Assembly (NCBI RefSeq): GCF_001653795.1
Contig: NZ_CP011514.1
Coordinates: forward strand, 3,242,279-3,306,278
Reading direction: 5' to 3'
DNA length: 64,000 bases
Source: Mitsuaria sp. 7
GTDB lineage: Bacteria; Pseudomonadota; Gammaproteobacteria; Burkholderiales; Burkholderiaceae_C
The position numbers were made by a program, and so were the translations under genes. The stretch's first letter is position 1. Each line of letters starts with the position of its first letter. Below, in pieces: positions 1 to 64,000 of the stretch. The notes beneath the pieces are model-generated. The model saw nothing but the letters and a program-made list of their open reading frames with translations. It was not told where the DNA came from and did not search any database.

Positions 1-98
1 GTCTGGATGGACGGACGTGCGCGATCTAGCGAACCCGAAGGTCACCTAGTAGTAGCAGCGCAATTCGGGCCGGGGACGTCATAGCTGTTGAATATAGA

Positions 99-144
99 GG
101 CGCGGCGCGTGAAGCGTCAACGTCAGTGGACGAATCGCCGCGCC
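99..144. other. Inverted repeat downstream of pssA
   Basis: A perfect 9-bp inverted repeat, GGCGCGGCG at 99-107 and CGCCGCGCC at 136-144, encloses a 28-base loop. It begins just past the pssA stop codon on the minus strand. No T-tract follows, so a terminator role is only possible. Nothing else was recognised in bases 1-155. Confidence 0.3.
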
Positions 145-155
145 GTGAGCATTCG

Positions 156-1004
156 CTATCGGTGAAGGCCCGCTTCATCGGGCTCGTCGGTGGACATGGC
201 GATCACGCTGGCCGGCTTGCCCTTGGCGCGCCGGACTGCGTAGACGACATAGCCCGAGATGCCATACGCGCAGAAGACGCCGAACAACACCCGTGGCGGG
301 TCGATGTTGATCGCCGCAATGGCCAGCATGATCACCACCAGCACGATGAAGGGTACCGAGCGCTTGAAGGTAATGTCCTTGAAGCTGTAGAACGGCGCGT
401 TGGTCACCATGGTCAGGCCCGCATAGAGCGTGAAGCCGAAGGCCAGCCACGCAAGCGTCGGATCGCGGTGGATGTCCTTGTAGCCCGAGCTGTCGAGCGC
501 CCAGATCAGGCTCATCACCAGCGCTGCGGCGGCCGGGCTGGGCACGCCCTGGAAGAAACGGCGGTCCACCACCCCGATATTCGTGTTGAAGCGCGCCAGG
601 CGCAGCGCGGCACCGGCGATATAGACGAAAGCCGCGAACCAACCCCACTTGCCCAGGCCCTGCAACGCCCACGAATACATGATCAGCGCTGGCGCCGCAC
701 CGAACGAGACCATGTCGGACAGCGAGTCCATCTGTTCGCCGAAGGTGCTCTGCGTGTTGGTCATGCGTGCGACACGGCCATCCAGGCTGTCGAGCACCAT
801 CGCCGCGAAGATGCCATAGACGGACTGCTCGAAGCGGCCGCCTATGCCCATCACGATCGCGTAGAAGCCGCTGAACAGCGCCGCCAGCGTGAAGAGGTTG
901 GGCAGCAGGTAGATGCCCTTGTGGCGCGGGCGCTGCGGAGCATCGAGGCCGTCCGCCTCGTCCTCGTCGAGCAGGTCCACGCTCTTGTTTTCGGTCGAAT
1001 TCAT
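156..1004 (-). CDS. pssA: CDP-diacylglycerol--serine O-phosphatidyltransferase
   Basis: Transfers a phosphatidyl group from CDP-diacylglycerol to L-serine, giving phosphatidylserine, the precursor of phosphatidylethanolamine, in the inner membrane. The 282-residue protein has a short charged N-terminus and then several hydrophobic membrane segments. The CDP-alcohol phosphotransferase signature (D-G-x2-A-R-x8-G-x3-D-x3-D) is visible in LDGRVAR followed by FGEQMDSLSD around residues 75-100. It lies downstream of ilvC on the same strand, an order common in Burkholderiales. A strong terminator between the two suggests pssA is transcribed at least partly from its own promoter. Confidence 0.93.
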   Translation of the reverse strand: MNSTENKSVDLLDEDEADGLDAPQRPRHKGIYLLPNLFTLAALFSGFYAIVMGIGGRFEQSVYGIFAAMVLDSLDGRVARMTNTQSTFGEQMDSLSDMVSFGAAPALIMYSWALQGLGKWGWFAAFVYIAGAALRLARFNTNIGVVDRRFFQGVPSPAAAALVMSLIWALDSSGYKDIHRDPTLAWLAFGFTLYAGLTMVTNAPFYSFKDITFKRSVPFIVLVVIMLAIAAINIDPPRVLFGVFCAYGISGYVVYAVRRAKGKPASVIAMSTDEPDEAGLHR

Positions 1005-1032
1005 GGGGGCGGAGGATAACCCAGCGCATCAA

Positions 1033-1067
1033 TGGAAAAGGCCGCGCGGTGCGACCCGCGCGGCCTT
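1033..1067 (-). terminator. Rho-independent terminator of ilvC
   Basis: A perfect 12-bp stem pairs AAGGCCGCGCGG (1038-1049) with CCGCGCGGCCTT (1056-1067) around a 6-base loop. On the minus strand a TTTT run follows the stem. It sits about 30 bp past the ilvC stop codon. Confidence 0.85.
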
Positions 1068-1096
1068 CTGGACTGATCTGACGCGATCTGCGTGGA

Positions 1097-2692
<1,596 letters not shown>

Positions 2693-2845
2693 TCAGCCCG
2701 CCGGCGGTAACCGGTCGGCCCTTGGCCACGCTCTTCGATCTAGGAATCAGGCCGGCTCGCCCTGAGCGCTTCGGGCCTTCCGCCGCCGGTCGCGAGGCGC
2801 GCGGTAACGCGCGTCACGCCGGACGGCTTCAGGCCGTCATCGGTC

Positions 2846-4642
2846 TCAGAGGTCCTCGGACCCCAGCAGCATCTCGGAGATGCCCTTGCCCGCCTGGACC
2901 ATGGGCCAGACGTTCTCGGTCGGATCGGTGCGCACGTCGATGAAGACGGTGCGGTCCTTCAACCGCATCGCCTCCCGCAGCGCGGGCTCCACGTCCGAGG
3001 GCTTCTCCACCAGCAGGCCCACGTGTCCGTAGGCCTCGGCCAGCTTGACGAAGTCCGGCAGCGCATCCATGTAGCTGTGCGAGTAGCGCTTGCCGTAGTC
3101 CAGCTCCTGCCACTGCCGCACCATGCCCAGGTAGCGGTTGTTCAGCGAGACCACCTTCACAGGCGTCTTGTACTGCTGGCAGGTGGACAGTTCCTGGATG
3201 TTCATCTGGATGCTGCCCTCGCCGGTGATGCAGAACACATCCGACTCGGGCTTCGCCAGCTTGATGCCCATCGCGTACGGCAGGCCCACGCCCATCGTGC
3301 CCAGGCCGCCGGAGTTGATCCAGCGACGCGGTTCGTTGAAGCGCAGGAACTGCGCGGCCCACATCTGATGCTGGCCGACGTCCGAGGTGAAGTAGGCGTC
3401 GCGGTCGCGGGTCAGGTTCCACAGCGTCTCGAGGACGTACTGCGGCTTGATGACCTCGTTCGACTGCTTGTAGGCCAGGCAGTCGCGCTTGCGCCAGTCG
3501 TTGATCTGGCTCCACCAGGCGTTGATCGCGTCGGCGTCAGGTCTTGCCTGCGCTTCCTTGATCTGCGCGATCAGTTCCTGCAGCACGTCTTTGACGTCGC
3601 CGACGATCGGGATGTCCACGCGCACCCGCTTGGAGATCGACGACGGATCGATGTCGACGTGGATGATCTTGCGATCGACCGACGAGAAGTGCTTCGGGTT
3701 GCCGATCACGCGGTCGTCGAAGCGCGCACCGACGGCCAGCAGCACATCGCAGTGCTGCATCGTCATGTTGGCTTCGTAGGTTCCGTGCATGCCCAGCATG
3801 CCCAGGAAACGCGGATCGCTGCCGGGCATCGAGCCCAGGCCCATCAGCGTGTTCGTGCAGGGGTAGCCCAGCAGGTCGACCAGCTGGCGCAATTCCGCCG
3901 TGGCCTCGCCCAGGATCACGCCGCCGCCGGTGTAGATGTAAGGCCGCTTGGCCCCCATCAGCAGTTGGACCGCCTTGCGGATCTGACCGCTGTGGCCCTT
4001 CTTCACCGGGTTGTAAGAGCGCATCTCGACACGCTCCGGGTAATGGAACGCGGTGCGATTGAGCGAGACGTCCTTCGGGATGTCGACCACGACCGGGCCG
4101 GGACGGCCCGTACGCGCGATGTGGAACGCCTTCTTCAAGGTCATCGCAAGGTCGCGCACGTCCTTGACCAGGAAGTTGTGCTTGACGATCGGGCGTGTGA
4201 TGCCGACGGTGTCGCATTCCTGGAAGGCGTCGAGGCCGATGGCGGGCGTCGGGACCTGACCGGTGATGATCACCATCGGGATCGAGTCCATGTACGCCGT
4301 CGCAATGCCGGTGATCGCGTTCGTGACGCCGGGACCCGAGGTCACCAGCGCGACGCCGACTTCCCCGGTGGCGCGTGCGTAGCCATCGGCGGCATGCACG
4401 GCAGCCTGCTCGTGACGTACCAGCACGTGCTGGATGGCGTCCTGCTTGTAGAGCGCGTCGTAGATGTAGAGGACGGCACCGCCTGGATAGCCCCAGAGGA
4501 ACTTCACGCCTTCGGCCTGAAGACTCTGAACCAGGATTTCGGAGCCATTCAGTTCCTGACCGGAACTGACGGAATGGGGGTGCGGCAGTGAGCGAGCTTC
4601 CGTGATCGCTGCACGTTTGATGTCCGCGGCAGACATGTCCAT
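2846..4642 (-). CDS. ilvI: Acetolactate synthase large (catalytic) subunit
   Basis: Thiamine-diphosphate and FAD enzyme that condenses pyruvate with pyruvate or 2-oxobutyrate, the first committed step of branched-chain amino-acid synthesis. The N-terminal domain has WGYPGGAVLYIYDAL and the catalytic glutamate in VRHEQAAVHAADGYAR. The C-terminal half has the ThDP signature ITGEGSIQMNIQELSTC with NNRYLGMVRQWQ. The ATG at 4642 has AGAGG eight bases upstream and gives 598 residues. An in-frame ATG at 4681 (13 more residues, starting MVFRQRKN) also has a good GAGGAG site, so the start is not settled. Confidence 0.95.
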   Translation of the reverse strand: MDMSAADIKRAAITEARSLPHPHSVSSGQELNGSEILVQSLQAEGVKFLWGYPGGAVLYIYDALYKQDAIQHVLVRHEQAAVHAADGYARATGEVGVALVTSGPGVTNAITGIATAYMDSIPMVIITGQVPTPAIGLDAFQECDTVGITRPIVKHNFLVKDVRDLAMTLKKAFHIARTGRPGPVVVDIPKDVSLNRTAFHYPERVEMRSYNPVKKGHSGQIRKAVQLLMGAKRPYIYTGGGVILGEATAELRQLVDLLGYPCTNTLMGLGSMPGSDPRFLGMLGMHGTYEANMTMQHCDVLLAVGARFDDRVIGNPKHFSSVDRKIIHVDIDPSSISKRVRVDIPIVGDVKDVLQELIAQIKEAQARPDADAINAWWSQINDWRKRDCLAYKQSNEVIKPQYVLETLWNLTRDRDAYFTSDVGQHQMWAAQFLRFNEPRRWINSGGLGTMGVGLPYAMGIKLAKPESDVFCITGEGSIQMNIQELSTCQQYKTPVKVVSLNNRYLGMVRQWQELDYGKRYSHSYMDALPDFVKLAEAYGHVGLLVEKPSDVEPALREAMRLKDRTVFIDVRTDPTENVWPMVQAGKGISEMLLGSEDL

Positions 4643-4784
4643 ATGTCGAACCTCTGAGTTTTTTCTCTGACGAAAAACCATCGGTGCTTCTCCTCGCGCT
4701 CTTGTGAAGCGGACTTGAAACGTCGCGTCAAAAACAGGGGCGCCCCGGTTGGGCGGCCTACTTGAGACAGAAAATGCGGTGTGC

Positions 4785-4830
4785 GAGTCTTCGATTATGC
4801 ACGCAAACCCGCAGACGTCCGGAATCGATG
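4785..4830 (-). promoter_or_regulatory. Possible ilvI promoter
   Basis: The minus strand carries CATAAT (complement of 4794-4799), a good -10 hexamer, in the short region between ilvI and the divergent sigma-factor gene. No convincing -35 box was found. A transcript from here would have a leader of about 100-140 bases with a GC-rich hairpin (CGCCC/GGGCG, 4741-4755) and then TGTTTTTG. No leader peptide rich in Leu, Ile or Val codons was found. Confidence 0.3.
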
Positions 4831-4913
4831 GCAGTCTGTAGCGCTGATGAGATAATCCGCGCCGTTTTGCCCGCTAGACCCGCCCTCGACCCACCCACTG
4901 ACGGCGCCAGCCC

Positions 4914-5480
4914 TTGGCCACAGACAAAGAACTCAACGACTTTCTCAAGACCGCCGATCGGCGCGCCTTCAAGCGCACGGTCTACATGGTTCGAGACGAG
5001 GACGCCGCGCTGGACATCGTCCAGGACGCCATGATCCGGTTGGCCGAGAAGTATTTCGACCGTCCGGCGGCGGAGCTGCCGCTGCTGTTCCAGCGCATCC
5101 TGTCCAACGCGACGATGGACTGGTTCCGTCGGCAGAAGGTACGCAACGCGCTGTTCAGCAACCTGTCGGACTTCGAAGGCGCCGATCCCGGCGACGATTT
5201 CGACCTGCTGGAATCGCTGGAGACGCGGGAAGGATCGATGGGGGCGCTGTCCGCCGCGGACGAGGTGTCGCGCGTTCAGGTGCTGGCCGCGATCGAACAG
5301 GAAGTTGCTGCTTTGCCGGCACGTCAACGGGAAGCCTTCCTGCTGCGTTACTGGGAGGAACTCGACGTCGCCGAAACGGCAGCGGTCATGGGTTGCTCGG
5401 AGGGCAGCGTGAAGACACACTGCTCCCGCGCCGTGCATGCGCTGGCCAAAACGCTGAAAGCCAAGGGAATCTCGCTATGA
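4914..5480 (+). CDS. ECF-type RNA polymerase sigma factor
   Basis: A 188-residue sigma-70 family protein of ECF size. Region 2 is seen in DIVQDAMIRLAEKY and the following RQKVRN segment (about residues 38-80). Region 4 is seen in LPARQREAFLLRYWEEL and the helix-turn-helix GCSEGSVKTHCSRA (about 125-180). The start chosen is TTG at 4914; no in-frame ATG gives an intact region 2. Its stop overlaps the next gene's start (ATGA, 5477-5480), so it leads a tightly coupled operon with DUF3619 and DUF3106 genes. The genes it controls cannot be read from the sequence. Confidence 0.85.
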   Translation: MATDKELNDFLKTADRRAFKRTVYMVRDEDAALDIVQDAMIRLAEKYFDRPAAELPLLFQRILSNATMDWFRRQKVRNALFSNLSDFEGADPGDDFDLLESLETREGSMGALSAADEVSRVQVLAAIEQEVAALPARQREAFLLRYWEELDVAETAAVMGCSEGSVKTHCSRAVHALAKTLKAKGISL

Positions 5481-5995
5481 ACAAGAACACGCCAGGAACG
5501 CCGCTGCCGCTCGAGGCGGATGCGCGCGTGACCCGTTTCGGCCTCCGGGTGGCCGCGGGCCTGACCGAGCACAGCGAGACCCTGTCCGGCGACATCCAGG
5601 CCCGGCTTCGCTTCGCGCGTGAGCAGGCGCTCGCCAAGGCGATGGCCGCGCGCGCCGCGGCGCCCGCGCAGACCGCCTCCGACGCCCGCCATGTGGGCGG
5701 CGGCACGCTCGCCCTGGGTGGCGGCGACAAGACCCCGCGCTGGAGAAAGGCCGCGACGCTGCTGCCGTTGGCGCTGCTGCTGGGCGGCCTGCTGCTGATC
5801 CAGCACAGCCAGTGGTACGAGCAGATCCGCAGCGCGGCCGAGCTCGACACGGAGATGCTCTCCCGGCCGCTGCCACCGGCGGCGTACAGCGACCCCGGCT
5901 TCCGCGAGTACCTGAACGAGGATCAGACCGATCCGAACAACCCGAACGGCGCCGCCGACGGCGAGAAGTCCGACGAAGCGAAATCGTCGCAGTGA
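5477..5995 (+). CDS. DUF3619 family membrane protein
   Basis: A 172-residue protein of a family without an assigned function. The N-terminal 95 or so residues look cytoplasmic (LSGDIQARLRFAREQAL). A single hydrophobic segment follows (TLLPLALLLGGLLLIQ, about residues 95-112), then a short, acidic C-terminal tail presumably in the periplasm. Its start overlaps the sigma-factor stop by four bases. Translational coupling, one membrane segment and a cytoplasmic N-terminus fit an anti-sigma factor, but that role is inferred from context and no anti-sigma motif was identified. Confidence 0.75.
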   Translation: MNKNTPGTPLPLEADARVTRFGLRVAAGLTEHSETLSGDIQARLRFAREQALAKAMAARAAAPAQTASDARHVGGGTLALGGGDKTPRWRKAATLLPLALLLGGLLLIQHSQWYEQIRSAAELDTEMLSRPLPPAAYSDPGFREYLNEDQTDPNNPNGAADGEKSDEAKSSQ

Positions 5996-6867
5996 GGCGG
6001 TGCGTGGTCAGTGCCTTCCGACTTCTCTCGTTCGTGAGGGGTGATCTCAGCGTTTCCCCGGATTCTTCAGCATCGCGCCGCTGGGCGCGACGCCTGAGCC
6101 TCGCGGCCGCCTGCGGCGTGCTCGGCTTCGGCGCCGCGATGGCTCCGGCACAGGACGCCGCCGCGTCCGCGCCGGTCGAGGGCAACCTCCCGATCGCTTC
6201 ACCGGCACCGCGCGCCGCGTCGTCAGCCAGACCCGTCTCGCCGACGGTCACGCCCGGCACGCTGACCAGCAGCCAGAATTGGGCCTCGCTGAGCGCGTCG
6301 CAGAAGGAGGCGCTGGCCCCGCTGTCCAAGGAATGGGATCAGCTCGACGGCGCCCGCAAGGGCAAGTGGCTGGAGATTGCCGCCCGTTATCCGACGCTGC
6401 CGGCCGAGCATCAGCAGCGTCTGCGCGAACGCATGGTCGAGTGGACCCGGATGTCGCCGGCAGAACGCCAACGCGCCCGCATCGGCTACCAGCACGCGAA
6501 CGAACTCCGCGTGCCGGAACAGGAAACCAGACTGCGCGAGAAGTGGGACGCCTATCAGGCGCTGCCGCCGGAGAAGCGCCAGCGCCTGGTGGAACGCGCC
6601 GCGGAGAAGGCGTCGGCCGCCGGCCGCGACGCGCCGCCCGCCCCCACGCGAGCGAAGGCGCCGATCCAGCGCACGCCGCTGACCGCCACGACCGGACCCA
6701 CGATCGTCCAGGCCATGCCTGGCGCCACCACGGTGTTGATGACGCAACGCGCGGAACCGCCACTGCCCGGCGCCAGCGCAGCGCCCGGCCGGCCGATCCG
6801 CTCGCCCCGCGAGGCGAAGCTCGACCCGGATACGCTGCTTCCCCGACGCGACGCGGCCAGCCGCTAA
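5992..6867 (+). CDS. DUF3106 family exported protein
   Basis: A protein of about 291 residues that starts at a GTG overlapping the DUF3619 stop (GTGA, 5992-5995); GTG at 6004 is an alternative. A twin-arginine-containing hydrophobic signal-like segment (RRWARRLSLAAACGVLGFG, about residues 27-45) precedes an Ala/Pro-rich linker. The core is built of short helical repeats with the pattern LxxxxKxxWxxL (NWASLSASQKEALAPL, WDQLDGARKGKWLEIA, WTRMSPAERQRARI, WDAYQALPPEKRQRLVE), typical of DUF3106. Such Trp/Pro repeats resemble periplasmic metal- or stress-sensing proteins, but no function is known. It is the third gene of the sigma-factor operon. Confidence 0.75.
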   Translation: MRRCVVSAFRLLSFVRGDLSVSPDSSASRRWARRLSLAAACGVLGFGAAMAPAQDAAASAPVEGNLPIASPAPRAASSARPVSPTVTPGTLTSSQNWASLSASQKEALAPLSKEWDQLDGARKGKWLEIAARYPTLPAEHQQRLRERMVEWTRMSPAERQRARIGYQHANELRVPEQETRLREKWDAYQALPPEKRQRLVERAAEKASAAGRDAPPAPTRAKAPIQRTPLTATTGPTIVQAMPGATTVLMTQRAEPPLPGASAAPGRPIRSPREAKLDPDTLLPRRDAASR

Positions 6868-6876
6868 ACTGGCCGG

Positions 6877-7428
6877 ATGACCTCCGCCCCCGTTGCCGGC
6901 GACGCCCCACCGCCAGGCTTGATGCGCCGCCTCGCCGCCTTCATTTATGAAGGCGTCGTCTTGTTCGGCGTCGTGTTCATCGCCGGCTGGCTGTACTCGA
7001 CACTGACCCAGCAACGCAATGCGCTGATCGGGCAGAGTGGCCTGCAGGCCTTCCTGTTCCTGGTGCTGGGCATCTACTTCATCTGGTTCTGGTCGCGCGG
7101 CGGCCAGACCGTGGCCATGCGGGCCTGGCACCTGCGCGTGGTCGACGCGAACGGCCGTCCGCTCACGCAGGCGCGCGCGACCGCCCGCTACCTCGCCGCC
7201 TGGCTCTGGTTCCTGCCGGCCCTGGCCAGCGTGCACCTGCTGGGCCTGGACGGGAGCACCGGCGCGATCTTCGGCGCGATGTTCGCCGGCATCGCCGCCT
7301 ACCTGCTGCTGGCCCGGCTGCATCCGCAACGGCAGTTCCTGCACGACGTGATCTGCGGCACCCGCCTGATCACGCAACTGCCGCCGCCCCGCCCGAAGAA
7401 GTCCGCCGCGCTGCCGGCCGACTCCTGA
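6877..7428 (+). CDS. RDD family membrane protein
   Basis: A 183-residue polytopic protein. It contains the RDD-type N-terminus (PPGLMRRLAAFIYEGVVLFG, with the usual Asp replaced by Glu) and hydrophobic segments at roughly residues 20-45, 58-75, 105-125 and 130-150. The conserved GGQTVAMRAWHLRVVD motif lies near residue 72, with HDVICGTRL close to the C-terminus. RDD proteins are of mixed function; some are Na+/H+ antiporters. It follows the DUF3106 gene by 9 bp and is probably co-transcribed with it. Confidence 0.85.
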   Translation: MTSAPVAGDAPPPGLMRRLAAFIYEGVVLFGVVFIAGWLYSTLTQQRNALIGQSGLQAFLFLVLGIYFIWFWSRGGQTVAMRAWHLRVVDANGRPLTQARATARYLAAWLWFLPALASVHLLGLDGSTGAIFGAMFAGIAAYLLLARLHPQRQFLHDVICGTRLITQLPPPRPKKSAALPADS

Positions 7429-7452
7429 TCCTCCCGACTTCCCACCCCGACG

Positions 7453-7830
7453 ATGAGCAACCCCCACAAGGGCCGCACCGGCCTGGATCGCATCCTGCAC
7501 GCCGCCGGTTATTCCTGGGACGGCCTGCGCGCCGCCTACCGCGGCGAGAGCGCCTTCCGCCAGGAGACCTGGCTGACGATCATCGGCGTACCGCTCGCGT
7601 TCTGGGTCGGGAGAGACTGGGTCCAGGTCGCGCTGCTGGCCGGCTCGCTGATCCTGGTGCTGATCGTCGAGCTGCTGAACTCGGCGGTGGAAGCCGTCGT
7701 CGACCGCGTGTCCTTTGAGCTGCATGACCTCAGCAAACGCGCCAAGGACATCGCCAGCGCCGCCGTGCTGCTGTCGCTGGTGCTGGCGGGCGGCATCTGG
7801 GCGGCCGCCATCTGGCAGCACCTGCACTGA
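7453..7830 (+). CDS. dgkA: Diacylglycerol kinase (prokaryotic type)
   Basis: Small trimeric inner-membrane kinase that phosphorylates diacylglycerol (released by membrane-derived oligosaccharide synthesis) to phosphatidic acid. The 125-residue protein has the family pattern: an amphipathic N-terminus (LDRILHAAGYSWDGLRAAYR), the catalytic-site region GESAFRQE, and three membrane segments, with ELLNSAVEAVVDR near residue 75 and AKDIASAAVLL before the last. It lies 24 bp after the RDD gene and ends at a bidirectional terminator. Confidence 0.93.
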   Translation: MSNPHKGRTGLDRILHAAGYSWDGLRAAYRGESAFRQETWLTIIGVPLAFWVGRDWVQVALLAGSLILVLIVELLNSAVEAVVDRVSFELHDLSKRAKDIASAAVLLSLVLAGGIWAAAIWQHLH

Positions 7831-7888
7831 CCGCCGCCGACGGCGCGAGCGCCGAGAGCGCCAACAGCGCCGGCAGGATCTGAATGAC

Positions 7889-7923
7889 GAAGGGCGGACG
7901 CCAACCGGCGCCCGCCCTTTCCT
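7889..7923. terminator. Bidirectional terminator between dgkA and glnB
   Basis: The stem AAGGGCGG (7890-7897) pairs with CCGCCCTT (7912-7919). An inner CGCC/GGCG extension surrounds an AACC loop. T-rich sequence follows on the plus strand. The hairpin lies between convergent genes, so it can serve both. Confidence 0.8.
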
Positions 7924-7953
7924 GTTTCTGCCGGACCCGTCGGGTCCGCGCGG

Positions 7954-8337
<384 letters not shown>

Positions 8338-8405
8338 TTAAGCACGGATCGTTTCAGACGGACGCGCTCCACTGGAGAAGGGAGTCATCGCGGTCGTCCG
8401 TTCTC

Positions 8406-10511
<2,106 letters not shown>

Positions 10512-10569
10512 GGGAAGCATCCTGCCATCAAAGCGAAGGGTTTGAGCTTGCGCCTAAGATTTGCCGCGC

Positions 10570-11790
10570 ATGACAGCCGCCCCCTCGCCCGCCCCCTCCG
10601 CCGACACGCCTGAACGCGACGTCGCCCAGCCGCTGATCCGCGTCGACGACGACCCCGCTGCGCTCCCCCGCGATCAATGGAACGCGCTGCTGGCCGCATC
10701 GCCGCTGCCCTCGCCGTTCATGAAGCTGGAGTACCTCATCGCGATGCACGCGTCCGGCTCCGCGGTGCCGAAGAAGGGCTGGCAGGCGCAGTTCCTCAGC
10801 GTGTGGGACGGCGATGAACTGATCGCCGCCTGCCCGGCCTATCTGAAGGGCCACTCGTACGGCGAGTACGTGTTCGACTGGGCCTGGGCCGATGCCTATC
10901 AGCGGCACGGGCTCGCGTACTACCCGAAGCTGCTGGTCGCCGTGCCGTTCACGCCGGTGCCGGGCAGCCGGCTGCTCGCGAAGGACGACGCCGCACGCGA
11001 ATGGCTGGTGAAGGCCTTGCGGGCACTGACGGCGCGCTCGGAACTCTCATCGGTGCATGTGCTCTTCGGCGACGACCAGGACCAGCGCGCGCTCACCGCA
11101 GACGACTGGCTCGCGCGGCAGCAGGTGCAGTTCCACTGGACCGGCGACGGCGTGCCGCGCCCGTTCAGCGCGTACCTCGCGACGCTGCAACGGGAGAAGC
11201 GCAAGAAGATCCAGCAGGAGCAGCGCAAGGTCGCGGACGCCGGCATCCGTTTCGAAGCGCTGCGCGGCGGCGCGATCACGGTCGAAGACTGGGATTTCTT
11301 CTACGAGTGCTACACGCTGACCTACCTCGCGCATCGCAACAAGCCTTACCTGACGCGCGACTTCTTCGCGCGGATGGCGGCGGACATGCCTGAACACTGG
11401 CTGATGTTCATCGCGCGGGACGCGGAAGGTGAGCGCGTCGCCGCGTCGCTCGTGGCGGTCGATGAATCGCAGCGCGCCGCGTACGGACGCTACTGGGGCT
11501 CGACGCGCTACATCCCCAACCTGCACTTCGACGCGTGCTACTACCAGCCGCTGGCGTGGTGTCTGGAGAACGGCTGGCGCCGCTTCGAAGGTGGCGCGCA
11601 AGGCGAGCACAAGATGGCCAGAGGCCTCATGCCGGTGGCGACGTACTCGGCGCACTGGCTGGCCCATCCCCAGTTCCGCGAGGCGGTCGCGGATTTCCTC
11701 ACCCAGGAGGGCGAGGCGATGGGCGAGTACATCGACGAACTGGAACGGCATCAGCCGTTCAAGGCGGCAGCGCCGGACGACGCCACCTGA
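10570..11790 (+). CDS. FemAB-like/GNAT family protein (COG3146 type)
   Basis: A 406-residue protein resembling the peptidogalycan-biosynthesis/FemAB-like family, which has an acyltransferase fold related to GNAT. The family pattern includes SPFMKLEYLIAMHASGSA near residue 45, FDWAWADAYQRHGL and YPKLLVAVPFTPVPGSR around 110-135, FYECYTLTYLAHRNKPYL near 245 and RFEGGAQGEHKMARGLMP near 340. No substrate is established. It is divergent from nadE. ATG 10570 was preferred over the upstream TTG at 10561. Confidence 0.85.
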   Translation: MTAAPSPAPSADTPERDVAQPLIRVDDDPAALPRDQWNALLAASPLPSPFMKLEYLIAMHASGSAVPKKGWQAQFLSVWDGDELIAACPAYLKGHSYGEYVFDWAWADAYQRHGLAYYPKLLVAVPFTPVPGSRLLAKDDAAREWLVKALRALTARSELSSVHVLFGDDQDQRALTADDWLARQQVQFHWTGDGVPRPFSAYLATLQREKRKKIQQEQRKVADAGIRFEALRGGAITVEDWDFFYECYTLTYLAHRNKPYLTRDFFARMAADMPEHWLMFIARDAEGERVAASLVAVDESQRAAYGRYWGSTRYIPNLHFDACYYQPLAWCLENGWRRFEGGAQGEHKMARGLMPVATYSAHWLAHPQFREAVADFLTQEGEAMGEYIDELERHQPFKAAAPDDAT

Positions 11791-11890
11791 CGCGCGGCCT
11801 GTGAGGCCGCGAGAGGAGGCCGTCGCAGGCCGCCGGAGCCGGCCGAGAAAAGCCGAGAACGGCCAGGAAAGGCCGGACGCGACCGACCGT

Positions 11891-13138
11891 TCAGCCCGTC
11901 GTGGTCGACGTGACCAGCCGCGGCTGCGTGCGCACGGCCTCGCCGGCGTGCTCGCGGAAGAGCTTGGCCAGCTTCGTCGCTGCATCGTCGATGTCATGCC
12001 GTGCGAGCACGCGCACACGCGCCGCTTCGCCCATGCGCTGGAGCTCAGCATCGTCGAGCTGCAGGCACTCGATCATGGCCTGGGCCAGTGGCTGCGGATC
12101 ACCGGCGGGCACCAGCCAGCCGTTCTCCGGCCGGACCAGTTCCGGGATCGCCGCGATCGCGGTGCTGATCACCGGGCGGCTCAGCGCCATCGACTCCATC
12201 ACGACGACCGGCAGGCCTTCCGCGAAGCTCGACACGACGAGCGCGCGCGACGCCAGCATCTCTTCGCGCACCTGGTCGCTGCTGATCCAGCCGGTGATGC
12301 GCACGCGGTCACGCAGACGCAGCGCGTCGATGCGCGCCTCGACCGGCTCGCGCAGTTCGCCGTCGCCGGCCAGCACGAGTTCGAAATCGATGCCCTTGGC
12401 CGCCACCAGCGCGGCTGCCTCCAGCATCAACAGGTGACCCTTCTGCTCGCACAGGCGACCCACCGCCAGCAGACGGCGACCGCTCGCCGGCGCGGCAGCG
12501 GCGGAATGGAACGCGGGCTCGACACCGCAAGGCACGATCGGCACCTTGGACCAGTGCGAGTGATCCACCCAGCGGTAGATCTGGCTGCGGCAGAACGACG
12601 AGATCGCCACGACGAATCGCGAGCGGCGGATCTTCTCGCCCAGATGCAGCATCTCGGGCCGGTCGAACTCCTCGGAGCCGTGGCAGGTGAAGCTGTAGCC
12701 CGGGCCGCCCAGCGCCTCGATCAGCGCGGCGACCTCGGTGGCGTTCGTCCCGAAGTGCGCGTGCACATGGTTCACGCCCTCGGCGCGCAGCATCGGCACG
12801 GCCAGGCAGGCCTCCGCCAGATAGATGAAGTGCACCGGCAACGGCCGGTCGGCGCGGCGACCCAGCTTGAACGTCAAGGCCAGCGCGGACAGGAATTTCG
12901 CCGGCGAGGTCAGCGCCTGACGCGCCATCGCCTTCAGCAGCGGCGCGATGCCGCCGCGCAGCAGGTAGTGGGTGCGGGACTTCTCGTCCTGGTCGGTGGG
13001 ATCCGGGGCGGCGTCGTCCCAGCCACGGACCGCCAGCCGCATCACGGGGACGCCTTGCGCCTCCAGCGCCAGGATCTCCCGGCGGATGAAGGTATGGCTG
13101 ACCTTGGGATAGTGATTGAGCAGGTAGGCGACTTTCAC
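11891..13138 (-). CDS. Glycosyltransferase family 4 protein
   Basis: A retaining GT-B glycosyltransferase of 415 residues, probably acting on exopolysaccharide or cell-surface glycan. The N-terminal domain starts VKVAYLLNHYPKVSHTF, close to colanic-acid-type WcaL/AmsK enzymes, and has VNHVHAHFGTNAT near residue 125. The C-terminal domain has AVGRLCEQKGH, then PSF-type nucleotide-binding SSFAEGLPVVVMESMA with the EX7E motif. GTG at 13138 was chosen because GGAAG lies nine bases upstream; ATG 13171 would add 11 residues. No other glycan genes lie nearby, so the substrate is unknown. Confidence 0.88.
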   Translation of the reverse strand: MKVAYLLNHYPKVSHTFIRREILALEAQGVPVMRLAVRGWDDAAPDPTDQDEKSRTHYLLRGGIAPLLKAMARQALTSPAKFLSALALTFKLGRRADRPLPVHFIYLAEACLAVPMLRAEGVNHVHAHFGTNATEVAALIEALGGPGYSFTCHGSEEFDRPEMLHLGEKIRRSRFVVAISSFCRSQIYRWVDHSHWSKVPIVPCGVEPAFHSAAAAPASGRRLLAVGRLCEQKGHLLMLEAAALVAAKGIDFELVLAGDGELREPVEARIDALRLRDRVRITGWISSDQVREEMLASRALVVSSFAEGLPVVVMESMALSRPVISTAIAAIPELVRPENGWLVPAGDPQPLAQAMIECLQLDDAELQRMGEAARVRVLARHDIDDAATKLAKLFREHAGEAVRTQPRLVTSTTTG

Positions 13139-13284
13139 GTGACGAGACTTCCGTGTGGTGAGGTCGCCCATTTTGGTGCCATGCGCACCAGGGCACAACG
13201 TCAATCCCCAAAGCGGGGACATCTCAGTTGTAACGCACCGTCATGGCATCGTGTTTGCCATGCGGACATTCTTGCGGTCAGAAA

Positions 13285-13310
13285 CGAAAAAGCGCCCACG
13301 TGGGGCGCTT
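13285..13310 (-). terminator. Rho-independent terminator downstream of ppa
   Basis: The stem AAGCGCCC (13290-13297) pairs with GGGCGCTT (13303-13310). On the minus strand it is followed by TTTTTCG, fitting an end for the ppa transcript about 80 bp past the stop codon. Confidence 0.75.
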
Positions 13311-13391
13311 GTCGTGCGGTGGCAGGCCTTGCTCAGACCCGCTCAGGTCCCCTCAGGCCGGGTGTTCCGGCTTGATGCTCCGACCTGGCGA

Positions 13392-13940
13392 TCAGGCCTT
13401 CGCTGCCTGCTCGGCCTTCGCGTAGTTGGCCATGCCGTCGGTGATTTCCTTCTTGGCGGCTTCCGGGCCTTCCCAGCCCTTGACCTTCACCCACTTGCCG
13501 GCTTCGAGGTCCTTGTAGTGCTCGAAGAAATGCTGGATCGCCTTCAGGCGCATCTGGTTGATGTCCTCGGGCTTGGTCCAGTGCTCGTAGATCGGCAGGA
13601 TCTTGGTGGTCGGCACGGCCAGCAGCTTGGCGTCGCCGCCGGCTTCGTCGTCCATCTGCAGCACGCCGATGGCGCGGCAGGTCACCACCACGCCCGGGGT
13701 CAGCGGGAAGGGCGTGATCACCAGCACGTCGACCGGATCGCCGTCATCGGCCAGCGTCTGCGGCACATAGCCGTAGTTGCACGGGTAGTGCATCGCCGTC
13801 GTCATGAAGCGGTCGACGAACAGCGCGCCGCTTTCCTTGTCGACCTCGTACTTGATCGGGTCGGCGTTCATCGGGATCTCGATGACGACGTTGAACTGCT
13901 CGGGCGCCTTCGCGCCGGGGGTGACTTTGTGCAGGCTCAT
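13392..13940 (-). CDS. ppa: Inorganic pyrophosphatase (family I)
   Basis: Hydrolyses pyrophosphate from biosynthetic reactions in the cytoplasm. At 182 residues from ATG 13940 it matches bacterial family I enzymes. Visible active-site elements are [18 protein letters not shown] (residues 21-38), the [11 protein letters not shown] segment, the DGDPVDVLV signature with its metal-binding aspartates, and VKVKGWEG near the C-terminus. A membrane pyrophosphatase (17979-20186) is also present in this window, so the organism has both soluble and proton-pumping routes for pyrophosphate. Confidence 0.97.
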
Positions 13941-14114
13941 GGTGGTGGACAGCGGTGAATGCAGGGAATCCGGAGAACTCCGGAAGAACTTCGGAGAATG
14001 CGCAATTCTAGAGGCTCGTCTGAACCGGCCCTGACGCCCTCCCCCGTCGCGGGGATTCGTCATGCCGCCGTCATCCCTGCCGTCTCACCAGCCCCCTGCC
14101 GCCTCCCGTCAGGG

Positions 14115-15068
14115 TCAGGTCGTGAGGCTGTGCGCGGGCCGTTGCCCCGCCAGCGCCTGCGCCAGGCTCTCCAGCACCATGCGACCCATCGCGGCGCGCG
14201 TCTCCTCCGTCGCGCTCGCCCGATGCGCCTGCAACACGACGTTGTCCAGATCCAGCAGGGCCGGCGGCACGTTGGGCTCGTCGGCGAAGACGTCCAGGCC
14301 CGCGCCCGCGATGCGCTTGTCCTGCAGCGCCTTCACGAGATCGGACTCCTTCACCAGGCGGCCGCGCGCGACGTTGATCAGGAACCCGCGGGGTCCGATC
14401 GCATCGAGCACCGGCGCGTCGATGAGGTCGCGGGCCTTGTCCGCCGCGGCGCAGACGATCAGCGCGTCGCTGTCGCGGGCGAGTTGCACGAGGTCCGCCT
14501 CGAACGCCCACGACACGCCCGGGATCTCCTTCAGATCGGTGTAGCGCACCGGGCAGCCGAAGGCGCTGACACGCTCCGCCACCGCGCGGCCGACCCGACC
14601 CAGACCCACGATACCCACGCGCATCCCGCTCACGCGGCGTGCGAGCGGAATGGCACTGGGCTGCGGGAACTTCGGCCACAGGCCTCCGCGCACGAAGCGG
14701 TCGACCGAGGCGACATTGCGGGCGGTGGCGAGCAGCAGCGCCAGCGCCATGTCGGCGACGTCCTCGGTCAGCGCGCCGAAGGTGCCGGTCACCGGCAGCT
14801 TGCGCGAGCGGGCGTATTCGATGTCCACGGCGTCCGTGCCGACGCCGTTCACCGCGACGACCTCGAGGGCCGGCAACTTCTCCATCATCGACCGCGAGAT
14901 GCCCGTGTGCCCGCCGGTGACCACGCCGCGCATGGCCGCGCCGTGCGTGGCGAGATACGCGTCCGGATCGGCCTGCTCGAACAGCCGGTGCATCGTGTAC
15001 AGCGCGTCCAGCTCCGCATTGATCGCGGGCACGAGGATGGGATTGAGTTGGAGGATGTTCGGCTTCAT
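14115..15068 (-). CDS. D-isomer-specific 2-hydroxyacid dehydrogenase
   Basis: A 317-residue NAD(P)-dependent dehydrogenase. The Rossmann motif GIVGLGRVGRAVAERV is near residue 145. LINVARGRLVKESDLVKAL carries the active-site Arg, the Glu lies in the ADEPNVP segment, and the catalytic His is in the AHRASATEETR motif near residue 280. Similar proteins are annotated as glyoxylate/hydroxypyruvate reductases, but the substrate is not known. It starts 44 bp after a Bug-type solute-binding protein gene on the same strand, suggesting a joint role in uptake and oxidation of a carboxylic acid. Confidence 0.9.
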   Translation of the reverse strand: MKPNILQLNPILVPAINAELDALYTMHRLFEQADPDAYLATHGAAMRGVVTGGHTGISRSMMEKLPALEVVAVNGVGTDAVDIEYARSRKLPVTGTFGALTEDVADMALALLLATARNVASVDRFVRGGLWPKFPQPSAIPLARRVSGMRVGIVGLGRVGRAVAERVSAFGCPVRYTDLKEIPGVSWAFEADLVQLARDSDALIVCAAADKARDLIDAPVLDAIGPRGFLINVARGRLVKESDLVKALQDKRIAGAGLDVFADEPNVPPALLDLDNVVLQAHRASATEETRAAMGRMVLESLAQALAGQRPAHSLTT

Positions 15069-15112
15069 GGCGCTCTCTACTTCAGGATGGATAGTGAATG
15101 TGGCGTTCGGGC

Positions 15113-16129
15113 TCATTCAGGCTGGATGCCGGCCGTCTTGATGACGGCGCCCCAGCGCTTGTATTCGGCGGCCTGGAACACGGCGAGTTCCGCCGGCGTC
15201 GACGTGAACGGCTCCATGCCGTTCTGCTCGACGAAGCGCTTCACCGGTTCCGCGGTCATGGCCTTCTGCATCAGCGCGTTGATGCGCTCGACGACAGGCG
15301 CCGGCGTGCCCGCGGGCGCGTAGACCGCGTTCCAGTAGCTGATCTCGTAGCCGGGCAGGCCGGCCTCGGCGATGGTCGGCAGATCCGGCACCAGCGGCGA
15401 GCGCTTCGGGCTGCTGACGCCCAGCGCCTTGAGCTTGCCGGCCTTCACCTGCGGCAGGCTGGTGGTCAGGTCCACGATCATCAGGTCGACCTGACCGCCG
15501 ACCAGATCGACCATCGCCTGCGGGTTGGCCTTGTAGGGGACGTAGGTCAACTGCGTCTGCGTCATCTGCTGGAACAGCTCCGCCGCCACGCGTGCCGACG
15601 AACTGCCCGCGCCGAACGTGAGCTGCTGCTTCTTCGCGATCGCGCTGAGCTCGGTGACGTTGCGCGCCGCGATGCGCGGATTCGTCACCAGCAGCAGGTA
15701 GCCCTTGACCAGCGCGCCCACCGGGGCGAAGTCCTTCACCGGGTCGTAGGCGAGCATGCGGAACAGGTGCGGATTGGCGGCCTGCGTGGTGTTGGTGGTG
15801 ATGAACAGCGTGTAGCCGTCGGCCGCCGAGCGGGCCACCGACTGCGCCGCGATGCCGCCACTGGCGCCGGCCTTGTTCTCGACGATCACCGGTACCTTGG
15901 TCGCGGCGGTGATCTCCGCGCCGATCGCTCGGGCGAGACCGTCGGTGGTGCTGCCCGGGCTGGAACCGACCACGATCGTGATCGCCCGGGTGGGAAAGGA
16001 CTCGCCCTGCGCGAAGGCGCTGACGGATGCGAATGAAGCGAACGAGGCGAGGCCGGCGGTGCCAAGGAGAGCGAGCGCGGCCCGGCGTCGGGCGCGGTCG
16101 ATGGCGTTCATGCGGTTCATGCGGTTCAT
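15113..16129 (-). CDS. Bug-family tripartite tricarboxylate transporter substrate-binding protein
   Basis: Periplasmic solute-binding protein of the TTT system. The signal peptide covers about residues 1-30 (RRAALALLGTAGLASFASF then AFAQ). The mature part has FPTRAITIVVGSSPGSTTD, ENKAGASGGIAAQSVAR and YVPYKANPQAMVDLVGGQVDL, all family features. The ATG at 16129 has GGAG eight bases upstream; it is the first of three ATG codons in a tandem repeat. No TctA/TctB membrane genes lie nearby, which is usual for the expanded Bug family. It probably binds a dicarboxylate or tricarboxylate handled by the downstream dehydrogenase. Confidence 0.92.
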   Translation of the reverse strand: MNRMNRMNAIDRARRRAALALLGTAGLASFASFASVSAFAQGESFPTRAITIVVGSSPGSTTDGLARAIGAEITAATKVPVIVENKAGASGGIAAQSVARSAADGYTLFITTNTTQAANPHLFRMLAYDPVKDFAPVGALVKGYLLLVTNPRIAARNVTELSAIAKKQQLTFGAGSSSARVAAELFQQMTQTQLTYVPYKANPQAMVDLVGGQVDLMIVDLTTSLPQVKAGKLKALGVSSPKRSPLVPDLPTIAEAGLPGYEISYWNAVYAPAGTPAPVVERINALMQKAMTAEPVKRFVEQNGMEPFTSTPAELAVFQAAEYKRWGAVIKTAGIQPE

Positions 16130-16132
16130 GCG
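16106..16132 (-). repeat. Three tandem 9-bp repeats at the start of the Bug gene
   Basis: The unit GTTCATGCG occurs three times in a row and is followed by a partial GTT. On the minus strand each unit encodes Met-Asn-Arg, so the reading frame contains three successive ATG codons (16129, 16120, 16111) before the signal peptide. Gain or loss of one unit keeps the frame. Confidence 0.9.
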
Positions 16133-16237
16133 GTTGTCTCCAATGATGGGCATGAGAGGTCGGCATCGCGGAGGCTTCTGAGCGGACCCCGTCGATGTCG
16201 CGTGAACTCATGCTGGCAGCGGCACTTCATCGGGTCA

Positions 16238-16254
16238 ATATTGATGATCAATAT
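16238..16254. promoter_or_regulatory. 17-bp palindrome, likely operator
   Basis: ATATTGATGATCAATAT is a perfect inverted repeat around a single central G, in an AT-rich patch of an otherwise GC-rich genome. It overlaps the smaller palindrome TCAATATTGA (16235-16244). It lies between the divergent Bug and HTH-citrate-synthase genes and is a strong candidate binding site for their regulator. Confidence 0.65.
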
Positions 16255-16337
16255 CAACCTGATCTCGGCTGCCCCGCCTTGTCCTTCAATAAATCGATCA
16301 TCTGGGACGCACGGACGGCGAATGGACGACATTCATG

Positions 16338-16355
16338 TTGACGAATATATTGACG
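16338..16355. promoter_or_regulatory. Direct repeat TTGACG, possible operator or promoter
   Basis: TTGACG occurs at 16338-16343 and again at 16350-16355, about one helical turn apart, separated by AATATA. It lies just upstream of the preferred start of the HTH-citrate-synthase gene. It could be a -35 element or a second regulator site. It would fall inside the coding region if the ATG at 16335 were the true start. Confidence 0.4.
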
Positions 16356-16382
16356 CCATCAACGACCCGGAATGAACGCCCG

Positions 16383-17600
16383 ATGGCTGCATGGATGACC
16401 CTGGACGAGGCCCGTGACACGCTCGGCGTGCGCGCGCAGACGATCTATGCCTACGTGAGTCGCGGGCGCATCGGCGTCGAGCCCGATCCGCAGGATTCGC
16501 GTCGAAGCCTCTACCGCGCGGAAGACGTGAAGGCGCTCGTGCGCCGCAAGGAAACGGGACGCACGCGAGAAACGCTGGCGGCGACCACGCTGTTCGGCGC
16601 CGAACCCAGCATCCCGACGGCGGTCTCGACGTTCTCGGGCGGACGTCCCTTCTACCGGGGCGTCGATGTCGTCGAGCTGGCCGCGACCGCGACGCTGGAG
16701 GACGCGGCGCGCCTGCTCTGGAACGTGGAGACACCGCCGTTGTTCCCGCGCCCTTCGGTCGTGTCGAACGCTCCGTCGCGCGCGGCGCTCGAGGTCGTCG
16801 CGGCGTTGCCGACCGGACGCACCCGCGCCTTCGCCGAGCTGGCGGCGCTCACCGCCACCGGGCATTCGACGCGGGGTCGCGTGCCCCGCGTGCTGATCGA
16901 GGAAGCGGCCGCGCTGGTCGGCCGGCTGGCCGTCGCCTTCGGCGCCTCGGACGACGAATCGCTGCCGCTGCATGACCGTCTCGCCCGGGGATGGGGCCAG
17001 CCGCGCGCGGTGGCCGCGCTGCTGCGCAAGACGCTGGTGCTCGCGGCCGATCATGAGATCACCAGCTCCGCGTTCTCCGCGCGCATCACCGCCTCCACGG
17101 GCGCGTCCTTGCCGGCCTGCCTGCTCGCGGGACTGACGACCTTCTCCGGCCCGCTGCACGGCGATGCGTCGGGACGCGTGCGCACGCTGTTCGACGAGGT
17201 CGACCGGGACGGCGCCGATGCCGTCGTCGACCGTTATCTGGCGTCGGCGATGCCGCTGCCCGGCTTCGGCCATCACATCTATCCCGACGGGGACCCGCGT
17301 GCGGCATCGTTGATGGCGGACTTCAAGCCGCCCGTCGCGATCGCCCGCCTCATCGAGCGTGTCGTCGCACTGACCGGCCTGCCGCCGTCGATGGACGTGG
17401 CGCTCGCCGCGCTCGTCGCGCGTTACAAGCTGCCGCCCGACGCAGGTTTCGCGATCTTCGCCATCGCGCGCAGCGTGGGTCTGCTGGCTCACGCGATGGA
17501 GCAGCTCACGATCGACTCAGTGATCCGGCCTCGCGGCCGTTACACCGGCCCGAGCGCTGCAGGCCCGGTCGATCCCCGCAAGCAGCGTCGCAAACGCTGA
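16383..17600 (+). CDS. Citrate synthase family protein with N-terminal helix-turn-helix
   Basis: About 405 residues. Residues 1-60 form a MerR/excisionase-like DNA-binding domain (TLDEARDTLGVRAQTIYAYV, then a YRAEDVKAL helix). The remainder is a citrate-synthase fold: His224 in ADHEITSSAF, His259 in FSGPLHGDAS, GFGHHIYPDGDPRA near 297, SMDVALAAL and LLAHAMEQ. The key catalytic histidines are retained, so activity is possible. The fusion suggests a regulator that senses an acyl-CoA or carboxylate, or an enzyme that controls its own gene. It is divergent from the Bug/dehydrogenase pair. ATG 16335 is an alternative start. Confidence 0.85.
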   Translation: MAAWMTLDEARDTLGVRAQTIYAYVSRGRIGVEPDPQDSRRSLYRAEDVKALVRRKETGRTRETLAATTLFGAEPSIPTAVSTFSGGRPFYRGVDVVELAATATLEDAARLLWNVETPPLFPRPSVVSNAPSRAALEVVAALPTGRTRAFAELAALTATGHSTRGRVPRVLIEEAAALVGRLAVAFGASDDESLPLHDRLARGWGQPRAVAALLRKTLVLAADHEITSSAFSARITASTGASLPACLLAGLTTFSGPLHGDASGRVRTLFDEVDRDGADAVVDRYLASAMPLPGFGHHIYPDGDPRAASLMADFKPPVAIARLIERVVALTGLPPSMDVALAALVARYKLPPDAGFAIFAIARSVGLLAHAMEQLTIDSVIRPRGRYTGPSAAGPVDPRKQRRKR

Positions 17601-17619
17601 CGGCGGTCCTCGATCCGGA

Positions 17620-17707
17620 GAAGCCGGCGGAGCCGGTGCCCCTCGGAGCGAATTCCGAGCGGCGAGGAGGAGATTGAGCGGAGAGGGGCACCGGCTCCGC
17701 CGGCTTC
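17620..17707. repeat. Perfect 25-bp inverted repeat with 38-base loop
   Basis: Arms at 17620-17644 and 17683-17707 are exact reverse complements (GAAGCCGGCGGAGCCGG onward in the left arm). The loop holds a smaller CTCGGA/TCCGAG hairpin. The element starts 20 bp after the HTH-citrate-synthase stop codon and has no T-tract. It could be a transcription terminator, a REP-like element or a small non-coding mobile relic. Confidence 0.8.
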
Positions 17708-17978
17708 GGGCGCTGCGCGCCGACCGCGTGTAAACGCTACGTGATGAGGCACATGCCATGCCCGGGGCCAGTCCTTGCCCCGATGTCATCGCACGCCCCC
17801 GCAACGCCTGACACCCGCCTTGCAAAGCCCGTGAATCCGCTGGTAAACGCTCATGCCATGCACTATTCACGGCCTTAGCATCGATCGACGGACTGTTGCT
17901 GTTGCGTGCGCGCAGGCCCGGCGCCCGCTGGATGGAACCGTCTCACGGATCAAAGAATCAGCGAGAGGAGACAACCTT
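17708..17978. promoter_or_regulatory. Gene-free region upstream of hppA with short repeats
   Basis: This region encodes no recognisable protein. TAAACGCT occurs at 17731-17738 and 17844-17851, and CATGCCATGC at 17752-17761 and 17852-17861. The second copies lie inside an inverted repeat, CCGTGAAT (17829-17836) and ATTCACGG (17865-17872), which extends to 11 pairs with one mismatch. It may hold the hppA promoter and an operator or folded leader. A ribosome binding site, GAGAGGAG, precedes hppA. Confidence 0.4.
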
Positions 17979-20186
<2,208 letters not shown>

Positions 20187-20251
20187 CGTCAAGGCGGCGG
20201 TCACCCCGGGCTGGGCGAGGCTCGCCCGGCCCTCGGTGAAAACGCTGAGAA

Positions 20252-20276
20252 AAACAGCCCCGCGAGGGGCTGTTTG
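20252..20276 (+). terminator. Rho-independent terminator after hppA
   Basis: The stem AAACAGCCCC (20252-20261) pairs with GGGGCTGTTT (20266-20275) around a GCGA loop. It lies about 65 bp after the hppA stop codon and before the J-domain gene. Confidence 0.8.
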
Positions 20277-20347
20277 CGCTTTGAAGGGTCATGCGCTCAC
20301 GGCAGAATCGGTAGTCAAGAACAGAACGTCCAGGGAATCCGCTCAAC

Positions 20348-21205
20348 ATGCTCAGCCAGGCCATCACGCCGCGCGAATTCGAACGCCGCCGCGAGCAATT
20401 GGCCGAGCTCCAGCGCTACCTGGCGTCGCAGGAATCCGAGTACGCGGACTGCCGCCAGCGCATGCAGCGCTTCGTCGACCGCTACGTCGCCGCGCTGGGC
20501 CCGCTGTACATGGAGCTGGACGCGCTCGAATCGCAGCTCTACTGCGCGATGCGCTACCTGCACGCGGCCCTGGCCCGCAACGGGCTGGATGCGCGGGCAC
20601 TCGATTCGCCCCGGGCAACGGCGATGCCGCATCTGCCGGTGCTGCCGGCCGGCGCACCGCTGCCTGCCGAGCCGGAAGGCGGCCTGGTGCAGGTCGGCCC
20701 GCCGCCGTTGAAGACCCTCTACCGCCGCGCCGCGAAACGGCTGCATCCGGACCTCGCGCCCGACGATGCCGCGCGCGTGCACCGCGAACGCAAGATGGCC
20801 GAGGTCAACGAGGCCTACGAGGCCTGTGACCGGGATCGCCTTGAAGCGCTGCTGCTGGCCGCCGGCGAGAGCCTGGTGAAAGTGCGCGGCGGCGATGCGG
20901 ATGCGGTGATGGAATGGCTGCGCAGCGCGGAGCGTTCGGTGCAAGGACGGCTGCGCGTCGTCCAGGCCCACCTCGCGCTGCTGAAGAGCCACACGATGCA
21001 TGAGCTGGGCGAGTCGATCGAGCGCGCCGAGAAGCGCGGCCTGGATCCGCTCGGCATCATGGCCAACCGCCTGCGCGCCCAGATCACGGAGCGCCGTCAG
21101 GAGCTCTACATCGGGCAGCGCCTGCAGCCTGCCTCGAGCATGGCCGAGGCCTTCCTGCGCCAGCGCCAGCAGCGCATGGGCGGCGGGATCGCGGCGTCGC
21201 ACTGA
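20348..21205 (+). CDS. J-domain protein with flanking coiled coils
   Basis: A 285-residue protein whose J domain is internal (about residues 120-165). It contains KTLYRRAAKRLHPDLAPDD with the diagnostic HPD, followed by KMAEVNEAYEAC. The N-terminal 70 residues (EFERRREQLAELQRYLAS and onward) and the C-terminal third are charged, heptad-like helices. It lacks the Gly/Phe-rich and zinc-binding regions of DnaJ, so it is a class III J protein that would direct DnaK to a particular client. The client is unknown. It follows the hppA terminator and is probably expressed on its own. Confidence 0.8.
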   Translation: MLSQAITPREFERRREQLAELQRYLASQESEYADCRQRMQRFVDRYVAALGPLYMELDALESQLYCAMRYLHAALARNGLDARALDSPRATAMPHLPVLPAGAPLPAEPEGGLVQVGPPPLKTLYRRAAKRLHPDLAPDDAARVHRERKMAEVNEAYEACDRDRLEALLLAAGESLVKVRGGDADAVMEWLRSAERSVQGRLRVVQAHLALLKSHTMHELGESIERAEKRGLDPLGIMANRLRAQITERRQELYIGQRLQPASSMAEAFLRQRQQRMGGGIAASH

Positions 21206-21217
21206 CGCCGCTTCGCT

Positions 21218-21847
21218 TCAGCGGCGTCCGCGCCCTTGAGGCACTCGCGGCGACAAGGTCGCCGCCCACGCCGCGATCTCAGGACCCAGCGCATCGACAG
21301 CCGCCGCCGTCGCCTTGACGGCACCTTCGGCGCTCGCGCTCGACGGCTCCGTGCGGTCGAACGCGCGTTGGGTGCCATCCTCGGCGGTCGCCATCACCCT
21401 CACCTGCACCTCGCTGCGCGACGCGCTGGAGAAGTTCTGAAGGCTTTCTTCGAGCTCCAGCGTCACGCCGATGACCACCTGGGGATCCGCGCTCGCGGCG
21501 ACGGGTGCGCGGGCGATCTGCTGGCGCATCCGCGAGGCCACGAGCACCGGCAGCGGCGCCGCCCAGCGCGAGTCGCGGTACGTGCGCCGCGCGTACGGAT
21601 CGGCGTCGGCCAGTCGATACGCGATCCCGGTGCCTTGAAGCGTTTCGGGCGCCGTGACGGCCTGCAGCTCCACGCGCTTGGTCAGCGCGGCCTGTTGTGG
21701 CCACGCAGGCGCGGGACCGAGGTCCATCTGCGTCGGTGCCGGCGGGCGGCTGCCGCAGGCGCTCAAGGTCGCGGCGAGCGCCACTCCGCTGAGCAGCAGC
21801 GCGCGGCGCATACCGCCGGTCCTCGGGAGGTCGATGTGGTCGTTCAT
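21218..21847 (-). CDS. ABC-type transport auxiliary lipoprotein (PqiC-like)
   Basis: A 209-residue outer-membrane lipoprotein. After a short N-terminus, residues 13-31 form a lipoprotein signal with the lipobox LSAC. The mature domain belongs to the ABC-transport auxiliary component family that accompanies MCE systems (YRLADADPYARRTYRDSRWAA followed by PLPVLVASRMRQQI). The start overlaps the mlaD-like stop by four bases (21844-21847), so it is the last gene of the MCE operon. It probably anchors the MCE assembly at the outer membrane. Confidence 0.85.
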   Translation of the reverse strand: MNDHIDLPRTGGMRRALLLSGVALAATLSACGSRPPAPTQMDLGPAPAWPQQAALTKRVELQAVTAPETLQGTGIAYRLADADPYARRTYRDSRWAAPLPVLVASRMRQQIARAPVAASADPQVVIGVTLELEESLQNFSSASRSEVQVRVMATAEDGTQRAFDRTEPSSASAEGAVKATAAAVDALGPEIAAWAATLSPRVPQGRGRR

Positions 21848-22806
21848 TTCTTCGCTCCCGCCTCGAAGCCGGTTTCACCAGGGCCGGGGGCGCCGGGCGT
21901 CGGGCCGAGGATCAGGCTCTGCGGTTGGTCGCCGATGTTCTGTGCTGCGCGCTCCAGGGCGCGGGCCGCCGCCGACAGGTCGTCCAGCACCGCGCGTTGA
22001 CGCGGCTTGTCCGCCGAGCCGACCAACGACAGCTCCACCCGTCGCAGCGTGCGCTGCATCTGCACCGCCGCGTCGCCCAGTTGATCGATCGCTGCGGCCT
22101 TGCCCTTGTATTCGTCGGCGAGTTCGCCGCCCTGCTTCGCGAGGGTGTCGATGTTGCCCAGCGTGTTCCGCCCCGCGACCACGAGGCCATCGGTGTTCTT
22201 CACCAGGCCCGGTAGCGCCTTGGCCGTCGGACGCAATTCCTTGACCAGCTCGTTGAGGCCGGCGGAGGCTTCATTCAGCTGCGCCAGCGTCTGGCTCACC
22301 TGCTGCTGGTTGCTGTCGCTGAGCACCTTCTGGATGCGGTCCATCGTCGCGAGCGCACCGGCCGCGAGCTTCGGTCCCGCGTCCTGCAACTGATCGAGGA
22401 AACCCGGTGCGAGCGCGATGCGCCGCGTCTCCAGCACGCTCTGCTTCGGGTCCGCCGGATCCTGCCCGTCGTAGAGGTCGATGAACGACAGCCCGGTGAT
22501 GCCCTGGTACCCCAGCTTGGCGACCGTCCCGGGTGCGATCGGTGCGTCGGCGTCGACCTCGATCTCCACGAGGATCTGCTTGGGCTGCGCCGGATCGAAG
22601 CGGATGGTGTCGACCTTGCCGACCTGCACGCCGCGCAGCTTCACCGGCGCCTTCACGTTGAGGCCGGGGACGCCGGAGGCGGTCACCACGGTGAAGGTCT
22701 GCGTGTCGCCGCGGTCGTCCCGGAACCACAGGATGACCGCCACCAGCGCCGCGCCGAGCAGCAGCACGAAGAGGCCCGTGGCCAATGCATGTGCCTTGTT
22801 TTCCAT
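21844..22806 (-). CDS. MlaD/MCE family substrate-binding protein
   Basis: A 320-residue protein with an N-terminal membrane anchor (ATGLFVLLLGAALVAVILWF, residues 9-28). The MCE domain (about 38-120) includes VKLRGVQVGKVDTI and LGYQGITGLSFIDL. The long C-terminal part is helical and repetitive, as in proteins that form hexameric rings with an extended tube. These systems move phospholipids or other lipids between the membranes. It is the third gene of a four-gene operon: permease, ATPase, MCE, lipoprotein. Confidence 0.9.
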   Translation of the reverse strand: MENKAHALATGLFVLLLGAALVAVILWFRDDRGDTQTFTVVTASGVPGLNVKAPVKLRGVQVGKVDTIRFDPAQPKQILVEIEVDADAPIAPGTVAKLGYQGITGLSFIDLYDGQDPADPKQSVLETRRIALAPGFLDQLQDAGPKLAAGALATMDRIQKVLSDSNQQQVSQTLAQLNEASAGLNELVKELRPTAKALPGLVKNTDGLVVAGRNTLGNIDTLAKQGGELADEYKGKAAAIDQLGDAAVQMQRTLRRVELSLVGSADKPRQRAVLDDLSAAARALERAAQNIGDQPQSLILGPTPGAPGPGETGFEAGAKK

Positions 22807-22878
22807 GTGCTCGTCCGAGTCCTTGTGATTGGTCGTTGTTCGTTGTTGCCGGAACGGTCCTGCGCTTCGTCGCCGCGC

Positions 22879-23745
22879 TCAGGCGGGCATCTCGTCGCGG
22901 TGCTGCAGGGCGTCGCGGTAGCTGCGCAGGTTGTCCGCCGCGCAGCGGTCCGCGTGGCCGAGGAAGAAGTTGCGGATGAACGGATGCTTCTGCTTCACGA
23001 CGAGTTCCAGCGGCCCGTGCGCGATCAGGTGCTGGTCCGCCAGCACCGCCACGCGATCGGCGATCGCGAACAGCGTGTCCACATCGTGCGTGACCATCAC
23101 CACCGTCAGCGCCATCTCGCGCCGGAGGCTCTCGATCAGCTGCACGAAGTTCTTCGAACTTGCGGGATCCAGACCGGCCGTCGGTTCATCGAGGAACAGC
23201 AGCTGCGGATCCATGATCAGCGAACGCGCCAGCGACACCCGCTTGATCATGCCGCCCGAGAGTTCCGCCGGCATCTTGATGCCGTCCTCCGGCTTGAGGC
23301 CGACCTGCTGCAGCTTGGTCATGACCAGCTCGGCGATCAGGTCCCTGGGCAGGCTCTTGAGCTCGCGCAGCGGGAGCGCCACGTTGTCGAACACGGACAG
23401 CGCCGAGAACAGCGCGCCCTGCTGGAACAGCACGCCCCAGCGGTGCCGCACCTGCGCGAGGTCGGTCGCCTCGCACTTGCCGAGCTTGTGGCCGAAGACC
23501 AGCACCTCGCCCTCGCTGGGCCGCTCCAGGCCCAGCATCAGGCGCAGCAGCGTCGTCTTGCCGCTGCCCGAACCGCCGATGATGGCCAGCACCTCGCCGG
23601 CGGTGACCTCCAGGCTCAGGTCCTTGTGGATGCGCACCCCGCCCAGCACCGTGCCGACGTGACGCACCTCGATCACCGGATCGCCCGGCTGGACGTTCAG
23701 CTCCTCGACGGCATCGGCCGAGGTCGGTTCGATACATCCGCTCAT
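22879..23745 (-). CDS. MlaF-like ABC transporter ATP-binding protein
   Basis: A 288-residue ATPase. Walker A is GGSGSGKTT near residue 58, the Q-loop is LFQQGALFS, and the signature ELSGGMIKRVSLARSL is near 160. Walker B is LLFLDEPTAGLDP and the H-loop is VTHD. ALFSALSVFDNVALPLRE is typical of MlaF/Ttg2A-type ATPases. The start at 23745 overlaps the permease stop in ATGA. It powers the lipid transfer of the MCE operon. Confidence 0.92.
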   Translation of the reverse strand: MSGCIEPTSADAVEELNVQPGDPVIEVRHVGTVLGGVRIHKDLSLEVTAGEVLAIIGGSGSGKTTLLRLMLGLERPSEGEVLVFGHKLGKCEATDLAQVRHRWGVLFQQGALFSALSVFDNVALPLRELKSLPRDLIAELVMTKLQQVGLKPEDGIKMPAELSGGMIKRVSLARSLIMDPQLLFLDEPTAGLDPASSKNFVQLIESLRREMALTVVMVTHDVDTLFAIADRVAVLADQHLIAHGPLELVVKQKHPFIRNFFLGHADRCAADNLRSYRDALQHRDEMPA

Positions 23746-24899
23746 GCTTTCAACCCCACGTCGGAGAACATCACCGCGAAGATCGCGTCCACGATGATGA
23801 CCACGGTGATCGCGCTCACCACCGAATCGGTGGTGCCGGTCCCGAGGCTTTCGCTGTTCGGCTTGATCCGCAGCCCGAAGTGGCAGGCCACGAACGCGAT
23901 CATGAGCCCGAACACCGCCGATTTGGCCAGTCCCAGCCACAGGTTGGCCACCGGCACCGCGGCCGGCAGGCCTTGCAGGAACTGCACGTAGTCCAGGCCC
24001 AGCGTCGCCCGCGCGGCGATCATGCCGCCCAGGAGCACCATGCTGCTGGTCCAGGTCATGACCAGGGGCAACGAGAGTGCCAGGGCCACCATCTTGGGCA
24101 CCACCAGCCGGATCGTGTGCGAGATGCCCATCACCGACAGCGCGTCCAGCTCCTGCGTCACCCGCATCACGCCGAGCTGCGCCGTCATCGCCGAGCCGCT
24201 GCGTCCGGCCACCAGGATCGCGGCGAGCAGCGGTCCGAGCTCGCGCCAGACGCTGATGCCGAGGATGTTGATGACGTAGATGTCGGCGCCGTAGCTCTGC
24301 AGCTGCTTGGCGGTCAGGTAGGACAAGGTGATGCCGACCAGCACGCCCACCAGCGCCGTGATGCCCAGGGCCTGCGCGCCGCTGCGGTAGATGTGCGCGG
24401 AGATGTCCTTCCACGCGATCAGGTTGGGGTGCCGCGCCAGCGTGCCGAGGTCGCGCGTGACCTGGCCGAGCAGCGCGGTCGCGTCGAGCAGATGGCTGGC
24501 GAGGTTGAGCAGGCCCTGCCCGAACTGGCGCACGTTCTGCGCGCGTGGCGGCTTCGCCAGCTTGCCCTGCTTGCTGCCCAGCCGCGCGAACAGCGCCTGG
24601 AACATGTCCGCCATCGGGGCCGGCGGCCAGCGCAGATCCTCCGGTTGGCGACGGCCCCAGGCCTGCCACAGCAGCAGCGCGCCCGTCGGGTCGAGCCGGC
24701 GCACCGCGCTCAGGTCCCAGGACACGTTGGCGGTCGGCACCTCGCCGAGTTCGCCGCGCAGCACCTCGACGCGCTCGCGCAGCGCCAGCAGCGTCCAGTC
24801 GCCCTCCAGCCGTGCCTGAAGGCGTCCGCCCTCGCCGGACTCGCGCAGCAGGCGCGGGGACGGATCGGCGACGTCGGGGGTTTCCAGAGGGGCGTCCAT
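23742..24899 (-). CDS. MlaE-like ABC permease fused to an N-terminal STAS domain
   Basis: A 385-residue protein. Residues 25-105 resemble a STAS domain (LQARLEGDWTLLALRERVE, WDLSAVRRLDPTGALLLWQ). The rest is an MlaE/YrbE permease: SGAQALGITALVGVLVGITL, LGPLLAAILVAGRSGSAMTA and the five-helix pattern to the C-terminus. In E. coli the STAS protein MlaB is separate and stabilises the ATPase; here it appears joined to the permease. It leads the MCE operon, 63 bp downstream of a LytTR gene on the same strand. Confidence 0.9.
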   Translation of the reverse strand: MDAPLETPDVADPSPRLLRESGEGGRLQARLEGDWTLLALRERVEVLRGELGEVPTANVSWDLSAVRRLDPTGALLLWQAWGRRQPEDLRWPPAPMADMFQALFARLGSKQGKLAKPPRAQNVRQFGQGLLNLASHLLDATALLGQVTRDLGTLARHPNLIAWKDISAHIYRSGAQALGITALVGVLVGITLSYLTAKQLQSYGADIYVINILGISVWRELGPLLAAILVAGRSGSAMTAQLGVMRVTQELDALSVMGISHTIRLVVPKMVALALSLPLVMTWTSSMVLLGGMIAARATLGLDYVQFLQGLPAAVPVANLWLGLAKSAVFGLMIAFVACHFGLRIKPNSESLGTGTTDSVVSAITVVIIVDAIFAVMFSDVGLKA

Positions 24900-24962
24900 T
24901 GGGGTCAGAGCATAGCCTCGCGAGGGCCCTCCGGTGAACCCGGCGGACAGGAGTTCGCCCAG

Positions 24963-25910
24963 TCAGACAAGACGCTGTCGCAGACGCTCCAGATAGGTGC
25001 GGCTGCAGGGCACGCGGCTGCCGTCGCGCAGGCGCAGGTGGGCGTCGCCGGCCTCGGTGGGCTCGATGGCGTCGATCAGGCTCAGTCGCACCAGGTAGCC
25101 CCGGTGCACGCGCACGAAGGCGGCGGGGTCCAGGCGTTGCTCGAAGGCCCCCAGGCTGCTTCGCAGCGGGTAGTCGTGCTGCTGGCGGCGCAGGTTGACG
25201 TAGTTGCCGCAGGCCTGCACCCACTCGATCTCGTCCATCGGCAGCAGGAACTCCTTGCCGAGCTTCTTCACCAGCAGGCGCTCGGGCAACGCAGGTGCCG
25301 GCACCGGGGCGGGCCGGGTTTCGTACAAAGGTTCCGACGAAGGTTCGGACGAAGGTTCGGGCAGGGGCGGCGGCGCCGAAGGAAGCGCGGGAACGGGCGC
25401 CGGCGGTTCAGCCAGCAGGCTCGCCTCGCCCTGCCAGCGCCACACGAACAGCCGGTACGCCCCGACGATCACCAGGATGAAGGCGTAGCTGCGCACGTCC
25501 TTCAACGCCTCGTAGAACAGTTCGAGCGGCCAGTTGCCGAAGTCGTAGACCGCATCCTGCGTCGCGTAGGCCAGCTTGCGCAGCGCCACCATGCCCAGGA
25601 CGTGCGCCAGGCTGGTCAGCAGCGCGAAGAGGACGTGCCATGGCAGATGCCGTCGCAGTTGGCCCCAGCGCAACGGCCTGGTGTCGGCCGCGCGGACGAT
25701 CCACGGGAGCAGCACCATCCAGACGAGGGCGCTGGAGAACTCCCAGACCGCCGGCTCCCAGGATTCGAACGGGAGACGGGCGCGGCGGATGTCCAGGTTC
25801 GTCGTGATCGTGTTCGCGACCGCCGAGCCGAGCAGCAGCGCGCTCCAGGTCGCGCGTTCGACCCAGCGCCGCCGCTTCAGATAGATCCCCAGCCACTTGT
25901 CCTCGGTCAT
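24963..25910 (-). CDS. LytTR-domain regulator with N-terminal membrane region
   Basis: A 315-residue protein. Four hydrophobic segments occupy about residues 18-155. A Pro/Glu-rich linker with repeated SSEP units follows (about 165-205). The C-terminal LytTR DNA-binding domain (about 210-315) shows EIEWVQACGNYVNL, FVRVHRGYLVRL and CSRTYLERLRQRL. It would bind DNA while tethered to the membrane. It is divergent from an acyltransferase gene (start 26047), a common pairing for this type. ATG 25910 was chosen because an in-frame start at 26057 would run into the neighbour's 5' end. Confidence 0.85.
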   Translation of the reverse strand: MTEDKWLGIYLKRRRWVERATWSALLLGSAVANTITTNLDIRRARLPFESWEPAVWEFSSALVWMVLLPWIVRAADTRPLRWGQLRRHLPWHVLFALLTSLAHVLGMVALRKLAYATQDAVYDFGNWPLELFYEALKDVRSYAFILVIVGAYRLFVWRWQGEASLLAEPPAPVPALPSAPPPLPEPSSEPSSEPLYETRPAPVPAPALPERLLVKKLGKEFLLPMDEIEWVQACGNYVNLRRQQHDYPLRSSLGAFEQRLDPAAFVRVHRGYLVRLSLIDAIEPTEAGDAHLRLRDGSRVPCSRTYLERLRQRLV

Positions 25911-26046
25911 GGCGGCGCAGTGTAGGGGTGCCCGGCACCCACGGGTCGTTCGGGCGGCCCCTGGGACGGGGCGGGTCGTCACCGGGCGGAGGCGGCTCGT
26001 CACATTCCCTCCCGCGCAGCGACCTCCGCGACGAAGCTGCGACGCC

Positions 26047-27249
26047 ATGAACACCACCTCCCCTCCCCCGCGCGTCGCGGCTCCGGCGTCCCGACTGACG
26101 GAGCTCGACTGGCTCCGCGTCCTCGCCTTCGGCCTGCTGATCCTCTATCACTCGGGCATGTTCTACGTGAGCTGGGACTGGCACGTGAAGTCGCCGCGGC
26201 TCATCCCCGCGCTCGAGCCCTGGATGCTGTGGCTGAACCCGTGGCGGATGTCGCTGCTGTTCCTGATCTCCGGCGCGGCGACCGCGTTGATGGCGGGACG
26301 CGCCGACGGCGGCGGGGGTCTCATCGCCTCCCGCAGCAGACGGCTGCTGCTGCCGCTGGTGTTCGGCATGACGGTGATCGTGCCGCCGCAGGCCTATCTG
26401 GAGGTCGTGGAGAAGCTGCACTACGCCGGCGGCTACGGTGATTTCCTGAAGCTCTACTTCCAGGGCTATCACGGCTTCTGCCGCGGCGACGACTGCCTGA
26501 AGCTGCCGACCTGGAACCACCTTTGGTTCCTGCCCTACCTCTGGGCCTACACCGTGGTGGTGTTGCTGGCGACGCGCCTGGATGTCGTGCGCAGGTGCTT
26601 GGCGCATCCGGGCTGGCGACAGGTCGTCGCCGGAGGCCGGTTGCTGTGGGTGCCGTGGCTGGTGTTCGCGCTGTTGCGCCAGCACCTGCTGGAGCGTTTC
26701 CCCAGCACGCACGACCTCGTCCATGACTGGTACCAGCACAGCGTGTACTTCGCGGTGTTCCTGCTCGGCTTCGCGCTCTACGGCAGCCGGGACGATCGCC
26801 ACGGCGCCTGGGAAACCGCCAGGCGGCTGCGCTGGATCGCGCTCGTCGGCTTCGTCGCGGTGCAGCTGCTTTCGCAGCGGCTCACCAGTGAATGGGGCAT
26901 CGCCCACGGCGATGCGTTCCCGGAGTGGCTGCTGATGGCCCTGCGCGCGCTGAACGCGGGCAAGCAGTGGCTGCCGATCGTGGCGGTGCTGGGATTCGGC
27001 AGGCAGTGGCTGGCCGATCGCGATTCGCCATGGCTGCGCTGGCTGACCTTGGCCGTGTTCCCGTTCTATCTGGTCCACCAGACGGTGACCGTGATCGCGG
27101 GGCATCTGCTCGCGCCGCTGCATTGGCCACTGGCGATGGAGGCCGTCGCACTCGTCGCGATCACCGCGCTGGGATGCCTGCTCGCCGCGCTGCTGGCGAT
27201 GCGTGTCGACAGGCTGCGGCCCTGGATGGGGCTCGGCCCTCGCACATGA
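26047..27249 (+). CDS. Acyltransferase family 3 membrane protein
   Basis: A 400-residue polytopic protein of the acyltransferase-3/OpgC type. The N-terminal motif RLTELDWLRVLAFGLLILYH, with the conserved His after the first helix, is near residue 20. RMSLLFLISGAATALM and NHLWFLPYLWAYTVVVLL follow, with about ten membrane segments in all. Such enzymes acetylate or succinylate surface glycans or small metabolites; the substrate here is unknown. It is divergent from the LytTR gene, which is the probable regulator. Confidence 0.9.
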   Translation: MNTTSPPPRVAAPASRLTELDWLRVLAFGLLILYHSGMFYVSWDWHVKSPRLIPALEPWMLWLNPWRMSLLFLISGAATALMAGRADGGGGLIASRSRRLLLPLVFGMTVIVPPQAYLEVVEKLHYAGGYGDFLKLYFQGYHGFCRGDDCLKLPTWNHLWFLPYLWAYTVVVLLATRLDVVRRCLAHPGWRQVVAGGRLLWVPWLVFALLRQHLLERFPSTHDLVHDWYQHSVYFAVFLLGFALYGSRDDRHGAWETARRLRWIALVGFVAVQLLSQRLTSEWGIAHGDAFPEWLLMALRALNAGKQWLPIVAVLGFGRQWLADRDSPWLRWLTLAVFPFYLVHQTVTVIAGHLLAPLHWPLAMEAVALVAITALGCLLAALLAMRVDRLRPWMGLGPRT

Positions 27250-27269
27250 AAACCGCCCCTCGCACATGA
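27237..27269 (+). repeat. Short direct repeat at the acyltransferase stop codon
   Basis: CCCTCGCACATGA occurs at 27237-27249, where it contains the TGA stop, and again at 27257-27269. It looks like a recent local duplication of the gene's 3' end. Further on, CCCCTAGGGG followed by ATTTT (about 27306-27321) may act as a weak terminator. Confidence 0.7.
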
Positions 27270-27420
27270 CAAACCCATGCCAAAGGTGCCAGGTCTTGCG
27301 GGCCCACCCCTAGGGGGGATTTTCGGAGCGGATCGTCTCCCCAATAGTCGGCCGCGGTGGTACGGCTTCACGCGATGCGGAGGCCGCCGCCACCGCTCAT
27401 CAACAGGGAGATTCTCAAAA

Positions 27421-28608
27421 ATGATGTTGAAGTCACTCACGCTGCCGAAGTTGTCCGCGCTCGTCGCCACGGCGACGCTGTCACTGGCCGCGCAGGCCGG
27501 CGGCACCTTTGTTCCGGTCTATTCGTTCCCCGCTCCGACCGACACCTCGGCAACCTCCCCGGGCAGTTGGCCCGTCTGGGATCTGACGCTCGAGTCCTCG
27601 ACCGGCCTGCTGGTCGGCGTGACGCCGAACGGCGGCACGGGCGGCGGCGGCGCGCTCTACACCGTCGCCACCGGCGGCGCCGTCACCACCTTGCGCAGTT
27701 TCGGCAGCAGCGGCGACGCGCAAGGCAGCCGACCCAACGGACCGGTGCTCGTCGCCGGCTCCGCGTATTACGGCGTCACGCAAGCCGGCGGCGCCAACGG
27801 CAAGGGCGTGCTCTTCAAGTGGAGCACCGCGGCCGGTTACCAGGTGCTGTATCACTTCGGCGCCGGCACCGAGGGCGCGTCGCCTTCCGGCCCGCTGCTG
27901 CTCGCCAGCAACGGCGTGGTGTACGGCACCGCCACCGCCGGCGGGACCTGCGGACTGGGCACCGTGTTCCAGTTCAGCCTGTCCAACCCGGGGAGCGTTT
28001 CCACCACGCACTCGTTCTGCAACGCGGAGGGCAGCGGCCCGATGACCGGCGTGATCCAGGCCAGCGACGGCAAGCTGTATGGCACGGCCTACAACGGCGG
28101 TGACTCGAACGGCGGCACGCTGTTCAGCATCGACCCCGCGAACAACGGCTTCAGCCGCCTGTACAGCTTCGGCGCCGCCAACACCCCCGATCCGCGCTTC
28201 CCGTCACGCCTGATCCAGGCCCGCGACGGTCTGCTGTACGGCACGAGCTACGCCGGCGGCAACGGCGCCGGCACCATCTTCTCCAGCACGCTGACCGGCG
28301 CCGTGACCGTGCGGACCGCGATGCAGAGCAGCCCGTCGCCCTGGTCCGCGCTGAACGAACGGTTCATCGGCGTGTTCTACGCCAACTCGTGGGGATCGGA
28401 CGCCGGCCGCCTGTACCAGTTCCGGTCGTCCAACAACAGCCTGTCGACCATCCACCAGTTCGTCTTCGGGGATGCGAGCTGGCCCAAGGCGGGCCTGACG
28501 GTCGGCGCGGACGGCAACCTGTGGAGCGTCACCACGGACGGTGAATCCACCTGGTCCGGCCACTACGGGACGATCTTCAAGATCCAGTTTCTGACCGCGA
28601 ATCCGTAA
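27421..28608 (+). CDS. Exported GloVer-repeat protein
   Basis: A 395-residue protein with a signal peptide (LKSLTLPKLSALVATATLSL then AAQAGG). The body is made of tandem repeats, each with a G-L/V-x-Y-G-T/V core (LLVGVTPNGGTGGGGALY, YYGVTQAGGANGKGVLF, VYGTATAGGTCGLGTVF, LYGTAYNGGDSNGGTLF, LYGTSYAGGNGAGTIF). This is the pattern of GloVer repeat proteins, probably a beta-propeller. No C-terminal anchor is visible, so it is likely secreted or periplasmic. No enzyme motif was found. Confidence 0.8.
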   Translation: MMLKSLTLPKLSALVATATLSLAAQAGGTFVPVYSFPAPTDTSATSPGSWPVWDLTLESSTGLLVGVTPNGGTGGGGALYTVATGGAVTTLRSFGSSGDAQGSRPNGPVLVAGSAYYGVTQAGGANGKGVLFKWSTAAGYQVLYHFGAGTEGASPSGPLLLASNGVVYGTATAGGTCGLGTVFQFSLSNPGSVSTTHSFCNAEGSGPMTGVIQASDGKLYGTAYNGGDSNGGTLFSIDPANNGFSRLYSFGAANTPDPRFPSRLIQARDGLLYGTSYAGGNGAGTIFSSTLTGAVTVRTAMQSSPSPWSALNERFIGVFYANSWGSDAGRLYQFRSSNNSLSTIHQFVFGDASWPKAGLTVGADGNLWSVTTDGESTWSGHYGTIFKIQFLTANP

Positions 28609-28623
28609 GGCGTCCGGAGCCTG

Positions 28624-28647
28624 GCGTCGCCCCTTCGCGGGCGACGC
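28624..28647 (+). terminator. Hairpin after the GloVer gene
   Basis: The 9-bp stem GCGTCGCCC (28624-28632) pairs with GGGCGACGC (28639-28647) 16 bp after the stop codon. No T-run follows, so termination is uncertain. Confidence 0.45.
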
Positions 28648-28666
28648 GTCGAGCATCGGCCAGAAA

Positions 28667-28698
28667 GCAAAAAGCCCGGCATCTTGCGATACCGGGCT
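28667..28698 (-). terminator. Rho-independent terminator of tRNA-Pro
   Basis: AGCCCGG (28673-28679) pairs with CCGGGCT (28692-28698), with further pairing inside (ATC/GAT). On the minus strand a TTTTTGC tract follows. It lies about 20 bp past the tRNA 3' end. Confidence 0.85.
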
Positions 28699-28717
28699 TC
28701 CTGATTCTTCTTATAAA

Positions 28718-28795
<78 letters not shown>

Positions 28796-28828
28796 CTAAG
28801 CCTTAGATTCTATACGTATTCGAGAGGC

Positions 28829-29290
28829 TCATGCAAGCAAACTCTCTCGAATCGCCAACAACTCGTCCCGGACCTGTTCCAGCGTGAGTTTCTCAAGCGA
28901 CACGGTGGTGTGCGCCGCGCCGTCCGCGACGCCTGCCGCCAATGCGCGCGACGCTTCGCGATGATCCCGGTAGGCATCGAGCTGAGCCGCAGCCAAGGCC
29001 TCGGCGCGGAACTCCTGCGCGCTGGCCCCGTTGTGGCTGATGTCGATCAACTGATTGCGTGCGCCGCTGATCGTGAAGCCCTGGTCATAGAGCAGATCGC
29101 GGATACGGCGGATCAGCAGCACTTCATGGTGCTGGTAATAGCGCCGGTTGCCCCGCCGCTTCATCGGCTTGAGCTGCGTGAACTCCTGTTCCCAATAGCG
29201 GAGCACATAGGGCTTCACGCCGCACAGCTCGCTCACCTCACCGATGGTGAAGTAGCGCTTGGCAGGGATGGCGGGAAGCTGGACGTCCAT
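28829..29290 (-). CDS. MerR family transcriptional regulator
   Basis: A 153-residue regulator. The N-terminal MerR domain (residues 11-80) shows RYFTIGEVSELCGVKPYVLR, YWEQEFTQLKPMKRRGNRRY and EVLLIRRIRDLLYDQGFTI. No cysteine pair for metals is present in the C-terminal part, which is a helical segment of unknown role. It follows ihfA by about 40 bp on the same strand and is the last protein gene of the thrS-pheT-ihfA cluster. Its target is unknown. Confidence 0.9.
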   Translation of the reverse strand: MDVQLPAIPAKRYFTIGEVSELCGVKPYVLRYWEQEFTQLKPMKRRGNRRYYQHHEVLLIRRIRDLLYDQGFTISGARNQLIDISHNGASAQEFRAEALAAAQLDAYRDHREASRALAAGVADGAAHTTVSLEKLTLEQVRDELLAIRESLLA

Positions 29291-29330
29291 GGGAATCAGC
29301 GGCTCCGGCAGCGGCGGGAAGGGTCAGACT

Positions 29331-29696
29331 CTACTCGAAGTCACCCGTCGAAGGCGCGTTGCCTTGGACGGCTTCTTTCAATTTGTGACTCGCATGAAAC
29401 GTCACGACGTTGCGCGCCGCGATCGGGATCGCTTCGCCGGTGCGCGGGTTGCGGCCGGGTCTCGGCGCCTTGCGCCGGATGTTGAAGTTGCCGAAGCCCG
29501 AGAGCTTCACTTCGCGGCCGCTGGACAGGCTCTGATGAATGATGTCGAAGAAGGCCTCGACCATGTCCTTGGACTCGCGCTTGTTCAGGCCGAGCTTGTC
29601 GAACAGCAGTTCCGCCAGCTCGGCCTTGGTCAGCGTCGGCGTCTCCAGGCTGCCGAGCAGCACGCGCGCCTGATCCTTCAGATCGTCATCACTCAT
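29331..29696 (-). CDS. ihfA: Integration host factor alpha subunit
   Basis: A DNA-bending histone-like protein that forms a heterodimer with IhfB. The 121-residue sequence has [25 protein letters not shown] N-terminal helices, the [20 protein letters not shown] segment, and the intercalating arm with [11 protein letters not shown] (the Pro that kinks DNA). It extends slightly beyond the E. coli protein at the C-terminus. It lies directly behind pheT (17 bp), as in most proteobacteria. Confidence 0.96.
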
Positions 29697-29713
29697 GGGT
29701 GTCCTCCCCTCCC

Positions 29714-32128
29714 TCAGCCTCGCAGGCGCGCGCCGAGACTGTCGCCCAGCTGCGCCACCACCTTCGCCACCGCCTGCTCGATGCGTTCGTCGGTCAGCGT
29801 GTTCTCGTCATCGAGCAGCTCCAGGCGCACGGCCAGGCTGCGCTCGTTCGCCTTCAGCTCCGCCGTCGGTTGGGCCGGCTTGAAGACGTCGAACAGACGC
29901 GCAGAGCGTACCAGGGCTTCGCCGCTGGCTTCGATCGCCCGGATGAGGGAGGCATAGGTCACTTGCTCATTGACGATCAGCGCCAGATCGCGTTGCACCG
30001 CCTGCAGACGGGGCACGCCCTGACCCTGCGGCAACGTGCGCGTCAGCACCGCGTCCAGCGACAGCTCGAACAGGACCGGCGCGCTCGGCAATTCGTAGCC
30101 TTGTCGCCACTTCGGATGCAGCTCGCCGACGACGCCGATGTCCTCGCCGTCCAGCAGCACGCGGGCGCTGCGGCCCGGATGCAGCGCGGGATGTTCGGCG
30201 GCTTCGAAGCTCAGCACGCGCGGCGCGAACAACGCCTCGAGGTCGCCCTTCACGTCGAAGAAGTCGACGGCACGGTCCTTCTGCGCCCACTGCTGCTGAT
30301 CCGCGGGGCCCCAGGCCAGGCCGGCCAGGCGCATCGGTTGCGCGATGCCGGCGATCGTCGTGTCGCTTTCCTGCACCGACGCGTCGCGCAGGAACACGCG
30401 GCCGATCTCGAAGACGCGCACGCGCGGCGCCTTGCGCGCCAGGTTGTTGCGCAGCGCCTGGACCAGCGAGCCCATCAGCGAGGTGCGCATCACCGCCAGC
30501 GGCGCGGCGATCGGGTTCAGCAGCTGGATCGGATCCGTGTTGCCGGCGAGCTCCTGCTCCCAGCGCGCTTCGACGAAGCTGAAGTTGATCGTCTCGAAGT
30601 AGCCCTGGCCCGCCATCGCGTGACGCAGCGCGTGCGTCGCGCGGCGCGATTCCGAGCGCGCCTTGCCCACCACCGGCGCCAGCGGCGGCGTCGACGGCAG
30701 CCGGGCGTAGCCCAGCACGCGGATGACTTCCTCGATCAGGTCTTCCTCGATCTGGAGGTCGAAGCGGAAGGTCGGCGGCGTCACCGTGATCACGCCCGGC
30801 GCCGAGCTGAACGCCAGGCCCAGGCGCTTGAACACGCCTTCGCACTCGGCCTGCGTCACCGGCATGCCGATGACCTTGGCGGCGCGATCGACGCGCAACG
30901 CGACCGGCTTGCGCTCGGGCAGTTGCGTCGTCTGGTCGTCCATCGGGCCCGCCTCGCCGCCGCAGATCGACTGGATCAGTTGCGTGATGCGCTCGATGTG
31001 CTCGACGGTACCGGCCGGATCGACGCCGCGCTCGAAGCGGTGACCCGCGTCGGTCGAGAAGTTGAAGCGGCGCGAGCGCCCCATCACCGCCTTCGGCCAC
31101 CAGAACGCGGCTTCGACGTAGATGTTCTTCGTGTCGTCGGACACGGCGGTGGCGTCGCCGCCCATGATGCCGGCCAGCGACTCGACCTGCTCGCGATCGG
31201 CGATCACGCCGACGGTCGCGTCGACCTCGATCGTGTTGCCGTTCAGCAGCTTGAGCTGCTCACCCGGCCTGCCCCAGCGGACGATCAGTCCGTCGTGGAT
31301 CTTGTCGAGGTCGAAGATGTGCGACGGACGGCCCAGCTCGAACATCACGTAGTTCGAGATGTCCACCAGCGGCGACACCGAGCGCTGACCGCAACGGGCC
31401 AGGCGGTCGACCATCCACTGCGGGGTCTTCGCGGTCGTGTCGACGTTGCGGATCACGCGGCCGGAGAAACGGCCGCACAGGTCCGCAGCCTCGACACGCA
31501 CCGGCAGCTTCGAATCCGTGGCGACGGCGGCAGGCTTGATCTCGGGCGCGAGCAGCGGTGCGCCGGTCAGCGCGGCGACTTCGCGCGCGACGCCATAGAC
31601 GCTCAGTGCGTGCGCCAGGTTCGGCGTCAGCTTCAGCGTGAACAGCGTGTCATCGAGGTTCAGGTGCTTGCGGATGTCTTCGCCGACAGGCGCGTCGGCG
31701 GCCAGCTCCAGCAGACCGCCGTGGTCCTCCGCCAGCTTCAGCTCGCGGGCCGAGCACAGCATGCCGAAGCTCTCGACGCCGCGCAGCTTGCCCTTGCCGA
31801 TCTTGAACGGCTTGCCGTCCTCGCCCGGGGGCAGTTCGGCGCCGATGGTGGCCAGCGGCACACGGATGCCGACGCGCGCGTTCGGCGCGCCGCAGACGAT
31901 CTGCAGCAGCTCGGGCCCGCCGGCATTGACCTTGCAGACACGCAGGCGGTCGGCGTCCGGATGCTGGACGGCTTCGACGATCTCGGCCACGACGATGCCG
32001 TGGAACGGCGGCGCCACCGGGCGCAGCTCTTCCACTTCCAGGCCGGACATCGTCAGCAGCTCGGCCAGTTCTTTCGTGTTCAGCGCGGGGTTGCAGAAGG
32101 CCCGCAGCCAGGACTCAGGGAATTGCAT
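29714..32128 (-). CDS. pheT: Phenylalanine--tRNA ligase beta subunit
   Basis: Beta chain of the alpha2-beta2 enzyme that charges tRNA-Phe. At 804 residues it has the usual length and domain order: the N-terminal EMAP-like tRNA-binding domain (about 39-150, [19 protein letters not shown]), the B3/B4 editing domain (about 210-390), B5 (about 400-475), the catalytic-like core, and the C-terminal ferredoxin-like anticodon-binding domain (about 710-804, [15 protein letters not shown]). It lies 39 bp after pheS. Confidence 0.97.
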
Positions 32129-32167
32129 GGGGTTCTCTCTTGCTCTCTAGGCGACCGGGGGCTCGAT

Positions 32168-33205
32168 TTACTTGAACTGCGACAGGAAGCGCAGGTCGCC
32201 GTCGAAGAACAGGCGCAAGTCGCCGACGCCGTAGCGCAGCATCGCCAGGCGGTCGATGCCCGAGCCGAAGGCGAAGCCGATGTAGCGCTCGGGATCGAGG
32301 CCCATGTTGCGGATCACCTGCGGATGCACCTGGCCGGAGCCGGAGACTTCCAGCCAACGGCCCTTCAGCGGGCCGGAGCCGAACATCATGTCGATCTCGG
32401 CGCTGGGCTCGGTGAACGGGAAATAGCTCGGGCGGAAACGGATGTCCATGTCCGTCGTCTCGAAGAACTGCTGCATGAAGTTCACGTAGACGGACTTCAG
32501 GTCCTTGAAGCTGATGTTCTCGCCGACCCACAGCCCTTCGACCTGGTGGAACATCGGCGAATGTGTCGCATCGCTGTCCACGCGGTAGGTGCGGCCCGGC
32601 GCGATCACGCGGATCTCGGGCATCGGCTGGCCGGCGTCGATCAGCGCGCGATGCTTCTTGACGTGCTGCACCGCGTAGCGGATCTGCATCGGGCTGGTGT
32701 GCGTGCGCAAGACATGACCCCCTTCGATGTAGAAGGTGTCCTGCATCGAGCGCGCCGGGTGGTCCTTCGGCGTGTTCAGCGCGGAGAAGTTGAACCAGTC
32801 GTTCTCGATCTCCGGACCGTCGGCGACGTCGAAGCCCATCGAGCCGAAGATCGCCTCGATGCGTTCCATCGCGCGCGTGATCGGGTGCAGACCCCCGGTG
32901 CCGCGCTGGCGGCCGGGCAGCGTCACGTCCAGCGCCTCGGCCTTGAGCTGCTTGTCGAGCTCCGCGTCCGCCAGCGCCTGGCGGCGCGCGGTCAATGCCG
33001 CCTCGATGCCCTGCTTGAGCTGGTTGATCTGCGCGCCGCGGGTCTTCTTCTCCTCGACGGGCAGGCTGGCCATGCCCTTCATCAGCTCGGTGACCTGGCC
33101 GGTCTTGCCCAGGAAACGCGCCTTGGCGTTCTCCAGGTCGGCGGGAGTCGTGGCGGCGGCGAAGTCGCCGGTCGCCTGGTGCAGCAATTGATCGAGATCG
33201 TTCAT
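32168..33205 (-). CDS. pheS: Phenylalanine--tRNA ligase alpha subunit
   Basis: Catalytic chain of phenylalanyl-tRNA synthetase. The ATG at 33205 gives 345 residues. An N-terminal coiled coil (about 1-85) precedes the class II core. Visible motifs are [41 protein letters not shown] in motif 1, [14 protein letters not shown] in motif 2 and [14 protein letters not shown] in motif 3. It lies downstream of rplT, with about 196 bp between them that contain three hairpins, the last with a U-tract. Confidence 0.97.
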
Positions 33206-33293
33206 CGCGGGGCGGCGACTGGGCGTCGGCGTCGTTGGCGGAGGTCGGATGGCCCGGCGGTGGAATGGCGAACATCGCACCGCCGCGCCGGAA

Positions 33294-33327
33294 TGAAAAA
33301 AGGCCGAACACCGGGGTGTCGGCCTTT
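33294..33327 (-). terminator. Terminator-like hairpin upstream of pheS
   Basis: AAAGGCCG (33299-33306) pairs with CGGCCTTT (33320-33327), with a second inner helix. On the minus strand six T residues follow. It ends the infC-rpmI-rplT transcript or attenuates read-through into pheST. E. coli has an attenuator at this place, but no convincing Phe-rich leader peptide was seen here. Confidence 0.7.
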
Positions 33328-33333
33328 GAAAGA

Positions 33334-33393
33334 GGCCGCCCCGGCAGGACCGGAGCGGCCAGTCCGCCCGCCGGCGAGCACCGGCGGGTGGAC
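33334..33393 (-). other. Two stable hairpins in the rplT-pheS gap
   Basis: Hairpin one, 33362-33393, has CCCGCCGG/CCGGCGGG extended by GTCC/GGAC to 13 pairs. Hairpin two, 33334-33360, has GGCCGC/GCGGCC with an inner CCGG/CCGG. Both precede the terminator in the direction of transcription and begin directly after the rplT stop. Confidence 0.65.
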
Positions 33394-33401
33394 CTTGGCT
33401 A

Positions 33402-33758
33402 TCAAGCCAGAGCGGCCTTCACCTTGGCGAAGATGCTGGCGAAACCAGCAGGGTCGTTGACGGCGAGGTCGGCCAGGACCTTGCGGTCGATGTCGATCTC
33501 GGCCTTCTTCAGACCGGCCACGAACTTGCTGTAGCTCAGACCCAGGCCACGGCTTGCCGCGTTGATACGGGCAATCCACAGCTGGCGGAACACGCGCTTC
33601 TTGGCACGGCGGTCACGGTAGGCGTACTGGCCCGCCTTCATCACCGCCTGCTTGGCGATGCGGAAGACGTTCTTGCGACGACCACGGAAGCCCTTGGCCA
33701 GAGCCAGGACCTTCTTGTGACGAGCACGTGCGGTTACACCACGTTTGACGCGAGGCAT
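33402..33758 (-). CDS. rplT: 50S ribosomal protein L20
   Basis: Ribosomal protein needed early in large-subunit assembly and, in other bacteria, a translational repressor of its own operon. The 118 residues match the family: [18 protein letters not shown] at the start, [20 protein letters not shown], and [20 protein letters not shown] in the globular half. It follows rpmI by 26 bp. Confidence 0.98.
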
Positions 33759-33784
33759 GTTGTATCTCCTTGTCTACTGCTGGA

Positions 33785-33988
33785 TTACAGACCAGCGAAG
33801 GGCAGCATCGAAGCGATGTGGCCCATGTTGGTCTCATGCACGGTCGTGGCGCCGCGGAGGTGGCGCTTGTTCTTCGTGGTCTTCTTGGTCAGGATGTGGC
33901 GCTTGAACGCCTGACCGCGCTTGACGGTGCCACCCGGACGAACGCGAAAACGCTTTTTCGCGCTGCTCTTGGTCTTCATCTTGGGCAT
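33785..33988 (-). CDS. rpmI: 50S ribosomal protein L35
   Basis: A small basic ribosomal protein of 67 residues, with the family start [16 protein letters not shown] and the internal [20 protein letters not shown] segment. It lies between infC and rplT, as in most bacteria. Confidence 0.97.
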
Positions 33989-34064
33989 GACTGCTCCTTC
34001 TATGTGCGTCCCTCCAGGCGACCGCGGAGTCCGCGGTACTTGACCGGCCTGCAGGAGACTAATA

Positions 34065-34120
34065 AGCCCGCCGACGACCAGATCGGCGGGCTGAAACTGT
34101 GACGGGGCCCTGCGGCCCCG
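34065..34120 (-). promoter_or_regulatory. Two hairpins between infC and rpmI
   Basis: AGCCCGCCGA (34065-34074) pairs with TCGGCGGGCT (34083-34092), and CGGGGCC (34103-34109) pairs with GGCCCCG (34114-34120). The gap of about 165 bp upstream of rpmI is where L20-dependent control acts in other bacteria. The first hairpin is followed by TTATTAG on the minus strand, so partial termination is also possible. Confidence 0.5.
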
Positions 34121-34154
34121 CCGAGTGGATCTTCAGAAGCTCAACGCTTCGGAA

Positions 34155-34700
34155 TCAACGCTTCTTTGGTGCGAGCACCATGATCATCTGGCGGCCTTCG
34201 AGCTTGGGCATGTGCTCGACCACGGCCACGTCGGACAGCTCGTCGCGGATGCGTTCCAGCATGCGCATGCCGATGTCCTGGTGGGTGATCTCGCGGCCCC
34301 GGTAGCGCAGCGTGACCTTGCCCTTGTCACCGTCCTCCGCGATGAAGCGGCGCAGGTTGCGCATCTTGATCTGGTAGTCGCCTTCGTCCGTGCCCGGACG
34401 GAACTTGACTTCCTTGACCTCGATGACCTTCTGCTTGGACTTGGCTTCCGCGGCGCGCTTCTGCTCCTGGTACTTGAACTTGCCGTAGTCCATCAACCGG
34501 CAGACCGGCGGGACTGCAGTGGCGGCAATTTCGACCAGATCGACGTCCAGGTCACCGGCCATCCGGAGCGCTTCCTGGATCGAGACGATGCCGATCGGCT
34601 CGTTCTCGGGGCCATTGAGACGGACTTCAGAAGCGATGATTTCGCGATTCAGGCGGTGCTTGCGCTCCGGAATCGCACGACGGTCAGCAAAAGTAGCGAT
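34155..34700 (-). CDS. infC: Translation initiation factor IF-3 (apparent ATC start)
   Basis: IF-3 keeps the 30S subunit free and proofreads start codons. The clear family sequence begins well upstream of the first ATG (34562): [23 protein letters not shown] and EALRMA. The best start is ATC at 34700, with AAGGT seven bases upstream, giving 181 residues (first residues Met-Ala-Thr-Phe-Ala-Asp). A rare start codon is a known feature of infC, because IF-3 rejects such codons and so represses itself. The C-terminal domain contains [20 protein letters not shown]. An ATT codon further in, in the RAIPERK segment, is a less likely start. Confidence 0.9.
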
Positions 34701-34769
34701 GGTGGTTACCTTTAGGCGGGCCTTGGCAAGGGTCCGTTAATGATCAGTACAACGCAAAAAGCGCCCGAC

Positions 34770-36695
34770 TCAGGCCTTGTCCGCGATGGCGGTCGAGAGC
34801 TTCGAAACGAAGTCCTCCAGCGACATCACGCCCAGATCCTGGTTGCCTCGGGCGCGCACTGCGACTGCGCCGTTCGCCTTTTCCTTGTCGCCGACGACGA
34901 GGATGAACGGCACCTTTTGCAGTGAATGCTCGCGGATTTTATACGTGATTTTCTCGTTGCGCAAATCTGCCTGAACCCTAACCCCTTGTTTTTGCAGCGA
35001 TTTCACAATGCTGGAAACGTAGTCCGATTGGGCGTCGGTGATATTGGCGACAACGACCTGCGTCGGAGCCAGCCAGACCGGCAGCGCGCCGGCGTGCTGC
35101 TCGATCAGGATCCCGATGAAACGCTCCAGGCTGCCGACGATCGCGCGGTGCAGCATCACGGGCGTGTGACGCTCGCCGTCCTCGCCGACGTACTCGGCGC
35201 CCAGGCGCGCTGGCATCGAGAAATCCACCTGCATCGTGCCGCACTGCCACTGGCGGCCGATGGCGTCCTTGAGCGTGTATTCGATCTTCGGACCGTAGAA
35301 GGCGCCATCGCCCGGGGCGATGATGAACTCCACGCCCGAGGCGCGCAGCGACTCCATCAGCGCGAACTCGGCCTTGTCCCACACCTCGTCCGAGCCGATG
35401 CGGGCCTCGGGGCGCGTCGCGACCTTGTAGATGATGTTGTCGAAGCCGAAGTCCTTGTAGACCTTCTGCAACAGCGCCGTGTACGCCACGCACTCGGCCA
35501 GGATCTGGTCTTCCGTGCAGAAGATGTGGCCGTCGTCCTGCGTGAACCCGCGCACGCGCATGATCCCGTGCAGGCCCCCCGTGGGCTCGTTGCGGTGGCA
35601 CTGGCCGAACTCGCCGAAGCGCAGCGGCAGGTCGCGGTAGCTCTTGATGCCGTGCTTGAAGATCAGGATGTGGCCGGGACAGTTCATCGGCTTGAGCGCG
35701 TAGTCGCGCTTCTCCGATTCCGTCGTGAACATGTTGTCGCGGTACTTGTCCCAGTGGCCCGTGGCCTCCCACAGCGTCTTGTCCAGCAGCTGCGGGCCCT
35801 TCACTTCCTGGTAGCCGTTGTCGCGGTACACGCGGCGCATGTACTGCTCGACCTCCTGCCAGACCGTCCAGCCCTTGGGATGCCAGAACACGACGCCCGG
35901 CGCGTGCTCGTCGATGTGGAACAGCTCCAGGTCCTTGCCCAGCTTGCGGTGGTCGCGCTTCTCCGCTTCCTCCAGCATGCGCAGGTAGTTCGCCAGGTCG
36001 TCCTTGGTCGCCCAGGCCGTGCCGTAGATGCGCTGCAGCTGCTCGTTGCGGTGGTCGCCGCGCCAGTAGGCGCCGGCCACCTTCATCAGCTTGAAGAACT
36101 TCAGCTTGCCCGTCGACGGCACGTGCGGGCCGCGGCACAAGTCGGTGAAGGCGCCCTCGGCGTACAGCGAGACGTCCTGGTCCGCCGGGATGCTGGCGAT
36201 GATCTCGGCCTTGTAGGCCTCGCCGATGCCCTTGAAGTACTCGACGGCTTCATCGCGCGGCAGCACCGAACGCGTGACCTTCTCGTCCTTCTTCGCGAGC
36301 TCGCCCATCTTGGCCTCGATCGCCGCCAGGTCGTCCGGCGTGAACGGGCGCTTGTACGAAAAGTCGTAATAGAAGCCGTTCTCGATGACCGGGCCGATCG
36401 TGACCTGCGCGTCGGGGAACAGCTCCTTGACCGCGTAGGCCAGCAAGTGGGCCGTCGAATGGCGGATCACATCCAGCCCGTCCGGATCCTTGTCCGTGAC
36501 GATGGCCAGCTGCGTGTCCTGGTCGATGAGGAAGCTGGTATCGACGACCTTGGCGTCATCGCCCGAGCCGACGCGGCCGGCGAGCGCCGCCTTCGCCAGG
36601 CCCGTGCCGATGGAGGCCGCGACTTCGGCGACGGTCACCGGCTGCGGGAACTCGCGCTTGGAGCCGTCGGGCAGTTGGATGGAGATGTTGGACAT
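34770..36695 (-). CDS. thrS: Threonine--tRNA ligase
   Basis: Class II synthetase that charges tRNA-Thr and edits Ser-tRNA. The ATG at 36695 gives 641 residues. Order of domains: TGS (residues 1-62), the editing domain with [17 protein letters not shown] and the later zinc-site CRGPH, then the catalytic core with [25 protein letters not shown] and motif 3 ([17 protein letters not shown]). The anticodon-binding domain (about 540-641) follows. An intrinsic terminator and a Thr-rich leader peptide lie just upstream, so expression is probably controlled by attenuation. Confidence 0.97.
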
Positions 36696-36707
36696 GAGGG
36701 GGAACTC

Positions 36708-36745
36708 CAGAAAACAAAAAAGCGCGACCACGTGCCGCGCTTTTT
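36708..36745 (-). terminator. Intrinsic terminator (attenuator) in the thrS leader
   Basis: AAAAAGCGCG (36717-36726) pairs with CGCGCTTTTT (36736-36745). On the minus strand the U-tract TTTTTTGTTTTC follows and leads straight into the thrS ribosome binding site (CTGGAG). It stands between the leader peptide and the gene. An alternative pairing of upstream AGCGACC (36794-36800) with GGTCGC in the hairpin would break the terminator. Confidence 0.8.
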
Positions 36746-36801
36746 CTGGGGTGCTGACTTTTTCCGGACAGCTGATGAAAGACGTGACGAGCCGCGGTCG
36801 C

Positions 36802-36846
36802 TCAAACCTTCGCAGTGGAGGTGGTAGTCCGCGGTGTCATAACCAT
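36802..36846 (-). CDS. Thr-rich leader peptide of thrS
   Basis: A 14-codon reading frame, [14 protein letters not shown], with five Thr codons, three of them consecutive (ACT ACC ACC, then TCC ACT). The purine-rich GGGAAAGG lies four bases before the ATG and is a fair ribosome binding site. It is followed after about 55 bases by the intrinsic terminator and then thrS. This is the layout of classical ribosome-mediated attenuation: a ribosome stalled for lack of Thr-tRNA would favour the antiterminator. Confidence 0.7.
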
Positions 36847-36898
36847 GTCGCCTTTCCCGGTCCTTGTTGGAAAAAGAAAATGAGACGTCCAGTGTAGC

Positions 36899-37981
36899 TC
36901 AGAGCGCCTGGATGTCGAGGGTCGGACGGGCGCAGGCCTCGCGGAACTCGTCCCTCAGCCGCTCGCCTTCGCGCACGGCGCGCAGCCAGTCGCGGGCGCG
37001 GCCGGGGACGTCGTTCAGGTAGCGCTGGAAGTCGTTGCGATCGGGCAGCTTGCCGTTGGGCAAGGTCTTCACCCATTCGGGGTTGGGCGTCAGCAACACG
37101 ACGTTGTCGAGGAAGGCGCTGGTCCGATGCCGGTGCTTGAGCGCCTTGTCCAGCCAGCCCGGCACGACGCTGGCCTGGAAGTGCGGATACAGCGCGATGC
37201 CGTCGCCGACCATGGCCGCGTAGTTCAGATGCAGGTGGTAGTCGGTGATGCCGCCATCCCAGTACGCGCCGGCCGGGGCGCCTTCGATGTCGTGCACGGC
37301 CTGCAGCCAGAACGGGATCGAGCAGCTCGCCAGGATGCTGGGCTTGAGGTTGCCTGCGTCCAGGGGCACCTGCCGGCTGCGGTAGTCGGCGAGCGGCATC
37401 GGCAGCGGCGAGCGCTTGTCGGAGAAGACGACCCGTTCGAGCCAGGCGCCCATCGCGCGCCGCGACATCGCGTTGGCCGCGAACGCGCCGAGGTAGCCGA
37501 GCGGCGTGCGCAAGCGCCCTTCCCGCCCGAGCACGTGCTTGCCGCGCGAGGTGAACACATGCAGGCGGAACTGCGGATGCGACAACACCTCGGCCTCGCG
37601 GCCGCCGAAGATCTCGCCGAGCTTTCCGGCGAACGCGCGCGAGACCGTCGCGGCGGTCGGCCGCTTGCCGGGCGCGGACTCGTAGTCCTGATGCGCGTAA
37701 TCGTGGGCGAGGCGCTCGAACTCCGCGTTCGCCTGCGCGGCGTCGCGGGTCAGACAGGCGGTGGCCATGCGCCAGGCGCCGATGGAGGCGCCGAGCAGGT
37801 GCACCTCCTGGCCGCCCGACGGCAGGAACTCGCCGAAGAGATGCGCATCGAGCGCGCTGAGCACCAGCCCCTTCGGGCCGCCCGCGGCGCCGGGCACGAC
37901 GCGCACGTCGGCGGCGCGCAGGCCACGGCCGCGCAGTCGTTGGCGCGCACGTGGTCCGGCGAGGATCTGCAAGGCCTGCAT
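36899..37981 (-). CDS. Patatin-like phospholipase family protein
   Basis: A probable lipid acyl hydrolase of 360 residues with a Ser-Asp dyad. The oxyanion motif GGPKGLVL is near residue 34, the nucleophile elbow GASIGAW (G-x-S-x-G) near 65, and the Asp motif YWDGGITDYHL near 240. No signal peptide is visible, so it is probably cytoplasmic. ATG 37981 has AAAGGA 11 bases upstream; GTG 38020 would add 13 residues. It shares its strand with the thrS cluster but is separated by the thrS leader. Confidence 0.87.
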   Translation of the reverse strand: MQALQILAGPRARQRLRGRGLRAADVRVVPGAAGGPKGLVLSALDAHLFGEFLPSGGQEVHLLGASIGAWRMATACLTRDAAQANAEFERLAHDYAHQDYESAPGKRPTAATVSRAFAGKLGEIFGGREAEVLSHPQFRLHVFTSRGKHVLGREGRLRTPLGYLGAFAANAMSRRAMGAWLERVVFSDKRSPLPMPLADYRSRQVPLDAGNLKPSILASCSIPFWLQAVHDIEGAPAGAYWDGGITDYHLHLNYAAMVGDGIALYPHFQASVVPGWLDKALKHRHRTSAFLDNVVLLTPNPEWVKTLPNGKLPDRNDFQRYLNDVPGRARDWLRAVREGERLRDEFREACARPTLDIQAL

Positions 37982-38049
37982 CGGTCGGGTCGTCCTTTCA
38001 ACATCGGAGGCGCCCGACACGGCCGTTCAGCCGCTCCGTCCTGGAAGGA

Positions 38050-40254
38050 TCAGAGCTTCATTTCCAGATTCAACTGGAACCACGGCTTCAGACCGCGACC
38101 GGTGGCGTAGAACTGGTCACCGGGAAGCTGGGTCTCGGCCCGCGCGTCGAGCGGGAACAGATTATTGGCCGAGAAGCGCACCGAGGTCTTCGTACTGACC
38201 ATCCACTGGGCGAAAACGTCCAGCCCGCGATTGCGCGAGTACTCGACGCTCTGACGATCGGTCTGGCGCACCGTGTAGACCGGCGTGTAGTTCAGGTTGG
38301 CGCCGGTGGTGACCGGCACGCTGCTGAAGCGGTAGTCGAAGCCGAGGTTGGCGGTCCAGGGCTGCTGCTGGTCCAGCCGGTTGTCCGGACCGTCCACGGC
38401 CTTGACCCGCGAGCGGTAGACACTCACCGAGCTGCGCAGGTTCAGCGGCAGCTTGGGCTCGAACAGCGACGGGAACAGCTCCCCCGCGCGGCCCTTGAGC
38501 TCCATCTCGACACCGCTGGTGGTGGCGCTGGAGAAGTTCATTGGCCGGATCACGTAGCGCGGGAACGGCACGAGCGCGGTGGGCGCGTCCAGCGTGACGA
38601 CGTTGCGGATCAACTGGCTGATGTTGCGATGGAAGACGCCGAGGCTGAAGAGGCTGCCGCCGGTGAGGTATTTCTCGTAGGAGACGTCCAGGCCCGTGGC
38701 CAGCTCCGGCTTCAGCGCCGGGTTGCCGACGCGGTCGGGGTTGAATTCGTCGTTGGTGCCGTCCGGCCGCTGGAACTTGCTGTTGAGCGTGTAGCGGCCC
38801 AGCATCTGCGTCAGCTCCGGCGCCTTGTAGCTGCGGGTGATGCTGGCGCGGATCATGTCGCGCCCCTTCGGATCGAGCTTGTAGGTCAGGTGCCACAGCG
38901 GCGACAGCACGCTCGAGCTGTTGCGCGCGTCGGTGCCGACACCGCGGCTCGTCGTCACGATCTGCTCATGGCGCAGGCCGAAGTAGGTGGACCACTGCGG
39001 GTTGATCTCCCACTCGTCCTGGATGAAGAACGCCTGCCGCCGGATGCGCGCGCCGAAGTTCTCGCCGTTCAAGCCGGGGAGCTGCTCCTCGCCGCCGACC
39101 AGCGTGTTGCGGACCTCGTCGCGCTTGCGGAACTCGAAGTCCCAGCCGACCGTCACCGTGTGCTCCTCGCCGAGGATATGGCTGTACTTGCCGGCCTGCG
39201 TCAGGCTCCGGTCGCGGCTGTCGAGCAAGGCCTCCACCGGATCGTCGACCGGACGCGTGCGGTTCTCGATGTGGTTCTTCGCGTCCTGCACGCCGGCCTT
39301 CAGCTCCCACTTCTGCGTCTCGCTGAACCGGTTGTTCCACGCCAGGTTGGCGCGCAGCATCTGCCAGGTGCCCTTGTTGTCGGCGTTGTCGTCCAGGCGC
39401 GTGCCGTCGCTATAGGCCGCGTCCTGTGTCAGCCGGACCGAGTTGTTCCAGAACCCCTTCTGCGCGAAGCCGATCAGCGACACGCTCTCGTCGTCGCTGA
39501 GCTTCCAGGTCCCGCGCGGCGCGGAGTTGAAGCCGTGGCCCCAGTTGCGCATCTTCCCGTGCTGCATCGCGACGACGGGCTGGCCGTCCACGTCGGTGGC
39601 GCTGCGTTCGGTCGTGGACTTCATCTCCTGCAGCCACTGGAACGCCGACAGCGGCACCGACACCGACACCGGTCCGAAGCGCTCGCCGTAGGTGAAGGTG
39701 GCCGACGGCACCGGGTGGTTGATGTTGTAGCCGGCCCCGACGCGCAGGTCGCGCTGCGACATCTTGGGCGCTTCTTTCAGGATGATGTTGATCGCGCCGG
39801 CGACGGCCTGCGCGCTCTGGTCGGCGCTCGGGCCCTTGGTGAGTTCGATGCGCTCGACCTGCGCCGGATCCAGCTGGTCCAGCTTGAAGCCGGGAGGCGC
39901 CGGATCGCCGTTGATCAGGATCAGGGTGTAGCCCGAACCCAACCCGCGCATGCGAGGCGCCCCGTCCGAGACGTTCACACCCGGCAGGCGCTTGAGCACG
40001 TCGGCGACGCTGGTGTCGCCGTACTTGTCGAGTTCGTCCCGGCCGTAGATCTGCTTGGCCACCGGCGCCCGGCGGCGCAACTCCGAATCCGTGTTCCGGC
40101 CCGAGATCTCCACGCGGTCCAGGCGCTTGCCGGACGTCGGCTCGTTGCCCAACCCCGGAGGGGCGTCCTGCGCGAGGACAGTCGTCGCAGGCGCGAGCAC
40201 GGACAGGCAGACAAGGGCACAAGCCCTGGCGATGGCGTGGGTCTTCAAGGGCAC
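38050..40254 (-). CDS. TonB-dependent outer-membrane receptor
   Basis: A 734-residue receptor. The signal peptide covers residues 1-28 (ARACALVCLSVLAPATTVLA). The plug domain (about 45-155) shows VEISGRN, VADVLKRLPGV and VERIELTKGP. The beta-barrel follows and ends in a terminal aromatic/hydrophobic strand (WFQLNLEMKL). It resembles receptors for siderophores or other organic ligands; nothing in the neighbourhood fixes the substrate. The patatin gene lies downstream on the same strand. A palindrome lies just upstream of its start. Confidence 0.92.
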   Translation of the reverse strand: MPLKTHAIARACALVCLSVLAPATTVLAQDAPPGLGNEPTSGKRLDRVEISGRNTDSELRRRAPVAKQIYGRDELDKYGDTSVADVLKRLPGVNVSDGAPRMRGLGSGYTLILINGDPAPPGFKLDQLDPAQVERIELTKGPSADQSAQAVAGAINIILKEAPKMSQRDLRVGAGYNINHPVPSATFTYGERFGPVSVSVPLSAFQWLQEMKSTTERSATDVDGQPVVAMQHGKMRNWGHGFNSAPRGTWKLSDDESVSLIGFAQKGFWNNSVRLTQDAAYSDGTRLDDNADNKGTWQMLRANLAWNNRFSETQKWELKAGVQDAKNHIENRTRPVDDPVEALLDSRDRSLTQAGKYSHILGEEHTVTVGWDFEFRKRDEVRNTLVGGEEQLPGLNGENFGARIRRQAFFIQDEWEINPQWSTYFGLRHEQIVTTSRGVGTDARNSSSVLSPLWHLTYKLDPKGRDMIRASITRSYKAPELTQMLGRYTLNSKFQRPDGTNDEFNPDRVGNPALKPELATGLDVSYEKYLTGGSLFSLGVFHRNISQLIRNVVTLDAPTALVPFPRYVIRPMNFSSATTSGVEMELKGRAGELFPSLFEPKLPLNLRSSVSVYRSRVKAVDGPDNRLDQQQPWTANLGFDYRFSSVPVTTGANLNYTPVYTVRQTDRQSVEYSRNRGLDVFAQWMVSTKTSVRFSANNLFPLDARAETQLPGDQFYATGRGLKPWFQLNLEMKL

Positions 40255-40266
40255 TCCCGAGGATTT

Positions 40267-40278
40267 GGTGTCGACACC
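40267..40278. promoter_or_regulatory. 12-bp palindrome upstream of the TonB receptor
   Basis: GGTGTCGACACC is a perfect palindrome 12 bp upstream of the receptor's start codon. A related TGTCGAC half-site lies at 40289-40295. It could be an operator. It does not resemble a Fur box. Confidence 0.4.
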
Positions 40279-40390
40279 GTGTCGGTCTGTCGACTTTTGT
40301 CTTTGACGGTAAACGGCGCGCAGCGTAGCCGCACACCGCGACCTCCGACACCTCAGGTGCGACCAGCCGCGAAAAATGTGGGATCAAATG

Positions 40391-40420
40391 CGATCCGGCG
40401 CCGTAGACGGCGCCGGATCG
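40391..40420 (-). terminator. 13-bp hairpin downstream of tex
   Basis: CGATCCGGCGCCG (40391-40403) and CGGCGCCGGATCG (40408-40420) form a perfect stem with a TAGA loop. It lies 16 bp past the tex stop codon. The T-run is weak. Confidence 0.65.
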
Positions 40421-40436
40421 CTGGCCCGAATGGCGC

Positions 40437-42776
<2,340 letters not shown>

Positions 42777-42827
42777 AACAGCGACGGGCCCAAGGCCCAG
42801 AGAGCAACGAAAGCCGAAGAGTTTAGG

Positions 42828-44543
42828 TCACGCCGGGAAGGCTCTCTGCAACAACGCGTCGACGTCCACCGTACGCGTATCGAGCACTCCCGCGACCGCG
42901 CCCCATTGCGGATCAAACCGGCTGGCCACGAACGCGTCGGCAACGAAGCCGGGCGAATGCCTGCGCAACAGCGCCGCCTGGGACAGCAGCACGAGCCTGG
43001 ACACGAAGCGGCGACCGAGCGCTTCCAGTTGCTCCGGCGGTGTCGCGAGCAAGCTGCGCAATGCATCGAGCTCAGCGCGCAGCGCGCGGTCGTCGCCGAA
43101 GTCCGATTCAAATTCGTCCAGCAGCGCCAGGAACGCCTGCGGATCCCGCGCGACGGCGCGCATCACGTCCAGGCACATCACATTGCCCGAGCCCTCCCAG
43201 ATCGAGTTGACCGGCGCCTCGCGATACAGCCGGCCCATGATGCCGTCGTCGATGTAGCCGTTGCCGCCCAGCACTTCCATCGCCTCGCCGGTGAGTTCGA
43301 CCGCGCGCTTGCAGACCCAGAACTTCGCCGCGGGCGTGACCAGCCGCATCCAGGTGCGCTCGCGAGGATCGTCCTGATGTTCGAACGCGTGAGCCAGGCG
43401 CAGGCTCAACTGCATCGCGGCCTCGCTCTCGAGCGCAAGGTCGGCGAGCACCGCGCGCATCAGCGGCTGCTCCGCCAGCCGCTTGCCGAACGCCTGCCGG
43501 TGCCGCGTGTAGTGGAGCGCCTGCACCAGCGCCTGCCGCAGCATCGCCGCGCTGCCGACGACGCAGTTCAAGCGCGTGTAGGTGGCCATCTCGATGATGG
43601 TCGGGATGCCGCGGCCCTCCTCGCCCATCAGCACGCCGTAGGCGTCCTGGAACTCGACCTCGGAGCTGCTGTTGCTGCGGTTGCCGACCTTGTCCTTGAG
43701 ACGCTGCACGTTGACGGCGTTCTTCGTCCCGTTGGGCCGCCAGCGCGGCACGAAGAAGCAGCCCGGCGCGCCGTCCGGCGTCTTGGCGACGACCAGATGC
43801 GCGTCGCACATCGGCGCGGAGAAGAACCACTTGTGCCCCGTGAGGCGGTACTCGGCGCCGCGGCCGCCTCCGCCACCATGCGCCACCGGCTCGGCGCGCG
43901 TCGTGTTCGCGCGCACGTCGGAGCCGCCCTGCTTCTCGGTCATGCCCATGCCGAGCCAGATCGAGCGCTTCTGCGCGAGGGGCAGGTCCCGCCCGTCGTA
44001 CTCGGTGCTGAACAGTTGATCGCGCAACGCGTTCCACAACTGCGGCTCGCGGCGCAGCACCGGGATGCTGGCCTGCGTCATCGTCGCGGGACACAGCGTC
44101 CCGGCCTCCACCTGCCCGTGCAGGTAGAAGCCCGCGGCCCACGCGGCCCAGCGACCGGGGCGCTCGTCGCGGAACGGCATCGCGACGAGGTCCGCCCCCC
44201 GGTACATCGCGAGCAGCTCATGCCAGCCGGCGTCGAACTCGACGCGGTCGATGCGGCGCCCCCGCTTGTCGAAGCTCTCGAGCGTCGGCGTCACGCGGTT
44301 GATGCGCTCGGCGATCGCGAAAGTCCCGGCGCGCCCGAGCTCGGCGGCATACGCGCCCAGGCCCGGCACGAAGGCCTCCGCGCCGGCCCGCGCGAGCGCC
44401 TCCTTCAGCGCGGGATCGGTCTCCAGCAGCGAGTAGTCGCTGAGCTCATCGACCTGGTTGGTGATCTCGTGGGTGCGCCATCCGGAGGCCGGGTGGGCGT
44501 TGTCGACATCGGCGGCCATCGGGGTTTTCTCCATGGGGGTCAT
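42828..44543 (-). CDS. AidB-like acyl-CoA dehydrogenase
   Basis: A 571-residue flavoprotein of the AidB branch. Family features are GMGMTEKQGGSDVRANTT (about 200-217), YRLTGHKWFFSAPMCDA, NRSNSSSEVEF, MLRQALVQALHYTRHRQAFG and VNSIWEGSGNVMCLDVMRA near residue 445. E. coli AidB protects DNA during alkylation stress and also has isovaleryl-CoA dehydrogenase activity. ATG 44543 was kept; ATG 44534 (MEKTP) is equally possible. No ada-type regulator is close by. Confidence 0.9.
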   Translation of the reverse strand: MTPMEKTPMAADVDNAHPASGWRTHEITNQVDELSDYSLLETDPALKEALARAGAEAFVPGLGAYAAELGRAGTFAIAERINRVTPTLESFDKRGRRIDRVEFDAGWHELLAMYRGADLVAMPFRDERPGRWAAWAAGFYLHGQVEAGTLCPATMTQASIPVLRREPQLWNALRDQLFSTEYDGRDLPLAQKRSIWLGMGMTEKQGGSDVRANTTRAEPVAHGGGGGRGAEYRLTGHKWFFSAPMCDAHLVVAKTPDGAPGCFFVPRWRPNGTKNAVNVQRLKDKVGNRSNSSSEVEFQDAYGVLMGEEGRGIPTIIEMATYTRLNCVVGSAAMLRQALVQALHYTRHRQAFGKRLAEQPLMRAVLADLALESEAAMQLSLRLAHAFEHQDDPRERTWMRLVTPAAKFWVCKRAVELTGEAMEVLGGNGYIDDGIMGRLYREAPVNSIWEGSGNVMCLDVMRAVARDPQAFLALLDEFESDFGDDRALRAELDALRSLLATPPEQLEALGRRFVSRLVLLSQAALLRRHSPGFVADAFVASRFDPQWGAVAGVLDTRTVDVDALLQRAFPA

Positions 44544-46766
<2,223 letters not shown>

Positions 46767-46785
46767 TCCCCGTCTGACACGGACT

Positions 46786-46814
46786 CCGGCGCGCCGCCTC
46801 GTGCGGCGCGCCGG
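46786..46814 (+). other. 12-bp hairpin between the two peptidase genes
   Basis: CCGGCGCGCCGC (46786-46797) pairs with GCGGCGCGCCGG (46803-46814) around CTCGT. No T-tract follows. It may terminate weakly or stabilise the upstream mRNA. Confidence 0.6.
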
Positions 46815-46840
46815 CTTCGCCATTCCTGGAGACAACACCC

Positions 46841-48407
<1,567 letters not shown>

Positions 48408-48427
<20 letters not shown>

Positions 48428-49304
48428 AGCGGTCCCGCAGCCATCGGCCGGCGGCGTCGTTCTGCGATCGCGGGTGCCACGCCATCGCGAGCCGGAACGA
48501 CGCCAGCCCGAACGGGAGTTCGAGCAGCTCGACGAAGGACTCGTAGCGCTGCAGCAGCTGTCGCGGCAGCGTCGTCACGAGGTCCGTCTGCGACAGCACC
48601 AGCGCCACCTGGTTGTAGCTGGGCACCGCCGCCGTCACGCGGCGGTGCCGGCCCAGCTTCGCCAGGGCGTCGTCGACCGACGACGAGAACTCGCCCTTCG
48701 ATGACACGATGACGTGGCCGAGATCGCAGTATTCATCGAGCTTGGGCGGCCGACGCCCGCGCGGATGTCCGCGGCGCTGCGCGAGCGCGAAGTCGGCGCT
48801 CAGCAGGAATCGCGCCTTCAGCGCCTCGGGCACCTTGTCGATGTCGCCGAGGAACAGATCGACCTCGCCGCGCGCCATGCGCTCGACCAGCCCGCTGTCG
48901 TAGGCCGGCACGACGGCCATCCGCAGCGCGGGATTGCCGTGGCTCATCACCTCGGCCATCACGTCCAGCGCCAGGATCGTGAACACGCTGTCGTTGGCCG
49001 CGACGGTGAAGGTCCGCGCCGAGGTCGCCGGATCGAAATCGTGCGGTTGCGCGACCGCCTCGCGCAATTGCGAGAGCGCCTGCGCGAGCGCCGGCCGCAG
49101 CGCCAGCGCGCGCTCCGTGGCCACCATGCCGCGGCCCGTCTCCGACGGCACCAGCAACGGATCCTGGAACAGCTCGCGGAGCTTGGCCAGATGGCCCGAC
49201 AGCGTTGGCTGGCTGATGTGCATGCGCTGCGCGGCGCGCGTGACGTTGAGTTCGTCGAGCAGCGTGTCCAGCGAGATCAGCAGGTGCAGATCCGAACGTC
49301 TCAT
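48408..49304 (-). CDS. LysR family transcriptional regulator
   Basis: A 298-residue regulator. The N-terminal winged helix (about 1-65) contains LLDELNVTRAAQRMHISQP followed by TLSGHLAKLRELFQDPLLV, close to NodD/SyrM-type LysR proteins. The C-terminal effector domain starts near ARTFTVAANDSVF. The ATG at 49304 was chosen; an upstream start at 49328 would overlap the probable operator. It is divergent from the GST gene, its likely target. The inducer is unknown. Confidence 0.92.
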
Positions 49305-49310
49305 ATCCAC

Positions 49311-49334
49311 GATTCCGATACCTCCCATCGAATC
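49311..49334. promoter_or_regulatory. Probable LysR-type binding site
   Basis: GATTC (49311-49315) and GAATC (49330-49334) form the ends of an inverted repeat with inner CGAT/ATCG pairing, in the divergent LysR-GST gap. This fits the T-N11-A type of LysR box. Confidence 0.5.
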
Positions 49335-49408
49335 TGACGACTCACGGTTCCCGGCGCGCGCGGCCTACGCTTCATCCCCTCTGAAGCCAAACCCACGCAG
49401 GAACCTCC

Positions 49409-50110
49409 ATGTCGTCCAGCATCGATTTCTACTACCACCCGACACCGAACCCGTCGAAGGTCGCATTATTCCTGGAGGAAAGCGGCCTTGACTACCGGCT
49501 GCTGCCGATCGACATCGCCAAGGGCGAGCAGCATGCCGAGACCTTCCGGGCGATCAATCCCAACGGGAAAGTGCCTGCGCTCGTCGACGGAGGTATCGCC
49601 ATCTTTGATAGTTCAGCGATCCTGCTGCACCTGGCTCGCAAGACCGGACGCTTCAACGGCGAGGCGTCCGACGCGGGCCAGGCGGAACTGCTGTCATGGC
49701 TGATGTTCATCGCGTCGGGCGTCGGCCCGTTCACCGGCCAGGCCATCCACTTCACGCACTACGCGCCCGCCGGCGAGACCTACGGCGCGCATCGCTACCG
49801 CTTCGAGGCGGACCGCCACTGGGCGATCGTCGAGGCGCGCCTGGCCACGCGCCGCTACCTGCTCGGCGACGAGTACTCGATCGTCGACATGGCGCTGTGG
49901 GGCTGGTGCCGCGGGCTGCAGTACCTGCTCGGCGACTACGCCTGGTCGCGGTATCCCAACGTCGCGCGGCTGTTCAACGAGATCAACGGGCGCCCCGCCG
50001 CGCAGCGCGTCGCCGCGCTGGCGACACGCTTCGACTTCAAGCAGGACACCGATGCGCAGACGCGCGCCAGTCTCTTCACGCACGGCCTGCCAGCCGCTTC
50101 GGACGCATGA
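49409..50110 (+). CDS. Glutathione S-transferase family protein
   Basis: A 233-residue cytosolic protein. The thioredoxin-fold N-terminus (residues 1-85) has FYYHPTPNPSKVALFLEESG, INPNGKVPAL with the cis-Pro, and FDSSAILLHLA with the glutathione-contacting Ser. The helical C-terminal domain contains YLLGDEYSIVDMALWGW with the N-capping box. It resembles the YfcG/Ure2-like group (disulfide-bond reductases). It is divergent from the LysR gene and followed after about 60 bp by a metallohydrolase gene. Confidence 0.92.
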   Translation: MSSSIDFYYHPTPNPSKVALFLEESGLDYRLLPIDIAKGEQHAETFRAINPNGKVPALVDGGIAIFDSSAILLHLARKTGRFNGEASDAGQAELLSWLMFIASGVGPFTGQAIHFTHYAPAGETYGAHRYRFEADRHWAIVEARLATRRYLLGDEYSIVDMALWGWCRGLQYLLGDYAWSRYPNVARLFNEINGRPAAQRVAALATRFDFKQDTDAQTRASLFTHGLPAASDA

Positions 50111-50168
50111 GCGCGCCAACGCCGACGCCAACGCCGACTTCCATCCCGACCCCGACATGCCAACGACC

Positions 50169-51155
50169 ATGATGAACCGCTCCCTCCTCACCCTGACCCT
50201 CGCGATCGCCGCGGCCTTCTCCACCGTGGCGCCCGCCGTCCACGCGGAGGGTGACGCCGCGGCCCCCAAGCTCAGCCACATCCAGGCGGGCTACCAGCAC
50301 TTCAAGATTGGCGCATTCGAAGTGATCGCGCTGTCCGACGGCACGCTGCCCATCCCCGCGCAGCAGGTGCTCAAGGGCATCAGCGCCGACGAGGTCGCGA
50401 CGCGACTCGCCAGGACCTATCAAGGCACCGACGTCGAAGCCTCGATCAACGCCTTCCTGATCAAGGCCGGCGACCGGCTGGTGATGGTGGACGCCGGCAC
50501 GGGCGAGCTCTACGGTCCCAAGCTCAACAAGATCGGCGCGAGCCTGAAGGCCGCCGGTTATGCGCCGGAGCAGATCACCGACATCCTCATCACGCACATC
50601 CACACGGACCACACCGGCGGCCTGATGGACGGCTCACGCCTGGTCTTCCCGAACGCGACGCTGCACCTCGAGCGCAAGGAGCTCGACTACTGGCTGAACG
50701 CGGAGCAGCGCGCCCGCGCGCCGGAGGCGTTGAAGGTCTACTTCGACCAGGCCTCGGCGAAGGTCCAGCCCTACGTCGACGCGGGCCGCGTGAAGACCTT
50801 CAGCGGCGAGACCGCGCTGTTCCCGGGCATCCGCTCGCTGCCGGCGCCGGGGCACACGCCGGGCCACAGCTTCTATGTGCTGGAGAGCCAGGGCGAGAAG
50901 CTGGTGTTCTGGGGCGACCTGCTCCACGTCGCCGACGTGCAGTTGCCGAGGCCGGACGTGACCGTCGCCTTCGACGTGGATCCGAAGGCCGCGGCGGCGA
51001 TGCGCAAGGCGGCCTTCGCCGACGCGCTCAAGGGCCGCTACTGGGTCGCCGGCGACCACGTCACCTTCCCGGGCGTGGGCCATCTGCAGGCCGACGGCAA
51101 GGGCTATCGCTGGATCCCGATGCCCTATGTCAACGACCACTACAAGCGGCCGTGA
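50169..51155 (+). CDS. Exported metallo-beta-lactamase-fold hydrolase
   Basis: A 328-residue periplasmic MBL protein. The signal peptide covers about residues 1-28 (SLLTLTLAIAAAFSTVAPAV then HAEG). The metal motif HIHTDHTGG (H-x-H-x-D-H) is near residue 145, the second His lies in APGHTPGHSF, then VFWGDLLH and GDHVTFPGVGH. Proteins of this group include lactonases and other esterases; the substrate is not evident. ATG 50157 or 50172 are close alternatives. It sits downstream of the GST on the same strand, probably in the same LysR unit. Confidence 0.9.
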   Translation: MMNRSLLTLTLAIAAAFSTVAPAVHAEGDAAAPKLSHIQAGYQHFKIGAFEVIALSDGTLPIPAQQVLKGISADEVATRLARTYQGTDVEASINAFLIKAGDRLVMVDAGTGELYGPKLNKIGASLKAAGYAPEQITDILITHIHTDHTGGLMDGSRLVFPNATLHLERKELDYWLNAEQRARAPEALKVYFDQASAKVQPYVDAGRVKTFSGETALFPGIRSLPAPGHTPGHSFYVLESQGEKLVFWGDLLHVADVQLPRPDVTVAFDVDPKAAAAMRKAAFADALKGRYWVAGDHVTFPGVGHLQADGKGYRWIPMPYVNDHYKRP

Positions 51156-51204
51156 GTACGAATCGAGCGTGAGGGGGTTCATTCGTGCTACATTAGCCGG
51201 ATAG

Positions 51205-51353
51205 ATTCGCACAAGACCTTTCTTCTGAGGTCTTCTCTGCAGCCCCCGCCGGTCCTCCCCGGACCCGCATAGCGGGCTGCTTCAGCAACACCCCCCCGCT
51301 GCAAGCTCTTGAGTGTCTCTGTCCCGGTCCGCAACCGTGCGTCCGGGTTTTTT
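51205..51353 (+). ncRNA. Structured leader of cspA ending in an intrinsic terminator
   Basis: Three hairpins lie in a row upstream of cspA. The first is AAGACCT/AGGTCTT (51213-51219, 51228-51234). The second is GCAGCCC/GGGCTGC (51239-51245, 51274-51280) with inner GGTCC/GGACC. The third is CCCGG-CGCA/TGCG-CCGGG (51323-51347) followed by TTTTTT (51348-51353). The last is a good terminator 27 bp before the cspA start codon. The region may be a temperature-sensing attenuator or a separate small RNA. The exact 5' end is a guess. Confidence 0.6.
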
Positions 51354-51380
51354 CCTGTCATTCATTCCAAAGGAAACAAC

Positions 51381-51593
51381 ATGACGACCAAGCAGGGCAC
51401 CGTGAAGTGGTTCAGCGACGACAAGGGCTTCGGCTTCATCACCCCGGCCGACGGCTCCAAGGACCTGTTCGCCCACCACAGCGAAATCCAGAGCTCCGGC
51501 GGCTTCCGCACGCTGGCTGAAGGCGCCAAGGTCGAGTTCGAGACCAAGGACGGCCCGAAGGGCCCGCAAGCCTCCAGCATCCGCGTCATCTGA
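51381..51593 (+). CDS. cspA: Cold-shock protein (CspA family)
   Basis: A 70-residue single-stranded nucleic-acid chaperone of OB fold. RNP1 is KGFGFITP and RNP2 is DLFAHHSEI, with GTVKWFSDD at the N-terminus. It begins at ATG 51381 with AAAGGA seven bases upstream. The leader of more than 150 bases with a terminator suggests control at transcription elongation, translation or both. Confidence 0.96.
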
Positions 51594-51619
51594 ACGCAGA
51601 CTGAGTGAGCCCTCAGGCC

Positions 51620-51640
51620 CGCCTCTCCCGAGGCGCGCCT
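51620..51640 (+). terminator. Weak hairpin after cspA
   Basis: CGCCTC (51620-51625) pairs with GAGGCG (51630-51635), followed by CGCCTTTG. It lies between cspA and a convergent small gene. Confidence 0.35.
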
Positions 51641-51647
51641 TTGAAGC

Positions 51648-51881
51648 TCACAGCTTCCACCCGTCGCTCAAGAGCGACGGGTCGAGCTCTCTCCTGATCG
51701 CCTGCGCAGCAGCCTCGCGATCATCGGCGACGCCCTCCACGTGGAGCACCCTCCGCGTCGGCAGCCCCGGCCGCTGATAGATCACCGCCCCGACGTCCGT
51801 CGCGGGTGCCGTGACGAACACCAGATCAAACGAATCGATCCGCAGGCCGATGATGTTGGCCAGCCGCGTCCGGATCAGCAC
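51648..51881 (-). CDS. Small protein of unknown function
   Basis: A 77-residue protein starting at GTG 51881, with a perfect GGAGG five bases upstream. It is not recognised. It has alternating hydrophobic strands (IDSFDLVFVTAP, GAVIYQRPG, RRVLHVEG) and then a helix (DDREAAAQAIRRELD), suggesting a small alpha/beta domain. It follows another small gene on the same strand by 19 bp, so the two probably form a bicistronic unit. An ATG at 51956 would overlap that gene and is less likely. Confidence 0.55.
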   Translation of the reverse strand: MLIRTRLANIIGLRIDSFDLVFVTAPATDVGAVIYQRPGLPTRRVLHVEGVADDREAAAQAIRRELDPSLLSDGWKL

Positions 51882-51900
51882 GACCGCCTCCGCGCGGCGC

Positions 51901-52098
51901 TCACGCCAGCTCCTGCCAGTAGATGCTTTCGCCGTCCGAGGTGAGGCACAAGGCACCGCCCCGCCACTCGAGCCATCGCTGGCTCACCAGCCGTTCAATC
52001 AGCGGTTCGGGGATGTCGCTCGCGCGACGTCGGTGGAGCGCGTCCACGCAGGTGCGCAATGAGGCCCGGAGCGCCTCCAGGTCTTGCGGTGAAGCCAT
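51901..52098 (-). CDS. Small protein of unknown function, winged-helix-like
   Basis: A 65-residue protein starting at ATG 52098, with GGAG seven bases upstream. Two helices (SPQDLEALRASLRTCVDALH and PEPLIERLVSQRWLEW) precede a short beta-hairpin-like end (GGALCLTSDGESIYW), which recalls a small winged helix. No DNA-binding role is shown. It is the first gene of the pair with 51648-51881. Confidence 0.6.
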   Translation of the reverse strand: MASPQDLEALRASLRTCVDALHRRRASDIPEPLIERLVSQRWLEWRGGALCLTSDGESIYWQELA

Positions 52099-52246
52099 TG
52101 CCCTACTCCTCACGTTTCGCGCCACGACATGCGGCGCGAACAGAAGCGCCAAGCGATCAAGGCGAGGACTTGCGGCGCGTTCGAGACGCTCGAACGAAGC
52201 AAGGACTTCGGGATGACAACCTCACGGTCTATGGGCCGATAGTAGC

Positions 52247-53443
52247 TCAGCCGCCTTCCGAACCCGCCGGAGGATTCGCGGGAAGTTCGATGCGGAACTC
52301 GGTGCCCGCCTCGCCGGTCTCGACGTCGATGCGCCCGCCGTGCGCCTGGACGATGGTGCGGCACACGAAGAGCCCCAGGCCCATGTTGCTGGCCACCGGC
52401 GCGTCCGTGGTCCGATGCACCATCGGCTCGAAGAGCCTGCCGCGCACGTCGTCCGGAATCGGTCGACCTTCATTGCGCACCGACAGCTGCCGCCATCCGT
52501 CGCGACCGCCGGTGCGCACGACGATGGGCCGGCCGGCGGACCCGTGCTCCACGGCGTTGCGCAGGAGGTTGGCGATGACGCGCGAGAGCCGCTCGCCATC
52601 CCACACGCCGTCGTCCGGCGATGCCTGCACCAGCTCGACGACGAGGTCCGGATGGGCGCCGCGCGCCTCGTCGATCGCCGCGGAAGCCAGCGCGCCCAGC
52701 CGCTGCGGCGTGCGCCGCAGGATCAGGTCGGCGCCCAGCCGGCTGCGGGCGTAGTCCTGGATGTCGTCGAGCATGTGGGTCATGCGCCGCGACGCCGCCG
52801 TGATCCGCGACGCCATCTTCTGCGTCAGGTCGGCGGACAGGGGCGCCTTGGCCAGCAGCTGGCTGCTCATCGAGATCGCGTCCAGCGGATTGCGCAGGTC
52901 GTGTCCGAGGATCGCCAGGAACAGGTCGCGCGCGCGTTCCTCGTCGAGGCGCTTCTGGTCGAGCTCGTCGGACAGCGCGCGCAGCACGTCGCGGCGGCGC
53001 AGCAGCGCATGCAGGTTGGCGATCAGCACGTCCTCGTCGACCGGACGCGTGAGATAGGCGTCCGCGCCGCTTTCGAGCCCATGGACCAGGTCCCGGTCCG
53101 CGACGTGGATGCCGGAGACATGGATGATGGGCACCGACGAAGCCGACTCCGAGGCCCGCAGCTGGCGGCAGACTTCGAAGCCGCTGATGTCGGGCAGCAT
53201 GACGTCGAGGATGATCGCGTCGACGCCGTCGCCGCTCACGGCCTGCCGCAGCGCCTGCGCGCCGTCCTGGGCCTCGATGACCGCAAACCCCGCGAGTTCA
53301 AGCCGGCGCCGGAGCGCGTAGCGATGCACGGCCTCGTCGTCGACGAGCAGGATCGTGCTGCGCCTCCCCTGCGCTTGATGTGCTGCATCCATCCCTGTAT
53401 TCCCTGGCCGCGTCCCTGGCCCGATGTCCTCGTCCGATGTCAT
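52247..53443 (-). CDS. Response-regulator/histidine-kinase hybrid protein
   Basis: A 398-residue cytoplasmic signalling protein with a receiver domain in front of a kinase. The receiver (about residues 28-150) has LLVDDEA and the phospho-acceptor Asp in IILDVMLPDISG. Where receivers normally have a conserved Lys, it has Arg (YLTRPVDED). The kinase follows: H-box LAILGHDLRNPLDAI (about 180), N-box NLLRNAVEHGS, and G2-type MGLGLFVCRTIVQAHGG. No membrane segment is seen. ATG 53392 is an alternative start, just before the receiver. Confidence 0.9.
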   Translation of the reverse strand: MTSDEDIGPGTRPGNTGMDAAHQAQGRRSTILLVDDEAVHRYALRRRLELAGFAVIEAQDGAQALRQAVSGDGVDAIILDVMLPDISGFEVCRQLRASESASSVPIIHVSGIHVADRDLVHGLESGADAYLTRPVDEDVLIANLHALLRRRDVLRALSDELDQKRLDEERARDLFLAILGHDLRNPLDAISMSSQLLAKAPLSADLTQKMASRITAASRRMTHMLDDIQDYARSRLGADLILRRTPQRLGALASAAIDEARGAHPDLVVELVQASPDDGVWDGERLSRVIANLLRNAVEHGSAGRPIVVRTGGRDGWRQLSVRNEGRPIPDDVRGRLFEPMVHRTTDAPVASNMGLGLFVCRTIVQAHGGRIDVETGEAGTEFRIELPANPPAGSEGG

Positions 53444-53518
53444 GCGCCACCACAGTGGACGCGCGTCGGACTCCCAGCGCGGAGCGTAGCGCAACCCCGC
53501 GGGCCGCGCGTCCCGGAT

Positions 53519-54508
53519 TTACTCGTGCCCGCTGATCGCATGCGTCACGTAGGGGGCCTCCAGCGCGGCGATCTCGTCGTCGGCCAGCGCCACATCCAGC
53601 GCGCCCACGGCATCCTCCAGCTGAGCGATCTTGGACGCGCCGATGATGGGCGCCGTCACCTCAGGCTTCGCGAGCACCCACGCCAGGGCGATCTGCGCCA
53701 TCTTCGCGCCGCTTTTCGCCGCGAGGTCCTGCACCGCCTGGATGACGGGCCTATCCTGATCGCCTGTCTTGTCGTAAAGCCGCTTGCCGACGTCGTCCGT
53801 CTGCAGCCGCTGCGTGGCTTCGTCCGCCGGCCGCGTGAGGCGGCCGCGCGCCATCGGGCTCCAGGGAATCAGACCGACGCCCTGATCGGCGCACAGCGGG
53901 ATCATCTCCCGCTCCTCTTCGCGATACAGCAGGTTGACGTGGTTCTGCATGCTCACGAACGGCGTCCAGCCGTTGCGGCGCGCGACCTCCTGCGCTTTCG
54001 CGAACTGCCACGCATACATCGAGGACGCGCCCAGGTAACGCGCCCGGCCCGAGCGCACCACGTCGTTCAGCGCGCACATGGTTTCCTCGATCGGCGTGTC
54101 GTGATCCCAGCGGTGGATCTGCAGCAGGTCGACGTAGTCGGTGCCAAGTCTTGCCAGGCTGGCGTCGATCTCGGCGAGCACCTGCTTGCGCGACAGGCCG
54201 CGGCGATGCTTGACGCCTTCGGGCGTCTCGTACGGGAAGTACATCTTGGTCGCGAGCACGACCTCCTCGCGCCGCGTCATCTCCTTGAGCAGCACGCCGA
54301 CCATCTGCTCGGACGTGCCGCCGGAATAGCTGTTGGCGGTGTCGAAGAAGGTGATGCCGCTGTCGACCGCCTTGCGGAAGATCGGGCGGGAGGCCTGGAG
54401 GTCCAGCGTCCAGCTGTGGTTGCCCACGTCCGCGGCCCCGAAGGTCATGCATCCCAGGCACAGCCGCGAGACGTCCAGCCCCGTGTTGCCCAGCTTCGTG
54501 TACTTCAT
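53519..54508 (-). CDS. Aldo/keto reductase
   Basis: A 329-residue NADPH-dependent oxidoreductase with a TIM-barrel fold. The catalytic Asp and Tyr lie in FFDTANSYSGG (about residues 51-61), the Lys in ATKMYFP and the His in LLQIHRWDHDTP. The C-terminal cofactor segment is ITAPIIGASK-like (VTAPIIGASKIAQL). It resembles the YajO/Tas-type group acting on sugars or aldehydes. It is divergent from the M14 peptidase gene. Confidence 0.93.
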   Translation of the reverse strand: MKYTKLGNTGLDVSRLCLGCMTFGAADVGNHSWTLDLQASRPIFRKAVDSGITFFDTANSYSGGTSEQMVGVLLKEMTRREEVVLATKMYFPYETPEGVKHRRGLSRKQVLAEIDASLARLGTDYVDLLQIHRWDHDTPIEETMCALNDVVRSGRARYLGASSMYAWQFAKAQEVARRNGWTPFVSMQNHVNLLYREEEREMIPLCADQGVGLIPWSPMARGRLTRPADEATQRLQTDDVGKRLYDKTGDQDRPVIQAVQDLAAKSGAKMAQIALAWVLAKPEVTAPIIGASKIAQLEDAVGALDVALADDEIAALEAPYVTHAISGHE

Positions 54509-54660
54509 GCCTGCAGCTCCTGGTTGAGATCACGTCGATGCCGCGCGGAGCCGGTGCGAAGGCGATGCCGCGAGGCGGGGAATGCCGGCCCAGGATAGTC
54601 GACCCTCGTGAATGGGAGACACTCGCCCCCTTGATGGCCCTCCCCGGATTCGGAGCATTC

Positions 54661-55584
54661 ATGAGCACAACGCGCTTCTATCCCATCGGCACTCCCGGCG
54701 TCCCGTGGGGCGACGCGGAACGCACCGCCTGGCGCGAGCGCCAGGTCGTGTCCCGGCGTTATCAGGACGACGTCGTCACGCGCGTCGAGGCGCTGGCCGA
54801 CCGCTTCGAGATCGTGCGCTACGGCCAGCTGACGTATGGCGCGGACACCTTCCCGCTGCTCGCGTTGAAGAGCCGCAGCTGGGACCCGGCGCGTCCCGTG
54901 GCGCTGGTCACCGGCGGTGTGCATGGCTACGAGACCAGCGGCGTGCTCGGTGCCCTGCGATTCGCGGAAGAACACGCGGAGTCCTTCAGCGATCGCGTGA
55001 ATGTGATCGTCGTGCCGTGCGTGAGCCCGTGGGCCTATGAGCGCATCTGCCGCTGGAATTACCACGCGGTCGATCCCAACCGGAACTTCGGCGCGCGCCG
55101 CGAGGCCGCGGAGTCCTCTGCGCTTATCGAACTGTTGGCGCCTTACGCGGGCCAGTTCCTGCTGCACATCGACCTGCACGAGACCACGGACACCGACATC
55201 ACCGAGTTCCGCCTGGCGCTGGCGGCCCGCGACGGCAAGGTGCTCGAGGACGAAGAAGTCCCGGATGGCTTCTACCTCGTCGGCGACAGCGAGACGACCC
55301 GGCTCGACTTCCAGCAGGCCATCATCGAGGCCGTGGAGCGGGTCACCCACATCGCCCCGCCCGACGCGGACGGCCGCATCATCGGCGCCCCGCTGAGCGC
55401 CCGGGGCGTCATCGAATTCCCCGTGCGCAACTCGGGCCTGTGCGCGTGCGTGACGCGGGCGCCGTTCACGACCACCACCGAGGTGTACCCCGACAGTCCG
55501 CGGACGAATCCGGAGGAGTGCGTGGAGGCCCAGGTGGCGGCGGTGCGCGCGGCGCTCGAATTCGCCATCGCGCACAAGCCCTGA
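54661..55584 (+). CDS. M14 family zinc carboxypeptidase-like protein
   Basis: A 307-residue M14 protein. The zinc motif H-x2-E lies in GGVHGYETSG (His88, Glu91). NYHAVDPNRNFGA carries the substrate-binding Asn-Arg. The third zinc His is in LLHIDLHETTD, and a Glu in GVIEFPVRNSG could be the catalytic base. There is no signal peptide, so it acts in the cytoplasm. Relatives include murein-peptide amidases and amino-acylases. It lies close to a dipeptide epimerase, but not in one operon with it. Confidence 0.85.
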   Translation: MSTTRFYPIGTPGVPWGDAERTAWRERQVVSRRYQDDVVTRVEALADRFEIVRYGQLTYGADTFPLLALKSRSWDPARPVALVTGGVHGYETSGVLGALRFAEEHAESFSDRVNVIVVPCVSPWAYERICRWNYHAVDPNRNFGARREAAESSALIELLAPYAGQFLLHIDLHETTDTDITEFRLALAARDGKVLEDEEVPDGFYLVGDSETTRLDFQQAIIEAVERVTHIAPPDADGRIIGAPLSARGVIEFPVRNSGLCACVTRAPFTTTTEVYPDSPRTNPEECVEAQVAAVRAALEFAIAHKP

Positions 55585-55704
55585 CAGCGGGCACAGCGCG
55601 CGGCTGCGCGGCGCTGGCTGCAGCGTTGGTGCCTGGACTGCTGCCACGACTGGACGGCGTCGCGCGGAAACTGGTCCGGTCGACCACCCTACCCGAGGCC
55701 TCCC

Positions 55705-56199
55705 ATGCACACGCCCTCCTCTTCAGGCGCCGATGATTTCGACTTCGAATTCGGCAGCTTCGCCGTCCATCACCGCCGGCTCGACCGCCGCCTGAGCGGC
55801 TGCGAGGACTGGACCACCTTCGAGGGTCGCTGCACGACGCGGCCCATCCTCGGCGGTCTCGGCAACCTTGAGGACAACGAGCTGGACCTGCCCGAAGGGC
55901 GCTACCGCGCGGTGGCGCTGCGATCCTTCGATTCAGGGAGCGGACAGTGGGCGATCTGGTGGCTCGACGGCCGCGCGCCGCATGCGCTGGACGTGCCGGT
56001 CAAGGGCCGCTTCGACGGGCCGATCGGGTTGTTCTACGCCGACGACGTGCTGGACGGTCGGGACATCAAGGTCCGCTTCACCTGGGACAAGCGCAACCTC
56101 GACGAACCCCGATGGGAACAGGCGTTCTCCGCCGACGGCGGCACCACCTGGGAGACGAACTGGGTGATGCGGTTCACGCGGGTAGGCGAGGCGGACTAG
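55705..56199 (+). CDS. Conserved small protein of unknown function
   Basis: A 164-residue soluble protein. It is rich in aromatic beta-strands (FDFEFGSFAVHHRRLDRRL, GRYRAVALRSFDSGSGQWAI, WWLDGR, WEQAFSADGGTTWETNWVM). The pattern resembles DUF1579-type lipocalin-like proteins. No catalytic motif is evident. It lies 120 bp after the M14 gene on the same strand and is convergent with the epimerase gene. Confidence 0.75.
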   Translation: MHTPSSSGADDFDFEFGSFAVHHRRLDRRLSGCEDWTTFEGRCTTRPILGGLGNLEDNELDLPEGRYRAVALRSFDSGSGQWAIWWLDGRAPHALDVPVKGRFDGPIGLFYADDVLDGRDIKVRFTWDKRNLDEPRWEQAFSADGGTTWETNWVMRFTRVGEAD

Positions 56200-56227
56200 G
56201 GACGCGCCGCATCGTCCTCCAGGCGGT

Positions 56228-57217
56228 CTACCCCCACACCGCCACCGGGCAGTCCACCTTCCCGTCGCCGTATTTCACGCCGGGCTCAACGTCCTGGACC
56301 AGGATCGTCGGCCCGTCGAGGTCGACGATGTCGCACAGCTTGCCGACCAGCATCGCCGGCGCCATGGCCAGGCTGGTGCCGCCCATGTTGCCGACCATCA
56401 CGCCGAGCTTCAGCACCCGCGCGCGGTGTGCCATCAGCAGCCCTTCGGTCAGCCCGCCGCATTTGTCGAGCTTGATGTTGAGCACGTCGAAGCGCCCGGG
56501 CAGCGATTCGAGTTCGTCGAGCGTCAGGCAGCTCTCGTCCGCCGCCGTCGGCATCGGGAAATCGACGAGCGCCATGTCGGCCTCGCGTCCGCGCGCGAAG
56601 GGTTGCTCGACCAGGCTGACGTCGCACGCGACCAGCACCGGCAACAGCGCCTCGATCGTCGTCGGTGTGAAGCCCTGGTTCGCGTCCACGCTGAGCCACA
56701 CGTCCGGCCGTGCGCCGCGCACGGCGCGCACCCGGGCGATGTCGGCATCCGTGTCACCGGTGAGCTTGAGCTTGAGCGCCCGCATGTCGCGCAGCGCCAG
56801 CGCCCTCGTCGCCATCGCGCCGGGCTCGTCGGCCCCCAGCGTGATCGTCGTGGTCAGCGGCCTCGGCTCGGTGAGCCCCGCCATCTGCCAGACGGACCGG
56901 CCGGTGCGCCGGGCTTCGAGCTCCCACAACGCGCAGTCCACCGCGTTGCGCGCACCGCCAGGCGGCAGCAGGTGGCGCAGCGCCTGGCGGCCGATGCCGC
57001 CTTCGATGGCCTCGCGCACCGCCTCCAGTTGCGCCGGCATGTCCGCCGGACGATCGTCGAGGTAGTAGACGCCGGCCGCTTCGCCGCGGCCCTCGTACGA
57101 CCCCTCCCGCAGGGTGACGCGCATCGCGGGCATCTCGGTGAAGCGGTAGCCGGAGATGACGAAGGGCTCGCGCAGCACGAGCTGCTCGACATGGCTGGAC
57201 AGTTGGAGACGGGTCAT
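56228..57217 (-). CDS. Enolase-superfamily dipeptide epimerase (L-Ala-D/L-Glu type)
   Basis: A 329-residue member of the muconate-lactonising subgroup. Acid/base Lys residues lie in ALKLKLTGD (about 150-158) and in NIKLDKCGG (about 250). Metal ligands lie in SVDANQGF (Asp), LVEQPF (Glu) and TAADESC (Asp). This set is typical of L-Ala-D/L-Glu epimerases, which recycle murein peptides; N-acetyl-D-Glu racemase (DgcA) is the main alternative, but no DgcN-like partner is seen. It follows a FAD oxidoreductase by 42 bp on the same strand. Confidence 0.87.
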   Translation of the reverse strand: MTRLQLSSHVEQLVLREPFVISGYRFTEMPAMRVTLREGSYEGRGEAAGVYYLDDRPADMPAQLEAVREAIEGGIGRQALRHLLPPGGARNAVDCALWELEARRTGRSVWQMAGLTEPRPLTTTITLGADEPGAMATRALALRDMRALKLKLTGDTDADIARVRAVRGARPDVWLSVDANQGFTPTTIEALLPVLVACDVSLVEQPFARGREADMALVDFPMPTAADESCLTLDELESLPGRFDVLNIKLDKCGGLTEGLLMAHRARVLKLGVMVGNMGGTSLAMAPAMLVGKLCDIVDLDGPTILVQDVEPGVKYGDGKVDCPVAVWG

Positions 57218-57259
57218 GACATCGGGGACCGGGCGTGAGGAACTGGACGTGGGGGGGGG

Positions 57260-58411
57260 TCAGGCGTTGCGGAAACGCTGAGGGGAAAGTTCTCGGGCGT
57301 GGACGCCGGCGGCGGCGATGTCGTCGGGCAGGTCCTGGCCGAGCGCAAGCGCCGCTGCGGCGCGGCTCAGCGCGGGCGCCGTCTGGATGCCGTAGCCGCC
57401 CTGCCCGGCGCACCAGAAGAAGCCCGGCGCCGTGGGGTCGAAGCCCACCACCGGCGTGCGGTCGGGACTGAAGACGCGCAGACCGGCCCAGCGATGGCGC
57501 ACGCGCGGAACGCGCTGACCGCTGAGCGTCTCGAAACGGTCCACCGCGATCGCCACGTCCAGTTCCTCGGGCTGCGCGTCGCAGGGCGGGCTGGGCGTTT
57601 CGTCCGCCGGGGAGATCAGCAGCAGGCCGGCGTCGGGCTTGAAGTAGTGGCTCTCGTCGATGGCGATGACCGCCGGCCAGTCGGCGGCCTCGGCGGCGGC
57701 GACGCCCGCCGGCACGTCGATCAGCGCCGCCGTCCGCCGCAGCGGCTGCAGCGACAAGGGCGCGACGCCGGCCAACTGGGCCACCGCATCCGCCCACGCG
57801 CCCGCGGCGTTGATCACCAGCGGCGCGCGCACGCTGAAGCTGTCGGTGCGGGCGAGCCAGCCCCTCTTCTCGCGCACCAGCTCGCGCAGCGGCGATCCCA
57901 GATGCAAGCGCACGCCGCCGCCCCGCGCCTGGCGCAGGAAGCCCTGATGCAGCGCGTCGACGTCGATGTCGGCCGAGGTGTCGTCGAGCAAGGCGCCCTC
58001 GATCCGGTCGCGCTGGAGGATGGCGATGCGCCGCATCGCCTCGTCCGCATCCAGGCGGCGCGTGTGCGTGCGCACGTCCTCGTCCGCGGCGAACTGGTCG
58101 GCGATCGATTGCTGCCCGGTACCGATCAGGTAGAGCGTGTCGCGCGCCCGCAGCAGCGGGACCTCGGCGAAACCCGCCGTCGGTCGATCGAAGAACGGCC
58201 GGCTGGCCCGCGTCAGCGCCCGGACCGGCGCGTTGCCGTAGAGCGCCGAGTAGAGCGCAGCGGAGCGGCCGGTCGTGTGATACCCGGCGTGCGCTTCCGC
58301 TTCGAGCACGGCCACCGTCATGTGCGGTGCGAGGTTCGCCGCGATCGACGCTCCGGCGATGCCGGCCCCGATCACCAGGCAATCCACGCTGCGGGCGGTC
58401 GTCTCACTCAT
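57260..58411 (-). CDS. DAO-family FAD-dependent oxidoreductase (D-amino-acid dehydrogenase-like)
   Basis: A 383-residue flavoprotein. The FAD-binding GAGIAGASIAANL is at residues 16-28 and the second dinucleotide segment is GYHTTGRSAAL. The conserved INAAGAWAD lies near 190, and the C-terminal FFWCAGQGGYGIQTAPALS is typical of glycine/D-amino-acid oxidases. It probably deaminates an amino acid released by the peptide pathway. A nine-G tract (57251-57259) lies directly after its stop codon. A regulator-type palindrome lies 13 bp upstream of its start. Confidence 0.88.
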   Translation of the reverse strand: MSETTARSVDCLVIGAGIAGASIAANLAPHMTVAVLEAEAHAGYHTTGRSAALYSALYGNAPVRALTRASRPFFDRPTAGFAEVPLLRARDTLYLIGTGQQSIADQFAADEDVRTHTRRLDADEAMRRIAILQRDRIEGALLDDTSADIDVDALHQGFLRQARGGGVRLHLGSPLRELVREKRGWLARTDSFSVRAPLVINAAGAWADAVAQLAGVAPLSLQPLRRTAALIDVPAGVAAAEAADWPAVIAIDESHYFKPDAGLLLISPADETPSPPCDAQPEELDVAIAVDRFETLSGQRVPRVRHRWAGLRVFSPDRTPVVGFDPTAPGFFWCAGQGGYGIQTAPALSRAAAALALGQDLPDDIAAAGVHARELSPQRFRNA

Positions 58412-58424
58412 GGTTTTTAGCTAC

Positions 58425-58439
58425 TTTCCAAATTGGAAA
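58425..58439. promoter_or_regulatory. Operator palindrome, copy 1
   Basis: TTTCCAAATTGGAAA is a perfect inverted repeat with a central A. It lies between the divergent FAD oxidoreductase (start 58411) and POT transporter (start 58525). The same 15 bp recur exactly at 60784-60798. It is the likely binding site of the XRE-cupin regulator encoded at 59933-60664. Confidence 0.8.
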
Positions 58440-58524
58440 ATAACTCTACCATCCGGACAACTCGATGCACAACCTTGTTTGTCACGGGAAGACCCGCAGG
58501 GATTTCCCCGGAGGCCCCGCGACG

Positions 58525-59925
58525 ATGAGCGCCACCATGACCCCCCTCAGCACTGTCCCCGACGCCGTAACGACGAGTTCCCGCGCCACCTGGTTCGGCC
58601 AGCCGCGCGGACTCACCGTGCTCTTCCTGACCGAGATGTGGGAGCGCTTCTCCTTCTACGGGATGAGCGCGCTGCTGGTCTATTACATGACCAAGCAGCT
58701 GCATTTCTCGCAGGCCGACGCCTCGCTGATCTACGGGCTGTACACCGGCGGCGTCTTCCTGACGCCGATCGCCGGGGGCTACCTCGCCGACCGCTGGCTG
58801 GGGCGGCGCTTCGCGATCGTGATGGGCGGCAGCCTGATGGCGGTCGGGCACTTCGCGCTCAGCTGGGAAGCGATGTTCTATCCGAGCCTCGTGCTGATCG
58901 CCCTGGGCAACGGCCTGTTCCTGCCCAACCTGCCAAGCCAGGTCGGCGACCTCTACACCGAGGACGATCCGCGCCGCGGCGGCGCCTACAACGTGTACTA
59001 CGTCGGCGTGAATCTCGGTGGGCTGCTCGCGCCGCTGGCGTGCGGCACGCTGGGCGAGGTGTACGGCTGGCACTGGGGATTCGGCGCCGCGGGCGTGGGC
59101 ATGTGCGTGGGACTGGTGATCTATCTGCTTGGAGGGAAGCACCTGCCGCAGGACCGGCCACGAGACACGTCGGCGCGCGGCGCCAACGCCGCGAGCCCCG
59201 ATGCAGCCGGAGCTGCGGGATCTTCGGACGGGAGCGTGAAGCGCAAGCCCGGCGCCGCAGCGATCGTCGTGCCGCTGCTGCTGGTGGCCTTGTCGGTGAT
59301 GGTGTTCCGCAGCTCGTACGCGCACAGCGGCAACACGCTGGCGCTCTGGGCGGACACCAGCGTCGACCTGCACGCCTTCGGCATCGCGATCCCGGTGACC
59401 TGGGTGCAGTCGCTCAATCCGCTGTTCGTCTTCCTGTTCACGCCGCTGCTGATCCGCGCATGGCGGCGCGCCGCCGTGAAGGGACGGGAACCCGCGCCGG
59501 TCCGGAAGATGGCGATCGGCGCTGCCGGCGTCGCCGCGGCCTACCTGCTCCTGGCGGCGACGGCCGCGATGTCCGATGGCAAGCCGGTGAGCGGCCTCTG
59601 GCTGCTGGTGTTCTTCATGGTCTACACGATCGGCGAGCTCTACATCCTGCCCGTCGGCCTCGGCCTGTTCGCACGACTCGCGCCGTCGGGCATGGGCGCG
59701 ACGGTGATCGCCGCGTGGTTCCTCGCGGCCTTCGCGGGGAATCTGCTGTCGGGGGTCGTGGGGCGTGCGTGGGAGTGGCTCGGGCCTGCAGGATTCTTCG
59801 TGCTGCTCGCGGCGCTCGCCGCCGCAGCCTCACTGGCGCTGCTTGCGCTGGGACCCATGTTGAGGAGGTTGGAAGCGCCGCTGGCCCTCACCCCTGCCCT
59901 CTCCCGCAAGCGGGAGAGGGAGTAA
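58525..59925 (+). CDS. POT family proton-coupled oligopeptide transporter
   Basis: A 466-residue inner-membrane peptide/H+ symporter. The POT motif E-x2-E-R-F is in TEMWERFSFYG (about residues 34-44), GGYLADRWLGRR is the loop 2-3 motif, and NVYYVGVNLGGLLAPL is the PTR2 signature. It has about 13 membrane segments. ATG 58525 with GGAGG ten bases upstream was chosen over ATG 58465. Its last residues are encoded by a REP-like palindrome. It would import di- and tripeptides for the epimerase and oxidoreductase. Confidence 0.93.
   Translation: MSATMTPLSTVPDAVTTSSRATWFGQPRGLTVLFLTEMWERFSFYGMSALLVYYMTKQLHFSQADASLIYGLYTGGVFLTPIAGGYLADRWLGRRFAIVMGGSLMAVGHFALSWEAMFYPSLVLIALGNGLFLPNLPSQVGDLYTEDDPRRGGAYNVYYVGVNLGGLLAPLACGTLGEVYGWHWGFGAAGVGMCVGLVIYLLGGKHLPQDRPRDTSARGANAASPDAAGAAGSSDGSVKRKPGAAAIVVPLLLVALSVMVFRSSYAHSGNTLALWADTSVDLHAFGIAIPVTWVQSLNPLFVFLFTPLLIRAWRRAAVKGREPAPVRKMAIGAAGVAAAYLLLAATAAMSDGKPVSGLWLLVFFMVYTIGELYILPVGLGLFARLAPSGMGATVIAAWFLAAFAGNLLSGVVGRAWEWLGPAGFFVLLAALAAAASLALLALGPMLRRLEAPLALTPALSRKRERE
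59897..59920. repeat. REP-like palindrome at the POT gene end
   Basis: CCCTCTCCCGC (59897-59907) and GCGGGAGAGGG (59910-59920) form a perfect 11-bp stem with two loop bases. The sequence type is widely dispersed in GC-rich proteobacteria. It forms the last codons of the transporter gene and may also end transcription of the convergent genes. Confidence 0.75.
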
Positions 59926-59932
59926 GAAAGGC

Positions 59933-60664
59933 TCAGCGCTTCGAACCGCGCGACTTCGCGGCCGAGGCCTTGGCGCCCTTGCCGGAGGTCGTCGGTGCGG
60001 GCGCCGGCGCCGGCTCCTGCAGACGCTTGGAGACATCGATGAAATGCTGGCTGAACCCGTCCGGCGTGCCGCTGCTGCGCGGCGCGCAGGTCGCGAGCAC
60101 GCGGCAGCGTTCGTCGGACGCCTTCAGGTAGGCGTGCCCCATCTCGCTGTCGAAGTAGATCGAATCGCCGGTCTTCAGCACCACCGGCGCATACAGCTCG
60201 CAGTGGAAGGCGATCTCGCCTTCGAGCACGTACGCGAACTCCTCGCCCGGATGGCGGATGAGGTCGCCGAACTCCGCCTTGAACTCGTCCAGCGTGCGCG
60301 CGTTGACCTCCGCGATCAGCGGCGTGACGCGCTTGTTGAGCAGTTCCGTCGCGAGGTAGAGCTGCTGGTAGCTCTCCGTCACGACCTGCTGCCCTTCCCC
60401 CGCGCGCTCCACGATGCGACGGCCGCCGCCGCCCGGCGCGGCGCGCGCGCCCGGCGCGTCGACCAACAGCTCCGCCATGTCCACGCCCAGGCCCTTGCTG
60501 AGCAGCATCAGCTTGTCGTAGGACAGGGACATGTTGCCCTTTTCCAGTTTGGAAAGCGTCGACACCGCCAGGCCGGTCCGTCCGCTCACGTCGCTGAGCG
60601 TGAGGCCCAGCCGTCGACGCACGCTGCGGATGTGGTCACCAGGAAGGTTCGAGTCGATGGCCAT
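59933..60664 (-). CDS. XRE family regulator with C-terminal cupin domain
   Basis: A 243-residue regulator. The helix-turn-helix (residues 10-62) shows IRSVRRRLGLTLSDVSGRTG and VSTLSKLEKG. A Gly-rich linker follows. The cupin domain (about 135-215) has HPGEEFAYVLEGEIAFHCEL, LKTGDSIYFDSEMGHAY. The C-terminal tail is Pro/Ala/Lys-rich. Cupin-XRE proteins usually repress catabolic genes until a small ligand binds the cupin. ATG 60664 has GGGAGG-like sequence upstream. It is divergent from the TonB receptor and convergent with the transporter. Confidence 0.92.
   Translation of the reverse strand: MAIDSNLPGDHIRSVRRRLGLTLSDVSGRTGLAVSTLSKLEKGNMSLSYDKLMLLSKGLGVDMAELLVDAPGARAAPGGGGRRIVERAGEGQQVVTESYQQLYLATELLNKRVTPLIAEVNARTLDEFKAEFGDLIRHPGEEFAYVLEGEIAFHCELYAPVVLKTGDSIYFDSEMGHAYLKASDERCRVLATCAPRSSGTPDGFSQHFIDVSKRLQEPAPAPAPTTSGKGAKASAAKSRGSKR
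60541..60555. promoter_or_regulatory. Operator-like sequence inside the XRE gene
   Basis: TTTCCAGTTTGGAAA matches the 15-bp operator at 13 positions and keeps both outer arms. It lies in the helix-turn-helix codons (SKLEKG), 109 bp into the gene. It could be an autoregulatory site or a coincidence of the encoded residues. Confidence 0.35.
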
Positions 60665-60734
60665 GGTCGGGAGGAGCAAACAGTGCGGCGATCTTAGCAA
60701 GGCCGCCTCCGCGGACCACCGCGAACACCCTGAT

Positions 60735-60798
60735 TTGAAGCTTTGAGTAATAGCAGCTAAGGTTTCCACCAATGTGAAAGCTTTTTCCAAATTGGAAA
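60735..60798 (+). promoter_or_regulatory. TonB receptor promoter with operator copy 2
   Basis: A plausible -35 TTGAAG (60735-60740) and -10 TAAGGT (60758-60763) are 17 bp apart. The palindrome TTTCCAAATTGGAAA (60784-60798) follows where a bound repressor would block the polymerase. A degenerate copy, TTTCCACCAATGTGAAA (60763-60779), lies just before it. Confidence 0.6.
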
Positions 60799-60839
60799 CT
60801 TGTGGCTCAACTTCGCCCGCCTCGCCAGGAGTCCACCGA

Positions 60840-63149
60840 ATGAACGCCTCCCCCCGTTCCCGCCGACCAGCGCCCACTGCAAGACCCTCGCGATCCTCGC
60901 GGTCCATGCGCACCACGCCTCGATTCGCCTTCGCGCCGCTGCTGCTGCCCTGCCTCGCCGCGCTGCATGCCATGCCGGCGTGGAGTCAGGCGGCCGCGCC
61001 GGCACCGGCTGCGGCAGCGTCGTCCGCCGGCGTCGTCGAGAAGGATGGCGACCGCGCCGCGGTCAAGGCGGAGAAGCTGGAGGTCGTGACCGTCACCGCG
61101 ACGCGTCGCCGCGAACCGCTGCGCGACGTGCCGCTGCGCGTCGAGACGATCAGCACCGAAGGCCTGGAGCGCTCCGGCGCCGGCTCGCTGGTGGACTACG
61201 TGGGCAACCTGCCCGGCGTGGACGTCAGCAGCGACGGCGGTCCCGGCCGCGGCCAGGTCAGCATCCGCGGCGTCAACGTGGGCAGCGCGGGCACGGCGAC
61301 GGTCGGCACCTATGTCGACGAGGTGGCCTACGGCTCCAGCACCGCCTTCGGCGGCGCGGCGGTGGCCGCGCTCGACATGTCGCTGCTGGACCTGCACCAC
61401 ATCGAGCTGCTGCGCGGCCCGCAGGGCACGCTCTACGGCGCGGGCGCGATGGGCGGCCTGCTCAAGTACGTCACCAACGAACCCGACACCCTGGAGTTCT
61501 CCGGCAAGGTCGGCTTCGGCGTGCGCGGCATCAAGGGCGGCGCGCTCGGACACACGGAGAACGCGGTGGTGAACGTGCCGCTGAGCGCCGGCGTCGCCGC
61601 CCTGCGCGTGGCCGCCTTCAACGACCATGACGGCGGCTACATCAAGGCTTCCGGCCTGGCGTCGGGCAAGCACGTCAACGACGGCGACACGCGCGGCGGA
61701 CGGGTCTCGCTGCTGCTGGAGCCGATGTCGAAGATGAAGGTCCGCCTCTCCGCGGTCGACCAGAAGATCGAGCGCGACGGCACCGGCGTGGTCCAGTACG
61801 ACGTCGCGACGGGCAAGCCGCTGCACGGCGACCTGACCCATGACCTGTCGATCTCCGAGCCCTACAGCATCCGCACGCGGCTGCTCTCGGCGGACGTCGA
61901 CTACGACTTCGGCTGGGCGCGCCTGAACGCCATCGTGTCCAGCCAGCGCTTCAACGGCGACACGCTGCTGGACGCCACCGAGATCCTGGGCGGCGGCGCC
62001 TTCGACTTCGTGCAGCTGGACAACCGCACCAAGCTGCGCAAGGAAACGCAGGAGCTTCGCCTGACGTCGGCGCGGGGCACCGTCGAATGGCTGATCGGCC
62101 TGTACCACAACAAGGAACGCAACAACTACAACCAGCGCCTGTGGGGCCGGCCCACCGGCGCCGACGCGGACATGGAGCTGGTGCGCGTAGGCCAGCCCGC
62201 GAGCTACGAGGAGAACGCCGTCTACGGCGACGTGACCTGGAATCCGAGCTCGGCGCTGTCCTTCACGCTGGGGGCCCGCGTGGCGCGCAACAAGCAGGCG
62301 TACGAGACGCTCACCAACGACGTCCCGGACTTCTCCACGCCGGCCACGTCCAAGGACCGGTCGAACACCTACCTCGCGACGGCGCGTTATTCGCTCGACA
62401 AGCAGAGCAGCGTCTACGTGCGCGCCGCCAGCGGCTACCGCCCGGGCGGTCCCAACCCGCAGGCCATCGACGAGAACGGCCAGATCATCCCCGGCGCGCC
62501 GACCTCGTTCGAGGCCGACACGCTCTGGAGCTACGAGGCCGGCTACAAGGCCGACCTGCTGGAACGGCGCCTGTCGCTGGAGGTCGCGCTCTTCGACATC
62601 CGCTGGAGCAAGCTGCAGCAGCCGCTCGCCTTCGGCGCGACGACGGTGATGGGCAACGCCGGCAAGGCCGAAGTCAAGGGGCTGGAACTGGCGTCGCGTT
62701 ATGCGATCAACGACGACTGGCGCCTGGAGGGCAACCTGGCCTGGACCGACGGCAAGCTGAAGGAAGACGCGCCGGCCCTCGGCCCCTCCGGCGCGAAGCT
62801 GCCGAACTCGGCCAGGCTGTCCGTGTCGCTGGGCGCGCGCTACGCCTTCGCGCTGGCCGGCAGGCCGTCCTACGCCAGCCTGCAGGTGCGTCGCGTCGGC
62901 AAGCGCAACGCGGGCTTCGACAGCGACACCACCTCCATCCCCAACTTCGTGATGCCGGCCTACACGCTGGTCGACGCGCAATGGGGCATGGACTTCGGCG
63001 CCTGGCAGCTGTCGGCCTTCGTCCGCAACCTGACCGACAAGCGCGCGATCCTCGGCGCCGACACCGCGCTCACCGCCTTCGGCGGCCCGCTGCGCGCGAC
63101 GCCGGCCCAGCCGCGCACGATCGGCGCCTCGGTCAACTACAACTTCTGA
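60840..63149 (+). CDS. TonB-dependent outer-membrane receptor of the peptide locus
   Basis: A 769-residue receptor. The start ATG 60840 has AGGAG eight bases upstream. The signal sequence is long (to about residue 50, FAFAPLLLPCLAALHAMPA then WSQA). The TonB-box/plug region has VVTVTATRRREPLRDVPL and GQVSIRGVNVGSAGTATVG, with HIELLRGPQGTLYGAGAMGG at about 190. The barrel ends IGASVNYNF with the terminal Phe. The type resembles FecA/iroN-like receptors used for non-iron substrates. The operator palindrome upstream ties it to the peptide genes. Confidence 0.93.
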   Translation: MNASPRSRRPAPTARPSRSSRSMRTTPRFAFAPLLLPCLAALHAMPAWSQAAAPAPAAAASSAGVVEKDGDRAAVKAEKLEVVTVTATRRREPLRDVPLRVETISTEGLERSGAGSLVDYVGNLPGVDVSSDGGPGRGQVSIRGVNVGSAGTATVGTYVDEVAYGSSTAFGGAAVAALDMSLLDLHHIELLRGPQGTLYGAGAMGGLLKYVTNEPDTLEFSGKVGFGVRGIKGGALGHTENAVVNVPLSAGVAALRVAAFNDHDGGYIKASGLASGKHVNDGDTRGGRVSLLLEPMSKMKVRLSAVDQKIERDGTGVVQYDVATGKPLHGDLTHDLSISEPYSIRTRLLSADVDYDFGWARLNAIVSSQRFNGDTLLDATEILGGGAFDFVQLDNRTKLRKETQELRLTSARGTVEWLIGLYHNKERNNYNQRLWGRPTGADADMELVRVGQPASYEENAVYGDVTWNPSSALSFTLGARVARNKQAYETLTNDVPDFSTPATSKDRSNTYLATARYSLDKQSSVYVRAASGYRPGGPNPQAIDENGQIIPGAPTSFEADTLWSYEAGYKADLLERRLSLEVALFDIRWSKLQQPLAFGATTVMGNAGKAEVKGLELASRYAINDDWRLEGNLAWTDGKLKEDAPALGPSGAKLPNSARLSVSLGARYAFALAGRPSYASLQVRRVGKRNAGFDSDTTSIPNFVMPAYTLVDAQWGMDFGAWQLSAFVRNLTDKRAILGADTALTAFGGPLRATPAQPRTIGASVNYNF

Positions 63150-63159
63150 ACGACGACTC

Positions 63160-64000
63160 ATGAAGCCACTGACCTTGCGCCTAGCCGCGCTGATGCTGGC
63201 CGCCTTCGGCGCGGCGATGCCGACGGCATCGGCCCAGTCGCCGACGACCAGTCCCCAGTCCCCGCCGATCGCACCGCTCACGGCGACCGCGAAGGAGACT
63301 GCCCGGCCGATGACGCTGGCCGACACGCAGGCCTGGCTGGACGGCCTGATGCCCGCCGCGCTGAAGATGGCGCAGGTGCCCGGCGCCGTCGTCGTCATCG
63401 TGAAGGACGGCCAGCCGCTGATCCAGAAGGGCTACGGCTACGCCGACTGGGACCGGCGCGTGCCCGTCGATGCGGAGCGCACGCTGTTCCGTCCCGGCTC
63501 CGTGTCCAAGCTGTTCACATGGACGGCGGTGATGCAGCTGGTCGAGCAGGGCAAGCTCAACCTCGACGCCGACCTCAACCAGTACCTCGACTTCAAGATC
63601 CCGCAGTTCAACGGCAAGCCGATGACGCTGCGCCATGTGCTCACGCACACGACCGGGTTCGAGGAAACCGCGCGCGACCTGATCACCTACACCGGCAAGT
63701 CGCCCGACCTGGCCAAGGTGCTCAAGGACTACATCCCGCCCGCGCTCTACGAGCCGGGCGCGCGGCCGGGCTACTCGAACTACGCGACGGCGCTGGCCGG
63801 CTACATCGTGCAGCGCGTCAGCGGCCTGCCCTTCGACGACTACGTCGAGCAGAAGATCTTCACGCCGCTGGGCATGCGGCACGCGAGCTTCCGGCAGCCG
63901 CTGCCCCCGGCGCTGGCGCCGCTGATGTCGCAGGGCTACGAGAAGCAGGGCGAGCCCGGCAAGGGCTTCGAGATCGTCAGCCTGGCGCCCGCCGGCAGCC
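63160..64000 (+). CDS. Serine hydrolase, class C beta-lactamase family (cut by window end)
   Basis: The first 280 residues of an exported serine hydrolase; the 3' end lies outside the window. The signal peptide is about residues 1-25 (LTLRLAALMLAAFGAAMP then TASA). The active-site S-x-x-K lies in PGSVSKLFT (about residue 112) and the Y-x-N motif in PGYSNYATALAGY (about 207), with HVLTHTTGFEE between them. Relatives include D-aminopeptidases, DD-peptidases and esterases. It begins 10 bp after the TonB receptor and is surely co-transcribed with it. Confidence 0.9.
   Translation, partial: MKPLTLRLAALMLAAFGAAMPTASAQSPTTSPQSPPIAPLTATAKETARPMTLADTQAWLDGLMPAALKMAQVPGAVVVIVKDGQPLIQKGYGYADWDRRVPVDAERTLFRPGSVSKLFTWTAVMQLVEQGKLNLDADLNQYLDFKIPQFNGKPMTLRHVLTHTTGFEETARDLITYTGKSPDLAKVLKDYIPPALYEPGARPGYSNYATALAGYIVQRVSGLPFDDYVEQKIFTPLGMRHASFRQPLPPALAPLMSQGYEKQGEPGKGFEIVSLAPAGS

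Follow-up and report, generated by a model that had tools for sequence, protein, structure and literature searches.

A conserved threonine-rich leader ORF and terminator ahead of thrS in Mitsuaria sp. 7 and its relatives suggest ribosome-mediated attenuation

In Mitsuaria sp. 7 and in 112 of 122 thrS loci sampled from its family, the gene for threonine–tRNA ligase is preceded by a short ORF rich in threonine codons, which the window shares with its relatives down to a near-invariant core around the start codon. We consider it probable, at roughly 84%, that a ribosome-mediated transcription attenuator responsive to charged tRNA-Thr controls thrS, perhaps with infC, rpmI, rplT and pheST behind it. 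Such an attenuator had been proposed in the original prediction, which was made from the letters of the window (the whole stretch of 64,000 nucleotides analysed here). Conservation of the leader, enrichment of threonine and the position of the competing RNA strand all support the proposal.

According to this model, a ribosome supplied with plentiful Thr-tRNA would reach the stop codon of the leader (36804-36802) and mask the RNA directly behind it, called region 2. With region 2 masked the terminator hairpin would form and transcription would end. When Thr-tRNA is short, the ribosome would stall at the Thr codons and occupy region 1 within the ORF, such that region 2 would be exposed. It could then pair with an arm or the loop of the terminator, and RNA polymerase would continue into thrS.

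Materials and methods

The family was represented by 122 thrS loci, consisting of 16 loci from the genus, the 26 best further ThrS matches and 80 loci hand-picked across genera, with some genera repeated, from the best ThrS matches listed. A further 80 loci from the order and 40 from the class were chosen likewise by hand. Leaders were searched with the third codon positions left free. The terminator and enrichment tests covered 119 of these family loci; from the order, 38 of the first 40 loci entered them, and from the class 38 of 40. Pairing energies and positions were evaluated for 108 family leaders. Leaders in the order were listed for 76 of the 80 loci; at the other four no thrS start was found. 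In the enrichment test no amino acid was named beforehand, and each comparison was paired against dinucleotide shuffles.

Results

Organization of the locus

On the minus strand of the window a candidate promoter, the leader ORF and the terminator are followed by thrS, infC, rpmI, rplT, pheS and pheT (Table 1). The real start of infC probably lies further upstream than listed, the profile match beginning at position 37. For the ORF upstream of the leader (36899-38020) no NCBIfam match was obtained at E 0.001. The nearest named relative found was Roseateles noduli HZ7, with a ThrS identity of 99%.

The candidate promoter would imply a transcript start at about 36884. Its TACACT element recurs at the same distance, give or take about 4 bases, in 10 of 15 genus loci. 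The remaining five comprise three with TATCAT and one with TACAAT, all at other distances, as well as one ambiguous locus.

Table 1. Positions of the leader elements and genes within the window, in the order of transcription.
Feature	Positions	Strand	Remark
Candidate sigma-70 promoter TCGACA-16-TACACT	36891..36918	-	1 found, mean of 0.1 in shuffles
Putative leader ribosome binding site region GACCGGGAAAGGCG	36849..36862	-	family consensus GAGAAAGGC
Near-invariant core GGTTATGACACCGCGGAC (GGTTATGACACCGCGRAC in relatives)	36827..36844	-	spans the leader start codon
Leader ORF, 12 residues, conserved start	36802..36840	-	ORF listing and comparison with relatives
Rare Thr codon ACA	36835-36837	-
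Region 1, CCGCGG within the ORF	36829..36834	-	potential pause hairpin with region 2
Rare Thr codon ACT	36826-36828	-
Region 2 GCGACCGCG, putative antiterminator strand	36793..36801	-	directly after the stop codon; from comparison
Intrinsic terminator hairpin	36716..36746	-	13 pairs, loop of 5; T-rich tail to 36711
Region 2 partner CGTGGTCGC	36724..36732	-	terminator loop and 3' arm; read from sequence
thrS SD CTGGAG	36710-36705	-	thrS start ATG at 36695
thrS, threonine--tRNA ligase	34770..36695	-	NCBIfam TIGR00418, 723.5 bits
infC (IF-3)	34155..34562	-	TIGR00168
rpmI (L35)	33785..33988	-	TIGR00001
rplT (L20)	33402..33758	-	TIGR01032
pheS	32168..33205	-	TIGR00468
pheT	29714..32128	-	TIGR00472

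The leader ORF and its threonine codons

A peptide of 14 residues had originally been read from 36846-36802 on the minus strand. The ORF itself was borne out, including its five Thr codons of which three are consecutive, but the conserved start is the one at 36840. Among the 112 related leaders this position carries ATG in 110 cases and GTG in 2. At the optional start six bases further up, 36846, ATG is found in 31 of the 112 and TTG in 12.

The family leaders begin with a constant MTPRT, after which Thr occupies 233 of 560 positions at codons 6–10 in frame, compared with 5 and 17 of 560 when the same stretch is read in the other two frames. All four Thr codons are used at codon 6. The varied codons together with the in-frame bias thus point to selection on threonine and not on a single DNA word. 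Frame signature, conserved start and the SD-like stretch further up suggest that the ORF is a genuine short leader with a ribosome binding site of its own.

Of the 20 amino acids, threonine was the most enriched in short ORFs before the terminator at the 119 family loci (3.02 versus 1.05 expected, z 23.3, followed by Met with z 10.0; relatedness of the sequences inflates these and all other z values and shuffle counts given here). In 38 loci from other families of the order it again came first with z 5.0, and Val was next with 4.6, tRNA-Val genes being located nearby. In both samples the enriched codons match the substrate of the enzyme encoded downstream. For 38 loci from elsewhere in the class, the same short-ORF test gave a z of 1.3 for Thr, which was not first.

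A leader of this kind might sense slowed translation in general, or might encode an arrest peptide MTPR, instead of reporting on the charging of Thr-tRNA. MTPRT is the constant part of the peptide, and in some of the family Thr codons thin out after it, with only 2 or 3 Thr in 26 of 112 leaders. We nevertheless regard this explanation as highly improbable, given that Thr remains more frequent than any other residue at codons 6 and 7, with codons that vary between leaders, and that some other families retain Thr runs but not MTP.

The terminator before thrS

The strong intrinsic terminator with a U-tract directly before the thrS ribosome binding site was confirmed. Its hairpin is 20 nt away from the thrS ATG, and no transcript started further up can reach the gene without crossing it. 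Like the window, which has this hairpin between leader ORF and gene, all 119 family loci carried a terminator-like hairpin before thrS, at a median of 25 nt ahead of the gene, as judged with a permissive finder that also scored 33 of the 38 loci from the order and 22 of the 38 from the class as positive. The original prediction had proposed to look in relatives for conserved Thr codons and terminator, and both were found. Within the window, a local search returned 3 terminator-like sites versus 1.5 expected, and the local fold z-score was -1.9. Taken by itself the local sequence is only modestly unusual, and the strength of the case comes from the comparison.

The leader motif was missing from 10 of the 122 family loci. 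Inspection by eye revealed that nine of these ten have kept a hairpin that is rich in GC and carries a T-run ahead of thrS (L015, L042, L053, L070, L093, L094, L110, L111 and L119; the exception is L067), which means that the hairpin survives without the leader. L119 contains a degraded version of the leader core. Hairpins at leaderless loci would be expected if the structure simply terminated transcription of the upstream gene, or had another role, and the Thr-rich ORF were incidental. A terminator placed this close to the start would, however, halt the own transcript of thrS, and the coding signature of the ORF as well as the enrichment of Thr hold across many loci. Threonine enrichment, frame signature and the strand position described next already disfavour the ordinary terminator, which we consider the most improbable of the alternatives weighed here.

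Pairing between leader and terminator

For ribosome-mediated attenuation, the strand competing with the terminator should be located where it is masked by a ribosome that has reached the stop codon. AGCGACC had been named as this strand. A competing pairing with the terminator is indeed available to it, but its location is 36802-36796, two bases further up than the 36794-36800 given at the time. By eye, the best pairing in the window joins region 2 and its partner in the terminator loop and 3' arm over 9 bp.

Among 108 family leaders, the best partner of the terminator 5' arm plus loop overlaps the segment from +39 to +56 relative to the start codon in 106 cases versus 65.2 expected. Since the ORF comprises 12 or 13 codons in 79 of the 108, this segment lies just past the stop. 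The other 29 ORFs have different lengths, so the stop codon is not always at the place that the model requires. The antiterminator strand furthermore overlaps the strand of the pause hairpin, which pairs back to the ORF start, in 105 of 108 leaders (63.9 expected).

Compared with shuffles the antiterminator pairing had a mean energy rank of 0.155 in the 108 leaders, where 0.5 is expected by chance, and the pause hairpin one of 0.244. Single loci attained a rank of 0.05 or below in 36 of 108 cases when the partner was the terminator 5' arm plus loop, in 12 of 108 for the whole terminator and in 21 of 108 for the pause hairpin. The pairing of the window itself was unremarkable, at ranks of 0.53 (5' arm plus loop) and 0.06 (whole terminator). 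In other families of the order the mean antiterminator rank was 0.236, with 13 of 34 loci at 0.05 or below; the pause hairpin was near chance outside the family (mean rank 0.449, n=34).

Co-variation between the antiterminator strand and the terminator arm was weak. Upon swapping arms among 104 distinct loci, the cognate pairing had an energy of -15.11 versus -14.67 kcal/mol, i.e. a mean cost of 0.44, and 38 of 10000 permutations were as good. The cognate arm surpassed the median non-cognate arm in 54 of 104 loci and the mean of distant ones in 45 of 104. RNAalifold, applied to 52 of the 112 leaders, yielded 4 consensus pairs and no compensatory change in the pause hairpin. Because the co-variation tests give little, the argument for the antiterminator rests on position and on the shuffles. 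From the sequence comparisons as a whole, a chance origin of the leader arrangement seems very unlikely.

Leaders outside the family

In other families of the order a leader containing Arg-Thr (CGA-AC(N) core, at least 2 Thr) was present in 34 of 76 loci, a count made without shuffle control, and every one of these 34 loci had a terminator-like hairpin. By the same CGA-AC(N) test no Arg-Thr leader ORF was seen in the other 42 of the 76. A looser listing gave an Arg-Thr ORF in 43 of 76 loci, some of them probably by chance. Some of the order-level leaders contain MTPRT; others differ, e.g. MFRTSTTTQS, MSFRTTTTGSLNLA and MPRTHTTTGHFSRRG.

One distant family of the class (f59, L329-L355) possesses a thrS leader of its own, GTGCGACATGAGCACTACC..., of the MSTTTAHR type. 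These leaders came to light through L285, one of four class loci with a Thr window. They have 6–8 codons and occur in 23 of 26 loci. ACT-ACC was found in 21 and a terminator-like hairpin likewise in 21, with 26 of the 27 loci used.

As a separate observation, in many other families of the order a tRNA-Val (GAC) gene is located upstream of the leader or of thrS, namely in 15 of 16 loci from a set chosen since most of its members showed a tRNA (L127, L133, L135, L139, L140, L142, L147, L149, L150, L151, L157, L161, L301, L308 and L313). At such loci tRNA-Val and leader may share a transcript.

A near-invariant core around the start codon

The leader start is embedded in an 18-nt core; among 298 family genomes 216 contain its exact sequence, as do 112 of 141 genera. 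For the reversed 18-mer, used as a control, there was no match among the matches listed. Among the leaders found with a partly overlapping search expression 103 of 112 have the exact core. The identity of 0.987 is partly built in, as the leader search expression fixes part of the core, whereas the exact-18-mer count is free of this effect. The core was also present in 58 of 80 named genomes, which had been selected by ThrS similarity and overlap in species with other sampled loci. Of 276 genomes sampled across the class, a shifted 18-mer of the core matched 3, which are the only members of the window's family in that sample. In the order sample the core occurs outside the family as well (f3, f7, f9, f34 and f46).

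Within the core even the third positions left free by the search are fixed, all 112 leaders having A as the third base of codon 2 and G as that of codon 3. ACA is used as codon 2 in 110 of the 112, and ACT as codon 5 in 101. Both are rare: in nine neighbouring genes with 191 Thr codons, ACA occurs twice and ACT three times. The use of rare codons for regulation could sharpen the sensor. Pairing of CCGCG with two partners accounts for part of the invariance of the core. Attenuation alone is insufficient to explain the invariance at wobble positions, and the fixed Pro and Arg codons as well as the four bases before the start call for more.

One candidate for this additional constraint is binding of ThrRS, or of another factor, to the core at the leader start (NGUUAUG). 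Such binding would block translation of the leader, and the RNA would sense enzyme level and tRNA charging at once. The triplet before UAUG, GGU in most family leaders and CGU in L123, L150 and L157, resembles the anticodon of tRNA-Thr, and ThrRS of E. coli binds an anticodon-like operator. The fixation of the wobble positions, moreover, goes beyond the need of a sensor of Thr codons. We still judge this hybrid control improbable: the triplet is not framed by a stem resembling an anticodon arm, the columns from -9 to -5 are variable, the triplet is often predicted to be paired, and it is missing in families with other Thr leaders. The same low probability applies to the wider idea that GGTTATGACACCGCGRAC constitutes a second sensor, an anticodon-like ThrRS site, by which one RNA would join feedback of the E. 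coli type with attenuation and set the whole thrS-infC-rpmI-rplT-pheST array.

Two further interpretations of the core were considered. Mimicry of an anticodon arm is retained only within the improbable second-sensor idea, there being no conserved stem around the triplet. A T-box was rejected. The likeness of the core to one (UGG..ACCGCG) is faint: U is found at -5 in only 70 of 112 leaders, and in L123, L150 and L157 C replaces the first G. With the Rfam library, which we take to contain the T-box model, there was no T-box match in the window, where only one tRNA passed the gathering threshold.

Discussion

If ribosome-mediated attenuation operates as proposed, thrS is apparently controlled by attenuation, unlike in E. 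coli, across much of a large order of bacteria and also, as a separate case, in one distant family of the class. A lack of threonine would then increase IF-3, L35, L20 and PheRS as well, provided that their genes share a transcript with thrS. The rare Thr codons at fixed places of the core (ACA at codon 2, ACT at codon 5) raise the question of which tRNA-Thr reads them and what else binds there.

In E. coli, thrS is a textbook case of enzyme feedback, in which the enzyme binds tRNA-like stem-loops of a translational operator in its mRNA. The gene controlled is the same as here, but the E. coli operator acts on translation and via enzyme binding. The Thr operon leader (RF00506) combines a Thr-rich leader with a terminator ahead of a biosynthesis operon. 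Against this Rfam model the window scored 14 bits with an E value of 4.5, compared with a gathering threshold of 55. Ribosome-mediated attenuation of synthetase genes is represented in E. coli by pheM-pheST. Attenuation of synthetase genes is thus already known, and new here is the Burkholderiales thrS case with its unusual core. The survey of attenuation in aminoacyl-tRNA synthetase operons by Lopatovskaya and co-workers (2010) may already include a thrS attenuator of Burkholderiales. The open literature, as far as its accessible text reaches, yielded no report of one (PMC2965389, PMC4833913, PMC8632094, PMC3766115, PMC8079986).

Several leader peptides of synthetase genes are described for Streptomyces lividans TK24 in the available part of the report, among them thrL, which precedes thrS and is proposed to control it (PMC8079986). 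This actinobacterial system resembles ours in that a leader peptide is assigned the control of thrS. It differs in its peptide, MKRVRPFLETTPGFVPAR, which contains 2 Thr, in being leaderless and, according to the authors in the same part of the text, in having no clear Rho-independent terminator (PMC8079986).

In Rhodobacterales, cysS is preceded by uORFC-8-2, for which the accessible portion of the source describes attenuation by a cognate leader (PMC8632094). Both pheM-pheST and uORFC-8-2-cysS share with the thrS locus the succession of a short ORF with cognate codons, a terminator with a U-run and the synthetase gene. The locus described here differs from both in that the amino acid is Thr and not Phe or Cys, in its occurrence in Burkholderiales, in the near-invariant core at the start codon and in the thrS-infC-rpmI-rplT-pheST array.
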